This document shows positions 1 through 41,325 of a stretch of 41,325 nt of DNA, one piece after another (the stretch's first letter is position 1; each line of letters opens with the position of its first letter). Location: positions 1 through 41,325 of IMG/VR virus record IMGVR_UViG_3300022744_000051; one strand, 5' to 3'. The position numbers and the translations under genes were made by a program. The notes beneath the pieces were generated by a model. It was not told the DNA's origin. It did no database searches and saw only the letters and a list, made by a program, of their open reading frames with translations. The DNA comes from a virus.

Positions 1-207
1 CGACAGCCAGTAGGGACGAGCTCGTTCCTTGTCGATGATCTTCTGAGCCTGTCCCACCGTCATGATATCTTGAAGCCATGAGGAGTCGAGAGGAGCTGAT
101 GACTCCTCCCGCTGTTCCTTCTTGCGCTCACGGCGCTCACGACTCTTGAGCTTACGGCGTCGAGCCTTCATGCCCTCATCAGCAACGTCTTTCTTGCGCC
201 GTGCCAT
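1..207 (-). CDS. Basic protein of unknown function, 3' part outside the window
   Basis: The first 69 codons of a leftward gene are visible; the reading frame is open to the window edge, so the C-terminus is missing. The start ATG at 207 lies one base after the stop of the upstream gene. The first 40 residues are extremely rich in Arg, Lys and Glu, followed by a stretch ending in PYWLS. I do not recognise the family. A basic N-terminus could bind nucleic acid, but that is only a guess. Confidence 0.7.
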   Translation of the reverse strand, partial: MARRKKDVADEGMKARRRKLKSRERRERKKEQREESSAPLDSSWLQDIMTVGQAQKIIDKERARPYWLS

Positions 208-208
208 A

Positions 209-667
209 TTACTGAACCATCTGCCCTTCCTGCAGTTCGCTGAGGGACTTCACCCATCTCGAGAACAGGGGGCCCTTGCAGTATCCATGATGTCCGCTGA
301 GCATATCAGCCCCTCCCTGTTTCTGCTCCCACAGGGTGGCGAGGACATTGCCGGTGTATCCCCTGACGCCGACCAGACCCGCTTGGATGCCCGGGATGTC
401 AACCGCGCAGACTGTGAACTCTCGGCGATGTCCCTTCTCGCCGACAACCGGCGTAATTTCCACATGGGCCCGGAAGCGGGCAATCGGCAGAGCGGTGTTC
501 ATGATCGCCTGGCAGACAGCGACCGCTACCTCGAGATCCTCCCGCGTCTTATGAAACTCTGGCGAGAGGTCTCCCGAGTAATCGGGATCGACAACCCGGT
601 CTCGCATAATCTGAAGGTTTCCTTCAGCGTGAGCAAGAACACGCGATAGTGCTTCAAGAGAATTCAT
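209..667 (-). CDS. Hypothetical protein, 152 aa
   Basis: A leftward gene with an AGGAAGGA ribosome binding site just before its ATG at 667. Residues 1-60 look helical, and the rest is mixed and Gly-rich (around GVRGYTGN). No signal peptide, membrane segment or metal motif is visible. It lies between a 76-residue and a basic gene in a compact leftward cluster downstream of the ligase. Family not recognised. Confidence 0.75.
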   Translation of the reverse strand: MNSLEALSRVLAHAEGNLQIMRDRVVDPDYSGDLSPEFHKTREDLEVAVAVCQAIMNTALPIARFRAHVEITPVVGEKGHRREFTVCAVDIPGIQAGLVGVRGYTGNVLATLWEQKQGGADMLSGHHGYCKGPLFSRWVKSLSELQEGQMVQ

Positions 668-679
668 TGATCGTCCTTC

Positions 680-910
680 CTATTCAAACAGCTCAGCGAT
701 GCGCTTTAGGTTATCGCTGTCTTCTTCAACAAAGCTAATCGTCGCAGTCATTTCTGCGATGGTAGCAACAAGCTCGTCGCTGTCGTCTTCAATTGCTTTC
801 AATCGTGACAAGACTTCCATTGTCTTGAGCAAACGCGTATCCTGAAGCTCAGCGTGAGTCAACAGAATAGCGCGTACCTGAGCGGCGTCCTCAGCGTTGA
901 TATTAATCAT
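680..910 (-). CDS. Small acidic helical protein, 76 aa
   Basis: Starts at ATG 910 behind AAGGACG. The protein is acidic and almost entirely predicted helix (many Ala, Leu, Glu and Asp, no Gly or Pro), so it may be a small coiled-coil or partner-binding protein. It sits between the ligase and the 152-residue gene. Function unknown. Confidence 0.65.
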   Translation of the reverse strand: MININAEDAAQVRAILLTHAELQDTRLLKTMEVLSRLKAIEDDSDELVATIAEMTATISFVEEDSDNLKRIAELFE

Positions 911-983
911 GTGCAGATCGTCCTTGCGTTGTTAATGCGTCATCATACGATCACAACACGCCTTGAACAACTTATGAATACTC

Positions 984-1907
984 TCAAGACATATCCCAGT
1001 CCGGACGGAAATCTACGAAGTCCACAAAGCCGGGATGGCGGGGCTTGTCCTTCTCTCCCATCCGCTGCTTCTTGTATCGGACCAGTAAGCCGGTCGGATC
1101 CCAGCCTTCAAGGATCATTCGCCAGAGCTGCTCTCGCTGCTCCTTGGTAAACCCGCCCCCGACTCTAACCTCAACGCGGTCCTTGAGGTCGTCGAGTATA
1201 AAACCCCCAAGAGAACCTTTCGCTTTCTTTCCCGCTTTAGCGGAAGATCGCTTGAGCTTGCCAGTAAGCTCACGGGTGGCAGCATTACCATTTCTCATCT
1301 CCTCGAACCATCCCTTGATCCGCCCCTCGGCGGTATCGAAGGGCTTACACTTCAGCAACCAACCTTGCCGGATCGTTGCCTTGCCTTCCTTGTAGGGGCC
1401 GTCTTCATCGCGGAACATGACTCCCTCATATCCTCGACCAAGCGATTCTTCCAAGAACTCCTTGGCATCATCGATGTCCTGGATCAAATAATGGGTTAGA
1501 AGCTTGATCTGGGGGTGAGCCAGCTTCTCCACAAGCTTACGAGCTTCGGTGTAGCGATCATACCAGCCCAGCTTGCCGATCAGGTCTGGTCGGTCGAAGA
1601 CCCATAGTTTGAACCGGGGCTCGCCAGTTCGACTCGTAAGCCCTGAAGAAGTCCTTGACAGAACATTGGCTCCCCGATTACGGCCAACAACTGCCTCCGC
1701 GTCGAGCGCATAGCCAGGAGGTAGAATGCCCTTGAGTTGATTGTGGAAGTGCTCATTGGGGAACCTTGAGAACCTGCTAGTCAGTGGGTGGTCGTGAAGT
1801 ATGCAGCGGAAGCCATCAATCTTGACGGATGCCCACTTCGGAAACTTCACCTGCTCAAGCGACTCAATTGCCTCGCCCTTCATCGGCCGACGGATGGGAA
1901 GCTTCAT
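984..1907 (-). CDS. ATP-dependent DNA ligase (phage type)
   Basis: Seals nicks in duplex DNA through a lysine-AMP intermediate during phage replication. The 307-residue protein has the nucleotidyltransferase motifs in order: motif I KIDG at 29-32 (K29 is the adenylated lysine), a LDAEA motif at 69-73, LWVFD at 101-105, EGVMFR at 161-166 and the motif V lysines at K186/K188. A short OB-like C-terminal part follows. The length matches compact T7-like phage ligases, without the zinc finger or BRCT domains of NAD-dependent enzymes. Its ATG overlaps the previous stop as ATGA (1904-1907) and has AGAGGAAG upstream, so the two genes are coupled. Confidence 0.93.
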   Translation of the reverse strand: MKLPIRRPMKGEAIESLEQVKFPKWASVKIDGFRCILHDHPLTSRFSRFPNEHFHNQLKGILPPGYALDAEAVVGRNRGANVLSRTSSGLTSRTGEPRFKLWVFDRPDLIGKLGWYDRYTEARKLVEKLAHPQIKLLTHYLIQDIDDAKEFLEESLGRGYEGVMFRDEDGPYKEGKATIRQGWLLKCKPFDTAEGRIKGWFEEMRNGNAATRELTGKLKRSSAKAGKKAKGSLGGFILDDLKDRVEVRVGGGFTKEQREQLWRMILEGWDPTGLLVRYKKQRMGEKDKPRHPGFVDFVDFRPDWDMS

Positions 1908-2296
1908 GCTCGCTTCCTCTTAGCAAGCTGTCGCTTCGTCTCTTCTCGATCATTCTCCCGAACAAACCCCTTCTTCAAAACTGGATCCTTGGAGTGATCG
2001 ACCTTCGAGGTTGGTCGCTTGGTAGCAACACGACGGGGAGGAAGCGCGACAGTGATGGGATCCTCATCCACAGGTAGGTATACCACCTGAGGTCGGTAAC
2101 CGAGCAGCTCGGGTATCTTGAGGCCCGGGCCCTGGACCTTCGTCATGAAGGCCGATACCTGCTGCGGTGTAATGCCCATGGCGACAGCCCAGGCAGTTGG
2201 AGAGGTGTGCTTCCCCTGCTTCACCGCATCCTTGAGTAGCTTCTTTAGTCCTCGCTCGGTGATAGCGGTACGCGGAACTCGATACTTCTTTTCCAT
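1904..2296 (-). CDS. Small helix-turn-helix DNA-binding protein
   Basis: The start is placed at ATG 2296 because GGGGGGA lies seven bases upstream; an earlier in-frame ATG at 2359 lacks a well-spaced site. This gives 130 residues. Residues about 28-60 read as a Cro/CI-like helix-turn-helix (AWAVAMGITPQQVSAFM) followed by a PELLGY segment common in phage repressor-like proteins. The C-terminal third is very basic (Lys/Arg). It is coupled to the ligase gene by an ATGA overlap. It probably binds DNA; its targets are unknown. Confidence 0.72.
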   Translation of the reverse strand: MEKKYRVPRTAITERGLKKLLKDAVKQGKHTSPTAWAVAMGITPQQVSAFMTKVQGPGLKIPELLGYRPQVVYLPVDEDPITVALPPRRVATKRPTSKVDHSKDPVLKKGFVRENDREETKRQLAKRKRA

Positions 2297-2392
2297 GTGT
2301 CCCCCCGGTTGGGTGGAGCTACCCGGGGTGTACTCGCGGAACCGAATAACCCCACCCATCTCGTTACAGCGGCGCCGTCCCTTGCCGCGCTG

Positions 2393-2665
2393 TTACTTCT
2401 TCGGCTTCGAGCCGCCCGGCTTGCCGTCGCCGTCATGATCGAAAGGATCAACGGCCCCCTTGGCTTCTTCTTCTTCGAAGTGTTCTTCGAGGGTGGTGAT
2501 CGGGGGCTCACCCTGCTTCACCTCGAGGATATAGCCTTCCACAATGTGGAAGTCCTGCGAGGTGTTCGGCTCAATCTCGATGTCCGTGTTCTCCGAACCG
2601 CTGACGGTACGAAGGCTAACGTGGGCTCCATGAGCACGAGCCTCAACTCGTATGCTGGTTGTCAT
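2393..2665 (-). CDS. Hypothetical 90-aa protein with a C-terminal DxDxDG calcium-type loop
   Basis: First gene of a leftward unit with its own promoter at 2703-2731. The N-terminal 60 residues look like a small beta-rich domain, followed by an acidic linker and a tail containing DHDGDGKPGG (about residues 75-85). That spacing matches an EF-hand or dockerin calcium loop, and such short tails recur in phage proteins. No enzyme motif is seen. Start ATG 2665 has AGGAGACAAAGG upstream. Confidence 0.7.
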   Translation of the reverse strand: MTTSIRVEARAHGAHVSLRTVSGSENTDIEIEPNTSQDFHIVEGYILEVKQGEPPITTLEEHFEEEEAKGAVDPFDHDGDGKPGGSKPKK

Positions 2666-2682
2666 CCTTTGTCTCCTGCTGC

Positions 2683-2731
2683 GTTGAATTGCAACAGGTC
2701 AAAGTATAACGCAATCGCGTTAACTCGTCAA
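2683..2731 (-). promoter_or_regulatory. Sigma70-type promoter with dyads for the 2665 gene
   Basis: On the minus strand TTGACG (2726-2731) and TATACT (2703-2708) are 17 bp apart. The spacer and -10 edge hold a perfect dyad, AACGC-AATC-GCGTT (2708-2721 in plus orientation). A weak hairpin GTTG-AATTG-CAAC (2683-2695) lies just downstream, before the Shine-Dalgarno. Both resemble the dispersed dyad family seen elsewhere in the window. Confidence 0.65.
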
Positions 2732-2735
2732 TGAC

Positions 2736-3020
2736 CTAATTTTCCAGGAATACCAAATCCAAAGACTCGACAACGGGCGTCGGATAAACTAGCCAGGGTC
2801 GGGGGAAGGGTGCCCGATAATCCACACAGGGTATGTGGGTGTAGAAGGGAGTTCCGTGATAGACGTTCAGTCCAATCTCGCAGGCAGTCCATCGGTGGAC
2901 TAATCCCATTACCAACTCAACCTTCAATTCGGGGAAGACAACGAAGAAGCGCTGAGAGTCAGGCCGATACTCAACCTTGGGAAGGTGACCCTTGAGGTCT
3001 ACTCTCTGAACGCCGTCCAT
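2736..3020 (-). CDS. Hypothetical protein, 94 aa
   Basis: Starts at ATG 3020, which overlaps the stop of the upstream 30-residue gene (TAATG), so translation is probably coupled. The protein is rich in aromatic and Pro residues and looks like a small beta domain. It shows no signal peptide or known motif. Function unknown. Confidence 0.65.
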   Translation of the reverse strand: MDGVQRVDLKGHLPKVEYRPDSQRFFVVFPELKVELVMGLVHRWTACEIGLNVYHGTPFYTHIPCVDYRAPFPRPWLVYPTPVVESLDLVFLEN

Positions 3021-3112
3021 TAGCCATTAGCCCGATTAATGTAAGTACCAAAAAGGATGGCGGCGGGTATAGCTACCAGCCAGTAGCCGATAAACCATAC
3101 CCACCAAGGCAT
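3020..3112 (-). CDS. Single-span membrane micropeptide, 30 aa
   Basis: A 30-codon gene running from ATG 3112 to TAA 3020. Nearly the whole product is one hydrophobic segment (MPWWVWFIGYWLVAIPAAIL) with a short polar tail. Both ends are linked to neighbours by TAATG overlaps, which strongly argues that it is translated. It is one of several coupled membrane micropeptides in this window. Function unknown. Confidence 0.62.
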   Translation of the reverse strand: MPWWVWFIGYWLVAIPAAILFGTYINRANG

Positions 3113-3363
3113 TATTCGACTTCTTCGTCCAGGGGCTCGATGTCGTCGAGCTTCGACTTCTTGAGAATTCGATTGTGATGCTTGGCAAGCATCTTTGCAA
3201 TCTTCTTCTGCTTCGCGGGCGACCGGCCGAACTCTTCGTCCTCAGCTTCGCCATCGGCGTATTCCTCATACTTCTCATTAATTGCACCCAGCACCAGCTG
3301 ATACGCCTTGATTGTCGGCGTTGTCTTCCGAGGCTTCGCCGCCGCTTTCGGTTTCTTTGCCAT
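3112..3363 (-). CDS. Small charged protein, 83 aa
   Basis: Starts with a Lys/Ala/Pro-rich segment (MAKKPKAAAKPRK), then a helical charged region, and ends in an acidic tail. Its stop overlaps the start of the 30-residue membrane peptide. It resembles small nucleic-acid-associated phage proteins in composition only; no domain is recognised. Confidence 0.65.
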   Translation of the reverse strand: MAKKPKAAAKPRKTTPTIKAYQLVLGAINEKYEEYADGEAEDEEFGRSPAKQKKIAKMLAKHHNRILKKSKLDDIEPLDEEVE

Positions 3364-3365
3364 TT

Positions 3366-3524
3366 TCAGATTTCCTTGATTTCGACCGTAATGGTCTTTG
3401 GAGCGTCGCCTTTCTTGAAGGCAGACTTCTTGACGTAGAGAGAGGGGATCGGAGCGTCGTCCTCATCGTTCTTAAAAACGAACGTTCCCTTAGTCTCTCT
3501 CTCGAGTTTGAGAGTGGTCTTCAT
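3366..3524 (-). CDS. Small conserved-type phage protein, 52 aa
   Basis: Reads from ATG 3524 (GAGGGA upstream) to TGA 3366. The product is a compact beta-type sequence: it opens MKTTLKLERETKGTFVF, has SLYVKKSAF in the middle and ends in an alternating strand (APKTITVEIKEI). Similar tiny proteins are common in phages of several hosts, but no function is known. Confidence 0.6.
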   Translation of the reverse strand: MKTTLKLERETKGTFVFKNDEDDAPIPSLYVKKSAFKKGDAPKTITVEIKEI

Positions 3525-3584
3525 TTGCAGTATCCCTCGTCATTAAGACAGCGTTATTATTGCAGCGAAGGATACTCTTGTCAA

Positions 3585-3803
3585 CTAGGGATGGAGTGTG
3601 CGAACACCCTTGTAGAGTGCGGAATCGGAGCGAACGCCAAGGTAGGCAGCGGACCAGAGCCGCGCGCCTCTATAGATGTAAGCGGGAGTACTGACCGTGT
3701 CGACCATCGTGCGGTCGAACCATGACATGATGTCCTGCGCCGGGTCGAACCACTGGTTGGGATTGAGGATACCCGCTGAGTCGAAGGTGGCGGCGGTCGA
3801 CAT
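3585..3803 (-). CDS. Hypothetical protein, 72 aa
   Basis: Lies three bases after the 303-residue structural gene and probably shares its transcript. The sequence (PNQWFDPAQDIMSWFDRTMVD, then YRGARLWSAAYLG) looks like a short amphipathic or structural accessory protein. The start at 3803 lacks a strong Shine-Dalgarno, which suggests coupling to the upstream stop. Function unknown. Confidence 0.6.
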   Translation of the reverse strand: MSTAATFDSAGILNPNQWFDPAQDIMSWFDRTMVDTVSTPAYIYRGARLWSAAYLGVRSDSALYKGVRTLHP

Positions 3804-3806
3804 GGT

Positions 3807-4718
3807 TTAACTGATCTCAGCGCGGAAACGGGCGACGGTAGTACTAAAAGCCGCCGCTGCGGGATTAGGCAAAGCAGTGGTCAAGCCACTCGTCGAACTG
3901 GCATACATGATCGGCGCCGTAGAAAGGTCAGTCGTCGTAGTGGACGCTGGAGGGCCGACCAATGTACCCATTGTTGTTGCCGTCACCATCACTCCGACAT
4001 AGAACCAACCGGCTGTACCCACCTTGTAAGGAGCGGTCATAGCAAGTTGCTTACGGGTATTGGCGGCCCATGCTGTTGTTGTTTGATTGGCAGACTGGGC
4101 CAGTAGCACGGGGTTACTTTGGGGGAAAGCGGAGTAAAGGGCGAAAAATTGGTTGGTGGGGCTAGTAAAAGCGGTTGCACAGGTGATCGCTATATTACTA
4201 ACAGTTAAACCCGCGGGGAGCCATATTAGCGATAAGTATAAAGTTCCACTAGTGGGAGCGGTGGTTGCAGTACCAGTCAGGTAGCGCGGGCAAGTCTCCG
4301 CGAGCGTTCCCGTGGTACCATAATTTATAGGAGAAGGCGCAACCGGCGCATAAGGCGCGCCTTGACTGTCGTGGTGCGTCCACCCGCCCATCTCGTCCAG
4401 GACAAGGTTCTCGCCGGGCAGCAGTGTTACACCCATCAGATCGGCGGCATTGGTGCCGTCGAACTGCTGGATGGTCACCTGACAAGACACGGTGGTGCTG
4501 TTGTTCGTCACCCCCATCCATCGGACGTTGCGCTGGACCCCCGCCCCTGGTGACGCCACAATGGTCGTCGTGGTCGCGGTCGTAATCAGCAGGTTGGCCG
4601 GACGCGACGGAGTCACGACCCCGCCGCTGTAATCCGCATACCACGAGTTGATCGTGATCGAGGCCGCAGCGCCCGTGACGATACGAAGAACGTCCGATGT
4701 CGAGGCAAGCATTACCAT
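3807..4718 (-). CDS. Probable virion structural (fibre-associated) protein, 303 aa
   Basis: The start is placed at ATG 4718 because GAGAGGGAC precedes it; the frame is open further upstream, but that part overlaps the previous gene. The protein is rich in Thr, Ala, Ser and Gly with alternating beta strands, including a segment with the jelly-roll-like pattern NNSTTVSCQVTIQQFDG around residues 75-90. This is typical of secreted or virion surface proteins rather than enzymes. It follows two fibre-like genes, so a tail fibre, decoration or receptor-binding role is likely. Confidence 0.62.
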   Translation of the reverse strand: MVMLASTSDVLRIVTGAAASITINSWYADYSGGVVTPSRPANLLITTATTTTIVASPGAGVQRNVRWMGVTNNSTTVSCQVTIQQFDGTNAADLMGVTLLPGENLVLDEMGGWTHHDSQGAPYAPVAPSPINYGTTGTLAETCPRYLTGTATTAPTSGTLYLSLIWLPAGLTVSNIAITCATAFTSPTNQFFALYSAFPQSNPVLLAQSANQTTTAWAANTRKQLAMTAPYKVGTAGWFYVGVMVTATTMGTLVGPPASTTTTDLSTAPIMYASSTSGLTTALPNPAAAAFSTTVARFRAEIS

Positions 4719-4740
4719 GGGAAGTGTCCCTCTCTTACGG

Positions 4741-5526
4741 TTAGGCGAGAACCGTAACGCGATAGGCGTTCGAGGCCGGTGCACTAGCGAAGGTCACAGT
4801 CACATTGTTCGTGTCCGTAGCCACAACGTCTGCGAGAACAAGGGAGTCATCCGCCACAGTTCGGACAGTCACGGAGACGTCCTTTGTACCCAGCGAGTGA
4901 GTGACAGCAATCGAAGTCGAAGCGCCGTTACCGATGTTCGCTGAGAACTTACGGGCAACCACTGCGGTGTCGATGGCGATGCCCGAGCTGATGACGATAC
5001 CCGCGCCAGCAACAGCGCTAACCGCGGAGCCAGCAACGCTGATACCCGTGTTACCCGCGGTCGGTGCAGATCCACCGCCCAACTGCGACCAGGTCGTGGC
5101 CGTGGTGCCGATGGTGATTGTACCGTCTGTGGTAATCATGTAGGCCTTGTCACCGTTCGTAGTACCCTCGGTGACGGTCACCGCGGTGCCGGGGTTCAGT
5201 TCGGTGCCGGTGTCCGCATCAACCGCACGAGTTGGAGCACCCGAAGCGTTGACCGTGTAGATGCCGTTTTCCGAGCCGGTCGACTGGTTCTTGATAAGGA
5301 TACGATCACCCGTTGCCAGCGTCACGCCGTCGATTGACTGACCATTGGCGTAGGCGGTGGCCAGCGCGCCGTTGGCGGTGGTCGCCGCACGAACTGCATT
5401 CTTCCAGCTCAGGCCTCGGGCAACGTTATCCACATACTGCTTGGTTGCGGCATCAGTCGTGGTCGACGGGTCCGCCAGGTTAGTGATCTTCTGGGACTGA
5501 AGATCAAGGCCGTTCATTACCTTCAT
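4741..5526 (-). CDS. Tail fibre-like protein, 261 aa
   Basis: The N-terminal part contains a widespread phage fibre motif: KITNLADPSTTTDAATKQYV (13-32), then GLSWKNAVRAATTAN (38-52) and DGVTLATGDRILIKNQ (66-81). The centre is Thr/Gly-rich, and the C-terminal 70 residues (SIAVTHSLGTKDVSVTV) resemble a trimeric fibre tip domain. Such proteins form virion fibres that contact the host. Start ATG 5526 has AAGGATTAAACC upstream. It belongs to a four-gene fibre cluster. Confidence 0.78.
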   Translation of the reverse strand: MKVMNGLDLQSQKITNLADPSTTTDAATKQYVDNVARGLSWKNAVRAATTANGALATAYANGQSIDGVTLATGDRILIKNQSTGSENGIYTVNASGAPTRAVDADTGTELNPGTAVTVTEGTTNGDKAYMITTDGTITIGTTATTWSQLGGGSAPTAGNTGISVAGSAVSAVAGAGIVISSGIAIDTAVVARKFSANIGNGASTSIAVTHSLGTKDVSVTVRTVADDSLVLADVVATDTNNVTVTFASAPASNAYRVTVLA

Positions 5527-5539
5527 GGTTTAATCCTTC

Positions 5540-5884
5540 TTATAGGAGCAGAACATAGCCCGTCTGCGGGGAGGCGAATACCACGGAGAAATCGGTGGAC
5601 GATGCGTGGATATCCGCAATAACCGCATCGCCACCTGTCAAGAAAACCTGAACCATCGGCTCACGGCCCAGGGGGTGACTCGAGGTCCAGGTAGCTCCCG
5701 CACCGTTGAAGCTGTACTTGGCCGACCCTGTGCCGGCAGGACCTGGGGGTCCTGGGGGACCCGGGATGCCAACATCCTGGAACTCCGCCGAGGTTGTATA
5801 AGACTGGAGGACGAGTGCCGCCACTTCGGTGTCGAAGTGCGCGACCGCCGGGAACGGCTGATCTATGATAGTGACCGATGTCAC
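5540..5884 (-). CDS. Short fibre protein with a collagen-like stretch, 114 aa
   Basis: Uses a GTG start at 5884 that overlaps the previous stop (GTGA). Residues about 40-53 are a short collagen-type repeat (GIPGPPGPPGPAG), followed by a compact domain. Its core, HPLGREPMVQVFLTGGDAV, resembles the tip domain of the neighbouring 261-residue fibre. Collagen-like repeats in phages promote trimerisation of fibres. It is probably a tip or adaptor subunit. Confidence 0.72.
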   Translation of the reverse strand: MTSVTIIDQPFPAVAHFDTEVAALVLQSYTTSAEFQDVGIPGPPGPPGPAGTGSAKYSFNGAGATWTSSHPLGREPMVQVFLTGGDAVIADIHASSTDFSVVFASPQTGYVLLL

Positions 5885-6198
5885 GAACCCAAGTCCACTT
5901 CCACATAGATGGGGTCAGGCGAGTAGCCCGGATTGGAAGCGAAGGTCAAGGCAAGGGAGACGTGGTACTGGTTGTTGACGTTGAGACCCTTGGTCGACGC
6001 CGCGGAGAACTCAAGCTCGCAGACACCGTTCACCGCATCAAGGATGTTGACGGTCGGAGCCACAGCCAGGTTGGTGGAGTAGATAGCGCAGGTTGCGCCG
6101 GTCAAGTCAATCGGCGGGCTGCTGGGTGCGGTAGTCTCACGCCAGGTAAACTGTACCTTCTTGAGTCTGCCGATGAAGACTTTAATTCCAGTAGCCAT
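5881..6198 (-). CDS. Beta-sandwich virion protein (BppU N-domain-like), 105 aa
   Basis: The sequence IKVFIGRLKKVQFTWRET, then PPIDLTGATCAIYS and a final PIYVEVDLGS strand, fits the small beta-sandwich found at the N-terminus of baseplate upper proteins in siphoviruses. It is the first gene of the fibre cluster and overlaps the next one. Its role would be anchoring a fibre to the baseplate; the fold assignment is tentative. Confidence 0.55.
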   Translation of the reverse strand: MATGIKVFIGRLKKVQFTWRETTAPSSPPIDLTGATCAIYSTNLAVAPTVNILDAVNGVCELEFSAASTKGLNVNNQYHVSLALTFASNPGYSPDPIYVEVDLGS

Positions 6199-6231
6199 TG
6201 CCAGACCCCGTCAGGTGTATGGGACCTAATA

Positions 6232-6279
6232 ATAGCCGGCGATATTAAAGAGAATACCTACACCCCGCTCCCCGGCTAT
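6232..6279 (-). terminator. Inverted repeat after thyX, possible terminator or processing site
   Basis: Perfect 8-bp arms, ATAGCCGG (6232-6239) and CCGGCTAT (6272-6279), flank a 32-base loop. On the minus strand the hairpin begins within the thyX stop codon and is followed by TATT. The long loop makes it a weak candidate terminator between thyX and the fibre genes. Confidence 0.4.
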
Positions 6280-7115
6280 CAGAAGACCTCCATGGTGGCT
6301 TCGTGATCGAGCGTCTTGCGGTGCTGGATCCAGCCGGTGAAGTTGCCGTGAAGCTCGGGATGCCGCCATATTACCGGGGTATGGTAATCCGCAAAGTCCG
6401 GAGTGGCCTGGTGCTCGGCGGGTGACGCATGAACCGGCCGGCTTACCACCAGCTTCTCGTACCGCTCTATTTCCGCGTTTACGTCAGCATTGCCATCAAA
6501 GGGCTTATAGCTCAAACGAGCGCAACGGGCCACCGACATCATCTTCAGGGTCTCAATACCCCATCGCCCATCAGATTCCCGCTCGGTTATATAGGGCAAA
6601 TGCCACTGGTCGTAACTCAGCGCCGTAGGCGTCGAAAGGCTTATTTTGTGTCGCATCACTCGCGCTAGCTCGTCAAACTCGGGCTGAGCGTACTCAGAAA
6701 TGCGAAGATCGAAGAAATTTTCCCAGTGCGTTGATGTCACGAGTACGTCGATCCACCCGAACCACTCAAGCGGCCTATTCGCATGTTGCTTGTGCATCCC
6801 CTCCGCCTGCCATCGATTGACCACCGCTCGACAGGTCTCCGCAAGGATCTCCCATTCATCGGCCCACTTCTGCTGAAGCTCGGGGGGTGCCACAATGTCG
6901 GATTGCATTCCGGGCTTGTTCATCCCGAACGTGGGCACGAACAGCGGCTCGGTCAACAACACCTTACTGGGAACCGCTCGACTACTACGGGCGTTGCGAC
7001 TAAAGACGCGATGGGTCATCAGCTCAGAGTGGATCGCTCGCCAGTACCGAAGGTGGAAGGTCGTGAGCCTAATACCCGCGGGGCTGATACTATCACAGAT
7101 TACGTTGGCAAACAT
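6279..7115 (-). CDS. thyX: FAD-dependent thymidylate synthase ThyX
   Basis: Converts dUMP to dTMP with methylene-tetrahydrofolate, FAD and NADPH, without making dihydrofolate. The signature helix is present as THRVFSRNARSSRA (34-47), matching the ThyX pattern RHRxxSxxxxSxR except that the first Arg is Thr, a form I associate with phage ThyX. The C-terminal part contains HASPAEHQA (about 230-238), another ThyX feature. At 278 residues it is slightly longer than the usual 220-250. It is the last enzyme gene of the small-gene operon and its start overlaps the previous stop (TAATG). Confidence 0.92.
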   Translation of the reverse strand: MFANVICDSISPAGIRLTTFHLRYWRAIHSELMTHRVFSRNARSSRAVPSKVLLTEPLFVPTFGMNKPGMQSDIVAPPELQQKWADEWEILAETCRAVVNRWQAEGMHKQHANRPLEWFGWIDVLVTSTHWENFFDLRISEYAQPEFDELARVMRHKISLSTPTALSYDQWHLPYITERESDGRWGIETLKMMSVARCARLSYKPFDGNADVNAEIERYEKLVVSRPVHASPAEHQATPDFADYHTPVIWRHPELHGNFTGWIQHRKTLDHEATMEVF

Positions 7116-7303
7116 TAGCGCTTCCTTGCATATTTCATGAGAAAGGTGAAAGTCTCGAAGTCGTCGAGTGTGCGGCGAGCTTGTCGAGTGACCGACTGAA
7201 CAATGACCTCCTTCTTTTCGATGCGGTCAGTCAAGCTATGAAGCTCGCGGACCACTTCCTCTCCGTTAAGGGCGAAACGGAAACTCTTCTTCTCCCCGCT
7301 CAT
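7115..7303 (-). CDS. Hypothetical protein, 62 aa
   Basis: A small, highly charged and mostly helical protein (many Arg, Lys and Glu). Its stop overlaps the thyX start and its own start overlaps the preceding gene as ATGA, so it is translated as part of a coupled chain. No motif recognised. Confidence 0.62.
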   Translation of the reverse strand: MSGEKKSFRFALNGEEVVRELHSLTDRIEKKEVIVQSVTRQARRTLDDFETFTFLMKYARKR

Positions 7304-7497
7304 CGAAAAAACTCCCCATCCGGTCCAATAAGAACATCATCGTGGATGTAGGCGAGCGTCTCAATCTCGGCCCCCCCATGATCTATCCCACAAAGGATCC
7401 AAGTTGGAAACTCTTCCTGCGGAGGCCAGTTTCGCTGCTCGTCATCAGTCAACTGGCGAAGGACCAACGACCGATTAAGTAGTGTCTCCAATTTCAT
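7300..7497 (-). CDS. Hypothetical protein, 65 aa
   Basis: An acidic protein with DDEQRNWPPQEEFPTW in the centre and a GPDGEFFR end. It overlaps both neighbours by four bases (ATGA), consistent with a coupled operon. No family recognised. Confidence 0.6.
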   Translation of the reverse strand: MKLETLLNRSLVLRQLTDDEQRNWPPQEEFPTWILCGIDHGGAEIETLAYIHDDVLIGPDGEFFR

Positions 7498-7736
7498 TTC
7501 TTAAATTCCCTCTTACAGAACGGGCACCGAGGCTCCGAGATAAGGTGATACTCCCCGGGAAGTCCCGGCTTGCCCTCCTCAAAGATGACAGTCTCAATCT
7601 CATACCCCTCCGCCCGAAGCTTACAGATACGAACATGGAGAGATTTACGGCTGCTAGCATACGCTCGCCAGTCCGCCGCTACTAGGGGCCCCTTACGCAA
7701 ACGATCAAGGAGCTGCGATTTATTACTTACCCGCAT
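7494..7736 (-). CDS. Small winged-helix DNA-binding protein with a zinc knuckle
   Basis: Residues 6-48 form a winged helix-turn-helix of the short phage type (LLDRLRKGPLVAADW, then SLHVRICKLRAEGYEIETV). The C-terminal end carries CPFCK, half of a zinc-binding pair. This layout is common in small phage regulators and helicase-associated proteins. It is coupled to the next gene by ATGA. The target is unknown. Confidence 0.68.
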   Translation of the reverse strand: MRVSNKSQLLDRLRKGPLVAADWRAYASSRKSLHVRICKLRAEGYEIETVIFEEGKPGLPGEYHLISEPRCPFCKREFKK

Positions 7737-7981
7737 AACGGATCCTTACAAGGTTTAGCTCCAAAAGCCCTGTAATCAGCCACAAACCTGTCTCGATTGG
7801 CTTGAGAAACGAATACATAGACTCGCGTACCTCTTTCAAAGCACATAGACATCCAGTGATCGTAGCGAGAATGGTCCACTTCGCTGCATTTAACCAGCGT
7901 ACTGACCGAAGCGTAGAAAGGAGTCGGCCATTTCTCAGCGACTTTCTTCCTCCACAGGTTGATCTGGTCTCTATAGCTCAT
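7727..7981 (-). CDS. Hypothetical protein, 84 aa
   Basis: The sequence has a compact mixed alpha/beta look, with a TRVYVFVSQANRDRF segment and a Cys pair at the C-terminus (CKDPLC). It overlaps the genes on both sides. Function unknown. Confidence 0.6.
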   Translation of the reverse strand: MSYRDQINLWRKKVAEKWPTPFYASVSTLVKCSEVDHSRYDHWMSMCFERGTRVYVFVSQANRDRFVADYRAFGAKPCKDPLCG

Positions 7982-8202
7982 CGCACTAGTACCTTCTCGA
8001 AGTTATCACAGACCAAAGAGGTGGCGACCTTCGGAGTCATTGTCTGCGGATCGATAACAGTCACCATAGCCTCATGATACTTGGTGCACTGAGTCTCCCA
8101 CAAAGGCTCACGAGGTTCAGACAGGACGACGACTACGCCAATTACTCCAAGAAAGACCATCGTCCATCCCCAGAGCCGCTCGCTATTCCACGGTGGCTTC
8201 AT
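7978..8202 (-). CDS. Single-span membrane protein, 74 aa
   Basis: The start is placed at ATG 8202, which overlaps the stop of the upstream 51-residue membrane gene (ATGA) and has TGGAGCG upstream. Residues 12-29 form one membrane segment (GWTMVFLGVIGVVVVLSE), followed by a 45-residue soluble domain with two Cys. A membrane-anchored periplasmic or cytoplasmic protein is likely. It is separate from the lysis cassette at 36.7-38.2 kb, so I do not call it a spanin. Confidence 0.62.
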   Translation of the reverse strand: MKPPWNSERLWGWTMVFLGVIGVVVVLSEPREPLWETQCTKYHEAMVTVIDPQTMTPKVATSLVCDNFEKVLVR

Positions 8203-8354
8203 GATACCACGCTCCACACTGCAAGCAGGAAGCCGCCAACCGCGAAGCACAAGCTCCCCAGCCAAGGCAATCCCCAGAAAGCTCGGTCGATACACTCCTT
8301 AGCGCCGACCAGGCAGGCTACAGTCCCCATGAAGAGGGTCAAGAGGTCAGTCAT
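8199..8354 (-). CDS. Membrane micropeptide, 51 aa
   Basis: A 51-codon leftward gene. It has a hydrophobic N-terminus (LLTLFMGTVACLVGA) and a second hydrophobic segment near the C-terminus (LGSLCFAVGGFLLAVW), so it likely spans the membrane once or twice. It overlaps the upstream gene by eight bases and the downstream membrane gene by ATGA. The pair of adjacent membrane genes suggests a joint role at the inner membrane; none is known. Confidence 0.6.
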   Translation of the reverse strand: MTDLLTLFMGTVACLVGAKECIDRAFWGLPWLGSLCFAVGGFLLAVWSVVS

Positions 8355-8649
8355 TACCAAGTACCTCCGCTTGTGCTTTCAAATCCTCAGTGATTGTCAC
8401 GGTCGCCTGAAACGCGAAGCCAGCATTACCAACCTCCACTTTCTCAATGAAGACCTTGTGCCAAACGCCGGGGGCTTTCAGGTCGATAGCGAAATTCTCG
8501 ACACAGCCTTCCGCAGCCGCAAACGCCAGCAAGTTCTTAATCTGGCCTTCATTGAATATGACCTTGTGTTGGCGCTCATGCTTGGTGTGGCTCTGCGCTT
8601 TGGGCAAGGCGACGAGGGGTTCTGTTTTCCACGCGCTCGGTTCAGACAT
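8347..8649 (-). CDS. Hypothetical protein, 100 aa
   Basis: The start at ATG 8649 is set by AAGGAGAGC upstream; the frame is open earlier, inside the preceding gene. The N-terminal 35 residues are polar, and the rest looks like a small alpha/beta domain ending in alternating strands (GFAFQATVTITED). Function unknown. Confidence 0.6.
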   Translation of the reverse strand: MSEPSAWKTEPLVALPKAQSHTKHERQHKVIFNEGQIKNLLAFAAAEGCVENFAIDLKAPGVWHKVFIEKVEVGNAGFAFQATVTITEDLKAQAEVLGND

Positions 8650-8926
8650 CACGGCTCTCCTTGGCTTTTGCGAGGGCGTCACGCCCGGCGTACCACACAC
8701 CCTCAGCGGTTATCCGTTCACCCGCCACCAGCGCGTCGGTTTTCAGCGGCACGGATTGAGCAATGAGGCAGACGGCATTTTCCAACGCCTCCACCAGCCC
8801 CGCGATTACCGCGTCCTGCTGGGTGATGCGGTCGGCTGCTTCGCGCTTCACCTTCTCGGGCTGGCGTAACACACCGTCCTTGCAGAACTTGCGCTTCCTC
8901 AGCCGCTCTACAAGATCACTCGCCAT
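8642..8926 (-). CDS. Hypothetical protein, 94 aa
   Basis: The start is set at ATG 8926 with GGAGGAAC upstream, a junction almost identical to that of the gene starting at 9352. The protein opens MASDLVERLRKRK and has a central helix rich in Ala, Glu and Gln. This kind of small protein is common in accessory clusters of alphaproteobacterial phages. Its end overlaps the next start by eight bases. Confidence 0.62.
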   Translation of the reverse strand: MASDLVERLRKRKFCKDGVLRQPEKVKREAADRITQQDAVIAGLVEALENAVCLIAQSVPLKTDALVAGERITAEGVWYAGRDALAKAKESRDV

Positions 8927-9161
8927 CGGTCTGTTCCTCCATTGCGGATGGCATCCCCTCGGCCATGAAACGAACCATCGCCTCAGCCTGAATGGCATCG
9001 AATAGGTTGGTGCCCATGATCTGCCTGCGATACTCGTGACCAGCGATGCCTTTGTTGCCGATCCAGCCATCGAAACTGATCCCACCGTCAGGGTTGAAGT
9101 TCTCAGGGATTGGCCAGCCAAGGAAGCGGTTGGCCATGTGCTTGATCTGTTCGTCGGTCAT
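8916..9161 (-). CDS. Hypothetical protein, 81 aa
   Basis: Begins MTDEQIKHMANRFLGW, then NFNPDGGISFDGW, and ends MEEQTDGE. This N-terminal pattern recurs in small accessory proteins of phages infecting alphaproteobacteria. Its last 27 bases closely match the end of the gene at 9342, pointing to duplication. Function unknown. Confidence 0.65.
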   Translation of the reverse strand: MTDEQIKHMANRFLGWPIPENFNPDGGISFDGWIGNKGIAGHEYRRQIMGTNLFDAIQAEAMVRFMAEGMPSAMEEQTDGE

Positions 9162-9352
9162 TGCGTTATTCCCTTTTCGATAGTGTGTTCTCGCCGGTCC
9201 ATGCTGTTGTGAACGATAACCGGTGCGTCCATGGCGGCGTCGAATATCTCAACCGGACGGCACCAGCATTGATCGCTTTCGTCATGGTCGCGAAGGTCGT
9301 TCAGCGGGACTACGTGAAGGCTCGCTGCGATCTGTGCGGGGTTACTCGCCAT
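9158..9352 (-). CDS. Hypothetical protein, 64 aa, with a CWC motif
   Basis: Starts at ATG 9352 behind GGAGGAAA. The centre has DHDESDQCWCRPVEIFD and a later VHN, a small Cys/His-containing pattern seen in short phage proteins that may bind a metal. The N-terminal PAQIAAS stretch is shared with the gene at 9578, again suggesting duplicated gene junctions. Confidence 0.58.
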   Translation of the reverse strand: MASNPAQIAASLHVVPLNDLRDHDESDQCWCRPVEIFDAAMDAPVIVHNSMDRREHTIEKGITQ

Positions 9353-9578
9353 CGGTCTTTTCCTCCATTGCCTTGAGCGCGTCCTCAAACGCGATGAACT
9401 CAGCCACGATCTCAAGAACGGTGGGTGAAAACCATTCCCTTTGATGCTCCTGCCATGCCTCAAGTCGATCCCTCACGGCGTCAGGATAGTCATTAAGGGC
9501 ATCACGCGCCGCTGTCTGTTCAGAAAGGTAGCGGGATACCCGCGCGTCTCTTGCTGCGATCTGTGCGGGGGCGCTCAC
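9342..9578 (-). CDS. Hypothetical helical protein, 78 aa, GTG start
   Basis: GTG 9578 overlaps the TGA (9577-9575) of the frameshifted upstream gene and has GGGAGACGAGAA upstream, so it is the natural start. In the sequence as given, the upstream reading frame runs straight into this gene because of a one-base insertion. The product is mostly helical and ends MEEKTDGE, nearly the same as the 81-residue gene at 8916. Function unknown. Confidence 0.6.
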   Translation of the reverse strand: MSAPAQIAARDARVSRYLSEQTAARDALNDYPDAVRDRLEAWQEHQREWFSPTVLEIVAEFIAFEDALKAMEEKTDGE

Positions 9579-9896
9579 TTCTCGTCTCCCGGTGCTGCTG
9601 CAATCATGGTGCAGAACAGTTCCTTGATGTAGTCGGGCCACAGATAATCCCCCGCCCAGTTTCGCCTTGATCGCGAAGTCTACGCCACGGTTTATCATCC
9701 CCGGCGTCGGCTCATCCTTGACGATCCGATAACCCGCGTCGCTGATTGCGGTCAGGGCTGCTTGGGCGGCGTCTGTCCAGCGCTGCCAGTAAACCTCGAT
9801 AAGTCGGGCAATCTCCTCGGGTTCAAGGTCAGTCCCCGGCGTCGTCCACTCATCATGGCATATCCCCCGCGCGACGGCTTCGATCAGTTCGGTCAT
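9575..9896 (-). pseudogene. Small phage gene broken by a one-G insertion in a homopolymer
   Basis: Starts at ATG 9896 with GGAAGGGAG upstream. The frame is good for 81 codons, to GVDFAIKAKLG, then reaches a run of five C on the plus strand (9649-9653). Removing one base there restores a sensible end (KLGGDYLWPDYIKELF ... MIAAAPGDEK) and a TGA that overlaps the next GTG start. MIAAAPGDEK-like ends are typical of this class of small phage protein. As read, the frame instead fuses with the next gene. This is either a real mutation or a sequencing error. Confidence 0.7.
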
Positions 9897-10048
9897 GCGA
9901 AGTCTCCCTTCCGGCAAAGCTCGGCGTGTCCGGCCCATTCGTGAAGCGCCGCATTCTCAGCACCGCTCCCCTTGTAAACCTTGCCCCGCCATCCGCACGT
10001 GCAGACGGGCTTGATGACGAAGCTGACCTTGTGCGTTTTGTCAGTCAT
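9893..10048 (-). CDS. Small Cys-containing protein, 51 aa
   Basis: The start at ATG 10048 is chosen because it overlaps the stop of the 26-residue gene (ATGA) and follows TGGAGTG. The product has CTCGWRG near residues 16-22 and a later HAELC, a likely single zinc site (C-x-C ... H ... C). It overlaps the next gene by four bases. Such tiny zinc-ribbon proteins are frequent in phages; no function is assigned. Confidence 0.6.
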   Translation of the reverse strand: MTDKTHKVSFVIKPVCTCGWRGKVYKGSGAENAALHEWAGHAELCRKGDFA

Positions 10049-10125
10049 TTCGATGCACTCCATATAATCGCCCACAGCGTCAGGCTTAGGGCCAGGTTGA
10101 TTGTCATGGCTCGGTAGAGGGTCAT
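10045..10125 (-). CDS. Single-span membrane micropeptide, 26 aa
   Basis: A 26-codon gene with a good ribosome binding site (GGAGAAG) before ATG 10125. The product is one hydrophobic helix (MTINLALSLTLWAIIW) with a short polar start. Its TGA overlaps the ATG at 10048. The clean start signal and coupling support it despite its size. Confidence 0.55.
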   Translation of the reverse strand: MTLYRAMTINLALSLTLWAIIWSASK

Positions 10126-10143
10126 GCTGCTTCTCCGAACAGA

Positions 10144-10353
10144 TCAACGGGCGGGTTCATCGTCACTCATCCTCCACATAGCGATATAGGTGTACTCGAA
10201 GGTGAATACGCCCGGCCCGATCAGGGTGCTCAGCTCACGAGTCAGGTGAAGGCTGATAAGGTCCAGCCCCCGTAGCTCAAGCTCTTTGCCCAGTGTCGGC
10301 CAGATCTCTCGGCGTGTACGAGCACGGACTACAATTTCTTCTGCGAACCCCAT
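10144..10353 (-). CDS. Hypothetical protein, 69 aa
   Basis: Second gene after the 10551-10579 promoter. The N-terminal half is basic and helical, and the C-terminal half has a strand-like VFTFEYTYIAMW segment. No recognised motif. It starts four bases after the stop of the 57-residue gene. Confidence 0.58.
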   Translation of the reverse strand: MGFAEEIVVRARTRREIWPTLGKELELRGLDLISLHLTRELSTLIGPGVFTFEYTYIAMWRMSDDEPAR

Positions 10354-10356
10354 GAC

Positions 10357-10530
10357 TCAGTTCACCTTGCTAAGCGTGACGATAACGTCCAGCGTGTCAG
10401 GATCAAATGCCATAGCGATCATGACATCCTGTGGATTAAAATCCTCCAGGTCAGCACGACTCACAGTAAGTGTCTTGTTAGGCTGAGCATTCACCAGCGC
10501 ACCAAGTATCAAGGCAAAGTTCTCAGGCAT
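10357..10530 (-). CDS. First gene of the small-gene operon, 57 aa, unknown
   Basis: Runs from ATG 10530 to TGA 10357 with a textbook AGGAGGACGTT before the start. The product opens MPENFALILGALVNAQPNK and ends in alternating strands (DPDTLDVIVTLSKVN). Its ribosome binding site is one arm of a 10-bp inverted repeat that surrounds the promoter, so its translation may depend on where the transcript began. Function unknown. Confidence 0.62.
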   Translation of the reverse strand: MPENFALILGALVNAQPNKTLTVSRADLEDFNPQDVMIAMAFDPDTLDVIVTLSKVN

Positions 10531-10536
10531 AACGTC

Positions 10537-10589
10537 CTCCTAGTAGCGACATAATAAATAGTTTGTTTACCCTTGTCAACTACTAGGAG
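10537..10589 (-). repeat. 10-bp perfect inverted repeat flanking a promoter
   Basis: CTCCTAGTAG (10537-10546) and CTACTAGGAG (10580-10589) are perfect complements. On the minus strand one arm lies before the -35 box and the other contains the Shine-Dalgarno. RNA started upstream would carry both arms and hide the ribosome binding site; RNA started at the enclosed promoter would carry only the second arm. Confidence 0.7.
10551..10579 (-). promoter_or_regulatory. Sigma70 promoter for the 10.5-6.3 kb operon
   Basis: TTGACA (10574-10579) and TATTAT (10551-10556) are exactly 17 bp apart on the minus strand, close to the bacterial consensus. The start codon of the first gene is about 20 bases downstream of the -10. 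Confidence 0.78.
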
Positions 10590-10603
10590 AAGTTAGGCAG
10601 ACT

Positions 10604-11083
10604 TTACTGGTACCTTATGAGCGCCTCGAGCAGCCCGTCATCACCCACAGACAGGCAGAGATCTTTCTTCATAGTCCTCTTGTGCTCATTCACCGCTCGC
10701 ACCGCCTGCTGCAGACTAGTGATAGGAATCGGCGGAGGCGCGGGAACCCGCCTACTCCTCACCCGAGGTGTCTGCGGAGTCTTGGGCATCGTGACATTCA
10801 GAGTACCCTCGAACTCCACCCACTCCACTTCAGTAGCCCCGAACGTCTCCATCGGATACGGCACCACCACCTGCAGCGTCCGCACTCCCCGAGCAGTCTC
10901 CTTGCTAAATCGATAAGTCCCACGAATGTCCGACTTCACCACCAGCCCGGGAGTAAACGGCTGCACCTCCGTGGTGACGTTCCCGGGAAACAGCCGCTGG
11001 ATTACAGCAAGCTCGTGGGGACTACTAGCGGACAGGGCATAGCGGACAGCCTTCTTGCTGTGCTGATAACAAGCGAGCTTCAT
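10604..11083 (-). CDS. Hypothetical protein, 159 aa
   Basis: Starts at ATG 11083, overlapping the previous stop (ATGA), with GGAGGACGAGGT upstream. The N-terminal half looks like an alpha/beta domain (YALSASSPHELAVIQRLF). A basic Pro-rich linker (VRSRRVPAPPPIP) follows, and the last 40 residues are helical. No catalytic motif is seen. It is the second gene of a two-gene unit with the zinc-finger-like gene. Confidence 0.68.
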   Translation of the reverse strand: MKLACYQHSKKAVRYALSASSPHELAVIQRLFPGNVTTEVQPFTPGLVVKSDIRGTYRFSKETARGVRTLQVVVPYPMETFGATEVEWVEFEGTLNVTMPKTPQTPRVRSRRVPAPPPIPITSLQQAVRAVNEHKRTMKKDLCLSVGDDGLLEALIRYQ

Positions 11084-11790
11084 ACCTCGTCCTCCGTGAT
11101 AGTAACTCGGTACTGCTTCCCCATGACCGCCTTAGAAGGCTTAGGACTCTGCACCCAAAAGACCCAGCTGGTGCTGTCATCACCCCGCATCGGACTACTA
11201 CAGATGTGGAACCTCCCGTCCAGCTCATCAGCGATGTCATAGGCCAAGTTCTTGAGCCTCTTGGAGAGTGAAGAAGTAACGACCTTGGTAACCTTAGCTA
11301 CAGGAGCCTCAGACTTCATAAGATAGTACCCCTTGCTGGGCCCCTCGTGGCAATGACTAACCCGGTGAGCAATCGTCTGCTCAGCGTCCGGCCACCCATG
11401 CTGATGAGACTTCCCACAGTAAGGGCAGGTGGAGATCACCGCCGTGCCATCCCCTACAGTAACCGGCACAATAGGCGGGAGATCGGGAGCGGGGTCGATG
11501 CTACAGTACAGGCCGGACTCTAGCCAGCGGATAAAGGCGTGGAACTGGTGCCTCGACCGGCCGTGGATGTCCTCGTGAAGAGTACCGTGAGCATTGGTAT
11601 CCCAGAAAGCATAGGGATTGATCTGGTGTTCCTTGTCGGGAACAAACTGAGCGGTCGGGATGGAGACTTCGTCAAGGGAGGTGTATATCATCCAGCCGGT
11701 TGGTACGGCGACGATGAAGAGAGCGGGAGCGTTGGGTCCACCTAGGAAGTGGAACTGCATCCCTACCTTAATTGAGGTATTAGTAGTCAT
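11080..11790 (-). CDS. Hypothetical protein with a Cys/His zinc-type motif, 236 aa
   Basis: The start is placed at ATG 11790 (AGGAGAAT upstream); the frame is open to 11856, but those codons overlap the promoter. Residues about 122-145 contain CPYCGKSHQH, then HRVSHC, a likely zinc-binding C-x2-C ... H-x3-HC cluster. The N-terminal 60 residues look like a small beta domain, and the C-terminal part is a separate alpha/beta segment. It probably binds nucleic acid or protein. It is driven by a near-perfect promoter. Confidence 0.7.
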   Translation of the reverse strand: MTTNTSIKVGMQFHFLGGPNAPALFIVAVPTGWMIYTSLDEVSIPTAQFVPDKEHQINPYAFWDTNAHGTLHEDIHGRSRHQFHAFIRWLESGLYCSIDPAPDLPPIVPVTVGDGTAVISTCPYCGKSHQHGWPDAEQTIAHRVSHCHEGPSKGYYLMKSEAPVAKVTKVVTSSLSKRLKNLAYDIADELDGRFHICSSPMRGDDSTSWVFWVQSPKPSKAVMGKQYRVTITEDEV

Positions 11791-11827
11791 AGTATTCTCC
11801 TGCCGAGCTTGATTGACGGCGAGAGTG

Positions 11828-11856
11828 ATTATAGCGTTAGAGATAGAGGATGTCAA
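11828..11856 (-). promoter_or_regulatory. Consensus sigma70 promoter for the 11790 gene
   Basis: TTGACA (11851-11856) and TATAAT (11828-11833) with a 17-bp spacer on the minus strand: the exact consensus in all three respects. A perfect 16-bp palindrome lies 13 bp upstream of the -35. Confidence 0.85.
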
Positions 11857-11868
11857 CTGCTACTGGAA

Positions 11869-11884
11869 TCACGTAATTACGTGA
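11869..11884. repeat. Perfect 16-bp palindrome, operator-like
   Basis: TCACGTAATTACGTGA is a perfect palindrome just upstream of the strongest promoter in the window. Near-copies occur at 12461, 12540, 13985, 14304 and 14491. The position suits a binding site for a dimeric regulator. Confidence 0.7.
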
Positions 11885-12033
11885 CTCTTCAAACCTAGAA
11901 AATATGGGTTGGGCCCTGGTACGTGTGACATGAAAAATTTTTGAAATATTATTACGTCGGTGTTACATGAAATTACGTGAACAATGCAAGGTGATCGTAT
12001 GTTTACGTTATCACATTGCATCATGCATTATCG

Positions 12034-12429
12034 TTATTCGCTTTCGACGTTTGCAACAACATCATTTGATTGCGTGTTATTCTTTCGCGCATTACGTTTC
12101 GCGTTGCGTTCGCGTTTGATGCGTTTCGTTTCGCGTTCGATGCGTTCGCGCAATTCGTTCGCATATCGCGTATCAATCGTGCATCGATACAAATTGTATT
12201 CGTCGTCATTGTGAATGATATGTGATGTATTCATGATGCGTTCAATTGATTTGTTCGCACGAATTTTTGCGCGAATGCGTTTCGCGTCGTCATTAAACGT
12301 TTCATTGCGTGATGCATAATCGTCGCAAATTTCGTTAATCAACGTTTTCAAAACGATTGGATATAAACGCGATTTCGTGTTGTTCTTTACGTTGCGTGTC
12401 ATTGCGTGTTTCGCTTTCGTATTTATCAA
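12034..12429 (-). CDS. Highly charged 131-aa protein inside the abnormal block
   Basis: The frame opens with TTG at 12429 (or ATG 12402, giving 122 residues). There is no Shine-Dalgarno, because AG and GG are nearly absent here. The product has no Gly or Trp and only one Pro and one Gln. It is rich in Asn, Arg, Lys, Glu and Ile and ends in a long charged helix (ELRERIERETKRIKRER). Lys is mostly AAA, Glu always GAA, Arg always CGN. It could be a nucleic-acid-binding coiled protein, or a frame left open by the odd composition. Downstream of an iterated-dyad array it might be an origin-linked protein, but that is speculation. Confidence 0.45.
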   Translation of the reverse strand: MINTKAKHAMTRNVKNNTKSRLYPIVLKTLINEICDDYASRNETFNDDAKRIRAKIRANKSIERIMNTSHIIHNDDEYNLYRCTIDTRYANELRERIERETKRIKRERNAKRNARKNNTQSNDVVANVESE

Positions 12430-12555
12430 ATCGCGTAATTGCGTTTTGATGTGTTCAATTTAACGCGATTACGTGAAACAACAAACGAATAAAAACGATT
12501 AAACAATATGCGATTAATCACCTTTTATCGTTTGTCGTTTCACGCGATTGCGTGT
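12365..12555. repeat. Array of 16-bp dyads upstream of the 131-aa frame
   Basis: Related near-palindromes built on GATT, GTAATT or GTCATT centres occur at about 12365-12380, 12393-12407, 12431-12446, 12461-12476 (TAACGCGATTACGTGA) and 12540-12555 (TCACGCGATTGCGTGT). Spacing is irregular. The cluster in an AT-richer block resembles an iteron-type origin or a multi-site operator. Confidence 0.55.
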
Positions 12556-12603
12556 ATTATACGTGTATTGAATCGATGAACGTTTAATCAAACAAACAAC
12601 GTT

Positions 12604-12802
12604 CGGGTGTAATGGGAGCGACGGCGTGTGAGATTTTGCGGAAGTTTGGCCGAGCTTTGGGCCACCCGTGGTGCACAGTCGCAGTGGACCCGCCATGGCC
12701 GACCCGTACTACACGGACTCTAACAGCGGAACCACCCCGGCTTGGCCGATCTTTTTGCGGAGATCCTCAAAAGCCCCCACGTATTCGCGGAGGCTCAGAG
12801 AT
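12604..12802. other. Non-coding stretch with degenerate repeats
   Basis: No convincing gene on either strand. Short words are shared with 14.13-14.18 kb, such as CACGGACTCTAACA (12713-12726 and again near 14170) next to GACCCGCC. Short frames on both strands lack ribosome binding sites. Confidence 0.4.
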
Positions 12803-12919
12803 TTATCGACGGAAGATCTTAATGGCCTTCCCAATGCTGTCGGACAAGCTCCACAGGGTTACCGCCCATACGAGGATCCAGAGGGTATCGCACATTGCGC
12901 GGGCAAGGTCTGCTGACAT
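12803..12919 (-). CDS. Single-span membrane micropeptide, 38 aa
   Basis: A 38-codon gene with AGGAGGTCT before ATG 12919 (a second ATG at 12922 is in frame but too close to it). The centre is one membrane segment (TLWILVWAVTLWSL), followed by a basic amphipathic tail (GKAIKIFRR). It follows the 92-residue gene by eleven bases. The cationic tail keeps the C-terminus in the cytoplasm by the positive-inside rule. Function unknown. Confidence 0.55.
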   Translation of the reverse strand: MSADLARAMCDTLWILVWAVTLWSLSDSIGKAIKIFRR

Positions 12920-12930
12920 CATAGACCTCC

Positions 12931-13209
12931 TTACCCGTAAACGGCGATGCTGATTACCTGGGTAAGGTAATCTACATTATCGGCCGTGAGCTCCTCGCAT
13001 CCGCGTTGGGCGAGGATGTCTCCGAGGGTGGCTTCGGCGTTTTGAAGATCGGCTTCCGTATATTGATTGGTCATGTCGGACCTCCTCAATTCACGGGAAA
13101 CGCATAGCATGGCTATCTGGAGGGCCTCAGCGACGGACAGGTTTGATCGGATGGACTGGGGCAGATCAGCTGTCGTGCAATTCACGGGTTGGCCATTTTC
13201 GTCGATCAT
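12931..13209 (-). CDS. Hypothetical protein, 92 aa, with a strong internal start
   Basis: ATG 13209 has AAGGAGAC upstream and a promoter at 13254-13282. A second in-frame ATG at 13074 is preceded by GAGGAGGTCCGAC, an even stronger site, giving a 47-residue product (MTNQYTEADLQNAEATLGDI). Either two proteins are made from one frame, or two former genes have fused. Both halves look helical. Function unknown. Confidence 0.6.
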   Translation of the reverse strand: MIDENGQPVNCTTADLPQSIRSNLSVAEALQIAMLCVSRELRRSDMTNQYTEADLQNAEATLGDILAQRGCEELTADNVDYLTQVISIAVYG

Positions 13210-13230
13210 CGTAGGTCTCCTTCATCGTTT

Positions 13231-13282
13231 GCGTTATTGCATTCGATAAACAACACATACGACCTAGGCGATCCAGCATCAA
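13231..13282 (-). promoter_or_regulatory. Promoter and leader of the 13209 gene
   Basis: Minus strand TTGATG (13277-13282), 17-bp spacer, TATGTG (13254-13259). The leader contains the dyad-family core GCGTTATTGC (13231-13240, plus orientation) with imperfect arms. Sequence just upstream of the -35 (ATTGGGTAGTTGATG) is shared with the promoter near 19395. Confidence 0.6.
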
Positions 13283-13408
13283 CTACCCAATGCCAGGGCT
13301 GGCCCAACTCGTGGCGGATCCACCATAGTCCAACCCTCAGAAGTCTTTCTTTCCACAGGTCGTCTTCCTACACTACCTTGTCTTCTGGCGGATCTTCCGT
13401 CTACCCGT

Positions 13409-13747
13409 CTACACGGATAGGCCACCCAACCGACCTCTCCAAAGAGAGGCCGCACCCGGCAGCCCCTCAGTGTCAGGCCTTCTGTATTCCGGCGAGGTAG
13501 TCGGTGAGGTTGTCACAGGGGCCTCGAAGAAAATGTTAACGTCGTCCCCGTTCGAGGCCCAACGGACAAGCACGAGATCCTCGCGGGTTAGGGTTTCGGG
13601 GAGTTCATCCCGCATGTCATTGCAGAGTTCACCCCAAACAAATCGGACAGCCTCGTCAACAGCATTGGGTGAGAGTTTGTCATAGTCCCCGTAGAGATCC
13701 TCAACGGTGAGAAAATCAAAGGCGCCGTTCATACGATAGAGTGTCAT
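13409..13747 (-). CDS. Hypothetical protein, 112 aa
   Basis: ATG 13747 has GAGGAGCT upstream. Residues 1-80 form an acidic alpha/beta segment (ALYGDYDKL-like helices, then DLVLVRWASNGDDVNIFFEAP). The last 25 residues are Gly/Arg-rich with no clear structure and may be poorly conserved. Related in style to the 16.3-18.0 kb acidic proteins. Function unknown. Confidence 0.6.
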   Translation of the reverse strand: MTLYRMNGAFDFLTVEDLYGDYDKLSPNAVDEAVRFVWGELCNDMRDELPETLTREDLVLVRWASNGDDVNIFFEAPVTTSPTTSPEYRRPDTEGLPGAASLWRGRLGGLSV

Positions 13748-13766
13748 GGTCAGAGCTCCTCAATGA

Positions 13767-13958
13767 TTATTCGGAGAGATCGGAGATGTCGCATTCGGCA
13801 TGCAATTCAAAATTCCCATCATACAACACGGCGATGTAGCGGCCCTCGATTTCAGGGTGGGCGTAAATATCGAGCAGAGCATGCGGAGAGGCGAGGATCG
13901 AACGGAGGTACGTATCGATGCGGATTATGTTTTCATCATGGGTCACGGTAGGTCTCAT
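13767..13958 (-). CDS. Hypothetical protein, 63 aa, start without Shine-Dalgarno
   Basis: The product MRPTVTHDENIIRIDTYLRS continues to an acidic end. ATG 13958 has no ribosome binding site; a GTG at 13988 in the same frame would add ten residues and sits about where transcription from the 13995-14023 promoter would begin. Leaderless translation is therefore possible. The region before the start is packed with dyads. Function unknown. Confidence 0.55.
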   Translation of the reverse strand: MRPTVTHDENIIRIDTYLRSILASPHALLDIYAHPEIEGRYIAVLYDGNFELHAECDISDLSE

Positions 13959-13970
13959 TGTATTTATGTG

Positions 13971-14023
13971 ATCGCGTGATTGCGTCACGTGATTACGTTA
14001 CGAGATAAAGACCTCCTTGACAA
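13971..14023 (-). promoter_or_regulatory. Promoter overlapped by two abutting dyads
   Basis: Minus strand TTGTCA (14018-14023), 17-bp spacer, TAACGT (13995-14000). The -10 lies inside the dyad TCACGTGATTACGTTA (13985-14000), which directly adjoins a second one, ATCGCGTGATTGCGTC (13971-13986). A protein bound there would block the promoter. Confidence 0.5.
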
Positions 14024-14397
14024 TCATTTTATGCTGCCGCATCCTCACAGCAGAGCCACCATATTCATTGTACTATTCGCGTACTATCGCGGACATAGAT
14101 TTTTCTTTGTCACGCACTTACATGTATGCTTATCCTCACGGCAGACCCGCCGTTCTCAACCCCACCCGCACGGACTCTAACACTCTCCACTCCATCACGC
14201 ACTTACATGTACACGCACTTGCGTGAGACCTTCAGAGCGCGGCTCTAAGGTGGTCCGGCTGCCCCAATATCACCCAATCCCACCTATATTCCCAATACCC
14301 ATATCACGTAATTACGTTAAGGGTCGCGCACATGCGCCCGCGCGGGGGTACAACAACCATCAATTAATACATATTTTTATTCATTTTTTCTTTAACA

Positions 14398-14426
14398 TTG
14401 ACAGACACTCAAAAATACTGTACGTT
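14398..14426 (+). promoter_or_regulatory. Candidate promoter for the lone rightward regulator
   Basis: TTGACA (14398-14403), 17-bp spacer, TACGTT (14421-14426); the same -10 word occurs in the promoter of the 22040 gene. The leader would be about 90 bases long and include the dyad at 14491-14506. Confidence 0.45.
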
Positions 14427-14490
14427 TAACCAATATTAAAGGCCAAAACGTTATTTTTATTCATTTTTCGAGAGTTCGTGTGTAATAGCA

Positions 14491-14506
14491 TCACGTAATC
14501 ACGTTA
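14491..14506. repeat. 16-bp dyad between promoter and start of the 14523 gene
   Basis: TCACGTAATCACGTTA is a near copy of the perfect palindrome at 11869-11884. It lies 16 bases before the start codon, next to the Shine-Dalgarno AAGAAGGAC. The position fits autoregulation of the downstream regulator. Confidence 0.55.
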
Positions 14507-14522
14507 ACAAGAAGGACTACTT

Positions 14523-15035
14523 ATGAACAAGGAAGATCAGACCCATTTTCAGACCCTTTGGGAGGTCTTTTACGATCTAAACCGCCGGAAACTTACCGCA
14601 TGTGCCCGGAAGCTGGGAATATCCACGCAGACGTTTGACGCCTGGTATAAACGCCCTCCCAAGTCTCACTGGTGGATGTTTATTCTCCGCCTTTGCATAC
14701 AGCGCGAGCTCCAGGGACAACTTCCACAGAGGTCATATACCAAGCGCGCAGAGCTACACAGGTGGGCCCGGGAGCAATTAAAAGGGATGCCCACGCCCAC
14801 ACAGTTAGCGCAGTTCGGAGACGAGGATCCCGTCAAGGAGTGGGGCGGTGCGGCGAAGTTCCTGGCTCATACCCTGAGGGACGGGCCGGTGTACTATGAT
14901 GATTTGAGGAAGCCGGCGAACTGCGGCGGTTACTCTCCCCAGGCGCTGCGCATAGCGGCCAGGGTCATCGGAGTAACAATGGAGCAGGTTGGCTATGGGG
15001 CTGACAAGAGATCGCTCTGGTCTTGGGAATTGTAA
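14523..15035 (+). CDS. Probable helix-turn-helix regulator, 170 aa
   Basis: The only rightward gene in the first 24 kb. Residues about 20-45 read as a helix-turn-helix (KLTACARKLGISTQTFDAWYKRP), of the type that recognises a short DNA site. The middle is basic and aromatic, and the C-terminal 60 residues contain another possible helix pair (SPQALRIAARVIGVTMEQVGY). It has a 500-bp control region upstream with operator-like dyads, and its own leader contains one, as in self-regulated phage repressors. It ends before a 14-bp inverted repeat shared with a convergent gene. Start ATG 14523 has AAGAAGGAC upstream. Confidence 0.68.
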   Translation: MNKEDQTHFQTLWEVFYDLNRRKLTACARKLGISTQTFDAWYKRPPKSHWWMFILRLCIQRELQGQLPQRSYTKRAELHRWAREQLKGMPTPTQLAQFGDEDPVKEWGGAAKFLAHTLRDGPVYYDDLRKPANCGGYSPQALRIAARVIGVTMEQVGYGADKRSLWSWEL

Positions 15036-15055
15036 GGCGGTCGTCATATATCGTC

Positions 15056-15118
15056 CCAGGGCATGATCGCGTAACACATTGCATCATATATCGCACAACA
15101 TAAACGATCATGCCCTGG
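15056..15118. terminator. 14-bp perfect inverted repeat between convergent genes
   Basis: CCAGGGCATGATCG (15056-15069) and CGATCATGCCCTGG (15105-15118) are perfect complements around a 35-base loop. It lies between the 14523 gene and the leftward 15507 gene, where a two-way terminator is expected. There is no T-run on either side and the loop is long, so termination is likely but unproven. Confidence 0.5.
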
Positions 15119-15123
15119 TGACC

Positions 15124-15507
15124 TTATTTACGACCTCTGGACGATACGCGCACAATGCGTATATCATCATTATCGATAGGAATGCCTCGGAGGCGTCGGT
15201 TCTCGTAATGCAGTTCCTGCAGAGCGGCGATGAGTTGGTCCTTGGTCAAGTCCCGGACATCCACACCCTTGTAGGTGAGCGCCGAGACGAACAGGGGGTC
15301 TATGATATGAGCCAGACACTCATTCCAGGACTTATCATACCACTCGGACGAGGAGTCGAGGTGGTCGAGAGATATTTGGTGGTACTTGCCGTACCAATTC
15401 AAGGCGTCGGCGCCTCTCAGCACCACGTAGCTGCTGCCCGCGTAAAGTATGAAAGAGTCGTCGTCCTGCCTCACGCGATACCGGTCGGTGACTTCAAGGT
15501 CTATCAC
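15124..15507 (-). CDS. Hypothetical protein, 127 aa, GTG start
   Basis: The start is placed at GTG 15507, which has AAGGAGAAGCTCA upstream; the open frame extends to 15546 without a better signal. Residues 1-35 look like a beta domain (DRYRVRQDDDSFILYAG). The last 40 residues include a helix (LTKDQLIAALQELHYENRRLRG, read in part) resembling a short coiled coil. Function unknown. Confidence 0.6.
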   Translation of the reverse strand: MIDLEVTDRYRVRQDDDSFILYAGSSYVVLRGADALNWYGKYHQISLDHLDSSSEWYDKSWNECLAHIIDPLFVSALTYKGVDVRDLTKDQLIAALQELHYENRRLRGIPIDNDDIRIVRVSSRGRK

Positions 15508-15700
15508 TGAGCTTCTCCTTATACTCGCCGCAGATGTCGGCGTCACTTACCTGTGGGAGCGTCTGTTCATACTGAGGACCATCCCAGCACCTCGTCATTG
15601 CGCTCATGCGCTTCGCGCAGGTCGGCGGGTATCGGCGACACTGGCCGTAAGCAGGGTTGATAAGCCCGGCTTTGAAGTGTAGGCAGGTGGAGCAATTCAT
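15494..15700 (-). CDS. Cys-rich small protein, 68 aa, probable zinc binder
   Basis: ATG 15700 has AGGAGAG upstream and overlaps the previous stop (ATGA). The product begins MNCSTCLHFKAG, continues with GQCRRYPPTC, and has further Cys later. The C-x2-C ... C-x6-C spacing suggests a zinc or iron-binding mini-domain, common in short phage proteins. No function is assigned. Confidence 0.62.
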   Translation of the reverse strand: MNCSTCLHFKAGLINPAYGQCRRYPPTCAKRMSAMTRCWDGPQYEQTLPQVSDADICGEYKEKLSDRP

Positions 15701-15843
15701 TCTATCTCTCCTATAATAATGAGACCTTCCAGAGCTACTGGCTCGAATACCCGTACCCGGTCGTCGCGGCACAGGAAGAGTACCTCGGCATCGTCGTCCT
15801 CGTAGATTTCCTCGAGGGCAAGGATTAGTTCACGTTTGGTCAT
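15697..15843 (-). CDS. Hypothetical protein, 48 aa
   Basis: ATG 15843 is preceded by GGAGGAGTGGCTCG. The product opens MTKRELILALEEIYEDDDAE, then has a strand-rich half (VRVFEPVALEGLIIIGEIE). It is acidic and compact, and coupled to both neighbours. No family recognised. Confidence 0.58.
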   Translation of the reverse strand: MTKRELILALEEIYEDDDAEVLFLCRDDRVRVFEPVALEGLIIIGEIE

Positions 15844-16084
15844 CGAGCCACTCCTCCCGGTTCTCCACGGAGAACAATTCCCGCACGACCCGACCTGTGG
15901 CATGCTTGAACTGATTAACTTGGCCGCCTTTGCCGTCGAGGCGTCGGCGAGCCTTTAGCTTTGCAGTCATGCTGCCCACGGCCTTGGGCGTAGTGCCGAG
16001 GCGAGCGGCTATGGCCTTATTTGACATTCCCGCTCGTTTCATTCCCACCGCGAGAGTCTTCATCTCTTCGGTCCAGCGAGTCAT
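15830..16084 (-). CDS. GcrA-like or SANT-type helix-turn-helix protein, 84 aa
   Basis: Residues 3-45 (RWTEEMKTLAVGMKRAGMSN, then KAIAARLGTTPKAVGSMTAK) match the N-terminal helix-turn-helix style of GcrA, the cell-cycle regulator of alphaproteobacteria: a W-T-E start, a glycine turn, then A-I-A-x-x-L-G. The rest is basic. It may bind DNA or the host transcription machinery. The similarity is by pattern only. Confidence 0.6.
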   Translation of the reverse strand: MTRWTEEMKTLAVGMKRAGMSNKAIAARLGTTPKAVGSMTAKLKARRRLDGKGGQVNQFKHATGRVVRELFSVENREEWLDDQT

Positions 16085-16281
16085 AGCGCCTCCGTCGCGT
16101 AAGAGTGAGGCCCATACTTGGCGTTGAGGGCGGAGGTGAAGCGTTGGCTGTCGTTGCGTGTGCGGAAGGCAGCTTCCACAGAGCCGATTGGTCGGGCGCT
16201 GATGTTGCGGTTCACGACGGTAACGTAGAAGAAGCCCATTTTCTTGAGCTCCTTGACGCGGTCAGGGTGTAGCAGGATCAT
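16081..16281 (-). CDS. Hypothetical protein, 66 aa
   Basis: The start is placed at ATG 16281 with GGGAG about eleven bases upstream; an in-frame ATG at 16311 lies deeper in the preceding gene. It begins MILLHPDRVKELKKMGFFYV and continues as a small alpha/beta protein. Its stop overlaps the next ATG (ATGA). Function unknown. Confidence 0.55.
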   Translation of the reverse strand: MILLHPDRVKELKKMGFFYVTVVNRNISARPIGSVEAAFRTRNDSQRFTSALNAKYGPHSYATEAL

Positions 16282-16600
16282 AGGGTTCGATCTCCCAGTC
16301 AAGCTCGTCATCGACAGTAAGGAAGTTGTAGTCGCGGGGCGTCATCGCGAGGATCAGGTTGACTTCATATTCCTCGGCGTCTTCACGGTATTCACCTAGC
16401 ACCTCCCCGGCGATCACGATCACGGGCTGGCGCAGGTCAATGGACAGGTTGAGCTCGTCGAGTCGCTCGACAAACATGTTGGCCGCGTCATTGACGGTTG
16501 GCATAGAGCCGTCATCGGAGAAGCACTCGACAACGCAGACCACGGTGGTGAGGTACAGCTGGTAATTGATACCGCCGGTGTTGTAGCAAGTCAGCATCAT
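16262..16600 (-). CDS. Hypothetical acidic protein, 112 aa
   Basis: ATG 16600 follows AAGGAGGTCAAGCC and overlaps the previous stop. The sequence alternates beta-like stretches (YQLYLTTVVCVVECFSDD) with acidic segments and ends DWEIEPYDPATP. It resembles other acidic small proteins in 13-18 kb in style. Function unknown. Confidence 0.6.
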   Translation of the reverse strand: MMLTCYNTGGINYQLYLTTVVCVVECFSDDGSMPTVNDAANMFVERLDELNLSIDLRQPVIVIAGEVLGEYREDAEEYEVNLILAMTPRDYNFLTVDDELDWEIEPYDPATP

Positions 16601-16860
16601 GGCTTGACCTCCTTGGTGAGGATCTCGATGTCATCGATCAAGAAAGGCTCGGCGCGTGAGAGCTTGTCCTGGTAGGACTTGCGAGCGTCATCGAGGTGCT
16701 CGTGATAACGTCCCCAGAAGAATTCGGTGGGAGTCGTCGAGCCGTAAGCGCGGTTGAAGTGATGAGCGACATACTGGCCGGAGTCATGCTGCCGGAGGAT
16801 AACACCCCCCGGTTGGGTGCAGTGATCGCCGCGGGTATATGCGATAGCAAGGGTCTTCAT
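16597..16860 (-). CDS. Hypothetical protein, 87 aa
   Basis: First gene of a leftward unit with its own promoter. Start ATG 16860 follows ATGGAGATTGACC. The N-terminus (MKTLAIAYTRGDHCTQPGG) is strand-like, followed by aromatic-rich helices. Function unknown. Confidence 0.6.
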   Translation of the reverse strand: MKTLAIAYTRGDHCTQPGGVILRQHDSGQYVAHHFNRAYGSTTPTEFFWGRYHEHLDDARKSYQDKLSRAEPFLIDDIEILTKEVKP

Positions 16861-16875
16861 GGTCAATCTCCATTT

Positions 16876-16932
16876 CGCGTAATTGCGTGTTGTTGACGCC
16901 AGCACAATACGAAACGCGGATGCCGGCGTCAA
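16876..16932 (-). promoter_or_regulatory. Promoter and leader dyad of the 16860 gene
   Basis: Minus strand TTGACG (16927-16932), 17-bp spacer, TATTGT (16904-16909). The leader holds the dyad CGCGTAATTGCG (16876-16887), just before the GGAG ribosome binding site. Confidence 0.7.
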
Positions 16933-16953
16933 CTGCCTTATGCTACCATACCC

Positions 16954-17412
16954 TTAATCGGTAGCTTCATCGATTAGGTCCGCTATGGCCTCAAGCTTAT
17001 GGACAGCAGATCTCAAAGACTCTAGCTGCTGGGGTGAGACGGAGTCGCTAACACCGGGTAGCTCCATCATTCGGCTGATACCCTCATTAAGGTCGATAGC
17101 TCGGTTCATAAGCTTAGAGAACTTCTCGACGCGAGCCCGTGCAGCCCTTTCCTCCTTCCACAGCCTGATTATCCAGGAGTAGGCATTGAGGCAGACTCGG
17201 TCCCACACCTCGGCATCGGTTTCTTCGTTGAGGATCGTGATCCGTTCGAGGAGCTCGTCGGGGACGTTGGCAGGATGATAGCGGACAATCTCCCAGCGGG
17301 TCTTATCTCCCGACCCCGCCTGTTCTCCCGCAACCACATGGACCTCATCAATGCTGAGGTGCAGGAAGTAGCTGAGGTGGTCCTCGCTACAAGCAATAGT
17401 CTTGATATGCAC
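16954..17412 (-). CDS. Hypothetical protein, 152 aa, GTG start
   Basis: The start is set at GTG 17412 because of AAGGAGAAGCACT upstream; the longer open frame has no such site. The N-terminal half is mixed alpha/beta. The rest is largely helical, with a charged stretch (WKEERAARARVEKFSKLMNR) and an acidic C-terminal helix, suggesting a coiled coil. It follows the 182-residue gene by eleven bases. Function unknown. Confidence 0.6.
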   Translation of the reverse strand: MHIKTIACSEDHLSYFLHLSIDEVHVVAGEQAGSGDKTRWEIVRYHPANVPDELLERITILNEETDAEVWDRVCLNAYSWIIRLWKEERAARARVEKFSKLMNRAIDLNEGISRMMELPGVSDSVSPQQLESLRSAVHKLEAIADLIDEATD

Positions 17413-17423
17413 AGTGCTTCTCC

Positions 17424-17972
17424 TTATCCAAATACCCAGATGTTCATCTGGCGGGTGGCGTAAAGGCCGTCTTCTTGGCCAAGGGCGTCGGCGTCGGGAC
17501 CCATGATCCCGCGCTGTGCGCGGATGCCCGCGATCATTGCACGGGCGAGGCGGAGGTCGTGATAATCCCACGGATGAGATATACGATCTTCTGTGTGAGC
17601 GTCTAGTGAGGAGAGGAACTCATGAGCAATGCGTAAGGCAGAGGCTGAACAGATCCTCTCGCCTGTGGAGAGCGTGTCATTGCCGAGGAGGTAGGTCCAA
17701 TCCTCATAGAAGGCGTCGTACCCAAGCTCATCGAGGGTGTGAGGCGTGGGAGCGGCTGGCGCAGGCATCAGCGGGATGGTGATCCTCGCCCCGCTGGCGG
17801 CGTCGAAGACGTAGTAGTCATCGTCGGGCCCGATCTCCATATAATAATTGTCACGGGTAAAGCCCGGGTCATCAACGGAGACGCGGATTACCTCATCGTT
17901 GGTGTAGACCTGGATGGAGGCGTTGGGGTAGAAGCGCTTGAACTCGGCGCGGAGGTATCCTTCTCGGGTCAT
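17424..17972 (-). CDS. Hypothetical acidic protein, 182 aa
   Basis: ATG 17972 follows GGAGTTGATACG and the leader hairpin at 17985-18000. The N-terminal 80 residues are beta-like and acidic (DNYYMEIGPDDDYYVFDAAS), then a Pro-rich linker (MPAPAAPTPH) leads to a helical C-terminal half. No motif recognised. It heads a two-gene unit. Confidence 0.62.
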   Translation of the reverse strand: MTREGYLRAEFKRFYPNASIQVYTNDEVIRVSVDDPGFTRDNYYMEIGPDDDYYVFDAASGARITIPLMPAPAAPTPHTLDELGYDAFYEDWTYLLGNDTLSTGERICSASALRIAHEFLSSLDAHTEDRISHPWDYHDLRLARAMIAGIRAQRGIMGPDADALGQEDGLYATRQMNIWVFG

Positions 17973-17984
17973 CGTATCAACTCC

Positions 17985-18012
17985 ATCGCGTAATTGCGAT
18001 AGGTCATTTATA
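17985..18012 (-). promoter_or_regulatory. -10 element and leader hairpin of the 17972 gene
   Basis: TATAAA on the minus strand (18007-18012), which lies over the stop codon of the upstream gene; the -35 is poor. The hairpin ATCGC-GTAATT-GCGAT (17985-18000, plus orientation) has perfect 5-bp arms and ends 12 bases before the start codon. Confidence 0.6.
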
Positions 18013-18178
18013 CGACTAAGGCATCCCGATTGATACTGTCTTTTTCTGCCGTATACTCAATCACCACACAGTCGTGATTTACGTGAACGGATAAGACAGT
18101 CTGACTTTTCAGCTCGCGGCGCAGGAGAGGAAGCGCGTGACCCAGCCCCAGCTGAAGCGGTATGTAGAGGAACTTCAT
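18008..18178 (-). CDS. Hypothetical protein, 56 aa
   Basis: Start ATG 18178 overlaps the TGA of the membrane micropeptide upstream (ATGA), and there is no strong ribosome binding site, so translation is probably coupled. The product (MKFLYIPLQLGLGHALPLLR) is moderately hydrophobic at the start, then mixed. Function unknown. Confidence 0.52.
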   Translation of the reverse strand: MKFLYIPLQLGLGHALPLLRRELKSQTVLSVHVNHDCVVIEYTAEKDSINRDALVV

Positions 18179-18348
18179 GTTAATACCCTGGCTACGTGGA
18201 TAATGAAGGCCGGTCCCCCTACCCATAGAACGAGGTTGGCTACCATGGCAAGTATCACATGGGTCGGTCGTCGGTTGACGAGTGCCCATGCCAGCCAGTA
18301 GGCGCAAGGCCCCATGCACATGGCACATAGGAGGACCGTATTCTTCAT
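18175..18348 (-). CDS. Two-span membrane micropeptide, 57 aa
   Basis: Runs from ATG 18348 to TGA 18175. It has two hydrophobic segments (VLLCAMCMGPCAYWLAWAL, and HVILAMVANLVLWVGGPAF) joined by a short basic loop (NRRPT), so both ends should be outside and the loop in the cytoplasm. ATGA overlaps occur at both ends. Holin-like in shape, but the holin is clearly elsewhere (37.9 kb). Confidence 0.6.
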   Translation of the reverse strand: MKNTVLLCAMCMGPCAYWLAWALVNRRPTHVILAMVANLVLWVGGPAFIIHVARVLT

Positions 18349-18659
18349 GACGGCAGTTCAGTGTCAATGAGCTTCTCAATCCACTCCTTGTGGTGAGGAT
18401 AGAGATCAGCGAATCCTCGAAGACCATAGCCGGTGATCGTCTTCTCCCATGACCGAGCCTCTTGACAGAACATGACCTCATGGTCATCACATTCCATAAG
18501 GCGGCCGGCGAGAGAGCAGACTTCGGACTCGGCGCTGTCGCTCCATTTCCAGCGAGTCTCGAGCACCTCATCCACGGAGACGTTCAGTCCCAGGTGTCCG
18601 TAGTTAGAGATAGCCATCGCAGCAGCGAGGCGGGCGATCTTTCGTGGGTCATCAGCCAT
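18345..18659 (-). CDS. Hypothetical protein, 104 aa
   Basis: ATG 18659 follows GAGGAGATGCTCA. The protein is helical, beginning MADDPRKIARLAAAMAISNY, with several Cys and Trp residues in the middle. It overlaps the 72-residue gene by eight bases. No motif recognised. Confidence 0.6.
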   Translation of the reverse strand: MADDPRKIARLAAAMAISNYGHLGLNVSVDEVLETRWKWSDSAESEVCSLAGRLMECDDHEVMFCQEARSWEKTITGYGLRGFADLYPHHKEWIEKLIDTELPS

Positions 18660-18870
18660 TGAGCATCTCCTCGAGGGCGGCGATCATGCCGTCGTAGTCA
18701 CGAGCCTTGAACTTCTTGCCCGTGAGCTCTTCGGCCTTACGCTTCATATTGGTCGGCGTGTATGCCCGGTTAGCCTTCATCCCCGTATTCTTGTAGAGCT
18801 TGATGGCGCTCTTCAGGGTGACGGCAACAAAACGATTGACCTCGGCGGATCCTACGTAGGTGGCGTTCAT
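18652..18870 (-). CDS. Hypothetical helical basic protein, 72 aa
   Basis: The start is at ATG 18870 with GCAGGAGCT upstream, one base after the stop of the 45-residue leader gene. The sequence MNATYVGSAEVNRFVAVTLK and the Lys-rich helix after it resemble small phage proteins of unknown role. The C-terminus is a helix (DGMIAALEEMLNG). Confidence 0.58.
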   Translation of the reverse strand: MNATYVGSAEVNRFVAVTLKSAIKLYKNTGMKANRAYTPTNMKRKAEELTGKKFKARDYDGMIAALEEMLNG

Positions 18871-18871
18871 C

Positions 18872-19009
18872 TCAGTAGCTCCTGCCCTGAGGATCAACAT
18901 CGCCATTGCGGCGGCGTTGTTCGCGTTGTTCGCCTTCACGACGGCGAGACAGCTCGGTGCGAGGTGACTCCCCGCAAATTGAGCGCCAAAGCTTGGAATT
19001 AGTATTCAT
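18872..19009 (-). CDS. Short Arg/Glu-rich peptide, 45 aa
   Basis: ATG 19009 has AAGGAGAAAACGA upstream and a promoter and hairpin just before it. The product contains a charged run (SRRREGEQREQRRRNGD). It precedes the 72-residue gene by one base and may serve as a translated leader or as a small RNA-binding peptide. Its clear start signals support it being made. Confidence 0.5.
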   Translation of the reverse strand: MNTNSKLWRSICGESPRTELSRRREGEQREQRRRNGDVDPQGRSY

Positions 19010-19023
19010 TCGTTTTCTCCTTT

Positions 19024-19075
19024 GATGCGTCATTGCATCGCTCATCAATTTACGATCAAGGCAATCCACTGTAAA
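19024..19075 (-). promoter_or_regulatory. Promoter and leader hairpin of the 19009 gene
   Basis: Minus strand TTTACA (19070-19075), 17-bp spacer, TAAATT (19047-19052). The hairpin GATGC-GTCATT-GCATC (19024-19039, plus orientation) has perfect arms and lies directly before AAGGAG. Confidence 0.65.
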
Positions 19076-19080
19076 CTGCC

Positions 19081-19332
19081 TTATCCTTTTCTCAGTCTCA
19101 TGAACCGCCGACGCTTCCCGTGGCGGTCGGTGAAGTAGGCGTGAACAACCACCGCCTCATCATTCCCGTCCAATTCATATCGAAAGGACAATTCGCCGCA
19201 GACAGGTCTATCACTATGAAGTGACTTTCGATTGGCGATTTGCTGTACCCGCCCGCGCAGTTCGTCATAGGTATTCACCTCGAACGTTTTTGGCACGTTC
19301 ACCATGTGGCTTGTTTCAACATTCCAAATCAT
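19081..19332 (-). CDS. Hypothetical protein, 83 aa
   Basis: ATG 19332 follows AAGGAGACTACTG; the longer frame lies in the leader hairpin. It begins MIWNVETSHMVNVPKTFEVN and forms an alternating strand/helix pattern with a very basic C-terminus (RHGKRRRFMRLRKG). Function unknown. Confidence 0.6.
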   Translation of the reverse strand: MIWNVETSHMVNVPKTFEVNTYDELRGRVQQIANRKSLHSDRPVCGELSFRYELDGNDEAVVVHAYFTDRHGKRRRFMRLRKG

Positions 19333-19346
19333 CAGTAGTCTCCTTG

Positions 19347-19400
19347 GTCGCGTGTCATTACGCGACACAACGTTATTGCATGATGGCAATCTGCCATCAA
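19347..19400 (-). promoter_or_regulatory. Leader hairpin with 7-bp arms and weak promoter of the 19332 gene
   Basis: GTCGCGT-GTCATT-ACGCGAC (19347-19366) is the longest of the leader hairpins and has perfect arms. On the minus strand TTGATG (19395-19400) sits 17 bp from AATAAC (19372-19377). The -35 overlaps the stop codon of the upstream gene. Confidence 0.6.
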
Positions 19401-19948
19401 CTACCCATTACCAGCTTTTTGATGTCTGGTACTTCTTTCGGATCAAACGCCCAGCCGTACTCGGGTTTAGTGCGTCCCGACACTCGCAACGCCTGCCGTG
19501 CGATCATGCCAGACACCCCCCAGGTCGTTGCCAGCTCGCTGATCCGGACATATCCTGATGGTACTGACGCTTTTGATACGCGCTCGGGCTTTGGCGCCTT
19601 GGGCGGCGGCGCTGATGGGCCCTCATTATTGGTGGGCTCGTGCGTTTTGATACGAAGCGTCTCCCAAGACCCATACTTGAATTGCAGGATCCATCGCTGG
19701 TACTGCTTGTCAAGCTCATGGTCCGTCGGCCCGTGATCGATAATCTCAGCCATACGGCTACACTTCACGGTGAAACTGCCATGCTCGAGGATATTCTCGA
19801 CCGGGTAGATGTCGTGGCCAGCGAAGCATTGCAGCCAGGCGCGAGCGACCGTTGCGTCCTTCAAGGTTACCACGTGGATGCGGGGGAACTCATCGCCCGG
19901 GCGTAAACCGCGGGCGTAGAGTACAAAGCTCTCAGAAGGCTTGGCCAT
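19397..19948 (-). CDS. Hypothetical protein, 183 aa
   Basis: ATG 19948 follows GGAGGGTTGATAC. Residues 1-70 form an alpha/beta segment (FVLYARGLRPGDEFPRIHVV). The middle is polar with a Pro-rich stretch (EGPSAPPPKAPKPERV). Residues 150-183 look like a small helix-turn-helix (ISELATTWGVSGMIARQALR). The C-terminal pattern also resembles the ends of the Lys-rich genes at 21375 and 35675. It may bind DNA. Confidence 0.62.
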   Translation of the reverse strand: MAKPSESFVLYARGLRPGDEFPRIHVVTLKDATVARAWLQCFAGHDIYPVENILEHGSFTVKCSRMAEIIDHGPTDHELDKQYQRWILQFKYGSWETLRIKTHEPTNNEGPSAPPPKAPKPERVSKASVPSGYVRISELATTWGVSGMIARQALRVSGRTKPEYGWAFDPKEVPDIKKLVMGS

Positions 19949-19951
19949 GTA

Positions 19952-20164
19952 TCAACCCTCCACCTTGTGGAACAGGCCGTCGTCCTTGAGCTGGTAACGT
20001 TGCCCGCGTCCTGTCCCATATTGAACACCTTCGGAGGATGAGCAGTCCGGACAAACGTTAGCCCAAATGTTGCGGCGAAAAGGCAAAGCGGCATCCGAGA
20101 ACTCGTCGGTGATGATTGAGTGGCAGAGGTTGCACTCGCTCGGCGGGTTATAGTAAGTGGTCAT
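19952..20164 (-). CDS. Small zinc-ribbon-like protein, 70 aa
   Basis: Two Cys pairs, CNLCHS (12-15) and CPDCSS (38-41), form a plausible zinc ribbon in a 70-residue protein. It heads a unit with its own promoter and hairpin and is followed four bases later by the 183-residue gene. Zinc ribbons of this size often contact nucleic acid or polymerase; nothing more specific is visible. Confidence 0.65.
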   Translation of the reverse strand: MTTYYNPPSECNLCHSIITDEFSDAALPFRRNIWANVCPDCSSSEGVQYGTGRGQRYQLKDDGLFHKVEG

Positions 20165-20176
20165 TGTCAGTTCTCC

Positions 20177-20226
20177 ATCGCGTCATTGCGATCTGTTAAC
20201 AATACATCAATGGACGACGGAATCAA
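20177..20226 (-). promoter_or_regulatory. Promoter and leader hairpin of the 20164 gene
   Basis: Minus strand TTGATT (20221-20226), 16-bp spacer, TATTGT (20199-20204). The hairpin ATCGC-GTCATT-GCGAT (20177-20192) has perfect 5-bp arms and ends 12 bases before the start codon, with GGAG in between. Confidence 0.65.
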
Positions 20227-20450
20227 CCGCCTGTTTCTTTTTTATGCTTCTGGATTTCCTGAGCGAGGGGCTCGGCGGCAAGGGCTATGCCTTCCGCCCG
20301 TGCCCATAAAGCTTGAGCGAGGGCATCATTGCACCCAGCCTCAATGAATACCCTAAGAAGTCGAAGCCTCACCTCGTGGGCGATAGCCTCGCCCCGGTTG
20401 GTGAACATCTTGCCATCCTCTTCACTGACGAATGCTTTAACTTCCTTCAT
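20223..20450 (-). CDS. Hypothetical protein, 75 aa
   Basis: Starts one base after the stop of the DUF2786 gene. It begins MKEVKAFVSEEDGKMFTNRG, a pattern seen in small phage proteins that have a strand pair followed by helices. The C-terminus is Lys-rich. Function unknown. Confidence 0.6.
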   Translation of the reverse strand: MKEVKAFVSEEDGKMFTNRGEAIAHEVRLRLLRVFIEAGCNDALAQALWARAEGIALAAEPLAQEIQKHKKETGG

Positions 20451-20451
20451 T

Positions 20452-21126
20452 TTACTTGCCCCCTAGTAGGTTCTGTCGAAGTGGAACTGTATTGCCGAAT
20501 GCCCGGCCCGCGGTGTATCCCGAACTGTCTGTAATCCGGGCGGTTGTCTTCCGAGCAGCCTTCAATTTGCCGCCCGTAAGCTGGGTCAAGTAATCCCGGT
20601 TACCCTGCTCCTCCTGATCCGTTAAGACAACCAGCGCATTGCTCTGGCCCCTGCTAAGGTTAGGAAGTGCGGTAGCGGGTGCTGCCATCTCGAGGCAACG
20701 GCGATAGACTGACTGTGCAGCCCCGGTCATGAACGACCGACCGCCGCTGGCATATCGAGCCTCGGACTGGATGGCGCGCAGCGTCATCACGGCGATAGCA
20801 TGACAGACAGCCACGTTGCTCTCCTCGCCGACCAGCGTCACCTGATCGATCCGACCCTGCCGGTGATAGAACCACTTGCAGTAGTAGAGCTTCGTGATCC
20901 CATGAAGGACCGCGCTCGACCAAGGCCGGATGAGGACCTGCAAGGTTTTATGGGTGCGGACGGTTTCCCGATCCTCGGGCTCAAGCATCGCTCGATCCAA
21001 GTTGTGCTTGGCCATAAGCTCATGCGCCTTGGCGTTGAACGCTGCCGCCTCCTCGACTGTACAGGCGGTGTTATCAGCTTTCGCTAGGAGCTTACGGATA
21101 CGCTCCTTGATGGTGTCATCAACCAT
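20452..21126 (-). CDS. DUF2786-family protein, 224 aa
   Basis: The N-terminal 45 residues (IKERIRKLLAKADNTACTVE, then AAAFNAKAHELMAKHNLD) match the DUF2786 helical hairpin found in phage and bacterial proteins of unknown function. It is followed by the alpha/beta domain that normally accompanies it (VTLVGEESNVAVCHAIAVM). ATG 21126 has GGAGAACTGAA upstream and a promoter with leader hairpin. No catalytic role is established for the family. Confidence 0.8.
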   Translation of the reverse strand: MVDDTIKERIRKLLAKADNTACTVEEAAAFNAKAHELMAKHNLDRAMLEPEDRETVRTHKTLQVLIRPWSSAVLHGITKLYYCKWFYHRQGRIDQVTLVGEESNVAVCHAIAVMTLRAIQSEARYASGGRSFMTGAAQSVYRRCLEMAAPATALPNLSRGQSNALVVLTDQEEQGNRDYLTQLTGGKLKAARKTTARITDSSGYTAGRAFGNTVPLRQNLLGGK

Positions 21127-21138
21127 TTCAGTTCTCCA

Positions 21139-21189
21139 GTTGCGTCATTGCAACAGGCATACAATACGATGATGGCATCGAGGATGCAA
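21139..21189 (-). promoter_or_regulatory. Promoter and leader hairpin of the 21126 gene
   Basis: Minus strand TTGCAT (21184-21189), 17-bp spacer, TATTGT (21161-21166). The hairpin GTTGC-GTCATT-GCAAC (21139-21154) has perfect 5-bp arms and is followed by TGGAGAACTGAA and the start codon. Confidence 0.7.
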
Positions 21190-21210
21190 CTCCCCAATGC
21201 CATCATTTTC

Positions 21211-21378
21211 TTAAGAGACTACTCGATGTAGCGCCGCTACATATATTAGTAGAAAGAAGGACGCTGCAGTAAAGTTTACCCGGGGGGAGTAGTTCTCGGA
21301 TCGGGTTTGGTAGGCCCCAAGGAAGATACACCAGCCGATGTATCCCAGCACCAGCCAGGCGGATAGATCAATTATCAC
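21211..21378 (-). CDS. Two-span membrane micropeptide, 55 aa, GTG start
   Basis: GTG 21378 overlaps the stop of the Lys-rich gene (GTGA), with AAAGGTGAC upstream. The product has two hydrophobic segments (LSAWLVLGYIGWCIFLGAY and ASFFLLIYVAALH) joined by a polar basic loop (QTRSENYSPRVN). It is coupled to a DNA-binding-type gene and could act at the membrane. No homologue is recognised. Confidence 0.6.
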   Translation of the reverse strand: MIIDLSAWLVLGYIGWCIFLGAYQTRSENYSPRVNFTAASFFLLIYVAALHRVVS

Positions 21379-22040
21379 TCTTTGTCACCTTTAAGGATCC
21401 CCCGAATAGTCGGGGCGGCGGATTTCGGAAAGGTCCAACGGTCCTGGCCCTTGGTATGAAGGTTCTCAATCCTCGCTTCATGACGGCGCAGCTTGGCGCG
21501 AGCAACGCGGGGGTCGATGCCGAGCTCGGCTGCAATCTCTACCACGGTGACCTCGTTGTCATTCTTGACCTTCTCCGGCTTGAGCTTACCCTCGGCCGCG
21601 CGCTTGGCCCGCTTCTCCTCGATATGCTTCTTCTGACGTTCAGCTTTGGCCTCCGCCTCAGTATCCTTCTTCGCTTCCTTCCGCGCAGCCTTCTCGGCCT
21701 TGCGTTCCCTCTCACGAATATCCTGCACCGCCTTTCGAGAGTGCTTCGCATAGCCGTCGGTGTCGAGGCCACGCGCCAGCCCGGCTTTCGCCTTTGTGGG
21801 TTCCTTGGCCTTTGGCGCCTCAGCCTTCGGTTCTTCGGAGGGAGTCAAGTTCTTGGCGATTTCCGGATCATCGGTGATCGGGGTCGCATCGACATTAGCG
21901 CCGGGGAGCGTGTCGAGAAATCCTTGGTCGCGGAATCCTTGGATGGCGGACTCGAGCTTGGCGCGTGACGCTTTCCAGGATTTGAGTTCGGGCTTGTTCG
22001 CGTTAACACGGAGACGGTTCAGGGTAGCAAGATCAGACAT
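21375..22040 (-). CDS. Lys/Ala/Glu-rich protein with C-terminal helix-turn-helix, 221 aa
   Basis: Residues about 70-165 are a long charged Lys/Ala/Glu-rich helix (RERERKAEKAARKEAKKDTE). Residues about 168-215 form a small DNA-binding domain (VTVVEIAAELGIDPRVARAK, then LRRHEARI ... WTFPKSAAPTI). The same domain plan occurs in the rightward 116-residue gene at 35675. It is probably a chromatin-like or regulatory DNA-binding protein. ATG 22040 follows AAAGGTAACCGTCC. Confidence 0.72.
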   Translation of the reverse strand: MSDLATLNRLRVNANKPELKSWKASRAKLESAIQGFRDQGFLDTLPGANVDATPITDDPEIAKNLTPSEEPKAEAPKAKEPTKAKAGLARGLDTDGYAKHSRKAVQDIRERERKAEKAARKEAKKDTEAEAKAERQKKHIEEKRAKRAAEGKLKPEKVKNDNEVTVVEIAAELGIDPRVARAKLRRHEARIENLHTKGQDRWTFPKSAAPTIRGILKGDKE

Positions 22041-22059
22041 GGACGGTTACCTTTCTCGA

Positions 22060-22110
22060 GCATCGTTTTTGATGCAATCGAAACGTACCATCATGGCATA
22101 GTGGTGTCAA
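22060..22110 (-). promoter_or_regulatory. Promoter and leader hairpin of the 22040 gene
   Basis: Minus strand TTGACA (22105-22110), 17-bp spacer, TACGTT (22082-22087). The hairpin GCATC-GTTTTT-GATGC (22060-22075) keeps perfect 5-bp arms and a GT-starting six-base loop but replaces CATT by TTTT. Confidence 0.62.
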
Positions 22111-22137
22111 TGACTAAAATGCTACCCTGAAGAATGT

Positions 22138-24054
22138 TTATTCTTCTTCGTCCTTGTCGAGGATCCAGTACTCCTCGCCTTTCTTCTTCTTAATGGTAAC
22201 GTTCATCTTGGAACCGGCCCGCTTGAGAAGTTTGCTGTCGATACTGCGCTTCTCACCCATGCGAATAAGTTTGCTGAGTTCGACAGCGACCCCGGCTATA
22301 GTTGACTCGAGGAATTCCATCGCGTCTTGCATGTGGTCACCCTGAGTACCCTTGGTCCTCGCCTCGTGAGAAGCAGCGAGGATCATGTCAGCGGTAAGCT
22401 CAGTGTACTCACCCCAGACGAATTCCGCGTTATTACCCTTCTTGGCATTGATGTTGAACGTTAAGCCCTTCGCCATTGGTGCAAGGTTATTCTTCGCCTG
22501 AGCCATAACGCGAGTGTCGGTATCGTCCGGGTGACAGCCAAAGGTGATGACGATACGAGCAGAACCGGTGAAGGACATTGACCCGGACCCCGCGGTGATT
22601 GCAGAGCCCCGGCTCTTTGTCAAGTGTCGGATAACAACGACCGCACAGTCGAAGTCTTTCGACAGCTGCACAAACCAGTTCATAGCCTGCGTGGCCTCGG
22701 AACCTTTGTGGGTATCCGCCTTACCGATGTATGTATTGAGAGTGTCGAAGCATATAGCCACAGGGCGAATGAGTTCGAGGTGCTCGTAGATCAGTGCTTG
22801 GGCGTCGGGATCCTCGATGCTGAAGGCCTGCTCCACAACGATGTAGTTCTTCAGTTTATCGAAGCCGTTGTAGGAGAGTCGGACTTTGGTAACAGAGCCG
22901 GCGTTGTTTTCAATGTCGAAGTATACGACGGGCCCGGATGTAAAGGGCATGCTGGGCCGAGGACTGGGGAGTTTCTCGCCACAAGCAATCGAGGCGAAGG
23001 CGATCATGGAGGCGAAGGATTTACCGAGGCCGGGATCACCTTCCCATAGAGTGACAGTTTTACGAGCGAGGTAGGGATACCAGATCCAAGCGATGTCCTC
23101 GGCCTCAATGTCTGCCAGGGGCTGGAAGTTGAGCATAGGTGCCCGGCGACCAACCTCCTCGTCGGATTCTTCTTGGTCGGATCCTCGTTTGAGTCTGTCT
23201 TTACCCCCGGGTGCTGCCCGGAAGTGATGATCTACGATCTTGCTCAGCTCTCGGCGAAGATGCTCATCCTCATTGCGTCGGTCCTTGAACTTATTCCAGG
23301 GGCAACGCTTGATGACAGCGAAGGCCTCATCGAGAGACATGCCCGCTTCAACGCAAGCGTTCTCCAGCTTCCAAAGCATCTCACTGCGATCAGCCTTCCC
23401 GGTGATCCGCTTAGCGATCAGCTCACGCCTCACCCACTGTGGAAGCTTCTTCTCATACTGAGAGAATACTTCGGCGGGATTAAGATCATTGCCGTCAATC
23501 TCGCCCAGTTCATCTTCCGGGGGAAGTAGCTTATTAAGCTTACGTATCGTGTATGTCGGTCCGTCGTCCCATAGTACGCGGACAATGGGCTGAGACGAGT
23601 ATTTGTAATTGCGAGTTCCCGGGTAGCGAAGCAGCTGTGTCGTATCCCACCCGCTCGGGTCTGCGCCTACGTGGTAAGTAAGGCGTCGGTTCAACGCCTC
23701 GGTGACCGGCTTGTTTGTTACCCACAGCCCGACGAAGCGGCCCGGCGACGACTCAATGAGGATTGTCGGCTTTAGGCCGTGAAACTGTTTATCCGAACGG
23801 GGGTCAGCTTCATCAAGGTCTGCCCACAGGAGGTTAGGTAGTTCGGCCTCTTCCTTGTTACGGACACGACGATTAAATCCATGAGGACAGAAGTAGATGT
23901 CTTTGTCGGCGTTGTCCTTGATGAACTGCCTGATCTTACCGAACTCGTCCGTTCCAAAGAAGTGAGTTCCAAAAGTTCCCGCCCCCGATTTGGTACAGAT
24001 ACAAAAGAAACGCCCCGGCTGATCCCGCCAGATGTCAGTTATTGATATTGTCAC
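22138..24054 (-). CDS. Fused DNA primase and RepA-type replicative helicase, 638 aa
   Basis: Primes and unwinds DNA at the phage replication fork. The N-terminal 180 residues match the RepB/AEP-type primase pattern: LWADLDEADP (76-85, with D79 and D81 as likely metal ligands) and LLRYPGTRNYK (141-151). The C-terminal half is a RecA-fold hexameric helicase of the RepA/AAA_25 type. Its Walker A is EGDPGLGKS (338-346) and its Walker B strand ends in FD at 436-437 (PVAICFDTLN). A charged linker (280-305) separates the two. The start is GTG 24054, overlapping the excisionase-like gene by 20 bases. It is the first large gene from the leftward divergent promoter. Confidence 0.87.
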   Translation of the reverse strand: MTISITDIWRDQPGRFFCICTKSGAGTFGTHFFGTDEFGKIRQFIKDNADKDIYFCPHGFNRRVRNKEEAELPNLLWADLDEADPRSDKQFHGLKPTILIESSPGRFVGLWVTNKPVTEALNRRLTYHVGADPSGWDTTQLLRYPGTRNYKYSSQPIVRVLWDDGPTYTIRKLNKLLPPEDELGEIDGNDLNPAEVFSQYEKKLPQWVRRELIAKRITGKADRSEMLWKLENACVEAGMSLDEAFAVIKRCPWNKFKDRRNEDEHLRRELSKIVDHHFRAAPGGKDRLKRGSDQEESDEEVGRRAPMLNFQPLADIEAEDIAWIWYPYLARKTVTLWEGDPGLGKSFASMIAFASIACGEKLPSPRPSMPFTSGPVVYFDIENNAGSVTKVRLSYNGFDKLKNYIVVEQAFSIEDPDAQALIYEHLELIRPVAICFDTLNTYIGKADTHKGSEATQAMNWFVQLSKDFDCAVVVIRHLTKSRGSAITAGSGSMSFTGSARIVITFGCHPDDTDTRVMAQAKNNLAPMAKGLTFNINAKKGNNAEFVWGEYTELTADMILAASHEARTKGTQGDHMQDAMEFLESTIAGVAVELSKLIRMGEKRSIDSKLLKRAGSKMNVTIKKKKGEEYWILDKDEEE

Positions 24055-24235
24055 TGGCTTCGTCCCTTTCCTTCTTCAACCTCTCTACTTCCGACTTGGG
24101 TATAAGAACCATTCGGTCGTTGGGACGCTCGACAATAACCGTACCCCTGTGGATACGTTGATGAAGGGCCATAAAGCTGATGCCAATCTCTTTAGCAGCA
24201 GCCCTTACGCCATAATAATCTTGCAAACTCTTCAC
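24035..24235 (-). CDS. Excisionase/MerR-like small DNA-binding protein, 66 aa
   Basis: Residues 6-50 (YYGVRAAAKEIGISFMALHQ, then RIHRGTVIVERPNDRMVLIP) fit the small winged-helix pattern of excisionase and MerR-type N-domains. The last 15 residues are a charged helix. Start GTG 24235 has GGGGTGATTT upstream. It lies directly below the overlapping divergent promoters and is the first gene of the leftward unit, so it may control the switch or assist the primase at an origin. Confidence 0.68.
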   Translation of the reverse strand: MKSLQDYYGVRAAAKEIGISFMALHQRIHRGTVIVERPNDRMVLIPKSEVERLKKERDEASDNINN

Positions 24236-24247
24236 AAATCACCCCGG

Positions 24248-24277
24248 TTGACAATGGCGGCGAACTCGGAATATACT
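24248..24277 (+). promoter_or_regulatory. Rightward promoter of the replication arm
   Basis: TTGACA (24248-24253), 18-bp spacer, TATACT (24272-24277). The first rightward gene starts at 24323. It shares its -10 region with the leftward promoter. Confidence 0.72.
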
Positions 24278-24298
24278 GTCAAATCATTTAACGATCAA
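24270..24298 (-). promoter_or_regulatory. Leftward promoter of the primase-helicase unit
   Basis: On the minus strand TTGATC (24293-24298), 17-bp spacer, TATATT (24270-24275). The -10 overlaps that of the rightward promoter, so both cannot be open at once. Confidence 0.65.
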
Positions 24299-24322
24299 CC
24301 CCTATGGAAAAAGGATTTTTTG

Positions 24323-24817
24323 ATGGCCATCATCATCGAGGGAATGGACAATTCCGGGAAGTCTACGCTGGCCGTACGGCTGGCTGATTATATGGGCTTG
24401 GTCGTGCGAGAAAGTGAAGGGCCTCCTCGGTCGGACGAAGAGATCAACGCACGGGTGGATGCCTATGAGCAGCTCTCAGGTGTTCTCTTTGTTCGTCATC
24501 CCGTTATCTCTAACGCGATCTATGGATCGGTTCGTCCCAAAGGGAATCCGATCACTCCCGGCAGGGAGATGCTGTTCTACGAGCAGCCTCATGTCTTTAT
24601 ATATTGTGACGCGGGCAATCGTGGCCTAGGCGCTCACGTAGAAAAGGCTCACGATACTCCTCAACACCTCGAGGACATTACCAACAATTACAATAAGCTC
24701 CTGTATCTTTACAGGCAGTGGGCTGCGGAACACGCTCACTTTATCTACCGCATCGGCGACGATATGGATCAGCTGATTGCGACGATCTATTTCCACCACT
24801 GTTACTCAGTAGCTTAA
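24323..24817 (+). CDS. Deoxynucleoside/thymidylate monophosphate kinase-like P-loop protein, 164 aa
   Basis: The start is placed at ATG 24323 (AAGGATTTTTTG upstream); the longer open frame includes the promoter. The P-loop GMDNSGKST (7-15) and the segment LFVRHPVISNAIYGS (about 56-70), in the place of the DR motif, fit the thymidylate kinase family. That family transfers phosphate from ATP to a dNMP. At 164 residues it is shorter than typical enzymes. Given the next genes it may phosphorylate a modified dCMP, the role played by a different enzyme (gp1) in T4. Substrate is inferred, not shown. Confidence 0.78.
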   Translation: MAIIIEGMDNSGKSTLAVRLADYMGLVVRESEGPPRSDEEINARVDAYEQLSGVLFVRHPVISNAIYGSVRPKGNPITPGREMLFYEQPHVFIYCDAGNRGLGAHVEKAHDTPQHLEDITNNYNKLLYLYRQWAAEHAHFIYRIGDDMDQLIATIYFHHCYSVA

Positions 24818-24828
24818 GGAGCTCAGCG

Positions 24829-25722
24829 ATGTTTATTCCAACTCACCGCCACAAGAATGGCGGCCTTTATCAGCGTCTAGGCACCATGGAAGGGAAGCCC
24901 GAGGGTCCCGACGTAGGATGGCAGCCGGGAGTTGCCTACCGAAATGAGGCGGAAGAAATGTTCTGGACCCACAGGGAGCGATGGGATGAAGGGTTCGACA
25001 CAATTGAGGACTCGGATACTCGGGATGAGATAATCTGGGAGGACCATGTTAATGTCTCCGCCTTCCGCTTCTCCCTTGTGGAAGCCACGGACGTTTTCTA
25101 TATGATTTCCCGTGCGGGGCCCGTTACCGGTCATGCCCTAAGCTCGGAGTTTATCAGCTGGATGAAGCGGCTGTTTTCGGTACAGGCGGAGATGATTTCC
25201 GATAACCTGCACATCCGGGACCACGACTTCCCTGATATGATCGGGGATGTTAACGCCTTCCACGCTAAGTTCGGTCAGGAATATACAGGTAAGCCCCGGT
25301 TGCTTCCGGATGACCTCCATGACTTCCGCCACAAGTTCCACATGGAGGAGACCCATGAGTACCACGACGAGTACCCTAAGCTGCTGGACGCGGTTGCCCG
25401 CCAAGATCGTCGAGACATTGTTAACGCACTGGAAACCCAACTGGACTCTCTGGTTGATGCTGCTTGGGTGATCCTCGGCACTGCAGATGTCCAATTTGGT
25501 CGTCGGGCATTCATTGAGGCCTGGCGCCGGGTGGTGAAGGCTAACATGGCCAAGATCCGGAAGGATAATACCACCGACGGAGATGGTAGCGTTGACTCCG
25601 GTCGCGCACCGAAGTACGATATTGTCAAGCCCGCTGGTTGGGAAGCTCCCGATCATCGTGATCTTGTCTCGGACAACGCGATCTTCGACGAGCTGTTTGG
25701 CTCGGCGGACATGAAGGAGTAA
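24829..25722 (+). CDS. MazG-like nucleotide pyrophosphohydrolase with N-terminal DUF1653-like region, 297 aa
   Basis: The start is at ATG 24829 with AAGGAG upstream. Residues 5-60 resemble a DUF1653-type domain (HRHKNGGLYQRLG ... YRNEAEEMFW). Residues about 139-245 are an all-alpha NTP pyrophosphohydrolase: the metal motif is HMEETHEYHDE (171-181, with E173, E174 and E177), and DSLVDAAWVILG (207-218) supplies D207 and D210. This superfamily includes MazG, dUTPases and the T4 dCTPase. Beside dCMP hydroxymethylase-like genes, removal of unmodified dCTP is a reasonable inference. Substrate unknown. Confidence 0.82.
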   Translation: MFIPTHRHKNGGLYQRLGTMEGKPEGPDVGWQPGVAYRNEAEEMFWTHRERWDEGFDTIEDSDTRDEIIWEDHVNVSAFRFSLVEATDVFYMISRAGPVTGHALSSEFISWMKRLFSVQAEMISDNLHIRDHDFPDMIGDVNAFHAKFGQEYTGKPRLLPDDLHDFRHKFHMEETHEYHDEYPKLLDAVARQDRRDIVNALETQLDSLVDAAWVILGTADVQFGRRAFIEAWRRVVKANMAKIRKDNTTDGDGSVDSGRAPKYDIVKPAGWEAPDHRDLVSDNAIFDELFGSADMKE

Positions 25723-25727
25723 GTGCT

Positions 25728-26561
25728 TTGAAGGATGAGTGGATCAAGGAAGTCCTTAGACTTTCCCGAATGCCCGCGGACTTCTACTCGGGATGCCGAA
25801 AGATTATCCAGGGTAGACAAACGAAGTTCATGGACCTGTGGGATGATGAGGATCCGCTCATCCTCGAGGACTGTGGATACACCAAGTCGAAGATGGCTCA
25901 CCTTACCCGGGGGTACTTACATGAGGAAAGCCTTGAGGCCGCACACATGCTCTGGAAGCTACGGCGTACTAAGACGTCTTATGGTTCTGCGGGTTTTACA
26001 ACCTATAATCACTTCCTTAAAAACGATGCCGTTAAGAAATCCAAACGAGCATCTGTTATGGGACCTTGTATTCAGGCAATTACCCTGACGCAGATAAAGG
26101 GTGGTAAGAATGGTAAGTATTCCATCGATGCCTTCTATCGTACCACGGAGATACTGAAGAAGTTCCCCGCGGACTTGATTTTTATCCGGGATGTCCTGCT
26201 TAAGGATTTTGACTTCTCCGGCATGGAATTCACGGGGATGACTTGTCACTTCGCCAATGTTACTATCCACCCTCAGTACTTTGTGACTGCTATCCCTCAC
26301 CTCGAGGATCCTATCCGTGAGCTGGAAAAGATCAAGCGTAAGGATAAGTATTTCTATGACTGGATTATCAAATGGACCGCCAGGTACTTATGCGATGAAC
26401 ACTTTAGGGGCATTGAGAAGTTTGCTCAGGCTCTCCGCGTCAAAGTCGATGCCGACAAACGTATCCGCGGAAAGGATCGCCGTCTTCTCGCTGCTTACCT
26501 TCGAGAAAACCACCCCGGACACCGGAGTGAATATGAAGCCCCAGAGGAGGACGAAGAATGA
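25728..26561 (+). CDS. Divergent thymidylate-synthase-fold protein, 277 aa
   Basis: TTG start at 25728 with AAGGAG eight bases upstream. The region from 108 to 185 lines up with the thymidylate synthase core: GPC (112-114, with C114 as the nucleophile), FYRTTE (136-141, in place of YQRSxD), FPADL (146-150, in place of PFNI) and FTGMTCHF (168-175, in place of WTGGDTHLY). D149 takes the place of the Asn that selects dUMP, as in dCMP-using enzymes. The N-terminal 90 residues are helical and unfamiliar, and the last 40 are basic then acidic. It overlaps the next synthase-like gene by ATGA. It could be a dCMP-modifying enzyme or partner subunit. Confidence 0.68.
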   Translation: MKDEWIKEVLRLSRMPADFYSGCRKIIQGRQTKFMDLWDDEDPLILEDCGYTKSKMAHLTRGYLHEESLEAAHMLWKLRRTKTSYGSAGFTTYNHFLKNDAVKKSKRASVMGPCIQAITLTQIKGGKNGKYSIDAFYRTTEILKKFPADLIFIRDVLLKDFDFSGMEFTGMTCHFANVTIHPQYFVTAIPHLEDPIRELEKIKRKDKYFYDWIIKWTARYLCDEHFRGIEKFAQALRVKVDADKRIRGKDRRLLAAYLRENHPGHRSEYEAPEEDEE

Positions 26562-27403
26562 TCTTCAAGACGTTTGATGAAGCCCAGAAGCAACTGCGCG
26601 AGGACATGGTTAACCTCGCTCCACTAGTGCATTCCCGCCGGTGGCAAGGTGCTGAGATTGCGAACAATCCCAACATGGCAACCTATGAGCTGACCCACAC
26701 TCATTTCGTAGTGGACCTGTCCGGGTTAGAAGAGGACATCGAGGCCTACCAGAGAGACATCCGACCCGACCTTCCCTGGGCGGAGGATCACTTCCTTGAG
26801 CGAGTATGTGGATCACCGATCAACCCCGGCACTCACTGGGCGAATTGGGCCCACAATAATAAGGCGGGTGCAGCTCACTTCCTTGATGAGCGCGGCAAGT
26901 TCAACCACAACTACATGGAACGGTACTGGCCTAAGTACGCCGGCGCTGTGCAGCAACCCACCGAGCTGAAGGATGACTGGCGCTCGAGGTTCCGGTATAT
27001 CTCTCAGGAGCGGGGAGTACCCACGGCGCATAGAGGCATCATGTATGAGTACGGCGATCTATCAGATGTTGTCTCGCTCCTCGCGGAGGACCCCTATACT
27101 CGTCAGGCCTACTTCCCCGTCTGGTTCCCCGAGGACACCGGCGGCGGATCGAAGAGGACGCCCTGCACCCTCGGCTACCACTTTCTTATGAGGGAAGGTC
27201 GGCTGGACATCAACTACCACATTCGGAGCTGCGACTTCTACAAACACTTCCGGAATGACCTCTACCTGACTGTCCGTCTCCTCCTGTGGGTATTGAAGGC
27301 TGTTCGTTCCCGCAATCTCGAGTGGAACGACGTAGTACCCGGTTACTTCGTCATGGAGATCGGCTCACTCCATGTATTCAAGATGGACTGGGATAAGATC
27401 TGA
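26558..27403 (+). CDS. dCMP hydroxymethyltransferase-like enzyme, 281 aa
   Basis: The expected reaction is dCMP plus methylene-tetrahydrofolate to 5-hydroxymethyl-dCMP. Residues 181-275 match the thymidylate synthase superfamily and especially T4 dCMP hydroxymethylase: TRQAYFPVW (181-189), TPC with C203, IRSCD (222-226), FRND (231-234) and IGSLHVF (268-274). T4 has FRND and GSLHV at the same places. D234 replaces the Asn that reads uracil O4, the known determinant of cytosine preference. ATG 26558 overlaps the previous stop and has GAGGAGGACGAAGA upstream. It is coupled to the 64-residue and dCMP deaminase genes. A dUMP-using relative remains possible but less likely. Confidence 0.82.
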   Translation: MIFKTFDEAQKQLREDMVNLAPLVHSRRWQGAEIANNPNMATYELTHTHFVVDLSGLEEDIEAYQRDIRPDLPWAEDHFLERVCGSPINPGTHWANWAHNNKAGAAHFLDERGKFNHNYMERYWPKYAGAVQQPTELKDDWRSRFRYISQERGVPTAHRGIMYEYGDLSDVVSLLAEDPYTRQAYFPVWFPEDTGGGSKRTPCTLGYHFLMREGRLDINYHIRSCDFYKHFRNDLYLTVRLLLWVLKAVRSRNLEWNDVVPGYFVMEIGSLHVFKMDWDKI

Positions 27404-27597
27404 TGCAGATCACCACCGCCTATATGATCGGGGACCGCGTCACTATCGACCGTGATGAGTCCCTGGTCGGTGTTATCACCGCGATCAGCATCCGCGGCGA
27501 GGGGTTAAACATCACCTATGAGGTCAGCTACATTCATTGTGGAAGTAGTCATGCTCCGTGGGTCGAGCAATGGAGGATTAACAAATGGCAAGGGTAA
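27403..27597 (+). CDS. Small beta-barrel-like protein, 64 aa
   Basis: ATG 27403 overlaps the hydroxymethylase stop (TGATG). The strand pattern (YMIGDRVTIDRDESLVGVIT, then YEVSYIHCGSSHAPWVEQW) suggests an SH3- or KOW-like small barrel. It lies between two nucleotide enzymes and overlaps the deaminase start by 13 bases. Function unknown. Confidence 0.6.
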   Translation: MQITTAYMIGDRVTIDRDESLVGVITAISIRGEGLNITYEVSYIHCGSSHAPWVEQWRINKWQG

Positions 27598-28082
27598 GTC
27601 GACAGCAGATGTTCATGGGGATTGCAAGGCTCGCTTCACAGCGGGCCACTTGCTTTCGCCTAAACGTCGGAGCCATGGTAGTCCATGACAACAATCCAAT
27701 CGCCATGGGGTACAATGGACAGCGACCGGGAGAGGATCACTGTCAAGGAAACGAATGCCCCGGCATCATCCCCGGCAACTGTGGTACCTTCCACGCCGAG
27801 GTGAACGCGCTGACGAAAGCTTCGACCTTGCTTGCCAGCAGCGCAGGCGTCGGTAAGTGGCCCGCCGAAGTCGATCTGTACTGCACAGATAGCCCCTGCG
27901 GGTATTGTACTACCTTCATCCTTGAGAATACCCCGCTGAGGGTTACTCGGATATTCTACGGTACGCCCTATCGAGATACCTCACACCTCGGTCGGTTCTT
28001 CGGCATTACCGAGGTTTATCAAATCACCCCGGCAGGTTATATTGTCGATCACTTTACTCGGAAAGTTATCGAGCTACCATGA
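27585..28082 (+). CDS. dCMP deaminase, 165 aa
   Basis: Converts dCMP to dUMP, feeding ThyX and draining unmodified dCMP. The zinc site of the cytidine/dCMP deaminase family is present: HAE (70-72, with E72 catalytic) and PCGYC (104-108, with C105 and C108 as zinc ligands). Length is normal for phage dCMP deaminases. The extra segment CQGNECPGIIPGNCG (53-67), with three more Cys, may bind the second zinc seen in T4-type enzymes. ATG 27585 follows GGAGGATTAACAA; the stop overlaps the polymerase start. Confidence 0.9.
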   Translation: MARVSRQQMFMGIARLASQRATCFRLNVGAMVVHDNNPIAMGYNGQRPGEDHCQGNECPGIIPGNCGTFHAEVNALTKASTLLASSAGVGKWPAEVDLYCTDSPCGYCTTFILENTPLRVTRIFYGTPYRDTSHLGRFFGITEVYQITPAGYIVDHFTRKVIELP

Positions 28083-30586
28083 CCAAAGAGATCATGATTA
28101 TTGGGGAACACCCCGACCTTAACCCCCGCGGTAAGTCCATTCTCTACAATGCGATGGCTTCCGCGGGGTTCGACGAGGATGACTTTCGGATGATAACGGT
28201 GCTCGATGAGGCACCCCCGGAAGGCAAGAACATCACCAAGACAATGATTAAGGCGAGCCGGGATAAGCTCCTAAGGCGCGTCGAGAAGAGGGATCCCAAG
28301 TATGTTGTGCTCCTTGGTAACACCGCCTGCCAAGCTTTCCTTGATGAGTCCGGTATTAAGAAGCTTCGTGGCAAGCCCTCGGATAAAAACGGACGAGTCG
28401 TACTACCCATCCTGCATCCCTATCAAGCCCTACACGATGACAAATGGATCAGTGTCATTGAAGGGGATCTACAACGCCTCAAGGAATGTGTTAAGTTCGG
28501 GGGTATTCCTGAGGAACGGTCGCTTGACTATCATATTGTGGATACCCGATCAAAACTCCGACAGATGTTGGAAGACCTACAGGGGACGGTAGCAGTAGAC
28601 CTTGAAACCACAAGGTTGTATCCTTTTACCACCCTACAAGATGAGCGGATAGAAAAGAAGCAGGTGAATGATGCCCTGCTTAAGGCCCACAAGGCGACCC
28701 ATAGCTCGAACAACCTGCCCCGGGTGGTAGCAATGCAGTTCGGGTGCCGCAAGCGTCAATGGGTAGTACCCATGGAGACCGCCGGCATCTGGACTCGTGA
28801 AGAGCTGGAGGGCATTGTCAAGGCTGTCACCAAGAGGCTGAAGCGTTGTAAGACGGTATTCCACAATGGGAAGTTCGATGCCCTGTGGATGCGCGTTCGG
28901 TTCGGCGTAAAGTGGCGAGTAGACTTCGACACAATGCTGGCGCACTACTTGATCGATGAGAACGACCTTCACGGCCTAAAGTACCTCGCTCAGCGATATT
29001 TGGGCGTTGCTGACTGGGATGTCGAGGGCGGTGTAAAGACTGCCTGGTCGATGAAGAACGCGAAGTACGCGGCCCACGACGTCTTCTATACTCGTAAGCT
29101 GTACTTCATCCTTCGTAAGATGCTCCGTGAAGACTCGGATACCGAGCGTGTCTTTAACCTGGTGATGATGCCCTGCGTTAAGCTGTTCATCGAGGTTGAG
29201 TATAACGGGGTATACATCAATCTCGATAAGATGGACGATGCTGAGGTCTACCTCCGTGATGAGCTTAACTTCGCCCTGGTAAACCTTGAGAAGTGGGGCA
29301 AGAAGGCGACGAAGGTTGATGCGAAAGGCCCCAATAAAGGCAAGATCAATTGGGGTAGTGCTGATCAGCTGGGCAACCTGCTGTTCAAGGACCTCAAGAT
29401 TAAGTCGATTGAAAAAACGAAAGGCGGCAAAGACAGTGTTAGCGAATCCGTCCTCCTCCGTATCGATCATCCCATGGTCGGCGACCTTCTCAAGTACCGA
29501 GCTGCATCGAAGCAACTCAGCAGCTTCATTGAAGGCTGGCGTCCTTACATTGACACAGACGGGAGACTCCATCCAGTATTCAAATTGCATGGTACTGTTA
29601 CCGGCCGCCTGTCTTGCGAGCATCCCAATCTCCAACAAGTCCCCCGAGATCCTCGCATCAGAACTCTTATCACAGCTCCTCCGGGATGGACGCTTCTTGA
29701 GATGGATCTCAGCCAGATTGAGCTTCGCATTGCCGCCGAGCTTGCAAATGAGTATAACCTCCTCAGCGTATTCAACTCAGGGGGTGATCCTCACTGGCAA
29801 ACTGCAATTCGAGAGATAGAACGAGGCGCAGGATACAAGAAAGAGATTATCGAGACCGTCAAGCTTCACCACAAGCACGAGGGCAAAGAATACGAAAAGA
29901 TGTCCTACAGCCAGGCGGTTGAGTACATACTCGCGATAGGCGGCGATGTCGCGGCCGACATGATGAGTATGTGGAAGGAAGTCCGTAAGAAGGCGAAGGC
30001 TATTAACTTCGGGTACCTTTATGGTATGTGGTGGAAGAAGTTCAAGATTTACGCCCGGGATAACTATGGAGTCGATGTTACCGACGAGGAAGCACAGGCG
30101 AGCCGTGAGGCATTCTTCGAGCTTTACTCGGGGTTTCCCAAGTGGCATGAGAAGCAACGCCGGTTTGCACAGGTGAATGGCTACGTTAGGTCACCCTCCG
30201 GTCGCAAGCGTCGCCTCCCCGCGGCAACAGTTGGCCGGGACACCCCGGAGCGTCGAGAAGCTCAGCGGCAGGCAATTAACAGCCCGGTGCAGTCCTTCGC
30301 TAATGAGCTTAACCTCATGGCAGCCCTACAGATGAGAAAGGAGTTCAGCTGGAATTGGTTCCGACCCTGCGGTACGGTCCACGACGCTACCCTTATGTGG
30401 GTACGGGATGACAAGCTCCAGTATGTCTGGGATCGGGGATTAGAAATTATGAGCGGACCCGAGTTGTTGACAGACTTCGAGATTAAGCTATCAGTACCCA
30501 TTTGTGCTGATGCTAAGGCGGGCCCTTGGGGCGCGGGTAAGGACCTTCAGAAGTGGCTATCCCTTAAAGGGGAACCATCATGCTAG
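28079..30586 (+). CDS. Uracil-DNA-glycosylase-like / family A DNA polymerase fusion, 835 aa
   Basis: Replicative polymerase. Residues 1-135 resemble a uracil-DNA-glycosylase-superfamily domain (GEHPDLNPRG, VVLLGNTACQAF, LPILHPYQAL). Then a 3'-5' exonuclease: Exo I AVDLETT (D174, E176), Exo II HNGKFD (D267), Exo III YAAHD (Y330, D334). Polymerase motif A is MDLSQIELR with D543. Motif B is RKKAKAINFGYLYG (636-649), with F644 at the position that excludes dideoxynucleotides. Motif C reads VHDA (767-770), where most family members have HDE. A roughly 65-residue insert lies between motifs A and B. ATG 28079 overlaps the deaminase stop. Confidence 0.93.
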   Translation: MTKEIMIIGEHPDLNPRGKSILYNAMASAGFDEDDFRMITVLDEAPPEGKNITKTMIKASRDKLLRRVEKRDPKYVVLLGNTACQAFLDESGIKKLRGKPSDKNGRVVLPILHPYQALHDDKWISVIEGDLQRLKECVKFGGIPEERSLDYHIVDTRSKLRQMLEDLQGTVAVDLETTRLYPFTTLQDERIEKKQVNDALLKAHKATHSSNNLPRVVAMQFGCRKRQWVVPMETAGIWTREELEGIVKAVTKRLKRCKTVFHNGKFDALWMRVRFGVKWRVDFDTMLAHYLIDENDLHGLKYLAQRYLGVADWDVEGGVKTAWSMKNAKYAAHDVFYTRKLYFILRKMLREDSDTERVFNLVMMPCVKLFIEVEYNGVYINLDKMDDAEVYLRDELNFALVNLEKWGKKATKVDAKGPNKGKINWGSADQLGNLLFKDLKIKSIEKTKGGKDSVSESVLLRIDHPMVGDLLKYRAASKQLSSFIEGWRPYIDTDGRLHPVFKLHGTVTGRLSCEHPNLQQVPRDPRIRTLITAPPGWTLLEMDLSQIELRIAAELANEYNLLSVFNSGGDPHWQTAIREIERGAGYKKEIIETVKLHHKHEGKEYEKMSYSQAVEYILAIGGDVAADMMSMWKEVRKKAKAINFGYLYGMWWKKFKIYARDNYGVDVTDEEAQASREAFFELYSGFPKWHEKQRRFAQVNGYVRSPSGRKRRLPAATVGRDTPERREAQRQAINSPVQSFANELNLMAALQMRKEFSWNWFRPCGTVHDATLMWVRDDKLQYVWDRGLEIMSGPELLTDFEIKLSVPICADAKAGPWGAGKDLQKWLSLKGEPSC

Positions 30587-30975
30587 GGGAGACTGAGGAG
30601 CAACGGAGACGGCGACTTAGGAATAATAATGAGGCCTTTAAGCAAAGAAAGCTTGCGGGAGACGGCCGCGACTGGCTGTGGTATAAAACGAAGAAGAGGG
30701 CCAAGCGGCAAGGAGTGCTCTTCACTTTAAGAAGGGAGGATGTACCTCCCATACCCTTAAGGTGTCCTGTATTTGGCTTTAAGATGTCCTTTGAGGGTTC
30801 TCATGCAGACAAGGAAAACACGCCAACCTTGGACCGTATTAACAATGAGAAGGGGTATGTTCGAGGAAACGTGGCGGTGGTGAGCTGGAAAGCAAATAGG
30901 ATAAAGCAGCAACTATCTATTCCAGAGCTGATTGACTTAGCAAACTATTATAGTCAATATAAGAAACAATCCTAG
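30580..30975 (+). CDS. HNH endonuclease, 131 aa
   Basis: A freestanding HNH nuclease. The C-terminal half has CPVFGFKMSF (about 73-82), then TPTLDRINNEKGYVRGNV (about 91-108) and VVSWKANRIK, the pattern of small phage HNH enzymes with an invariant Asp and Asn. The first 45 residues are very basic, probably for DNA contact. It overlaps the end of the polymerase gene by seven bases and separates it from the Fe-S nuclease gene, the usual place for a homing-type insertion. Confidence 0.85.
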   Translation: MLGETEEQRRRRLRNNNEAFKQRKLAGDGRDWLWYKTKKRAKRQGVLFTLRREDVPPIPLRCPVFGFKMSFEGSHADKENTPTLDRINNEKGYVRGNVAVVSWKANRIKQQLSIPELIDLANYYSQYKKQS

Positions 30976-30986
30976 GAGGAATAGCT

Positions 30987-32048
30987 ATGGCCGGTAAGCA
31001 AACAAAAACCGTCGTAAAGAAGGCCCCGAAGCACGACCACAGTCACGTGGTTACCAAGGACGGGCAGATAAATGTCAGTCAATCGAAAGTGAAAACCTGG
31101 CGCCGTTGCCGTCGTGCTTATCACAACAAGTTCGTTCTCGGTCTTCAAAAGAAGCTGAGGAAGCGTCCTTTCATGTTTGGGGGTATTGTCCACGAGATTT
31201 GTGAAGCGGACCTCGAACGTGAGGATTGGCAGGAAGTACTCGAGAAGATCGAGCTGGACAACAAGAAGCTGTTCAAGCGTGAGATAGAAATGTACGGGGA
31301 GATTATCTCCGACATCCGGTTCATCATGACGGACTACTTCGACTACTGGGACGGTCACCCGAACGCCTTCAAGCCGATCAAGCACAACGGCCGACGTTCT
31401 GAGCATGAGTTCCGCATTGAGCTCGAGGACGGCCTCTGGTTCACCGGCAAGATCGATACCGTCGGTCGAGCAAAGGGTATGCGCTGGGTCGTCGAGCACA
31501 AGACGTTCAGTCGTATGCCCTCGGAGGATGATCGCTGGAAGTCCGTTCAGGCAGCGGTGTACTTCCGTGCTCTAGAGGAGATTGGGTTCGATACTATCGA
31601 TGGCGTCCTGTGGGATTATATCAGCAGTAAGCCCCCGAGTGTCCCCGGTGAGTTGACTTCCACAGGGAAACTATCGCAAAAGAAGATCGACTCGGTACCC
31701 TCGAAGGTTGCTTGGTGGCTGAAGGAAAACGGTTACAAGCGAAAGGACTACGCGAAGCTGATCGAGGACACCGAGGCTAATCGCTCTAACCGGTTCATTC
31801 GTCTCTTCAGCCCCGTGAAGCCTCAAGTAGTCCAGATGATCTGGGATGACTTCTGCGATACCGCTCGAGAGATCGCTGACCAGCACGGTAAGAAGAAGGA
31901 CATGAACATCGAGCGGCATTGCTCCTGGTGCGATTACCGAGAGCTCTGTAAGGCCGAAATGACCGGCGCCGATGTTGACTGGCTAATCAATCGTGATTTC
32001 CAGATTGAGGATGTCTCTCATAAGCGTGAGGATATTGATGAGGAGTGA
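30987..32048 (+). CDS. Cas4/RecB-type Fe-S exonuclease (PD-(D/E)XK), 353 aa
   Basis: The core nuclease motifs are GIVHE with H69, FTGKIDTVG with D157, VVEHKT with E170 and K172, and Q188. A single N-terminal Cys (C41) and three at the C-terminus (C312, C315, C321) give the four-Cys pattern of the iron-sulfur cluster in Cas4/AddB-type nucleases. It probably resects DNA ends for recombination. With the following ATPase and DUF669 gene it forms a recombination/repair cassette. ATG 30987 follows AGGAGGAATAGCT. Confidence 0.85.
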   Translation: MAGKQTKTVVKKAPKHDHSHVVTKDGQINVSQSKVKTWRRCRRAYHNKFVLGLQKKLRKRPFMFGGIVHEICEADLEREDWQEVLEKIELDNKKLFKREIEMYGEIISDIRFIMTDYFDYWDGHPNAFKPIKHNGRRSEHEFRIELEDGLWFTGKIDTVGRAKGMRWVVEHKTFSRMPSEDDRWKSVQAAVYFRALEEIGFDTIDGVLWDYISSKPPSVPGELTSTGKLSQKKIDSVPSKVAWWLKENGYKRKDYAKLIEDTEANRSNRFIRLFSPVKPQVVQMIWDDFCDTAREIADQHGKKKDMNIERHCSWCDYRELCKAEMTGADVDWLINRDFQIEDVSHKREDIDEE

Positions 32049-32107
32049 GAGTTGACTTTGGTTTTCTCCAGTGACATAACAGCACTTCAATCGAAAGCGA
32101 GACTCAC

Positions 32108-32932
32108 ATGGCATCGACTGTTCGCAAGGCGGATCGGGATACTGCCCCCGGTGCAAAGCCCGTAAGTCAAAAGAAGTACTTTGGCAGTACTGCAATCTAC
32201 GGCCGAGCGGGCAGCGGTAAAACAACGCTCTCCGCCACCTGGCCGAAGCCGATCCTGTACTTGAACGTCCGGGACAACGGTACGGACTCTATCTCCGACG
32301 AGGACGATATTGACGTAGTGGATATTGACACCAGCGACGAACTCAAGGAGTTGCTGCTCTGGTGTCATGAACGGGCTAGCAGGGATCGACTGAAGTACAA
32401 GACGCTGGTAATCGACACTATGTCTCAGCTTCAGGGGATTCTGGTCGAGGAAATGGGTGAGAAGAAGAAGCTGGGTAAAGGCAAACGCGCCGGCGACTTC
32501 GGTACCCTCCACAAGCAGGACTGGGGTGCAATCGCCGGTGATCTCAAGGCGGTCATCATGGATGCTCGCAACCTGCCCCTTGAAAGCGTGTTCCTGTGCC
32601 AGGAGCGCATATTCAATGCCGGTGATGAGGAGGACGACGGCCTTGACCAGCTTGAACCCGAGGTGGGCCCGAAGCTCATGCCCTCGGTAAAGAATGACCT
32701 CAACGCGTCGGTGTCTACCATCGGCAACACATTTATCCGCCTGAGGACGACGAAGACCAAAACCGATAAGGGTACGGTAAAGAAGGAAATCCAAAAGGTG
32801 TATTGCTTGCGTGTCGGACCAAATGCGGTCTACACTACCAAGGTCAGGAAGCCCAAGGGGATCGAGGCTCCCGATTTCATTGAAGATCCCACATTCCGGA
32901 AAATCAAAGCTATCATGAAAGGTACCGACTAA
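32108..32932 (+). CDS. Sak4-like RecA-fold ATPase, 274 aa
   Basis: Walker A is YGRAGSGKTT (31-40) and the Walker B strand reads TLVIDTMSQL (about 98-107). The length and domain plan match the phage AAA_24/Sak4 recombinases, single-domain RecA-like proteins that promote strand annealing with a cognate single-strand binding protein. It directly precedes the DUF669 gene, the typical partner. The stop overlaps the next start region by one base. Confidence 0.83.
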   Translation: MASTVRKADRDTAPGAKPVSQKKYFGSTAIYGRAGSGKTTLSATWPKPILYLNVRDNGTDSISDEDDIDVVDIDTSDELKELLLWCHERASRDRLKYKTLVIDTMSQLQGILVEEMGEKKKLGKGKRAGDFGTLHKQDWGAIAGDLKAVIMDARNLPLESVFLCQERIFNAGDEEDDGLDQLEPEVGPKLMPSVKNDLNASVSTIGNTFIRLRTTKTKTDKGTVKKEIQKVYCLRVGPNAVYTTKVRKPKGIEAPDFIEDPTFRKIKAIMKGTD

Positions 32933-33690
32933 TGGCTCGGAAAAAGAAAGCGTCCAATTCGACTGTCCGCGTGAACTTCAAGGGCATCGAGACGCGCAAG
33001 ACCCCGCCCGAGGGCGATTACGTCCTCCGCGTTCTCGAGGTTGCCTCGGAGAAGTCTCAGTCCGGCAACGACCAGCTGATCTTCACCCTAGAGATTGACC
33101 GCGGCGAATACAAGGGCACCAAGCTCTGGTTCTACTGCCCGCTCCAGGAAAACAGCCTGTGGAAGCTTCATGCTTTCCTGACCGCGCTGGGCGTCGATGC
33201 TCCCGAGGACGAGATGGACATCGACCTGTCGGAACTCGTTGACCTCGAAGTCGTCGGCGTTCTGACCCACGAAACCTACCAGGGCAAGAAGCGGGCGAAG
33301 ATGACCGACTTCGATTCCATCGAGAACTACGCCGGCGAGGACGACGAAGACGAAAAGCCCAAGAAGGGCAAGAAGTCGAAGAAGGCGGCCGACGAAGACG
33401 AGGATGAAGACGAGGATGAGAAGCCCGCGAAGAAGTCAAAGGGCAAGAAGTCCAAGTCGGACGAGGACGAGGATGAGGACGAGAAGCCGGCCAAGAAGGC
33501 AAAGGGCAAGAAGAAGCCCGCCAAGCTCGACCGAAGCGATGTCGAGGACATGGACGAAGATGAGCTCCAGGAGCTGATCGACGAGCACGACCTCGACGTG
33601 GACCTCGACGACTACAAGAAGCTGCCGAAGAAGGTGGCTGCTGTCCTCGAAGCTCTCGAGGAGGAAGACCTCCTGGAAGACGACGACTAA
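32932..33690 (+). CDS. DUF669-type single-strand DNA-binding protein with acidic repeats, 252 aa
   Basis: Residues 10-130 match the DUF669 fold (GIETRKTPPEGDYVLRVLEV, then LHAFLTALGVDAPEDE), a phage single-strand binding family usually next to a Sak4-like ATPase. Residues 137-200 are tandem Asp/Glu and Lys repeats (DEDEKPAKKSKGKKS, repeated as DEDEKPAKKAKGKKK). The last 50 residues are acidic helices. The acidic tail may recruit partners, as in other single-strand binding proteins. The repeated DNA is prone to length change. Confidence 0.8.
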   Translation: MARKKKASNSTVRVNFKGIETRKTPPEGDYVLRVLEVASEKSQSGNDQLIFTLEIDRGEYKGTKLWFYCPLQENSLWKLHAFLTALGVDAPEDEMDIDLSELVDLEVVGVLTHETYQGKKRAKMTDFDSIENYAGEDDEDEKPKKGKKSKKAADEDEDEDEDEKPAKKSKGKKSKSDEDEDEDEKPAKKAKGKKKPAKLDRSDVEDMDEDELQELIDEHDLDVDLDDYKKLPKKVAAVLEALEEEDLLEDDD

Positions 33691-33714
33691 TCCTCTGACG
33701 AGGTAAACCGGGGG

Positions 33715-33744
33715 AGGGCGGCGTCTTTAATTAGGCGTCGCCCT
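33715..33744 (+). terminator. Stem-loop after the DUF669 gene
   Basis: AGGGCGGCGTC and GGCGTCGCCCT form an 11-bp stem with two wobble pairs around an 8-base loop, followed by TTTCGG. The short T-run suggests weak or partial termination within the arm. Confidence 0.55.
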
Positions 33745-33761
33745 TTCGGTAGGAGCTTACT

Positions 33762-33971
33762 ATGTCTATCATCAATCCTGATATAAACGGCCTCGCGCCT
33801 CCTTGCCCCATCTGTGGTCGGATACAGACTGCAGTCTATAAGGACCTCTACGCCTTCGGGGAGCAGTGTCCCACTCGGGTATTCGTTAGGTATAAGTGTC
33901 TCCGCGATCACAGCCGGAGCCGGCCCTTTCCCGCCCCCGATGAGTATTACCACGATGGCCAAGAAAGCTGA
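33762..33971 (+). CDS. Small zinc-ribbon-like protein, 69 aa
   Basis: ATG 33762 follows TAGGAGCTTACT. It has CPICGR (15-20) and a later FGEQCPTR and YKC, giving four Cys in a plausible zinc site. It overlaps the VRR-NUC gene start by 17 bases. Function unknown. Confidence 0.6.
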   Translation: MSIINPDINGLAPPCPICGRIQTAVYKDLYAFGEQCPTRVFVRYKCLRDHSRSRPFPAPDEYYHDGQES

Positions 33972-34464
33972 GAGTCGCCTCCAGTCCCGGATCCACAAGG
34001 GGCTGAGAGCCGAGTGTGGCGGCAAGTGGTGGAAAGTGCATGGTTCAATGTTTCAGGAGGCGGGGATGCCCGACCTCGATGGAGTTGTAGATGGGATCTC
34101 TTTCAAGTTCGAAGTCAAGGTCCCGCTTGAGGGGAAGCCCAGTGACATCCAAATTGAGACAATGTACGAGTGGCGAAAGGTTGGATCTGTCGCCTGCATC
34201 GTGGAGTCTCCTGCTCAAGCGATCACCCTGGTTAAAGCAGCTACGTCCACACCAGGTTTCCGGCTTAAAGGCCGTCCTCTCTACCGATGGATTTGCCGCA
34301 CTCTTCGAGCAGCGTACGGGGAAGACATGGGTTACGGGCGCGGTACTCGAGGCCGAAAAGCACCGAAGTCTAGACGTACTCCTCATTGGGCCGTTGACCA
34401 ACTTGGACTCAACATGGCTAAAGTTTTTCACCGAGAAGTTGCCGTACTACACGGTGTTCCATAG
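33955..34464 (+). CDS. VRR-NUC nuclease domain protein, 169 aa as read
   Basis: The first 95 residues match the compact VRR-NUC fold: KVHGSMFQEAGMPDLDGVVD (about 28-47, with D42 as metal ligand) and FKFEVKVPLEGKPSDIQ (about 51-67, with the E-x-K pair). These nucleases cut branched or structured DNA. After about residue 97 the frame overlaps the helicase gene and its product is Arg-rich with no pattern, so the natural protein may end near 34245. Start ATG 33955 has only a weak site; ATG 33940 is an alternative. Confidence 0.75.
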   Translation: MAKKAESRLQSRIHKGLRAECGGKWWKVHGSMFQEAGMPDLDGVVDGISFKFEVKVPLEGKPSDIQIETMYEWRKVGSVACIVESPAQAITLVKAATSTPGFRLKGRPLYRWICRTLRAAYGEDMGYGRGTRGRKAPKSRRTPHWAVDQLGLNMAKVFHREVAVLHGVP

Positions 34465-35659
34465 TCTGGACGACTACCTCGATCACCGCAAGAAGGTTGC
34501 CCCACTGTCAATCCCGAATGACCACTGCGCTCTATTGATGAATTACGAAGCAGTCACGCCTTTGCTCAAACGGCTAAGAAAGGTGCGCTGGGACCGGATC
34601 GTGTACGATGAAGCGCAGCGACTGAAGAACAGAACCTCACGGAGCTCTAAGGACGCCGGCCTGCTCGCCAAGAGCGCCAAGCGTCGACTCGCGCTGACCG
34701 GCACCCCGATGGACCTTGATCCCAAGGATCTCTGGGGCATCATGCGCTTTGTGGAACCCGACGCCCTAGGGACAGTGTGGAAGGAGTTTGAGGATGAGTT
34801 TCTCGTTAAGCCGAAGATTGACCTGAAGAAGGCCAAGGGTATGTTGCAACGCCAGCGGATGATGAAGGCCTTCCTCGTTGCTAAGCGTAAGGCGCCCATG
34901 CGTGAGGACATGACCGAGGAGTTTGCTTGTCGGATCGGTCCCTACGTCAAGCGCATCACCAAGGAGGACGCCGGCATAGAACGCGCCAGGGTGAAGGTGG
35001 TGAAATTCGACCTGGATCCACAGGAGGAGAAGGCGTATCGTAAACTCGAGAAGACCATGGTGTTCAAGCAGAAGGGATTGAAGGTCAAGGCTCCCCTGAA
35101 GGTTACTCAGATTGTCAAGCTCCAGCAATTGACTGGCGGACATATCAAGGATGAGGACGGCGAGGTACACCGGACTGGTACGTCGAAGCGCCGCTTGCTA
35201 AGGAGATTGATCCTCAAGCACGTACACGGCGAGCCTTTCGTAGTGTTCTGTAAGTTTGTGTGGGAAGTCCACATGATCGAGCGACTTATAAAGCGCCTCG
35301 GCTTTGCTCGCGTCGGGAAGCTATGGGGGAAGGTCAAGGACATCAAGACCGACAAGCGAAGAACCAATCTGCTACTATCATTTCAACGCGGTGAGCTTGA
35401 TGCGCTGGTGTGCCAGCAAAAAACGGGAGGCGTGGGCGTGGACTTATACCGGGCCCGGAAGTTCTTCGTATACTCAATGGGTCATAGCTTTATCGATTAC
35501 GATCAGATGCTTAGCCGCGGGGACTTCCTTGACGCGGAAGAACAAGCAGAATTTTTTATTCTCGCTGTCCGATGGTCTATTGACACTGACATAGTAGTCT
35601 GTCATAAGAAGAAAAGATCGATCAGCAAACAGTTCTATGGTCGATTGAAACAACGCTGA
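34091..35659 (+). CDS. SNF2-type DEAD/DEAH helicase, start uncertain, up to 522 aa
   Basis: Numbered from ATG 34091: LRPHQVSGL (51-59) is the Q-like motif, EQRTGKTW (73-80) is motif I, YDEAQRLKN is motif II and LALTGTPM is motif III. The C-terminal RecA lobe has FVVFCKFVWEVHMIERL and QQKTGGVGVDLYRA. Homologous sequence begins only near residue 45, so the first part may be non-native. ATG 34091 has GGAG six bases upstream; GTG 34142 (GAGGGG upstream) and TTG 34181 are other options. It remodels DNA-protein complexes or unwinds forks, and pairs with VRR-NUC as in other phages. Confidence 0.85.
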   Translation: MGSLSSSKSRSRLRGSPVTSKLRQCTSGERLDLSPASWSLLLKRSPWLKQLRPHQVSGLKAVLSTDGFAALFEQRTGKTWVTGAVLEAEKHRSLDVLLIGPLTNLDSTWLKFFTEKLPYYTVFHSLDDYLDHRKKVAPLSIPNDHCALLMNYEAVTPLLKRLRKVRWDRIVYDEAQRLKNRTSRSSKDAGLLAKSAKRRLALTGTPMDLDPKDLWGIMRFVEPDALGTVWKEFEDEFLVKPKIDLKKAKGMLQRQRMMKAFLVAKRKAPMREDMTEEFACRIGPYVKRITKEDAGIERARVKVVKFDLDPQEEKAYRKLEKTMVFKQKGLKVKAPLKVTQIVKLQQLTGGHIKDEDGEVHRTGTSKRRLLRRLILKHVHGEPFVVFCKFVWEVHMIERLIKRLGFARVGKLWGKVKDIKTDKRRTNLLLSFQRGELDALVCQQKTGGVGVDLYRARKFFVYSMGHSFIDYDQMLSRGDFLDAEEQAEFFILAVRWSIDTDIVVCHKKKRSISKQFYGRLKQR

Positions 35660-35674
35660 TAGAGGACGAATATC

Positions 35675-36025
35675 ATGGCAAAGGAAAAGAAGATCGAGAA
35701 GAAGGCAGCCAAGGTCGAGAAGAAGGCCGAGGCCGAAACCTTCAAGTATGGCGTCAGCGACCTGGCCGACAAGCTGGGTATCGAAGCTGCCACCGTCCGC
35801 GTTCGCCTGCGGAATGCCAACGTTGCCAAGGCTGGCAAGTCGTATGGCTGGAACACGAAGGCGGAACTCGAAGAAGTGATCGCAGAGATCCAGGCTGAAA
35901 AGCCCGTCAAGAAGTCGAAGGAAGACAAGGCGCCGAAGAAGGCCGCCAAGGCTGACAAGAAGGCTGGCAAGGATAAGCCCGCCAAGAAGGCCAAGAAGGT
36001 TGCGGACGACGAAGACGAGGATTGA
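35675..36025 (+). CDS. Lys-rich protein with helix-turn-helix, 116 aa
   Basis: ATG 35675 follows AGAGGACGAATATC. Residues 24-72 (YGVSDLADKLGIEAATVRVR, then NANVAKAGKSYGWNTKAELE) form a small DNA-binding domain like that of the leftward 221-residue gene. Both ends are Lys/Ala-rich, histone-tail-like (KKAAKADKKAGKDKPAKKAK), and the last residues are acidic. It may coat or bend phage DNA or act as a regulator. It is the last gene before a terminator. Confidence 0.72.
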   Translation: MAKEKKIEKKAAKVEKKAEAETFKYGVSDLADKLGIEAATVRVRLRNANVAKAGKSYGWNTKAELEEVIAEIQAEKPVKKSKEDKAPKKAAKADKKAGKDKPAKKAKKVADDEDED

Positions 36026-36046
36026 TCCTCTCGCAATCGACCAGGG

Positions 36047-36080
36047 AGCCCTCGTTGCCATCGTGCATCGGGGGCTTTTT
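36047..36080 (+). terminator. Rho-independent terminator
   Basis: Stem AGCCCTCG (36047-36054) with CGGGGGCT (36069-36076), one wobble pair, a 14-base loop, then a TTTTT run. It ends the rightward replication transcript. Confidence 0.8.
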
Positions 36081-36235
36081 GGCGGCATGAATGGGAGTCC
36101 TTAGGTCGTGATCGTCCTAGCGAGCGTATCATGACGCAATTGCCGCGAAACACGCGCCTAAAACGCTGCTAGCGCTGAGCTTAGGATGCCATTACTCATC
36201 AATTCGCAGCGTTCACTAATTACTATGGATACCCG

Positions 36236-36264
36236 TTGACCAATACGTTGCAAGGAAGTATCAT
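36236..36264 (+). promoter_or_regulatory. Promoter of the regulator-spanin unit
   Basis: TTGACC (36236-36241), 17-bp spacer, TATCAT (36259-36264), thirty bases before ATG 36295. The 150 bp upstream hold no gene, but contain a 7-bp inverted repeat AACGCTG/CAGCGTT (36162-36213). Confidence 0.65.
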
Positions 36265-36294
36265 GGCACTTGCAAACGGAAGGGTAGGCCAACC

Positions 36295-36693
36295 ATGAAT
36301 GACTTCTTACAACAGAACCTGGAGGAGGAGAATGAGCTGCTACGCCAGCAACTCGAAACCTTGACGGGCTCACCCAAGGAACTGGGCGTACTGATGGCCC
36401 GGGGCTATGGCATGACATATCGACTTGCCACTATGCTATACATCCTGGTCAAGCGAGCACCCGCGGTGGTATCGAGCTCAGCTTTTCACTCAGTTATCTA
36501 CGGCAGTCGTGCTGATGGTGGCCCGGACCCCAAGATATTCAATATCCACATAGCGAGGTTACGCGGTGTCCTTCGACGGGCCGGCCTCATGGGGAAGATC
36601 GACACGATCTGGAACGCGGGCTATCGCGCAAGCCCTGAGCTGGTCAAAGAGATCCGTGACCTGTATAGCGAACACATACCTACGGAGGAATGA
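36295..36693 (+). CDS. OmpR/PhoB-type winged-helix regulator, 132 aa
   Basis: Residues 1-25 are a coiled-coil start (LQQNLEEENELLRQQLETL). Residues about 35-125 match the DNA-binding domain of OmpR/PhoB response regulators: HIARLRGVLRRAGL (84-97), then KIDTIWNAGYRAS, the wing hairpin with the usual G-Y-R. There is no phosphoreceiver domain. It is transcribed just before the spanins, so it may control late or lysis genes. Such regulators in alphaproteobacterial phages resemble CtrA-type domains; the comparison is by motif. Confidence 0.75.
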   Translation: MNDFLQQNLEEENELLRQQLETLTGSPKELGVLMARGYGMTYRLATMLYILVKRAPAVVSSSAFHSVIYGSRADGGPDPKIFNIHIARLRGVLRRAGLMGKIDTIWNAGYRASPELVKEIRDLYSEHIPTEE

Positions 36694-36695
36694 CC

Positions 36696-37196
36696 ATGCC
36701 CGCCTGGCTTACCATGAAGATATTCTGGAAGATAGCTCCCTACCTCGGGGGCGCATTAGCATTACTGGCCGCTGTGTGGTACCTCGATCATCGGGGATAC
36801 TCACGAGCAATGGAAGAAGCAAAAGCTCGGGAGACCGAACGAAAGCTCCAAGCCGCGGAGTTCGATAGGATCCTTGGCGAGAAGGTTCAAGTCCTACAGG
36901 GATCCATGCAAGAATCCATCAACGACTCCGACATGAGGTTACTCAGTCAGATGGGAGAGATGGAAACGGTGAACCGAACGATCATCAAGCCCACACTAAT
37001 CAAGGAGATCCAGAGTGAAACGCGCTTTTCCGATCCTGATGCTGGCATTACTGACGGGATGCTTCGAGAGCTCAACCGAGCGCGTGGCTTCAGCCAACAG
37101 CGTCCCTGTCCCGCCAGCTCTCACGCCGTCGCTTGCTTCACCCTGCCCGCCCCTGAACCAGCTCCCGGATCAATTGGTCGGGACGTTAGTCCTTGA
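36696..37196 (+). CDS. Rz: Inner-membrane spanin (Rz-like), 166 aa
   Basis: The start is placed at ATG 36696, seven bases after GGAGG; an ATG at 36690 is too close to it. One N-terminal membrane segment (APYLGGALALLAAVWYL) is followed by a long charged helix (RAMEEAKARETERKLQAAEF) typical of i-spanins. The C-terminal third overlaps the o-spanin gene in another frame. Together they bridge inner and outer membranes and fuse them in the last step of lysis. Confidence 0.82.
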   Translation: MPAWLTMKIFWKIAPYLGGALALLAAVWYLDHRGYSRAMEEAKARETERKLQAAEFDRILGEKVQVLQGSMQESINDSDMRLLSQMGEMETVNRTIIKPTLIKEIQSETRFSDPDAGITDGMLRELNRARGFSQQRPCPASSHAVACFTLPAPEPAPGSIGRDVSP

Positions 37197-37314
37197 GGAC
37201 TCCGATGCTGCTCAGAGGTATTCGGCGTGTCAGAATAAGCATGCCGAGGTTGCCGGCCTGTATGAACTGTGGCGGCAGAGAGTTATCGAGTTCAAGGCAT
37301 CGATAACAAAGTAA
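37015..37314 (+). CDS. Rz1: Outer-membrane spanin lipoprotein (Rz1-like), 99 aa
   Basis: GTG start at 37015 with AAGGAGATCCAGA upstream. A lipoprotein signal (AFPILMLALLTGC, lipobox Leu-Thr-Gly-Cys with Cys at 16) is followed by a Pro-rich segment (VPVPPALTPSLASPCPPL), the hallmark of Rz1. It begins inside the i-spanin gene and runs past its end. The mature lipoprotein is anchored in the outer membrane and contacts Rz in the periplasm. Confidence 0.85.
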   Translation: MKRAFPILMLALLTGCFESSTERVASANSVPVPPALTPSLASPCPPLNQLPDQLVGTLVLEDSDAAQRYSACQNKHAEVAGLYELWRQRVIEFKASITK

Positions 37315-37319
37315 GGAAA

Positions 37320-37358
37320 TAGGCCCCGAGCCGGAGGGACGATACAGCCCGGGGCCTA
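37320..37358. terminator. Bidirectional terminator between spanins and endolysin
   Basis: A perfect 9-bp stem, TAGGCCCCG (37320-37328) and CGGGGCCTA (37350-37358), lies between convergent genes. No long T-run, but the position and stem strength fit a two-way terminator. Confidence 0.65.
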
Positions 37359-37384
37359 CCCTTGTTCAGGTCATAAGACCCGAC

Positions 37385-37897
37385 TCAAGCTTCACTTCCG
37401 GGGGGCGATGCCCCGATGTCGCTGGCACTGACGGCAACGGGTAGCCCTGTCACTTCACCTCCCGGCCAGCGAACCGCATCGATGTCCGTCAATTTGAACG
37501 GCACAATGCTTACTTTGTTTCTCTGATTGCCGCCGAGGCCGTAGATGATGGTGCCCGAGGAGTCGCGAGCAACAGCAAAGAACACGTGGCCCCCGCCTAC
37601 ACGAGACTTAACACAGATCGCTCCAAAGGGTATGCTGGTCTTATTGCAGGGAGTCCCATAGAGGGCATACTCCTTTGCGCGGAACCAGTTCTTCGGCGGG
37701 GTGATGCCGGCGATCTGAAGGCAATGTGCCACAAAGGTGCCGCACCAGGGAGTCTCGTCCTCGGACCACCAAGCCTTAAGACTAAGCAGCCAATTGAGAA
37801 TCTTCTTGTTGTGCTGCTTTCCTGGGATCTCCGTGGTTCCGAGGTTGGAGAAAGCTTCGGTAATCCACTTGGGGATTTCAGTTGGCCACCTAACCAT
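37385..37897 (-). CDS. Endolysin, TIGR02594/CHAP-like peptidase, 170 aa
   Basis: Cleaves peptidoglycan at lysis. DETPWCGTFVAHCL (47-60) carries the nucleophile C52, and VGGGHVFFAVA (100-110) the catalytic H104. A GGNQ segment and a final RWPGG complete the pattern of the TIGR02594 family. No signal peptide is visible, so release would depend on the holin. The start is set at ATG 37897, which overlaps the holin stop (AATGGTTAG) and has AAAGGATG upstream; longer starts lie inside the holin. Confidence 0.85.
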   Translation of the reverse strand: MVRWPTEIPKWITEAFSNLGTTEIPGKQHNKKILNWLLSLKAWWSEDETPWCGTFVAHCLQIAGITPPKNWFRAKEYALYGTPCNKTSIPFGAICVKSRVGGGHVFFAVARDSSGTIIYGLGGNQRNKVSIVPFKLTDIDAVRWPGGEVTGLPVAVSASDIGASPPGSEA

Positions 37898-38153
37898 TGG
37901 CGTCATCCTTTGATATGCCGCCCTGCTTGACAAGGCGAACGATGATCGGCAAGCCCCCGACGACTGCGAGGACGAGCGGCGAGAGGAGTGCCCGGGTCTC
38001 CTCCGGCAAGGAAGCGACCAGCGCCTGCAGCGTTGCGGGATCGTTCCACACCGCGGTGACGATGATGCCCCAGAGCACCGCCAGCCAAGAGGACCACATC
38101 TTGTGCCACTGACGGAAGTCTGAAATCATCTTATTCTTAAGTCTGTCTAACAT
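37890..38153 (-). CDS. Holin, 87 aa
   Basis: Two membrane segments (SWLAVLWGIIVTAVW at 22-36 and LVLAVVGGLPIIVRLV at about 61-76) are separated by a short acidic loop, with charged ends. Size, topology and position before the endolysin all fit a holin that opens the inner membrane at the lysis time. ATG 38153 has AAGGAGAAGTTGA upstream. Confidence 0.83.
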   Translation of the reverse strand: MLDRLKNKMISDFRQWHKMWSSWLAVLWGIIVTAVWNDPATLQALVASLPEETRALLSPLVLAVVGGLPIIVRLVKQGGISKDDANG

Positions 38154-38164
38154 TCAACTTCTCC

Positions 38165-39037
38165 TTACCAAAGTATACAGATAGAACCTTCTTCATCCGA
38201 GGGCGGTATAGGATCTAGCCATGCGGATACCTCCAGCTTTGAAACACCAAACTCATTGGGGGTTACGTCGAGCCAGGCTGACAGCTCTAGCTTAGCAACG
38301 GATAGTCCTAAAGGGGCATCCAACCAAGCATTGGCTTCAAGCTTAGCAACTGATAGACCGGTGGGAACGTCTAACCAAGCATGGGCTTCAAGTTTGGATA
38401 CCTCTAGGGTATTAGTAGCGCCTACCTGTACTCGTATTTCTATTTGCCATTGTACCCAGGCGGCGTTAGCACCCGTAACTGAGATAGCACCCGAGGTGGA
38501 TCCCGAGGTGGCTAGCGGTTTATTCCCGAGGGAGCCTCTACCGGCGTCAGTAGCGGAGCCCTCGCTAACATCGCTTGTCCACCCCGAGGGAGTGGTTAAG
38601 GCAGCATTAGCGGCAGCAACATCCACATAGACTGCTAGGCTGTCGTTCCGGGTGGAAGTGATCGACGCCGTACTATGGGTAGCCGTCAATCCGGAGTTAC
38701 TGGCGGTAGCACCGAGGGAGACATCGAGTTGTCGAGCAAAAGCTTCTTGGTAGTAAATAACCTTAGCGGAACAGGCGGCAGCCCCCGTCCAGGTAAAGAC
38801 CGGAGCGGCAGCGGACCCCGCGGCTATCCAGAGAGACGCGGTAAAAGAAGCTCCCGAGTTTACTTGACTTACAAGAGTCCAGCCGGACGTTGCGGTAGAG
38901 TGAGTGGCGTTATTCTTGGAAGTGACGTAGGCAATCATTACACCAACGGCGTTGGCGTTAGTTGGCTTAGCGGGCGATAGCGTGGCCGCGCTAGCTGACT
39001 GCGTTCTTGCAGCCCCCTGATTAAATATAGCCCCCAT
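38165..39037 (-). CDS. Virion protein with C-terminal 19-residue repeats, 290 aa
   Basis: The N-terminal 200 residues are Ala/Ser/Thr-rich beta sequence typical of phage appendages. The C-terminal 75 residues hold four imperfect repeats of about 19 residues built on VxKLExxAWLD: VSKLEAHAWLD, VAKLEANAWLD, VAKLELSAWLD, VSKLEVSAWLD. Repeats of this kind occur in fibres and surface adhesins. The stop precedes the holin by eleven bases and the start overlaps the next tail gene by one base. Confidence 0.7.
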   Translation of the reverse strand: MGAIFNQGAARTQSASAATLSPAKPTNANAVGVMIAYVTSKNNATHSTATSGWTLVSQVNSGASFTASLWIAAGSAAAPVFTWTGAAACSAKVIYYQEAFARQLDVSLGATASNSGLTATHSTASITSTRNDSLAVYVDVAAANAALTTPSGWTSDVSEGSATDAGRGSLGNKPLATSGSTSGAISVTGANAAWVQWQIEIRVQVGATNTLEVSKLEAHAWLDVPTGLSVAKLEANAWLDAPLGLSVAKLELSAWLDVTPNEFGVSKLEVSAWLDPIPPSDEEGSICILW

Positions 39038-39978
39038 TACACGGCTTCTATGTAGGTTTCAGCGGCGTTGAACCCCGACTGAGTGAAGGTAGTAGCAGTT
39101 GCGGGATCGGTCTCAGTGAGGTAAATCCTCGGCTCATAGCCTGAGGTATAGCCTCGACCCGTGGATGAGAAGTTCGTACCGCCCGACCGAATACCGAGTT
39201 TACCATCAGTAATAGTACCGGTGGCTCGTCCCCTCGCCCCGATTACCATCCCCGCGATGTATAGGCCGGAAGGAACAGTGATAGCGGCGTGAGTCTGGCC
39301 CATCTTATTACCCGAGGTAGCCACGGTCTCGGACGTACTTTCGTCGAGAACCGTCTCATTGATGTCGGTGTAGGAGCCGGTGCCGCCCGTGTTGGCGGCG
39401 CTGTTGCCATTTAGGGCGGCCGCCATCAGATGACTGTCTCGGAGATCGTAGTCAGCTATCATAACCTGGGAGATCACGTTGGTATTGCTTCCCCCGATCT
39501 GCACATCAGTTATCGTGGTCTGGGCACCCGTGATGCCACTGCCGCTGGCCACGGACGTACCATTGAAGAAGAGCTCCCAGGAGCTGTTGAGGACGATCTT
39601 CAACGTGATGCTGTATCGGGTGCTGGTAGACCACCCATTATAGGCGGTCCCCACCGAGACAAAGGAACTGCCATTCCAGTACGTAAGACCAATTCCAGTC
39701 CCGGCGGTATGCGTCAGGCGGTAAGCCGCTGTGGTGCCATTCCTTAGGGTGAGGAATGGCACAGCGTTAGGGAGTGAGGCCAGATACATATCCGCACGGA
39801 GCCAAATCGTTCCTGTTGCTGAGAAGGTCGGCGTCTGGATGTAGTCGGTGCTATTGGGGAGGTTGATGCCCGAAGATACAAACGCACTATCAAATCGACC
39901 AGCGGTGGTGACTTCCGCGATGGTGGGGGTGGTCCTAGAGAACGCCGCCAGCGAGTTTCCTGCAAAATACTTAGCCAT
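39037..39978 (-). CDS. Tail-associated protein with concanavalin-like sandwich, 313 aa
   Basis: A beta-rich protein. Residues about 45-190 show the strand rhythm of a LamG/ConA-like domain (IWLRADMYLASLPNAV, LKIVLNSSWELFFNGTSVA). The rest is Gly/Thr-rich. Such domains in tail proteins bind glycans. ATG 39978 overlaps the end of the tail-tip gene by one base, and its stop overlaps the next gene, so the tail genes are tightly linked. Confidence 0.68.
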   Translation of the reverse strand: MAKYFAGNSLAAFSRTTPTIAEVTTAGRFDSAFVSSGINLPNSTDYIQTPTFSATGTIWLRADMYLASLPNAVPFLTLRNGTTAAYRLTHTAGTGIGLTYWNGSSFVSVGTAYNGWSTSTRYSITLKIVLNSSWELFFNGTSVASGSGITGAQTTITDVQIGGSNTNVISQVMIADYDLRDSHLMAAALNGNSAANTGGTGSYTDINETVLDESTSETVATSGNKMGQTHAAITVPSGLYIAGMVIGARGRATGTITDGKLGIRSGGTNFSSTGRGYTSGYEPRIYLTETDPATATTFTQSGFNAAETYIEAV

Positions 39979-41325
39979 TATCGTGTCCCTTTGATAGAGC
40001 CGGTGATATTACCCAGGATCCCATTGATGTTCGAGGGTGCGATGATGTAGACGGGCTGTCCCAGCGGTATTGAGGTGGCAGCTGCCTTGATGAATGTTGC
40101 TGTCAAAGCGGAGGCAGCGAACCTCATTGTCCCGATGGAGGTTCCCAGTGGTGACTGGATATCAAAGTCCGTCTGTGCAGTCGGCGCCACCGCGGTGTTA
40201 GTGTCGCTGTCCACAATGGCGCCCTGGGAGTCGGTGAGGTTTATGGGTATAGTCCAGGCTATCGGGGTATCGAATACGGCCAGGTATTTGCTAACCACTG
40301 GCTTCTTGATGTAAGCAAACCCAAAAGGCTGGGTGACTGACGCGACGGTGGGAGTAAGGTTGATGCCCGCGGTATTGCTGCTTGATCCTCGAGCATTTAT
40401 TGAGGTAATAAAGTAAGTATAGGCTTGACCGCCTATCACCGCGGAGTCGGTGTACTCAAGGGCGGGAGCAGCTACCGTGCCGATGGATACCGCGGAGGAG
40501 AAGGACTGAGAGGCCCCCGTTGCCCGCCAAATCTGATACCCCGTCACGTTATCATTTGAAGGGTTAGCAGACCACGTTAGCTTAGCGAATACTGAACCGA
40601 CCGACCCGGACAGCCCAGAAGGTACAGCGGGAATACCTCCCGTGCCGGTCCCCGACCCCGCTCCCGTCGGTACATAGGTGTACGCGGTAACTGTGGAAAT
40701 ATCCTCCACCGCACCTCCAAAAATGTTATAGCCCTGGAATTTGAGGTGGAGAGTTACCCCCACATAAGCGGGAGGCAGATTATACTTGAAGACAGCATCA
40801 TCCAAACGAACAAAGTCAGCCCCCGTCGAGTGAGACGAAGCTGTTGAGCCATACTGAGCTCTCCACAGATGAATAAGGTCATAGTGATCGGCGGAAGTAA
40901 GTGTTACGTCCTCATAGGAGAGGAACTCGCCTCCCACATAGCTGACAGTTACACCCGCGCTGGCATCGGAAGAGCTTGAGGCATCCTCGAGTACTCCGTG
41001 GCTCATCGCAAGATTAACTGAGAGGGTGTGGGCGTTGTCGGGGTTAGACCCCCCGTAAGAAGCCAGCGTTGAAGTCAACTTACCCTGTCGAGCGGAAGAT
41101 GTAATCTCGCCTATTTGGTTATAGGTAACGTTATCCGTGCTGATCCACACGAAGCAGCCGCCCCAGTCGGGATTGTACGTTGTACCATTGCCCCCGGATA
41201 CTGCTGCCCATACCTGTGGAGTCGAGCCCGCAAGGGAGGAGGGCGGCTCAAAGATAATGGGTGGGTTGATAGCACCACCCGATACCGCGGTGTTCACGGG
41301 GTGATTAGTTATTGGTTGGGAAGTG
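39978..41325 (-). CDS. Tail tip/hub protein C-terminal part (GTA gp15-like) with FN3 domain
   Basis: The frame is open to the window edge (TSQPITNHPVNT precedes GTG 41297), so the gene continues outside and the N-terminal part is missing. The first visible 190 residues (WISTDNVTYNQIGEI, then LSYEDVTLTSADHYDLIHLW, and FVRLDDAVF) match the C-terminal region of the gene-transfer-agent tail-hub family (Rcc01698 type). A fibronectin type III domain follows (VPSGLSGSV ... GYQIWRATG ... YTYFITSIN), then a beta domain at the end. It sits at the tail tip and initiates host contact or injection. Confidence 0.75.
   Translation of the reverse strand, partial: TSQPITNHPVNTAVSGGAINPPIIFEPPSSLAGSTPQVWAAVSGGNGTTYNPDWGGCFVWISTDNVTYNQIGEITSSARQGKLTSTLASYGGSNPDNAHTLSVNLAMSHGVLEDASSSSDASAGVTVSYVGGEFLSYEDVTLTSADHYDLIHLWRAQYGSTASSHSTGADFVRLDDAVFKYNLPPAYVGVTLHLKFQGYNIFGGAVEDISTVTAYTYVPTGAGSGTGTGGIPAVPSGLSGSVGSVFAKLTWSANPSNDNVTGYQIWRATGASQSFSSAVSIGTVAAPALEYTDSAVIGGQAYTYFITSINARGSSSNTAGINLTPTVASVTQPFGFAYIKKPVVSKYLAVFDTPIAWTIPINLTDSQGAIVDSDTNTAVAPTAQTDFDIQSPLGTSIGTMRFAASALTATFIKAAATSIPLGQPVYIIAPSNINGILGNITGSIKGTR

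Follow-up and report, generated by a model that had tools for sequence, protein, structure and literature searches.

A conserved phage promoter-gene unit nearly free of AG and GG steps on its sense strand

Introduction

Phage genomes shed restriction sites genome-wide. In such motif avoidance, as at the locus described here, short words are lost through synonymous codons and amino-acid changes are tolerated. Dinucleotides can also be targets of chemistry. In phages M6, ViI and W-14, DNA is modified at single dinucleotides (TG/TC) by way of a hydroxymethylated pyrimidine intermediate, features that a cytosine modification of the kind considered below would share (PMC6449724). T4-type phages and the cytosine-modified phages found by MetaGPA carry an Asp-type thymidylate-synthase homologue, a pyrophosphohydrolase and a dCMP deaminase, as does the phage studied here, and this domain set together with the Asp marks contigs with modified cytosine (PMC8670742). 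The mRNA ADP-ribosyltransferase CmdT shows that one mRNA dinucleotide, when single-stranded, can be a target (PMC11618068).

We analyzed a stretch of viral DNA of 41,325 nucleotides, hereafter the window (IMG/VR virus record IMGVR_UViG_3300022744_000051, positions 1 to 41,325). A preliminary description, made from the letters of the sequence, had pointed to a block at 11994-12603 almost free of AG, CT, GG and CC. We know of no case in which a single transcription unit sheds dinucleotide classes, giving up glycine and proline to do so, in an otherwise normal genome, and a limited search of the open-access literature returned no case of whole dinucleotide classes being lost from one unit with the rest normal. 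If the pattern reflects real selection, the sequence reports an undescribed constraint, chemical or enzymatic, under which the earliest genes are expressed. Such a constraint is testable by synonymous recoding, since the same promoter is found in front of both depleted and undepleted homologues.

Results

One block in the window is nearly free of AG, CT, GG and CC

The four steps occur seven times in 12001-12600 (AG 0, CT 5, GG 1, CC 1), exactly the number first counted by hand, compared to 116 expected from the region's own base composition (observed/expected ratio, o/e, 0.06). In 5000 mononucleotide shuffles of the same region the mean was 115.9 (SD 7.6, minimum 87), which places the observed count at z = -14.3. 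The median o/e across the window is 0.99, and the other 600-nt windows (n = 131) all have values of at least 0.74. Within the block, the longest run without any of the four steps is 276 nt (12083-12359).

When the limits were set by maximal-scoring segments, the region lacking nearly all AG/GG (RG) and CC/CT (CY) steps on both strands proved slightly wider than first proposed, covering 11919-12605 on the plus strand (score 76) and 11917-12650 on the minus strand (score 73). Segment scoring and the 600-nt windows agree on one strong depleted block in the window and not on many similar ones. As the preliminary description held, this is not ordinary AT-richness: CpG is raised in the block (o/e 3.15), and the block of one relative, at 49% GC, is as depleted as that of the window.

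The block comprises a small conserved gene and its promoter

What occupies 11919-12605 is a gene for a small, conserved phage protein and the promoter that precedes it, so that the depletion spans an open frame and adjoining non-coding DNA, as had been claimed. The coding sequence (12034-12402, minus strand) begins with ATG, with a possible TTG start at 12429, and encodes a basic protein of 122 amino acids that contains zero glycine and one proline. Searches of the protein against Pfam and PHROG gave no match above threshold. An AlphaFold2 model (mean pLDDT 70) has helices at residues 18-31, 40-49, 66-76 and 78-110, which predicts a helical, helix-turn-helix-like core; Foldseek with this model of moderate confidence gave no significant match.

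We considered whether the frame is a mere by-product of missing stop codons. Under a Markov null a frame of 122 codons is not rare (P = 0.07), which does not decide the matter, and the homologues in relatives rule the possibility out. A separate 71-codon frame antisense to the gene (11999-12214, plus strand) has a plausible AAGGTGAT ribosome site; we found no convincing homologue of it, and it is probably a by-product of absent stop codons.

The DNA polymerase pointed to relatives: Polewnik and Strzyga, both phages of Brevundimonas (59% identity), together with the Desulfofustis phage MD02 and with MW202777 (both about 50%). Single-protein searches reached no viral contigs. A search with an alignment of the RepB-type primase did, yielding 24 viral contigs, most of which were read whole. 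The relatives are mostly metagenomic contigs; Polewnik is also labelled L002 and MD02 L004. Homologues of the window gene are present in G001, G002, G003, G004, G005, G006, G009 and G010. A family HMM built from relatives and the window protein matches the window protein, a member of its seed, at E = 9.5e-37 and detects a further member outside the seed, G019, at E = 1.6e-31; a protein-alignment scan added a homologue in L092. Identity within the family is 27-41%, with invariant K-R-R-N-R-D-Y-R columns. Homology over the whole protein and the shared promoter and position assign the window frame, from sequence, to this family of small proteins, which we call A-type.

At the corresponding place, MD02, MW202777, Polewnik, G013, G015 and all four of G024-G027 encode a basic protein with a helix-turn-helix-like C-terminus (B-type). 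B-type is possibly related to A-type, as suggested mainly by the shared promoter and position; by profile comparison the link is weak, with an hhalign probability of 7.9. Between the 3' end of the primase gene and the family gene, which has the same orientation, there are about 6-10 kb, a distance that assumes a circular map for about half of the contigs. In several relatives, a small ORF for a hydrophobic, predicted membrane-type peptide follows the family gene inside the RG-poor segment (L058 19351-19434; L044 1702-1779; L039 6094-6204; L055 about 4680-4856, minus strand), and none was seen after the gene in the window.

A predicted sigma-70-type promoter precedes the window gene (12457-12484, minus strand), with -35 TTGTTG (12484-12479), a 16-nt spacer and -10 TAAATT (12462-12457). 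In an alignment with promoters from relatives, such as TTGACA-N17-TATATT, it is a weak match with 4 mismatches, the weakest of the set. The alignment also reveals a conserved element where transcription is predicted to start, CATCAAAACGCAATTACGCG in the window (12432-12451, minus strand) and CATCGAAACGCAATNACGCG in relatives. When viral contigs were scanned for its pattern, this start element turned up directly after -10-like sequences in other phages as well; in L111-L127, CATCGAAACGCAATAACGCG follows a -10-like sequence and is common to phages with unrelated downstream genes. There is no strong depletion at the element in these unrelated phages, so that having this promoter is not in itself enough to bring about the depletion.

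The preliminary description also took the block to rule out Shine-Dalgarno sequences. The signal is indeed weakened, to an AAAG (12414-12417, minus strand) 11 nt before the ATG, but it is not strictly excluded. Relatives outside the strict trio defined below mostly have AAAAGGA as their Shine-Dalgarno-like sequence. The AG steps that remain on the sense (minus) strand within 12001-12600 occur in AAAG context, one of them preceding the start codon. The sole AGG on this strand is AAAAGGTGA, which lies upstream of the promoter in an imperfect inverted repeat inside the block (12463-12553; 40-nt arms, 78% complementary).

Other repeats surround the locus. Palindromes of the CACGTAATTACGTG type flank it in the window (11870-11884 and 14307-14318) and in relatives, and further copies lie between genes. 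Upstream of the gene there are arrays of words that are palindromic or repeated (TTGGCCAA, TTAACGTTAA, gggtggagaaactctttaat) and that differ between phages, at L031 11080-11260, L044 600-1180, L055 5360-5520, L058 18540-18790 and L004 850-1120; these are possibly operator arrays.

Relatives are depleted at the same gene, mostly on the sense strand

Every depleted genome has one locus that stands out, and it is at the family gene. Sense RG o/e of the gene is 0.07 in the window, 0.09 in G001, 0.05 in G005, 0.09 in G010, 0.12 in G003 and 0.14 in G009; further depleted members are MD02 (0.20), Polewnik (0.22), G023 (0.31), G004 (0.33) and L005 (0.38). Mild or no depletion is seen in G002 (0.56), G026 (0.61), G019 (0.63), G015 (0.65), G027 (0.70), G013 (0.76) and G024 (0.82), so that some homologues with the same promoter are not depleted. 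For sense RG, the family gene is lowest or second lowest among the 44-83 ORFs of each of 11 genomes ranked. Sense CY is almost absent in the window, G001 and G005 only (0.03-0.06) and is 0.34-0.99 elsewhere; we refer to these three, which have lost both RG and CY, as the strict trio. RG was below CY in 10 of 10 non-strict genes compared, although these samples are not independent. In the gene-content table, no gene is clearly confined to depleted phages.

RG and CY profiles were aligned on the start element, ignoring the -500 to -300 bin of the non-strict set, which is invalid. RG o/e in the non-strict set is about 1 upstream, falls to 0.66 at the promoter and 0.14 around the start, stays at 0.24-0.28 within the gene and is back to 0.95 by +700. 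Values in the strict trio are 0.00-0.06 for RG and CY alike, on either strand, between about -60 and about +350. Depletion fades 500-700 nt downstream of the conserved promoter. In MD02 the RG-poor segment ends at 1708, adjoining an intrinsic-terminator-like hairpin. L005 is less clear-cut, having a second unit beside the family gene in which sense CY is depleted more than RG.

Polewnik departs from this pattern. Its RG-poor plus strand extends over 3952-7437, beyond a terminator-like hairpin at about 6037-6066, and the part past the hairpin (6066-7437, about 1.4 kb) is antisense to a conserved gene (6288-6860, minus strand). This stretch contradicts a simple transcript model. Polewnik also has repeated promoter-gene cassettes with the same promoter element (4035-6015), in which sense RG is depleted and CY is 0.6-0.9; downstream of its start-element copies at 4015, 4505 and 5029, sense RG is 0.12-0.23. 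These and other copies in depleted phages (0.43 at 396 in MD02; 0.46 at 15206 in G010) show milder downstream loss. In about 2 Mb of phage sequence scanned for similar blocks, some of it overlapping, weaker segments in L113/L121 and L123, which are other phages, were found beside the same promoter element, on the strand opposite the transcript.

Depleted relatives have in common a sense strand that lacks AG/GG between the promoter and roughly the end of the unit; stated for the template strand, CpC/CpT are missing. We are highly confident in the description of a conserved gene and its promoter that avoid these steps at this one locus, with a bias in strand.

Nearly all avoidable steps in the unit have been replaced

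The window gene contains 4 RG and CY steps, although its protein could be encoded with as few as 2, and synonymous codons drawn at random yield about 52; every one of 300 random synonymous versions had at least 40. Codons in depleted members are correspondingly skewed: GAA:GAG 43:1 for Glu, CAA:CAG 19:0 for Gln, TCN:AGY 75:2 for Ser and CGN:AGR 122:0 for Arg, with CGG absent. The sole tolerated exception is AAG (template CTT), which accounts for 36 of 123 Lys codons. At two aligned sites, the Gly of undepleted homologues is Asn in MD02, a replacement that needs two base changes and speaks against mutation pressure. In G005, G010 and Polewnik the depletion has left GC undiminished, and CpG shows a 2-3 fold excess. 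These results lead us to reject mutational decay of CpY, the C-pyrimidine step, by deamination. AT-richness and codon bias are likewise rejected, by the CpG excess, the shuffles and the synonymous recoding counts.

The counts show that nearly all avoidable purine-G steps in the unit, and in this phage every avoidable C-pyrimidine step as well, have been replaced. Something appears to select against AG/GG steps exactly where the family gene is transcribed.

The window encodes a putative cytosine-modification kit

On the plus strand, the window encodes a putative base-modification kit. It consists of a nucleoside-monophosphate-kinase-like protein (24032-24817; phrog_761 thymidylate kinase, E = 3.3e-11), a nucleotide pyrophosphohydrolase-like protein (24718-25722; phrog_671, E = 9.1e-15), a thymidylate-synthase-family enzyme that is a putative dCMP hydroxymethylase (26558-27403; PF00303, E = 2.1e-6; motif RSCDFYKHFRND) and a dCMP-deaminase-family protein that also matches MafB19-like deaminase (27585-28082; PF00383, E = 5.2e-17; PF14437, E = 5.9e-10; phrog_174, E = 4.5e-28). 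The thymidylate-synthase homologue has the dCMP-selecting Asp (E. coli position 177; closest PDB chains 1njc/1njd), and so do 16 of 16 group members compared. This residue would place the window with cytosine-modified phages of the dCMP-hydroxymethylase type. The same kit and Asp are found in the little depleted or undepleted relatives G019, G013, G015, G024 and G027, indicating that the kit does not predict depletion. The adjacent family A DNA polymerase (28079-30586) carries a fused N-terminal uracil-DNA-glycosylase-like domain (PF03167, E = 5e-9).

Discussion

We regard it as quite plausible, if short of probable, that the unit is a chemically exempt locus, spared either a context-specific cytosine modification or an attack on purine-G in RNA that handicaps everything else.

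Our tentative preference is for the first of these, with the locus as a modification-free island for a first-expressed gene. The gene set of these phages would place modified cytosine in their DNA, and cytosine before a pyrimidine would receive a further, bulkier modification. Modified template-strand CpY would then hinder host RNA polymerase on incoming DNA, and a gene needed at once would gain from having zero modified template cytosines. Since sense RG is template CpY, such a modification would fit the position and strand bias of the depletion, and also the strict trio if both strands matter, as CpY loss on both strands would free the promoter region too. The near-minimal step use, the shunning of AG-type codons and the rank of the gene agree with this reading. 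So do the onset of RG loss at the promoter and its end by +700, or beside the hairpin in MD02, and the presence of the Asp throughout the group with the kinase, pyrophosphohydrolase and deaminase. Early expression of the family gene is suggested by its promoter type. Several results count against the modification-free island: the kit is equally present in little or undepleted relatives, no enzyme for a CpY-specific step was found, other presumably early genes are not depleted, and the RG-poor strand of Polewnik crosses a terminator and an opposite-strand gene. Tolerance of AAG means that the rule is not simply CpY. We know of no enzyme specific for CpY. Phage hypermodification specific for dinucleotides does have a precedent, for thymidine at TG/TC (PMC6449724).

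Almost as likely, and similarly tentative, is avoidance at the RNA level. Here the transcript would be selected to lack AG/GG because a factor acts on purine-G in single-stranded mRNA, such as an endoribonuclease, an mRNA-modifying toxin or an RNA-binding regulator, with the unit expressed while that factor is active. The greater depletion of the sense strand in all ten non-strict members compared favors this reading, as do a depletion that sets in where transcription is predicted to start and that stops, in MD02, at the terminator, and the precedent of CmdT, which modifies GA in single-stranded RNA (PMC11618068). However, GA itself is not depleted in family genes (o/e 0.88-1.48), no purine-G factor was found, and RNA-level avoidance does not explain why the strict trio has lost CC/CT just as completely, including about 100 bp upstream of the promoter, or the antisense stretch past the terminator in Polewnik.

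We consider it improbable that the sequence avoids a nuclease or CRISPR PAM (NRG) on double-stranded DNA and thereby shields a first-expressed anti-defence gene. The RG/CY-free DNA of the strict trio has neither NGG nor NAG on either strand, and a small, fast-evolving protein may be of the anti-defence type. However, a factor that reads two bases in double-stranded DNA would affect both strands alike, and most members are strongly sense-biased; moreover, the remainder of the genome is full of sites and AAG is tolerated.

A replication or priming feature, namely a zone near an origin free of DnaG-type primer starts, fares no better. DnaG-type primers start with pppAG or pppGG on template CTN or CC, and the avoided template words are those of bacterial primases. 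In Polewnik, plus-strand depletion ends in an AT-rich stretch where minus-strand depletion starts. Against this, the zone coincides with a promoter-gene unit, and G003 and MD02 do not show the orientation that diverging forks would produce. Across 12 genomes, several of them partial contigs, GC-skew extrema take no consistent position with respect to the locus; the raw minimum of the window (11500) lies close, but the others disagree. An Rfam search gave chance matches only.

Foreign DNA or mutation pressure such as CpY deamination, acting without selection, is very unlikely to have produced the composition, despite its sharp contrast with the flanks and the lower GC of the window and G001 copies relative to their own genomes, because homologues occupy the same place relative to the primase in relatives, no match was found in the phages, plasmids and bacterial genome contigs searched, and the rule applied genome-wide would leave no glycine (GGN) or proline (CCN) encodable. 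Thus, of the three ideas in the preliminary description, foreign origin is not supported, a replication origin is disfavored by depletion that is tied to the promoter and biased towards the transcript strand, and motif avoidance is the best of the set.

Comparison with the closest known systems sets this locus apart. The T4-type and MetaGPA phages share its nucleotide enzymes (PMC8670742), but a search for a carbamoyltransferase in the present phages found none. In M6, ViI and W-14 the modified base is thymine, not cytosine, and the available part of that account reports no modification-free locus (PMC6449724); the window also has no identified hypermodifying enzyme. CmdT targets GA, whereas here AG/GG are missing and GA is normal (PMC11618068). 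Compared to motif avoidance across phage genomes, the loss described here is confined to one locus, concerns dinucleotides, has its edge at a promoter and, in most members, is biased to one strand.

Follow-up and report, generated by a model that had tools for sequence, protein, structure and literature searches.

The window analysed here is the whole 41,325-nucleotide stretch of the IMG/VR virus record IMGVR_UViG_3300022744_000051, which holds between positions 24323 and 30586 a cassette of genes arranged head to tail on the plus strand: a kinase, a MazG-like pyrophosphohydrolase, two genes of thymidylate synthase (TS) fold termed TS-A and TS-B, a dCMP deaminase and a PolA-type DNA polymerase. 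All six had been named by an original prediction made from the sequence, and ORF, Pfam/PHROG and AF2 evidence placed each of them at the expected position and strand. The same prediction described the genes as nearly all overlapping, which is true of the TS-A/TS-B and deaminase/PolA junctions, whereas the kinase and MazG genes, and likewise MazG and TS-A, are separated by short gaps. A further overlap of a few bp joins the polymerase gene to an HNH-type endonuclease gene (30580–30975, +; PHROG 3322, 1.5e-28), and a small ORF of 64 aa (27403–27597, +) gave no family match in Pfam or PHROG. Just upstream of the cassette lies a promoter-like site, TTGACA-18-TATACT, recognised by consensus match only (24248–24277, +; 11/12). 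The divergent ORF beyond it (24035–24235, −) encodes a small DNA-binding-like protein that is likely a regulator, and its position in two related loci, L003 and L004, is held by genes annotated as “transcriptional repressor” or “antitoxin”.

The kinase-like gene (24323–24817, +) encodes a small P-loop protein of 164 aa related to dNMP/thymidylate kinases; the profile check proposed for it succeeded with PHROG 761 (thymidylate kinase, E 2.4e-11), but Pfam Thymidylate_kin (PF02223) stayed below threshold. The MazG-like ORF (24826–25722, +), a candidate dCTPase, matched nucleotide pyrophosphohydrolase PHROG 671 (E 6.8e-15) and by sequence would fall in the same general class, all-alpha nucleotide pyrophosphohydrolases, as T4 gp56; the pyrophosphohydrolase family found at this place differs among relatives. 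The dCMP deaminase (27585–28082, +) was identified by PF00383 (5.2e-17) and PHROG 174 (4.5e-28), and the family A polymerase (28079–30586, +; PF00476, 3e-65) also carries a 3′-5′ exonuclease domain (PF01612, 9e-20) and an N-terminal UDG-superfamily domain (PF03167, 5e-9). Elsewhere, the window encodes an ATP-dependent DNA ligase (984–1907, −; PF01068 6.4e-11, PF14743 4.2e-8) and the flavin-dependent thymidylate synthase ThyX (6279–7115, −; PF02511 6.7e-10, PHROG 85 1.1e-78; motif THRVFSRNARSSR), a gene that the original prediction had missed. Because ThyX probably acts as a separate source, dTMP supply is probably covered, and its presence, together with the finding that none of the window ORFs matched phage DHFR queries, suggests that the TS-fold genes do not serve to make dTMP. 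As the original prediction had noted, no glucosyltransferase was found in the window; likewise, no carbamoyltransferase was recognised there, nor any arabinose/sugar genes among the window ORFs scanned.

TS-B (26558–27403, +; 281 aa) is labelled thymidylate synthase in public annotations, and we regard it as a predicted dCMP-specific enzyme of the TS superfamily and candidate dCMP hydroxymethylase. It belongs to PF00303 (27.5 bits vs. a cut-off of 24.3, E 2e-6) and PHROG 160 (3e-29), and its AF2 model (pLDDT 94.9) gave 396 PDB matches at E<=0.001 in Foldseek, including the CMP hydroxymethylase MilA (8e-13) and, among the best fold matches, AfhB. Among solved structures, the larger of two TS-B profiles matched best to AfhB, a dCMP hydroxylase (5e-8), and the smaller preferred L. 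casei TS. TS-B forms a separate clade with a long stem (support 100/100), resembles AfhB about as closely as it does T4 gp42, and is not a gp42 orthologue.

The active site was compared across 97 distinct TS-B homologues. Asp234 occupies the position of E. coli ThyA Asn177 and is Asp in all of them (alignment census); this residue is Asn in ThyA and in the dUMP hydroxymethylases SPO1 gp29 and M6 gp58, and Asp in gp42, and in TS-B it is the cytosine-specificity switch. A 5hmU product was rejected because the M6, Vi01 and SPO1 enzymes carry Asn177. The equivalents of catalytic Cys146, Arg166 and His207 (C203, R223 and H272) are invariant (97/97), as is a His at position 173; the folate-site Asp169 equivalent, D226, is kept in 96/97, and position 147 is Thr or Ser, like the Thr of gp42, not His. 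Only 7–37 residues (median 14) follow the His207 equivalent, whereas ThyA has 57 there, gp42 has 30 and the TS homologue of phage AXL_1 has 63; TS-B is thus missing the long C-terminal tail of the thymidylate synthase type, and loss of the sealing tail has been described for the T4 enzyme (PMC6400193). In the N-terminal half the alignments disagree, so that firm claims are drawn from the C-terminal half only. Here E121xxW124 (95/97 each) fits the Glu58 motif ExxW and Y165-G166 (87/97 and 94/97) the Tyr94 motif YG; the first alignment had placed Tyr94 at Y119, but motif inspection with more references favours Y165, with E121xxW124 as Glu58xxTrp61. A signature for dCMP hydroxymethylases, D145 (Asp/Glu three residues before the Cys) plus S94 (Ser/Thr two before Tyr94), was proposed from the T4 structure (PMC6400193), and the 97 aligned TS-B homologues lack it. 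At position −3 from the Cys all of them have Arg (R200), where gp42, SPO1 gp29 and M6 gp58 have Asp, AfhB has Glu and AXL_1 has Asn, and the Ser94 position is taken, depending on the alignment, by H117 (94/97) or by the variable residue 163, not by Ser/Thr. The TS-B lineage, as far as its residues tell, would consist of cytosine-type TS enzymes that depart from the published hydroxymethylase signature.

The prediction of two TS-fold genes also held, TS-B by PF00303 and fold, and TS-A (25728–26561, +; 277 aa) by structure model only. By sequence, TS-A had no Pfam match and no PDB match (phmmer/hmmsearch), its hhalign comparisons with TS-B and AfhB were not significant, and its one match was to PHROG 34294, of unknown function. 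Its AF2 model (pLDDT 91.6) matched uncharacterised phage proteins at 2.7e-9 and then TS in Foldseek; the 50 best PDB matches listed are TS-superfamily structures throughout (best E 2.8e-5), with probability 1.00 and a TM of about 0.45 for the best. Judged by its modelled fold, TS-A is a member of the TS superfamily, and its family appears to be a previously unrecognised one. Y63, C114, R138 and D149 are present in 87/87 homologues, the last three being equivalents of the TS Cys, Arg166 and Asp/Asn177, and no conserved acidic residue equivalent to Glu58 precedes Y63 in these 87 sequences; TS-A is apparently without folate machinery. A genome scan found TS-A on only two MAG contigs, hence the family looks virus-bound.

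In the 76 distinct related loci whose context is complete, the polymerase is present in 75, the deaminase in 74, the kinase in 72, TS-A in 71 and MazG in 54, a conservation of gene order far beyond chance. TS-A accompanies TS-B at 89 of 97 distinct loci, mostly directly upstream, and a 4-nt stop/start overlap is possible in 40 of these 89; at some loci DNA methyltransferase genes stand in the place of TS-A, or inserts separate the pair. ThyX was detected in only a few relatives, but most loci are partial. The cassette is shared by many environmental phages and by phages of Pseudomonas, Serratia, Brevundimonas, Yersinia, Gordonia, Streptomyces and Mycobacterium, with Brevundimonas Strzyga, Pseudomonas PMBT14, Serratia Serbin, Gordonia Emalyn and Mycobacterium Muddy as named examples. 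We found no literature on base modification for the cultured relatives. That said, all isolates of a collection that included the relatives Strzyga and Polewnik were sorted by their EcoRI patterns, although not reported phage by phage (PMC10070969); the DNA of both was thus presumably cut, which counts weakly against modified cytosine.

Given these observations, we propose that the phage uses the cassette to provide its DNA synthesis with a deoxycytidine triphosphate modified at C5, and we assign this explanation as a whole a probability of about 0.58. It would probably be a real dCMP-modification cassette, built on an enzyme distinct from that of T4 and on a partner with the same fold that had gone unrecognised; published metagenome data link the gene combination and Asp177 to cytosine-modified phage DNA (PMC8670742). 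From the gene content, order, conservation, folds and TS-A/TS-B residues observed here we infer the following reactions. The MazG-like enzyme would convert dCTP to dCMP, removing the normal nucleotide and supplying the substrate. TS-B would hold dCMP with Asp234, attack C6 with Cys203 and transfer to C5 a one-carbon unit donated by methylene-tetrahydrofolate; as its site is unsealed by a TS-type tail, the methylene intermediate would most likely take up water to give 5-hydroxymethyl-dCMP. The kinase may then form the diphosphate and a host kinase the triphosphate, to be inserted by the PolA polymerase, with the deaminase and ThyX feeding dTTP. TS-A would be a divergent companion still able to bind a cytosine nucleotide, either helping TS-B or carrying out an additional step. 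Asp177, the kept Cys and Asp169, the missing tail and ThyX support modification of dCMP before incorporation; read from sequence, some C5-modified dC is very probably made. The predicted hydroxymethylcytosine is somewhat favoured as the product, from homology and context rather than directly from the active site, since TS-B lacks D145/S94 and is no orthologue of gp42.

Alternatively, TS-B would be a dCMP methylase, and the phage, like Xp12, would carry 5-methylcytosine, formed on the free nucleotide. Asp177 alone converts TS into a dCMP methylase (PMC8670742), AXL_1 (a Bosavirus, the genus of Xp12) has a similar gene order, and the water-activating Asp/Glu of hydroxymethylases is missing from TS-B; yet the AXL_1 enzyme keeps its full 63-residue tail and sits beside DHFR, as expected if dihydrofolate is produced, and has Asn at −3, whereas TS-B has a short tail, Arg at −3 and no DHFR found in the window, so we consider methylation rather unlikely, though host DHFR could still serve. 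Ordinary metabolism, with TS-A and TS-B as diverged thymidylate synthases and the DNA unmodified, would also account for a kinase, MazG, TS and dCMP deaminase, all of which also serve dTTP supply, and would agree with the public annotation of TS-B; we find it quite unlikely against the universal Asp177, Asn in ThyA, the missing tail and the ThyX already in the window, even if only a few relatives, at mostly partial loci, show ThyX. The 5-hydroxy-dCMP synthases also belong to the TS superfamily (PMC13390438), and a dCMP 5-hydroxylase like AfhB or the Mosigvirus 5-hodCMP synthase, yielding 5-hydroxycytosine, would fit the profile and fold matches of TS-B to AfhB, whose structures (PDB 9iqu/9iqc) are titled as a riboflavin-dependent dCMP hydroxylase/monooxygenase. 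However, all three AfhB-type sequences compared (AfhB, Acj9 and a Rhizobium homologue, from which this empirical criterion was taken) have Asn169 and Val173, where TS-B has Asp169 (96/97) and His173, and the sugar genes of the AfhB neighbourhood were not recognised among the ORFs scanned, which makes this reading quite unlikely.

Two further proposals concern the TS-A/TS-B pair. TS-A and TS-B may form one hetero-oligomer with TS-A as a degenerate regulatory or structural subunit, which is compatible with the explanation preferred here. The shared fold, the frequent adjacency of the genes and their possible overlap are in line with this, the precedent being the obligate TS dimer, in which the partner subunit contributes an Arg to the active site. 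But a mirror-tree comparison showed no TS-A/TS-B coupling once the shared background was accounted for (partial r 0.02), some loci replace TS-A or separate the pair, and the invariant Tyr-Cys-Arg-Asp set points to TS-A having its own active site, and we hold the idea only tentatively. It is also conceivable, but unlikely, that the pair makes an undescribed cytosine base by two-step hypermodification of free dCMP before polymerisation: either TS-B, with Arg replacing the water-activating Asp, would pass its exocyclic methylene to another nucleophile, or TS-A, with Cys, Arg and Asp kept, would re-activate the TS-B product and add a second group.

Should the preferred C5-modification reading be right, a large group of phages whose genes currently bear the labels “thymidylate synthase” and “hypothetical protein” could gain an assigned DNA modification, and restriction, CRISPR and sequencing of cassette phages would be affected. 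TS-A now names a concrete candidate for an unrecognised TS-fold family, and the TS-B lineage makes the reach of the published signature directly testable.

Among known systems, the original comparison with T4 was apt in that every role in hydroxymethyl-dCTP synthesis has its counterpart here: a pyrophosphohydrolase (gp56), a dCMP-acting TS-superfamily enzyme (gp42), a dNMP kinase (gp1) and a dCMP deaminase (cd). TS-B shares with gp42 the Asp at 177/179, the catalytic Cys, the following Thr and a short C-terminal tail, but forms a separate clade without D145/S94; unlike T4, this phage has ThyX, a PolA-type polymerase and a contig of siphovirus size, has no glucosyltransferase found, and carries in TS-A a gene without T4 counterpart. 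The dUMP hydroxymethylases (SPO1 gp29, M6 gp58, Vi01) are likewise TS-superfamily members, with an Arg-Gln pair at 126/127 in SPO1 and Vi01 as in TS-B, but differ by Asn177 (uracil) and Asp at −3. AfhB of Escherichia phage HY126 and the Mosigvirus synthase share the TS fold, dCMP substrate, Asp177 and short C-terminus, and differ in Asn169, Val173 and Glu at −3 against Asp, His and Arg. AXL_1, our Bosavirus representative in place of Xp12, matches the window in its pyrophosphohydrolase-TS(Asp177)-dCMP deaminase order, but has a full tail, an adjoining DHFR and no TS-A recorded beside its TS. In the MetaGPA study, which makes no mention of TS-A that we found and whose carbamoyltransferase was not recognised in the window, TS with Asp177 neighboured by pyrophosphohydrolase and dCMP deaminase was enriched on cytosine-modified phage contigs, as was the DNA ligase domain (PMC8670742), and all four are shared with the window described here.

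The genes at 24323-30586 of the window, a 41,325-base virus contig, are a true dCMP-modification cassette. Cassettes of this type have previously been associated with modified cytosines in phages; in this lineage the TS-B active site is atypical, and TS-A (PHROG 34294), a second protein with the same thymidylate synthase (TS) fold as TS-B, lacks annotation. Downstream of a promoter-like site, TTGACA-18-TATACT (24248-24277), the rightward (+) genes are, in order, those for a small kinase (24323-24817), MazG-like pyrophosphohydrolase (24826-25722), TS-A (25728-26561), TS-B (26558-27403), a 64-aa ORF, dCMP deaminase (27585-28082) and a family A polymerase (28079-30586) that also carries an exonuclease domain and, at its N-terminus, a UDG-superfamily domain. 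The gene calls of the original prediction were correct. An HNH nuclease, PD-(D/E)XK-type exonuclease, Sak4-like annealing protein, SSB-like protein and helicase follow in the same direction. The UDG-superfamily domain lies at 28133-28435 (+; residues 19-119, PF03167, 5e-9), and a DUF2786/DUF7168 protein (PHROG 421) is encoded at 20452-21126 (-).

The nearest named relatives are the Brevundimonas phages Strzyga and Polewnik, and more distant ones infect Pseudomonas, Serratia, Stutzerimonas, Yersinia, Gordonia, Streptomyces and Mycobacterium. A search of IMG/VR yielded 395 contigs that encode relatives of TS-B, and the 80 best of these entered the analysis. TS-A shares the locus with 89 of the 97 distinct TS-B sequences, and the 76 full-context loci contain polymerase (75), deaminase (74), kinase (72), TS-A (71), exonuclease (70), Sak4 (67) and MazG (54). 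Mycobacterium phage Muddy carries MazG/dUTPase, TS-A and TS-B genes (L016:4521-6648). A gene annotated as lysin B/endolysin lies between TS-B and the deaminase in Gordonia phage Emalyn (L010:6974-7813) and a second locus (L017:6947-7750); the Emalyn product is cutinase-like (PF01083, 6.6e-7), and both could be cassette enzymes instead of lysins. In L105 a DHH/DHHA1-family phosphoesterase (8154-9077) separates TS-A from TS-B, and L127 and L129 have inserts of similar size. An ATP-dependent DNA ligase is encoded at 984-1907 (-) in the window and recurs beside TS-B in L060, L084 and L121, in agreement with the ligase association in contigs of the metagenome study MetaGPA.

We aligned TS-B with T4 gp42, the dUMP hydroxymethylases SPO1 gp29 and M6 gp58, E. 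coli ThyA (key residues confirmed at their expected positions) and others. Position 177 governs uracil versus cytosine preference, and cytosine-modified phage DNA is enriched for TS genes that encode Asp177 and lie near pyrophosphohydrolase and deaminase genes (PMC8670742). This residue is Asn in ThyA and the dUMP hydroxymethylases and Asp in gp42 and TS-B (97/97 homologues), so that TS-B should act on dCMP. 5-Hydroxy-dCMP synthases of the TS superfamily have also been described (PMC13390438), and PDB titles for the phage enzyme AfhB read dCMP hydroxylase or riboflavin-dependent monooxygenase. The folate residue Asp169 is kept in 96/97 TS-B whereas all three AfhB-type sequences examined have Asn, which favours folate chemistry over hydroxylation, by a rule that is empirical and drawn from few sequences.

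TS-A found no thymidylate synthase match in Pfam or PDB sequence searches. Its AF2 model (61 phage homologues, pLDDT 91.6) matches TS-superfamily structures, bearing out the fold predicted from raw sequence. Tyr63, Cys114, Arg138 and Asp149 occur in 87/87 distinct homologues, at identities down to ~20%, and hhalign places the Cys, Arg and Asp opposite TS Cys146, Arg166 and position 177, in an alignment not significant by itself. The homologues conserve no acidic residue before Tyr63, and 81/87 have Glu in place of the folate Asp. With Tyr, Cys, Arg and Asp kept, TS-A thus probably binds a cytosine nucleotide and attacks it, the usual folate step being absent. Its tight linkage to TS-B, with a possible 4-nt overlap in 40/89 loci, suggests a joint task; a co-evolution test gave no signal. 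Several TS-B loci without TS-A have an upstream C5-cytosine DNA methylase and/or N4/N6 methylase-like gene. L133 carries both (L133:7897-9977), the former identified by Pfam (PF00145, 2e-18), and L103, L116, L117, L118 and L128 show the C5 pattern by motif only; these methylases possibly replace TS-A.

Whether TS-B adds methyl or hydroxymethyl is approached from its tail, its neighbours and its active site. The thymidylate synthase C-terminal tail shuts out water and is absent from T4 dCMP hydroxymethylase (PMC6400193); after the His207 equivalent we counted a median of 14 residues in TS-B, 57 in ThyA, 63 in the TS of the Bosavirus phage AXL_1 (Xp12's genus) and 30 in gp42. In AXL_1 a DHFR adjoins the TS gene, and no window ORF matched DHFR. 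The window encodes ThyX (6279-7115, -), therefore dTMP can be supplied without a ThyA-type enzyme; ThyX is also close to the TS-A/TS-B pair in L003, L008, L034, L060 and L088. The short tail, the lack of a DHFR match and ThyX together favour hydroxymethylation. Against it, the signature proposed from the T4 structure, Asp/Glu at -3 from Cys with Ser/Thr near Tyr94 (PMC6400193), is missing: position -3 is Arg in 97/97 and TS-B homologues conserve no Ser/Thr near the Tyr94 equivalent, and we thus did not assign TS-B to the gp42 family. The tree groups the TS-B sequences in one clade (100/100) with a long stem branch, and long-branch warnings apply to it. As to further modification, no glycosyltransferase or carbamoyltransferase was found among the window ORFs scanned; many ORFs lack a family and the contig is possibly incomplete, so the base may still carry a sugar.

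The predicted T4-style role is partly supported. TS-B, which has Asp177 in common with T4 gp42, would use the substrate of a dCMP hydroxymethylase and probably forms the same product.
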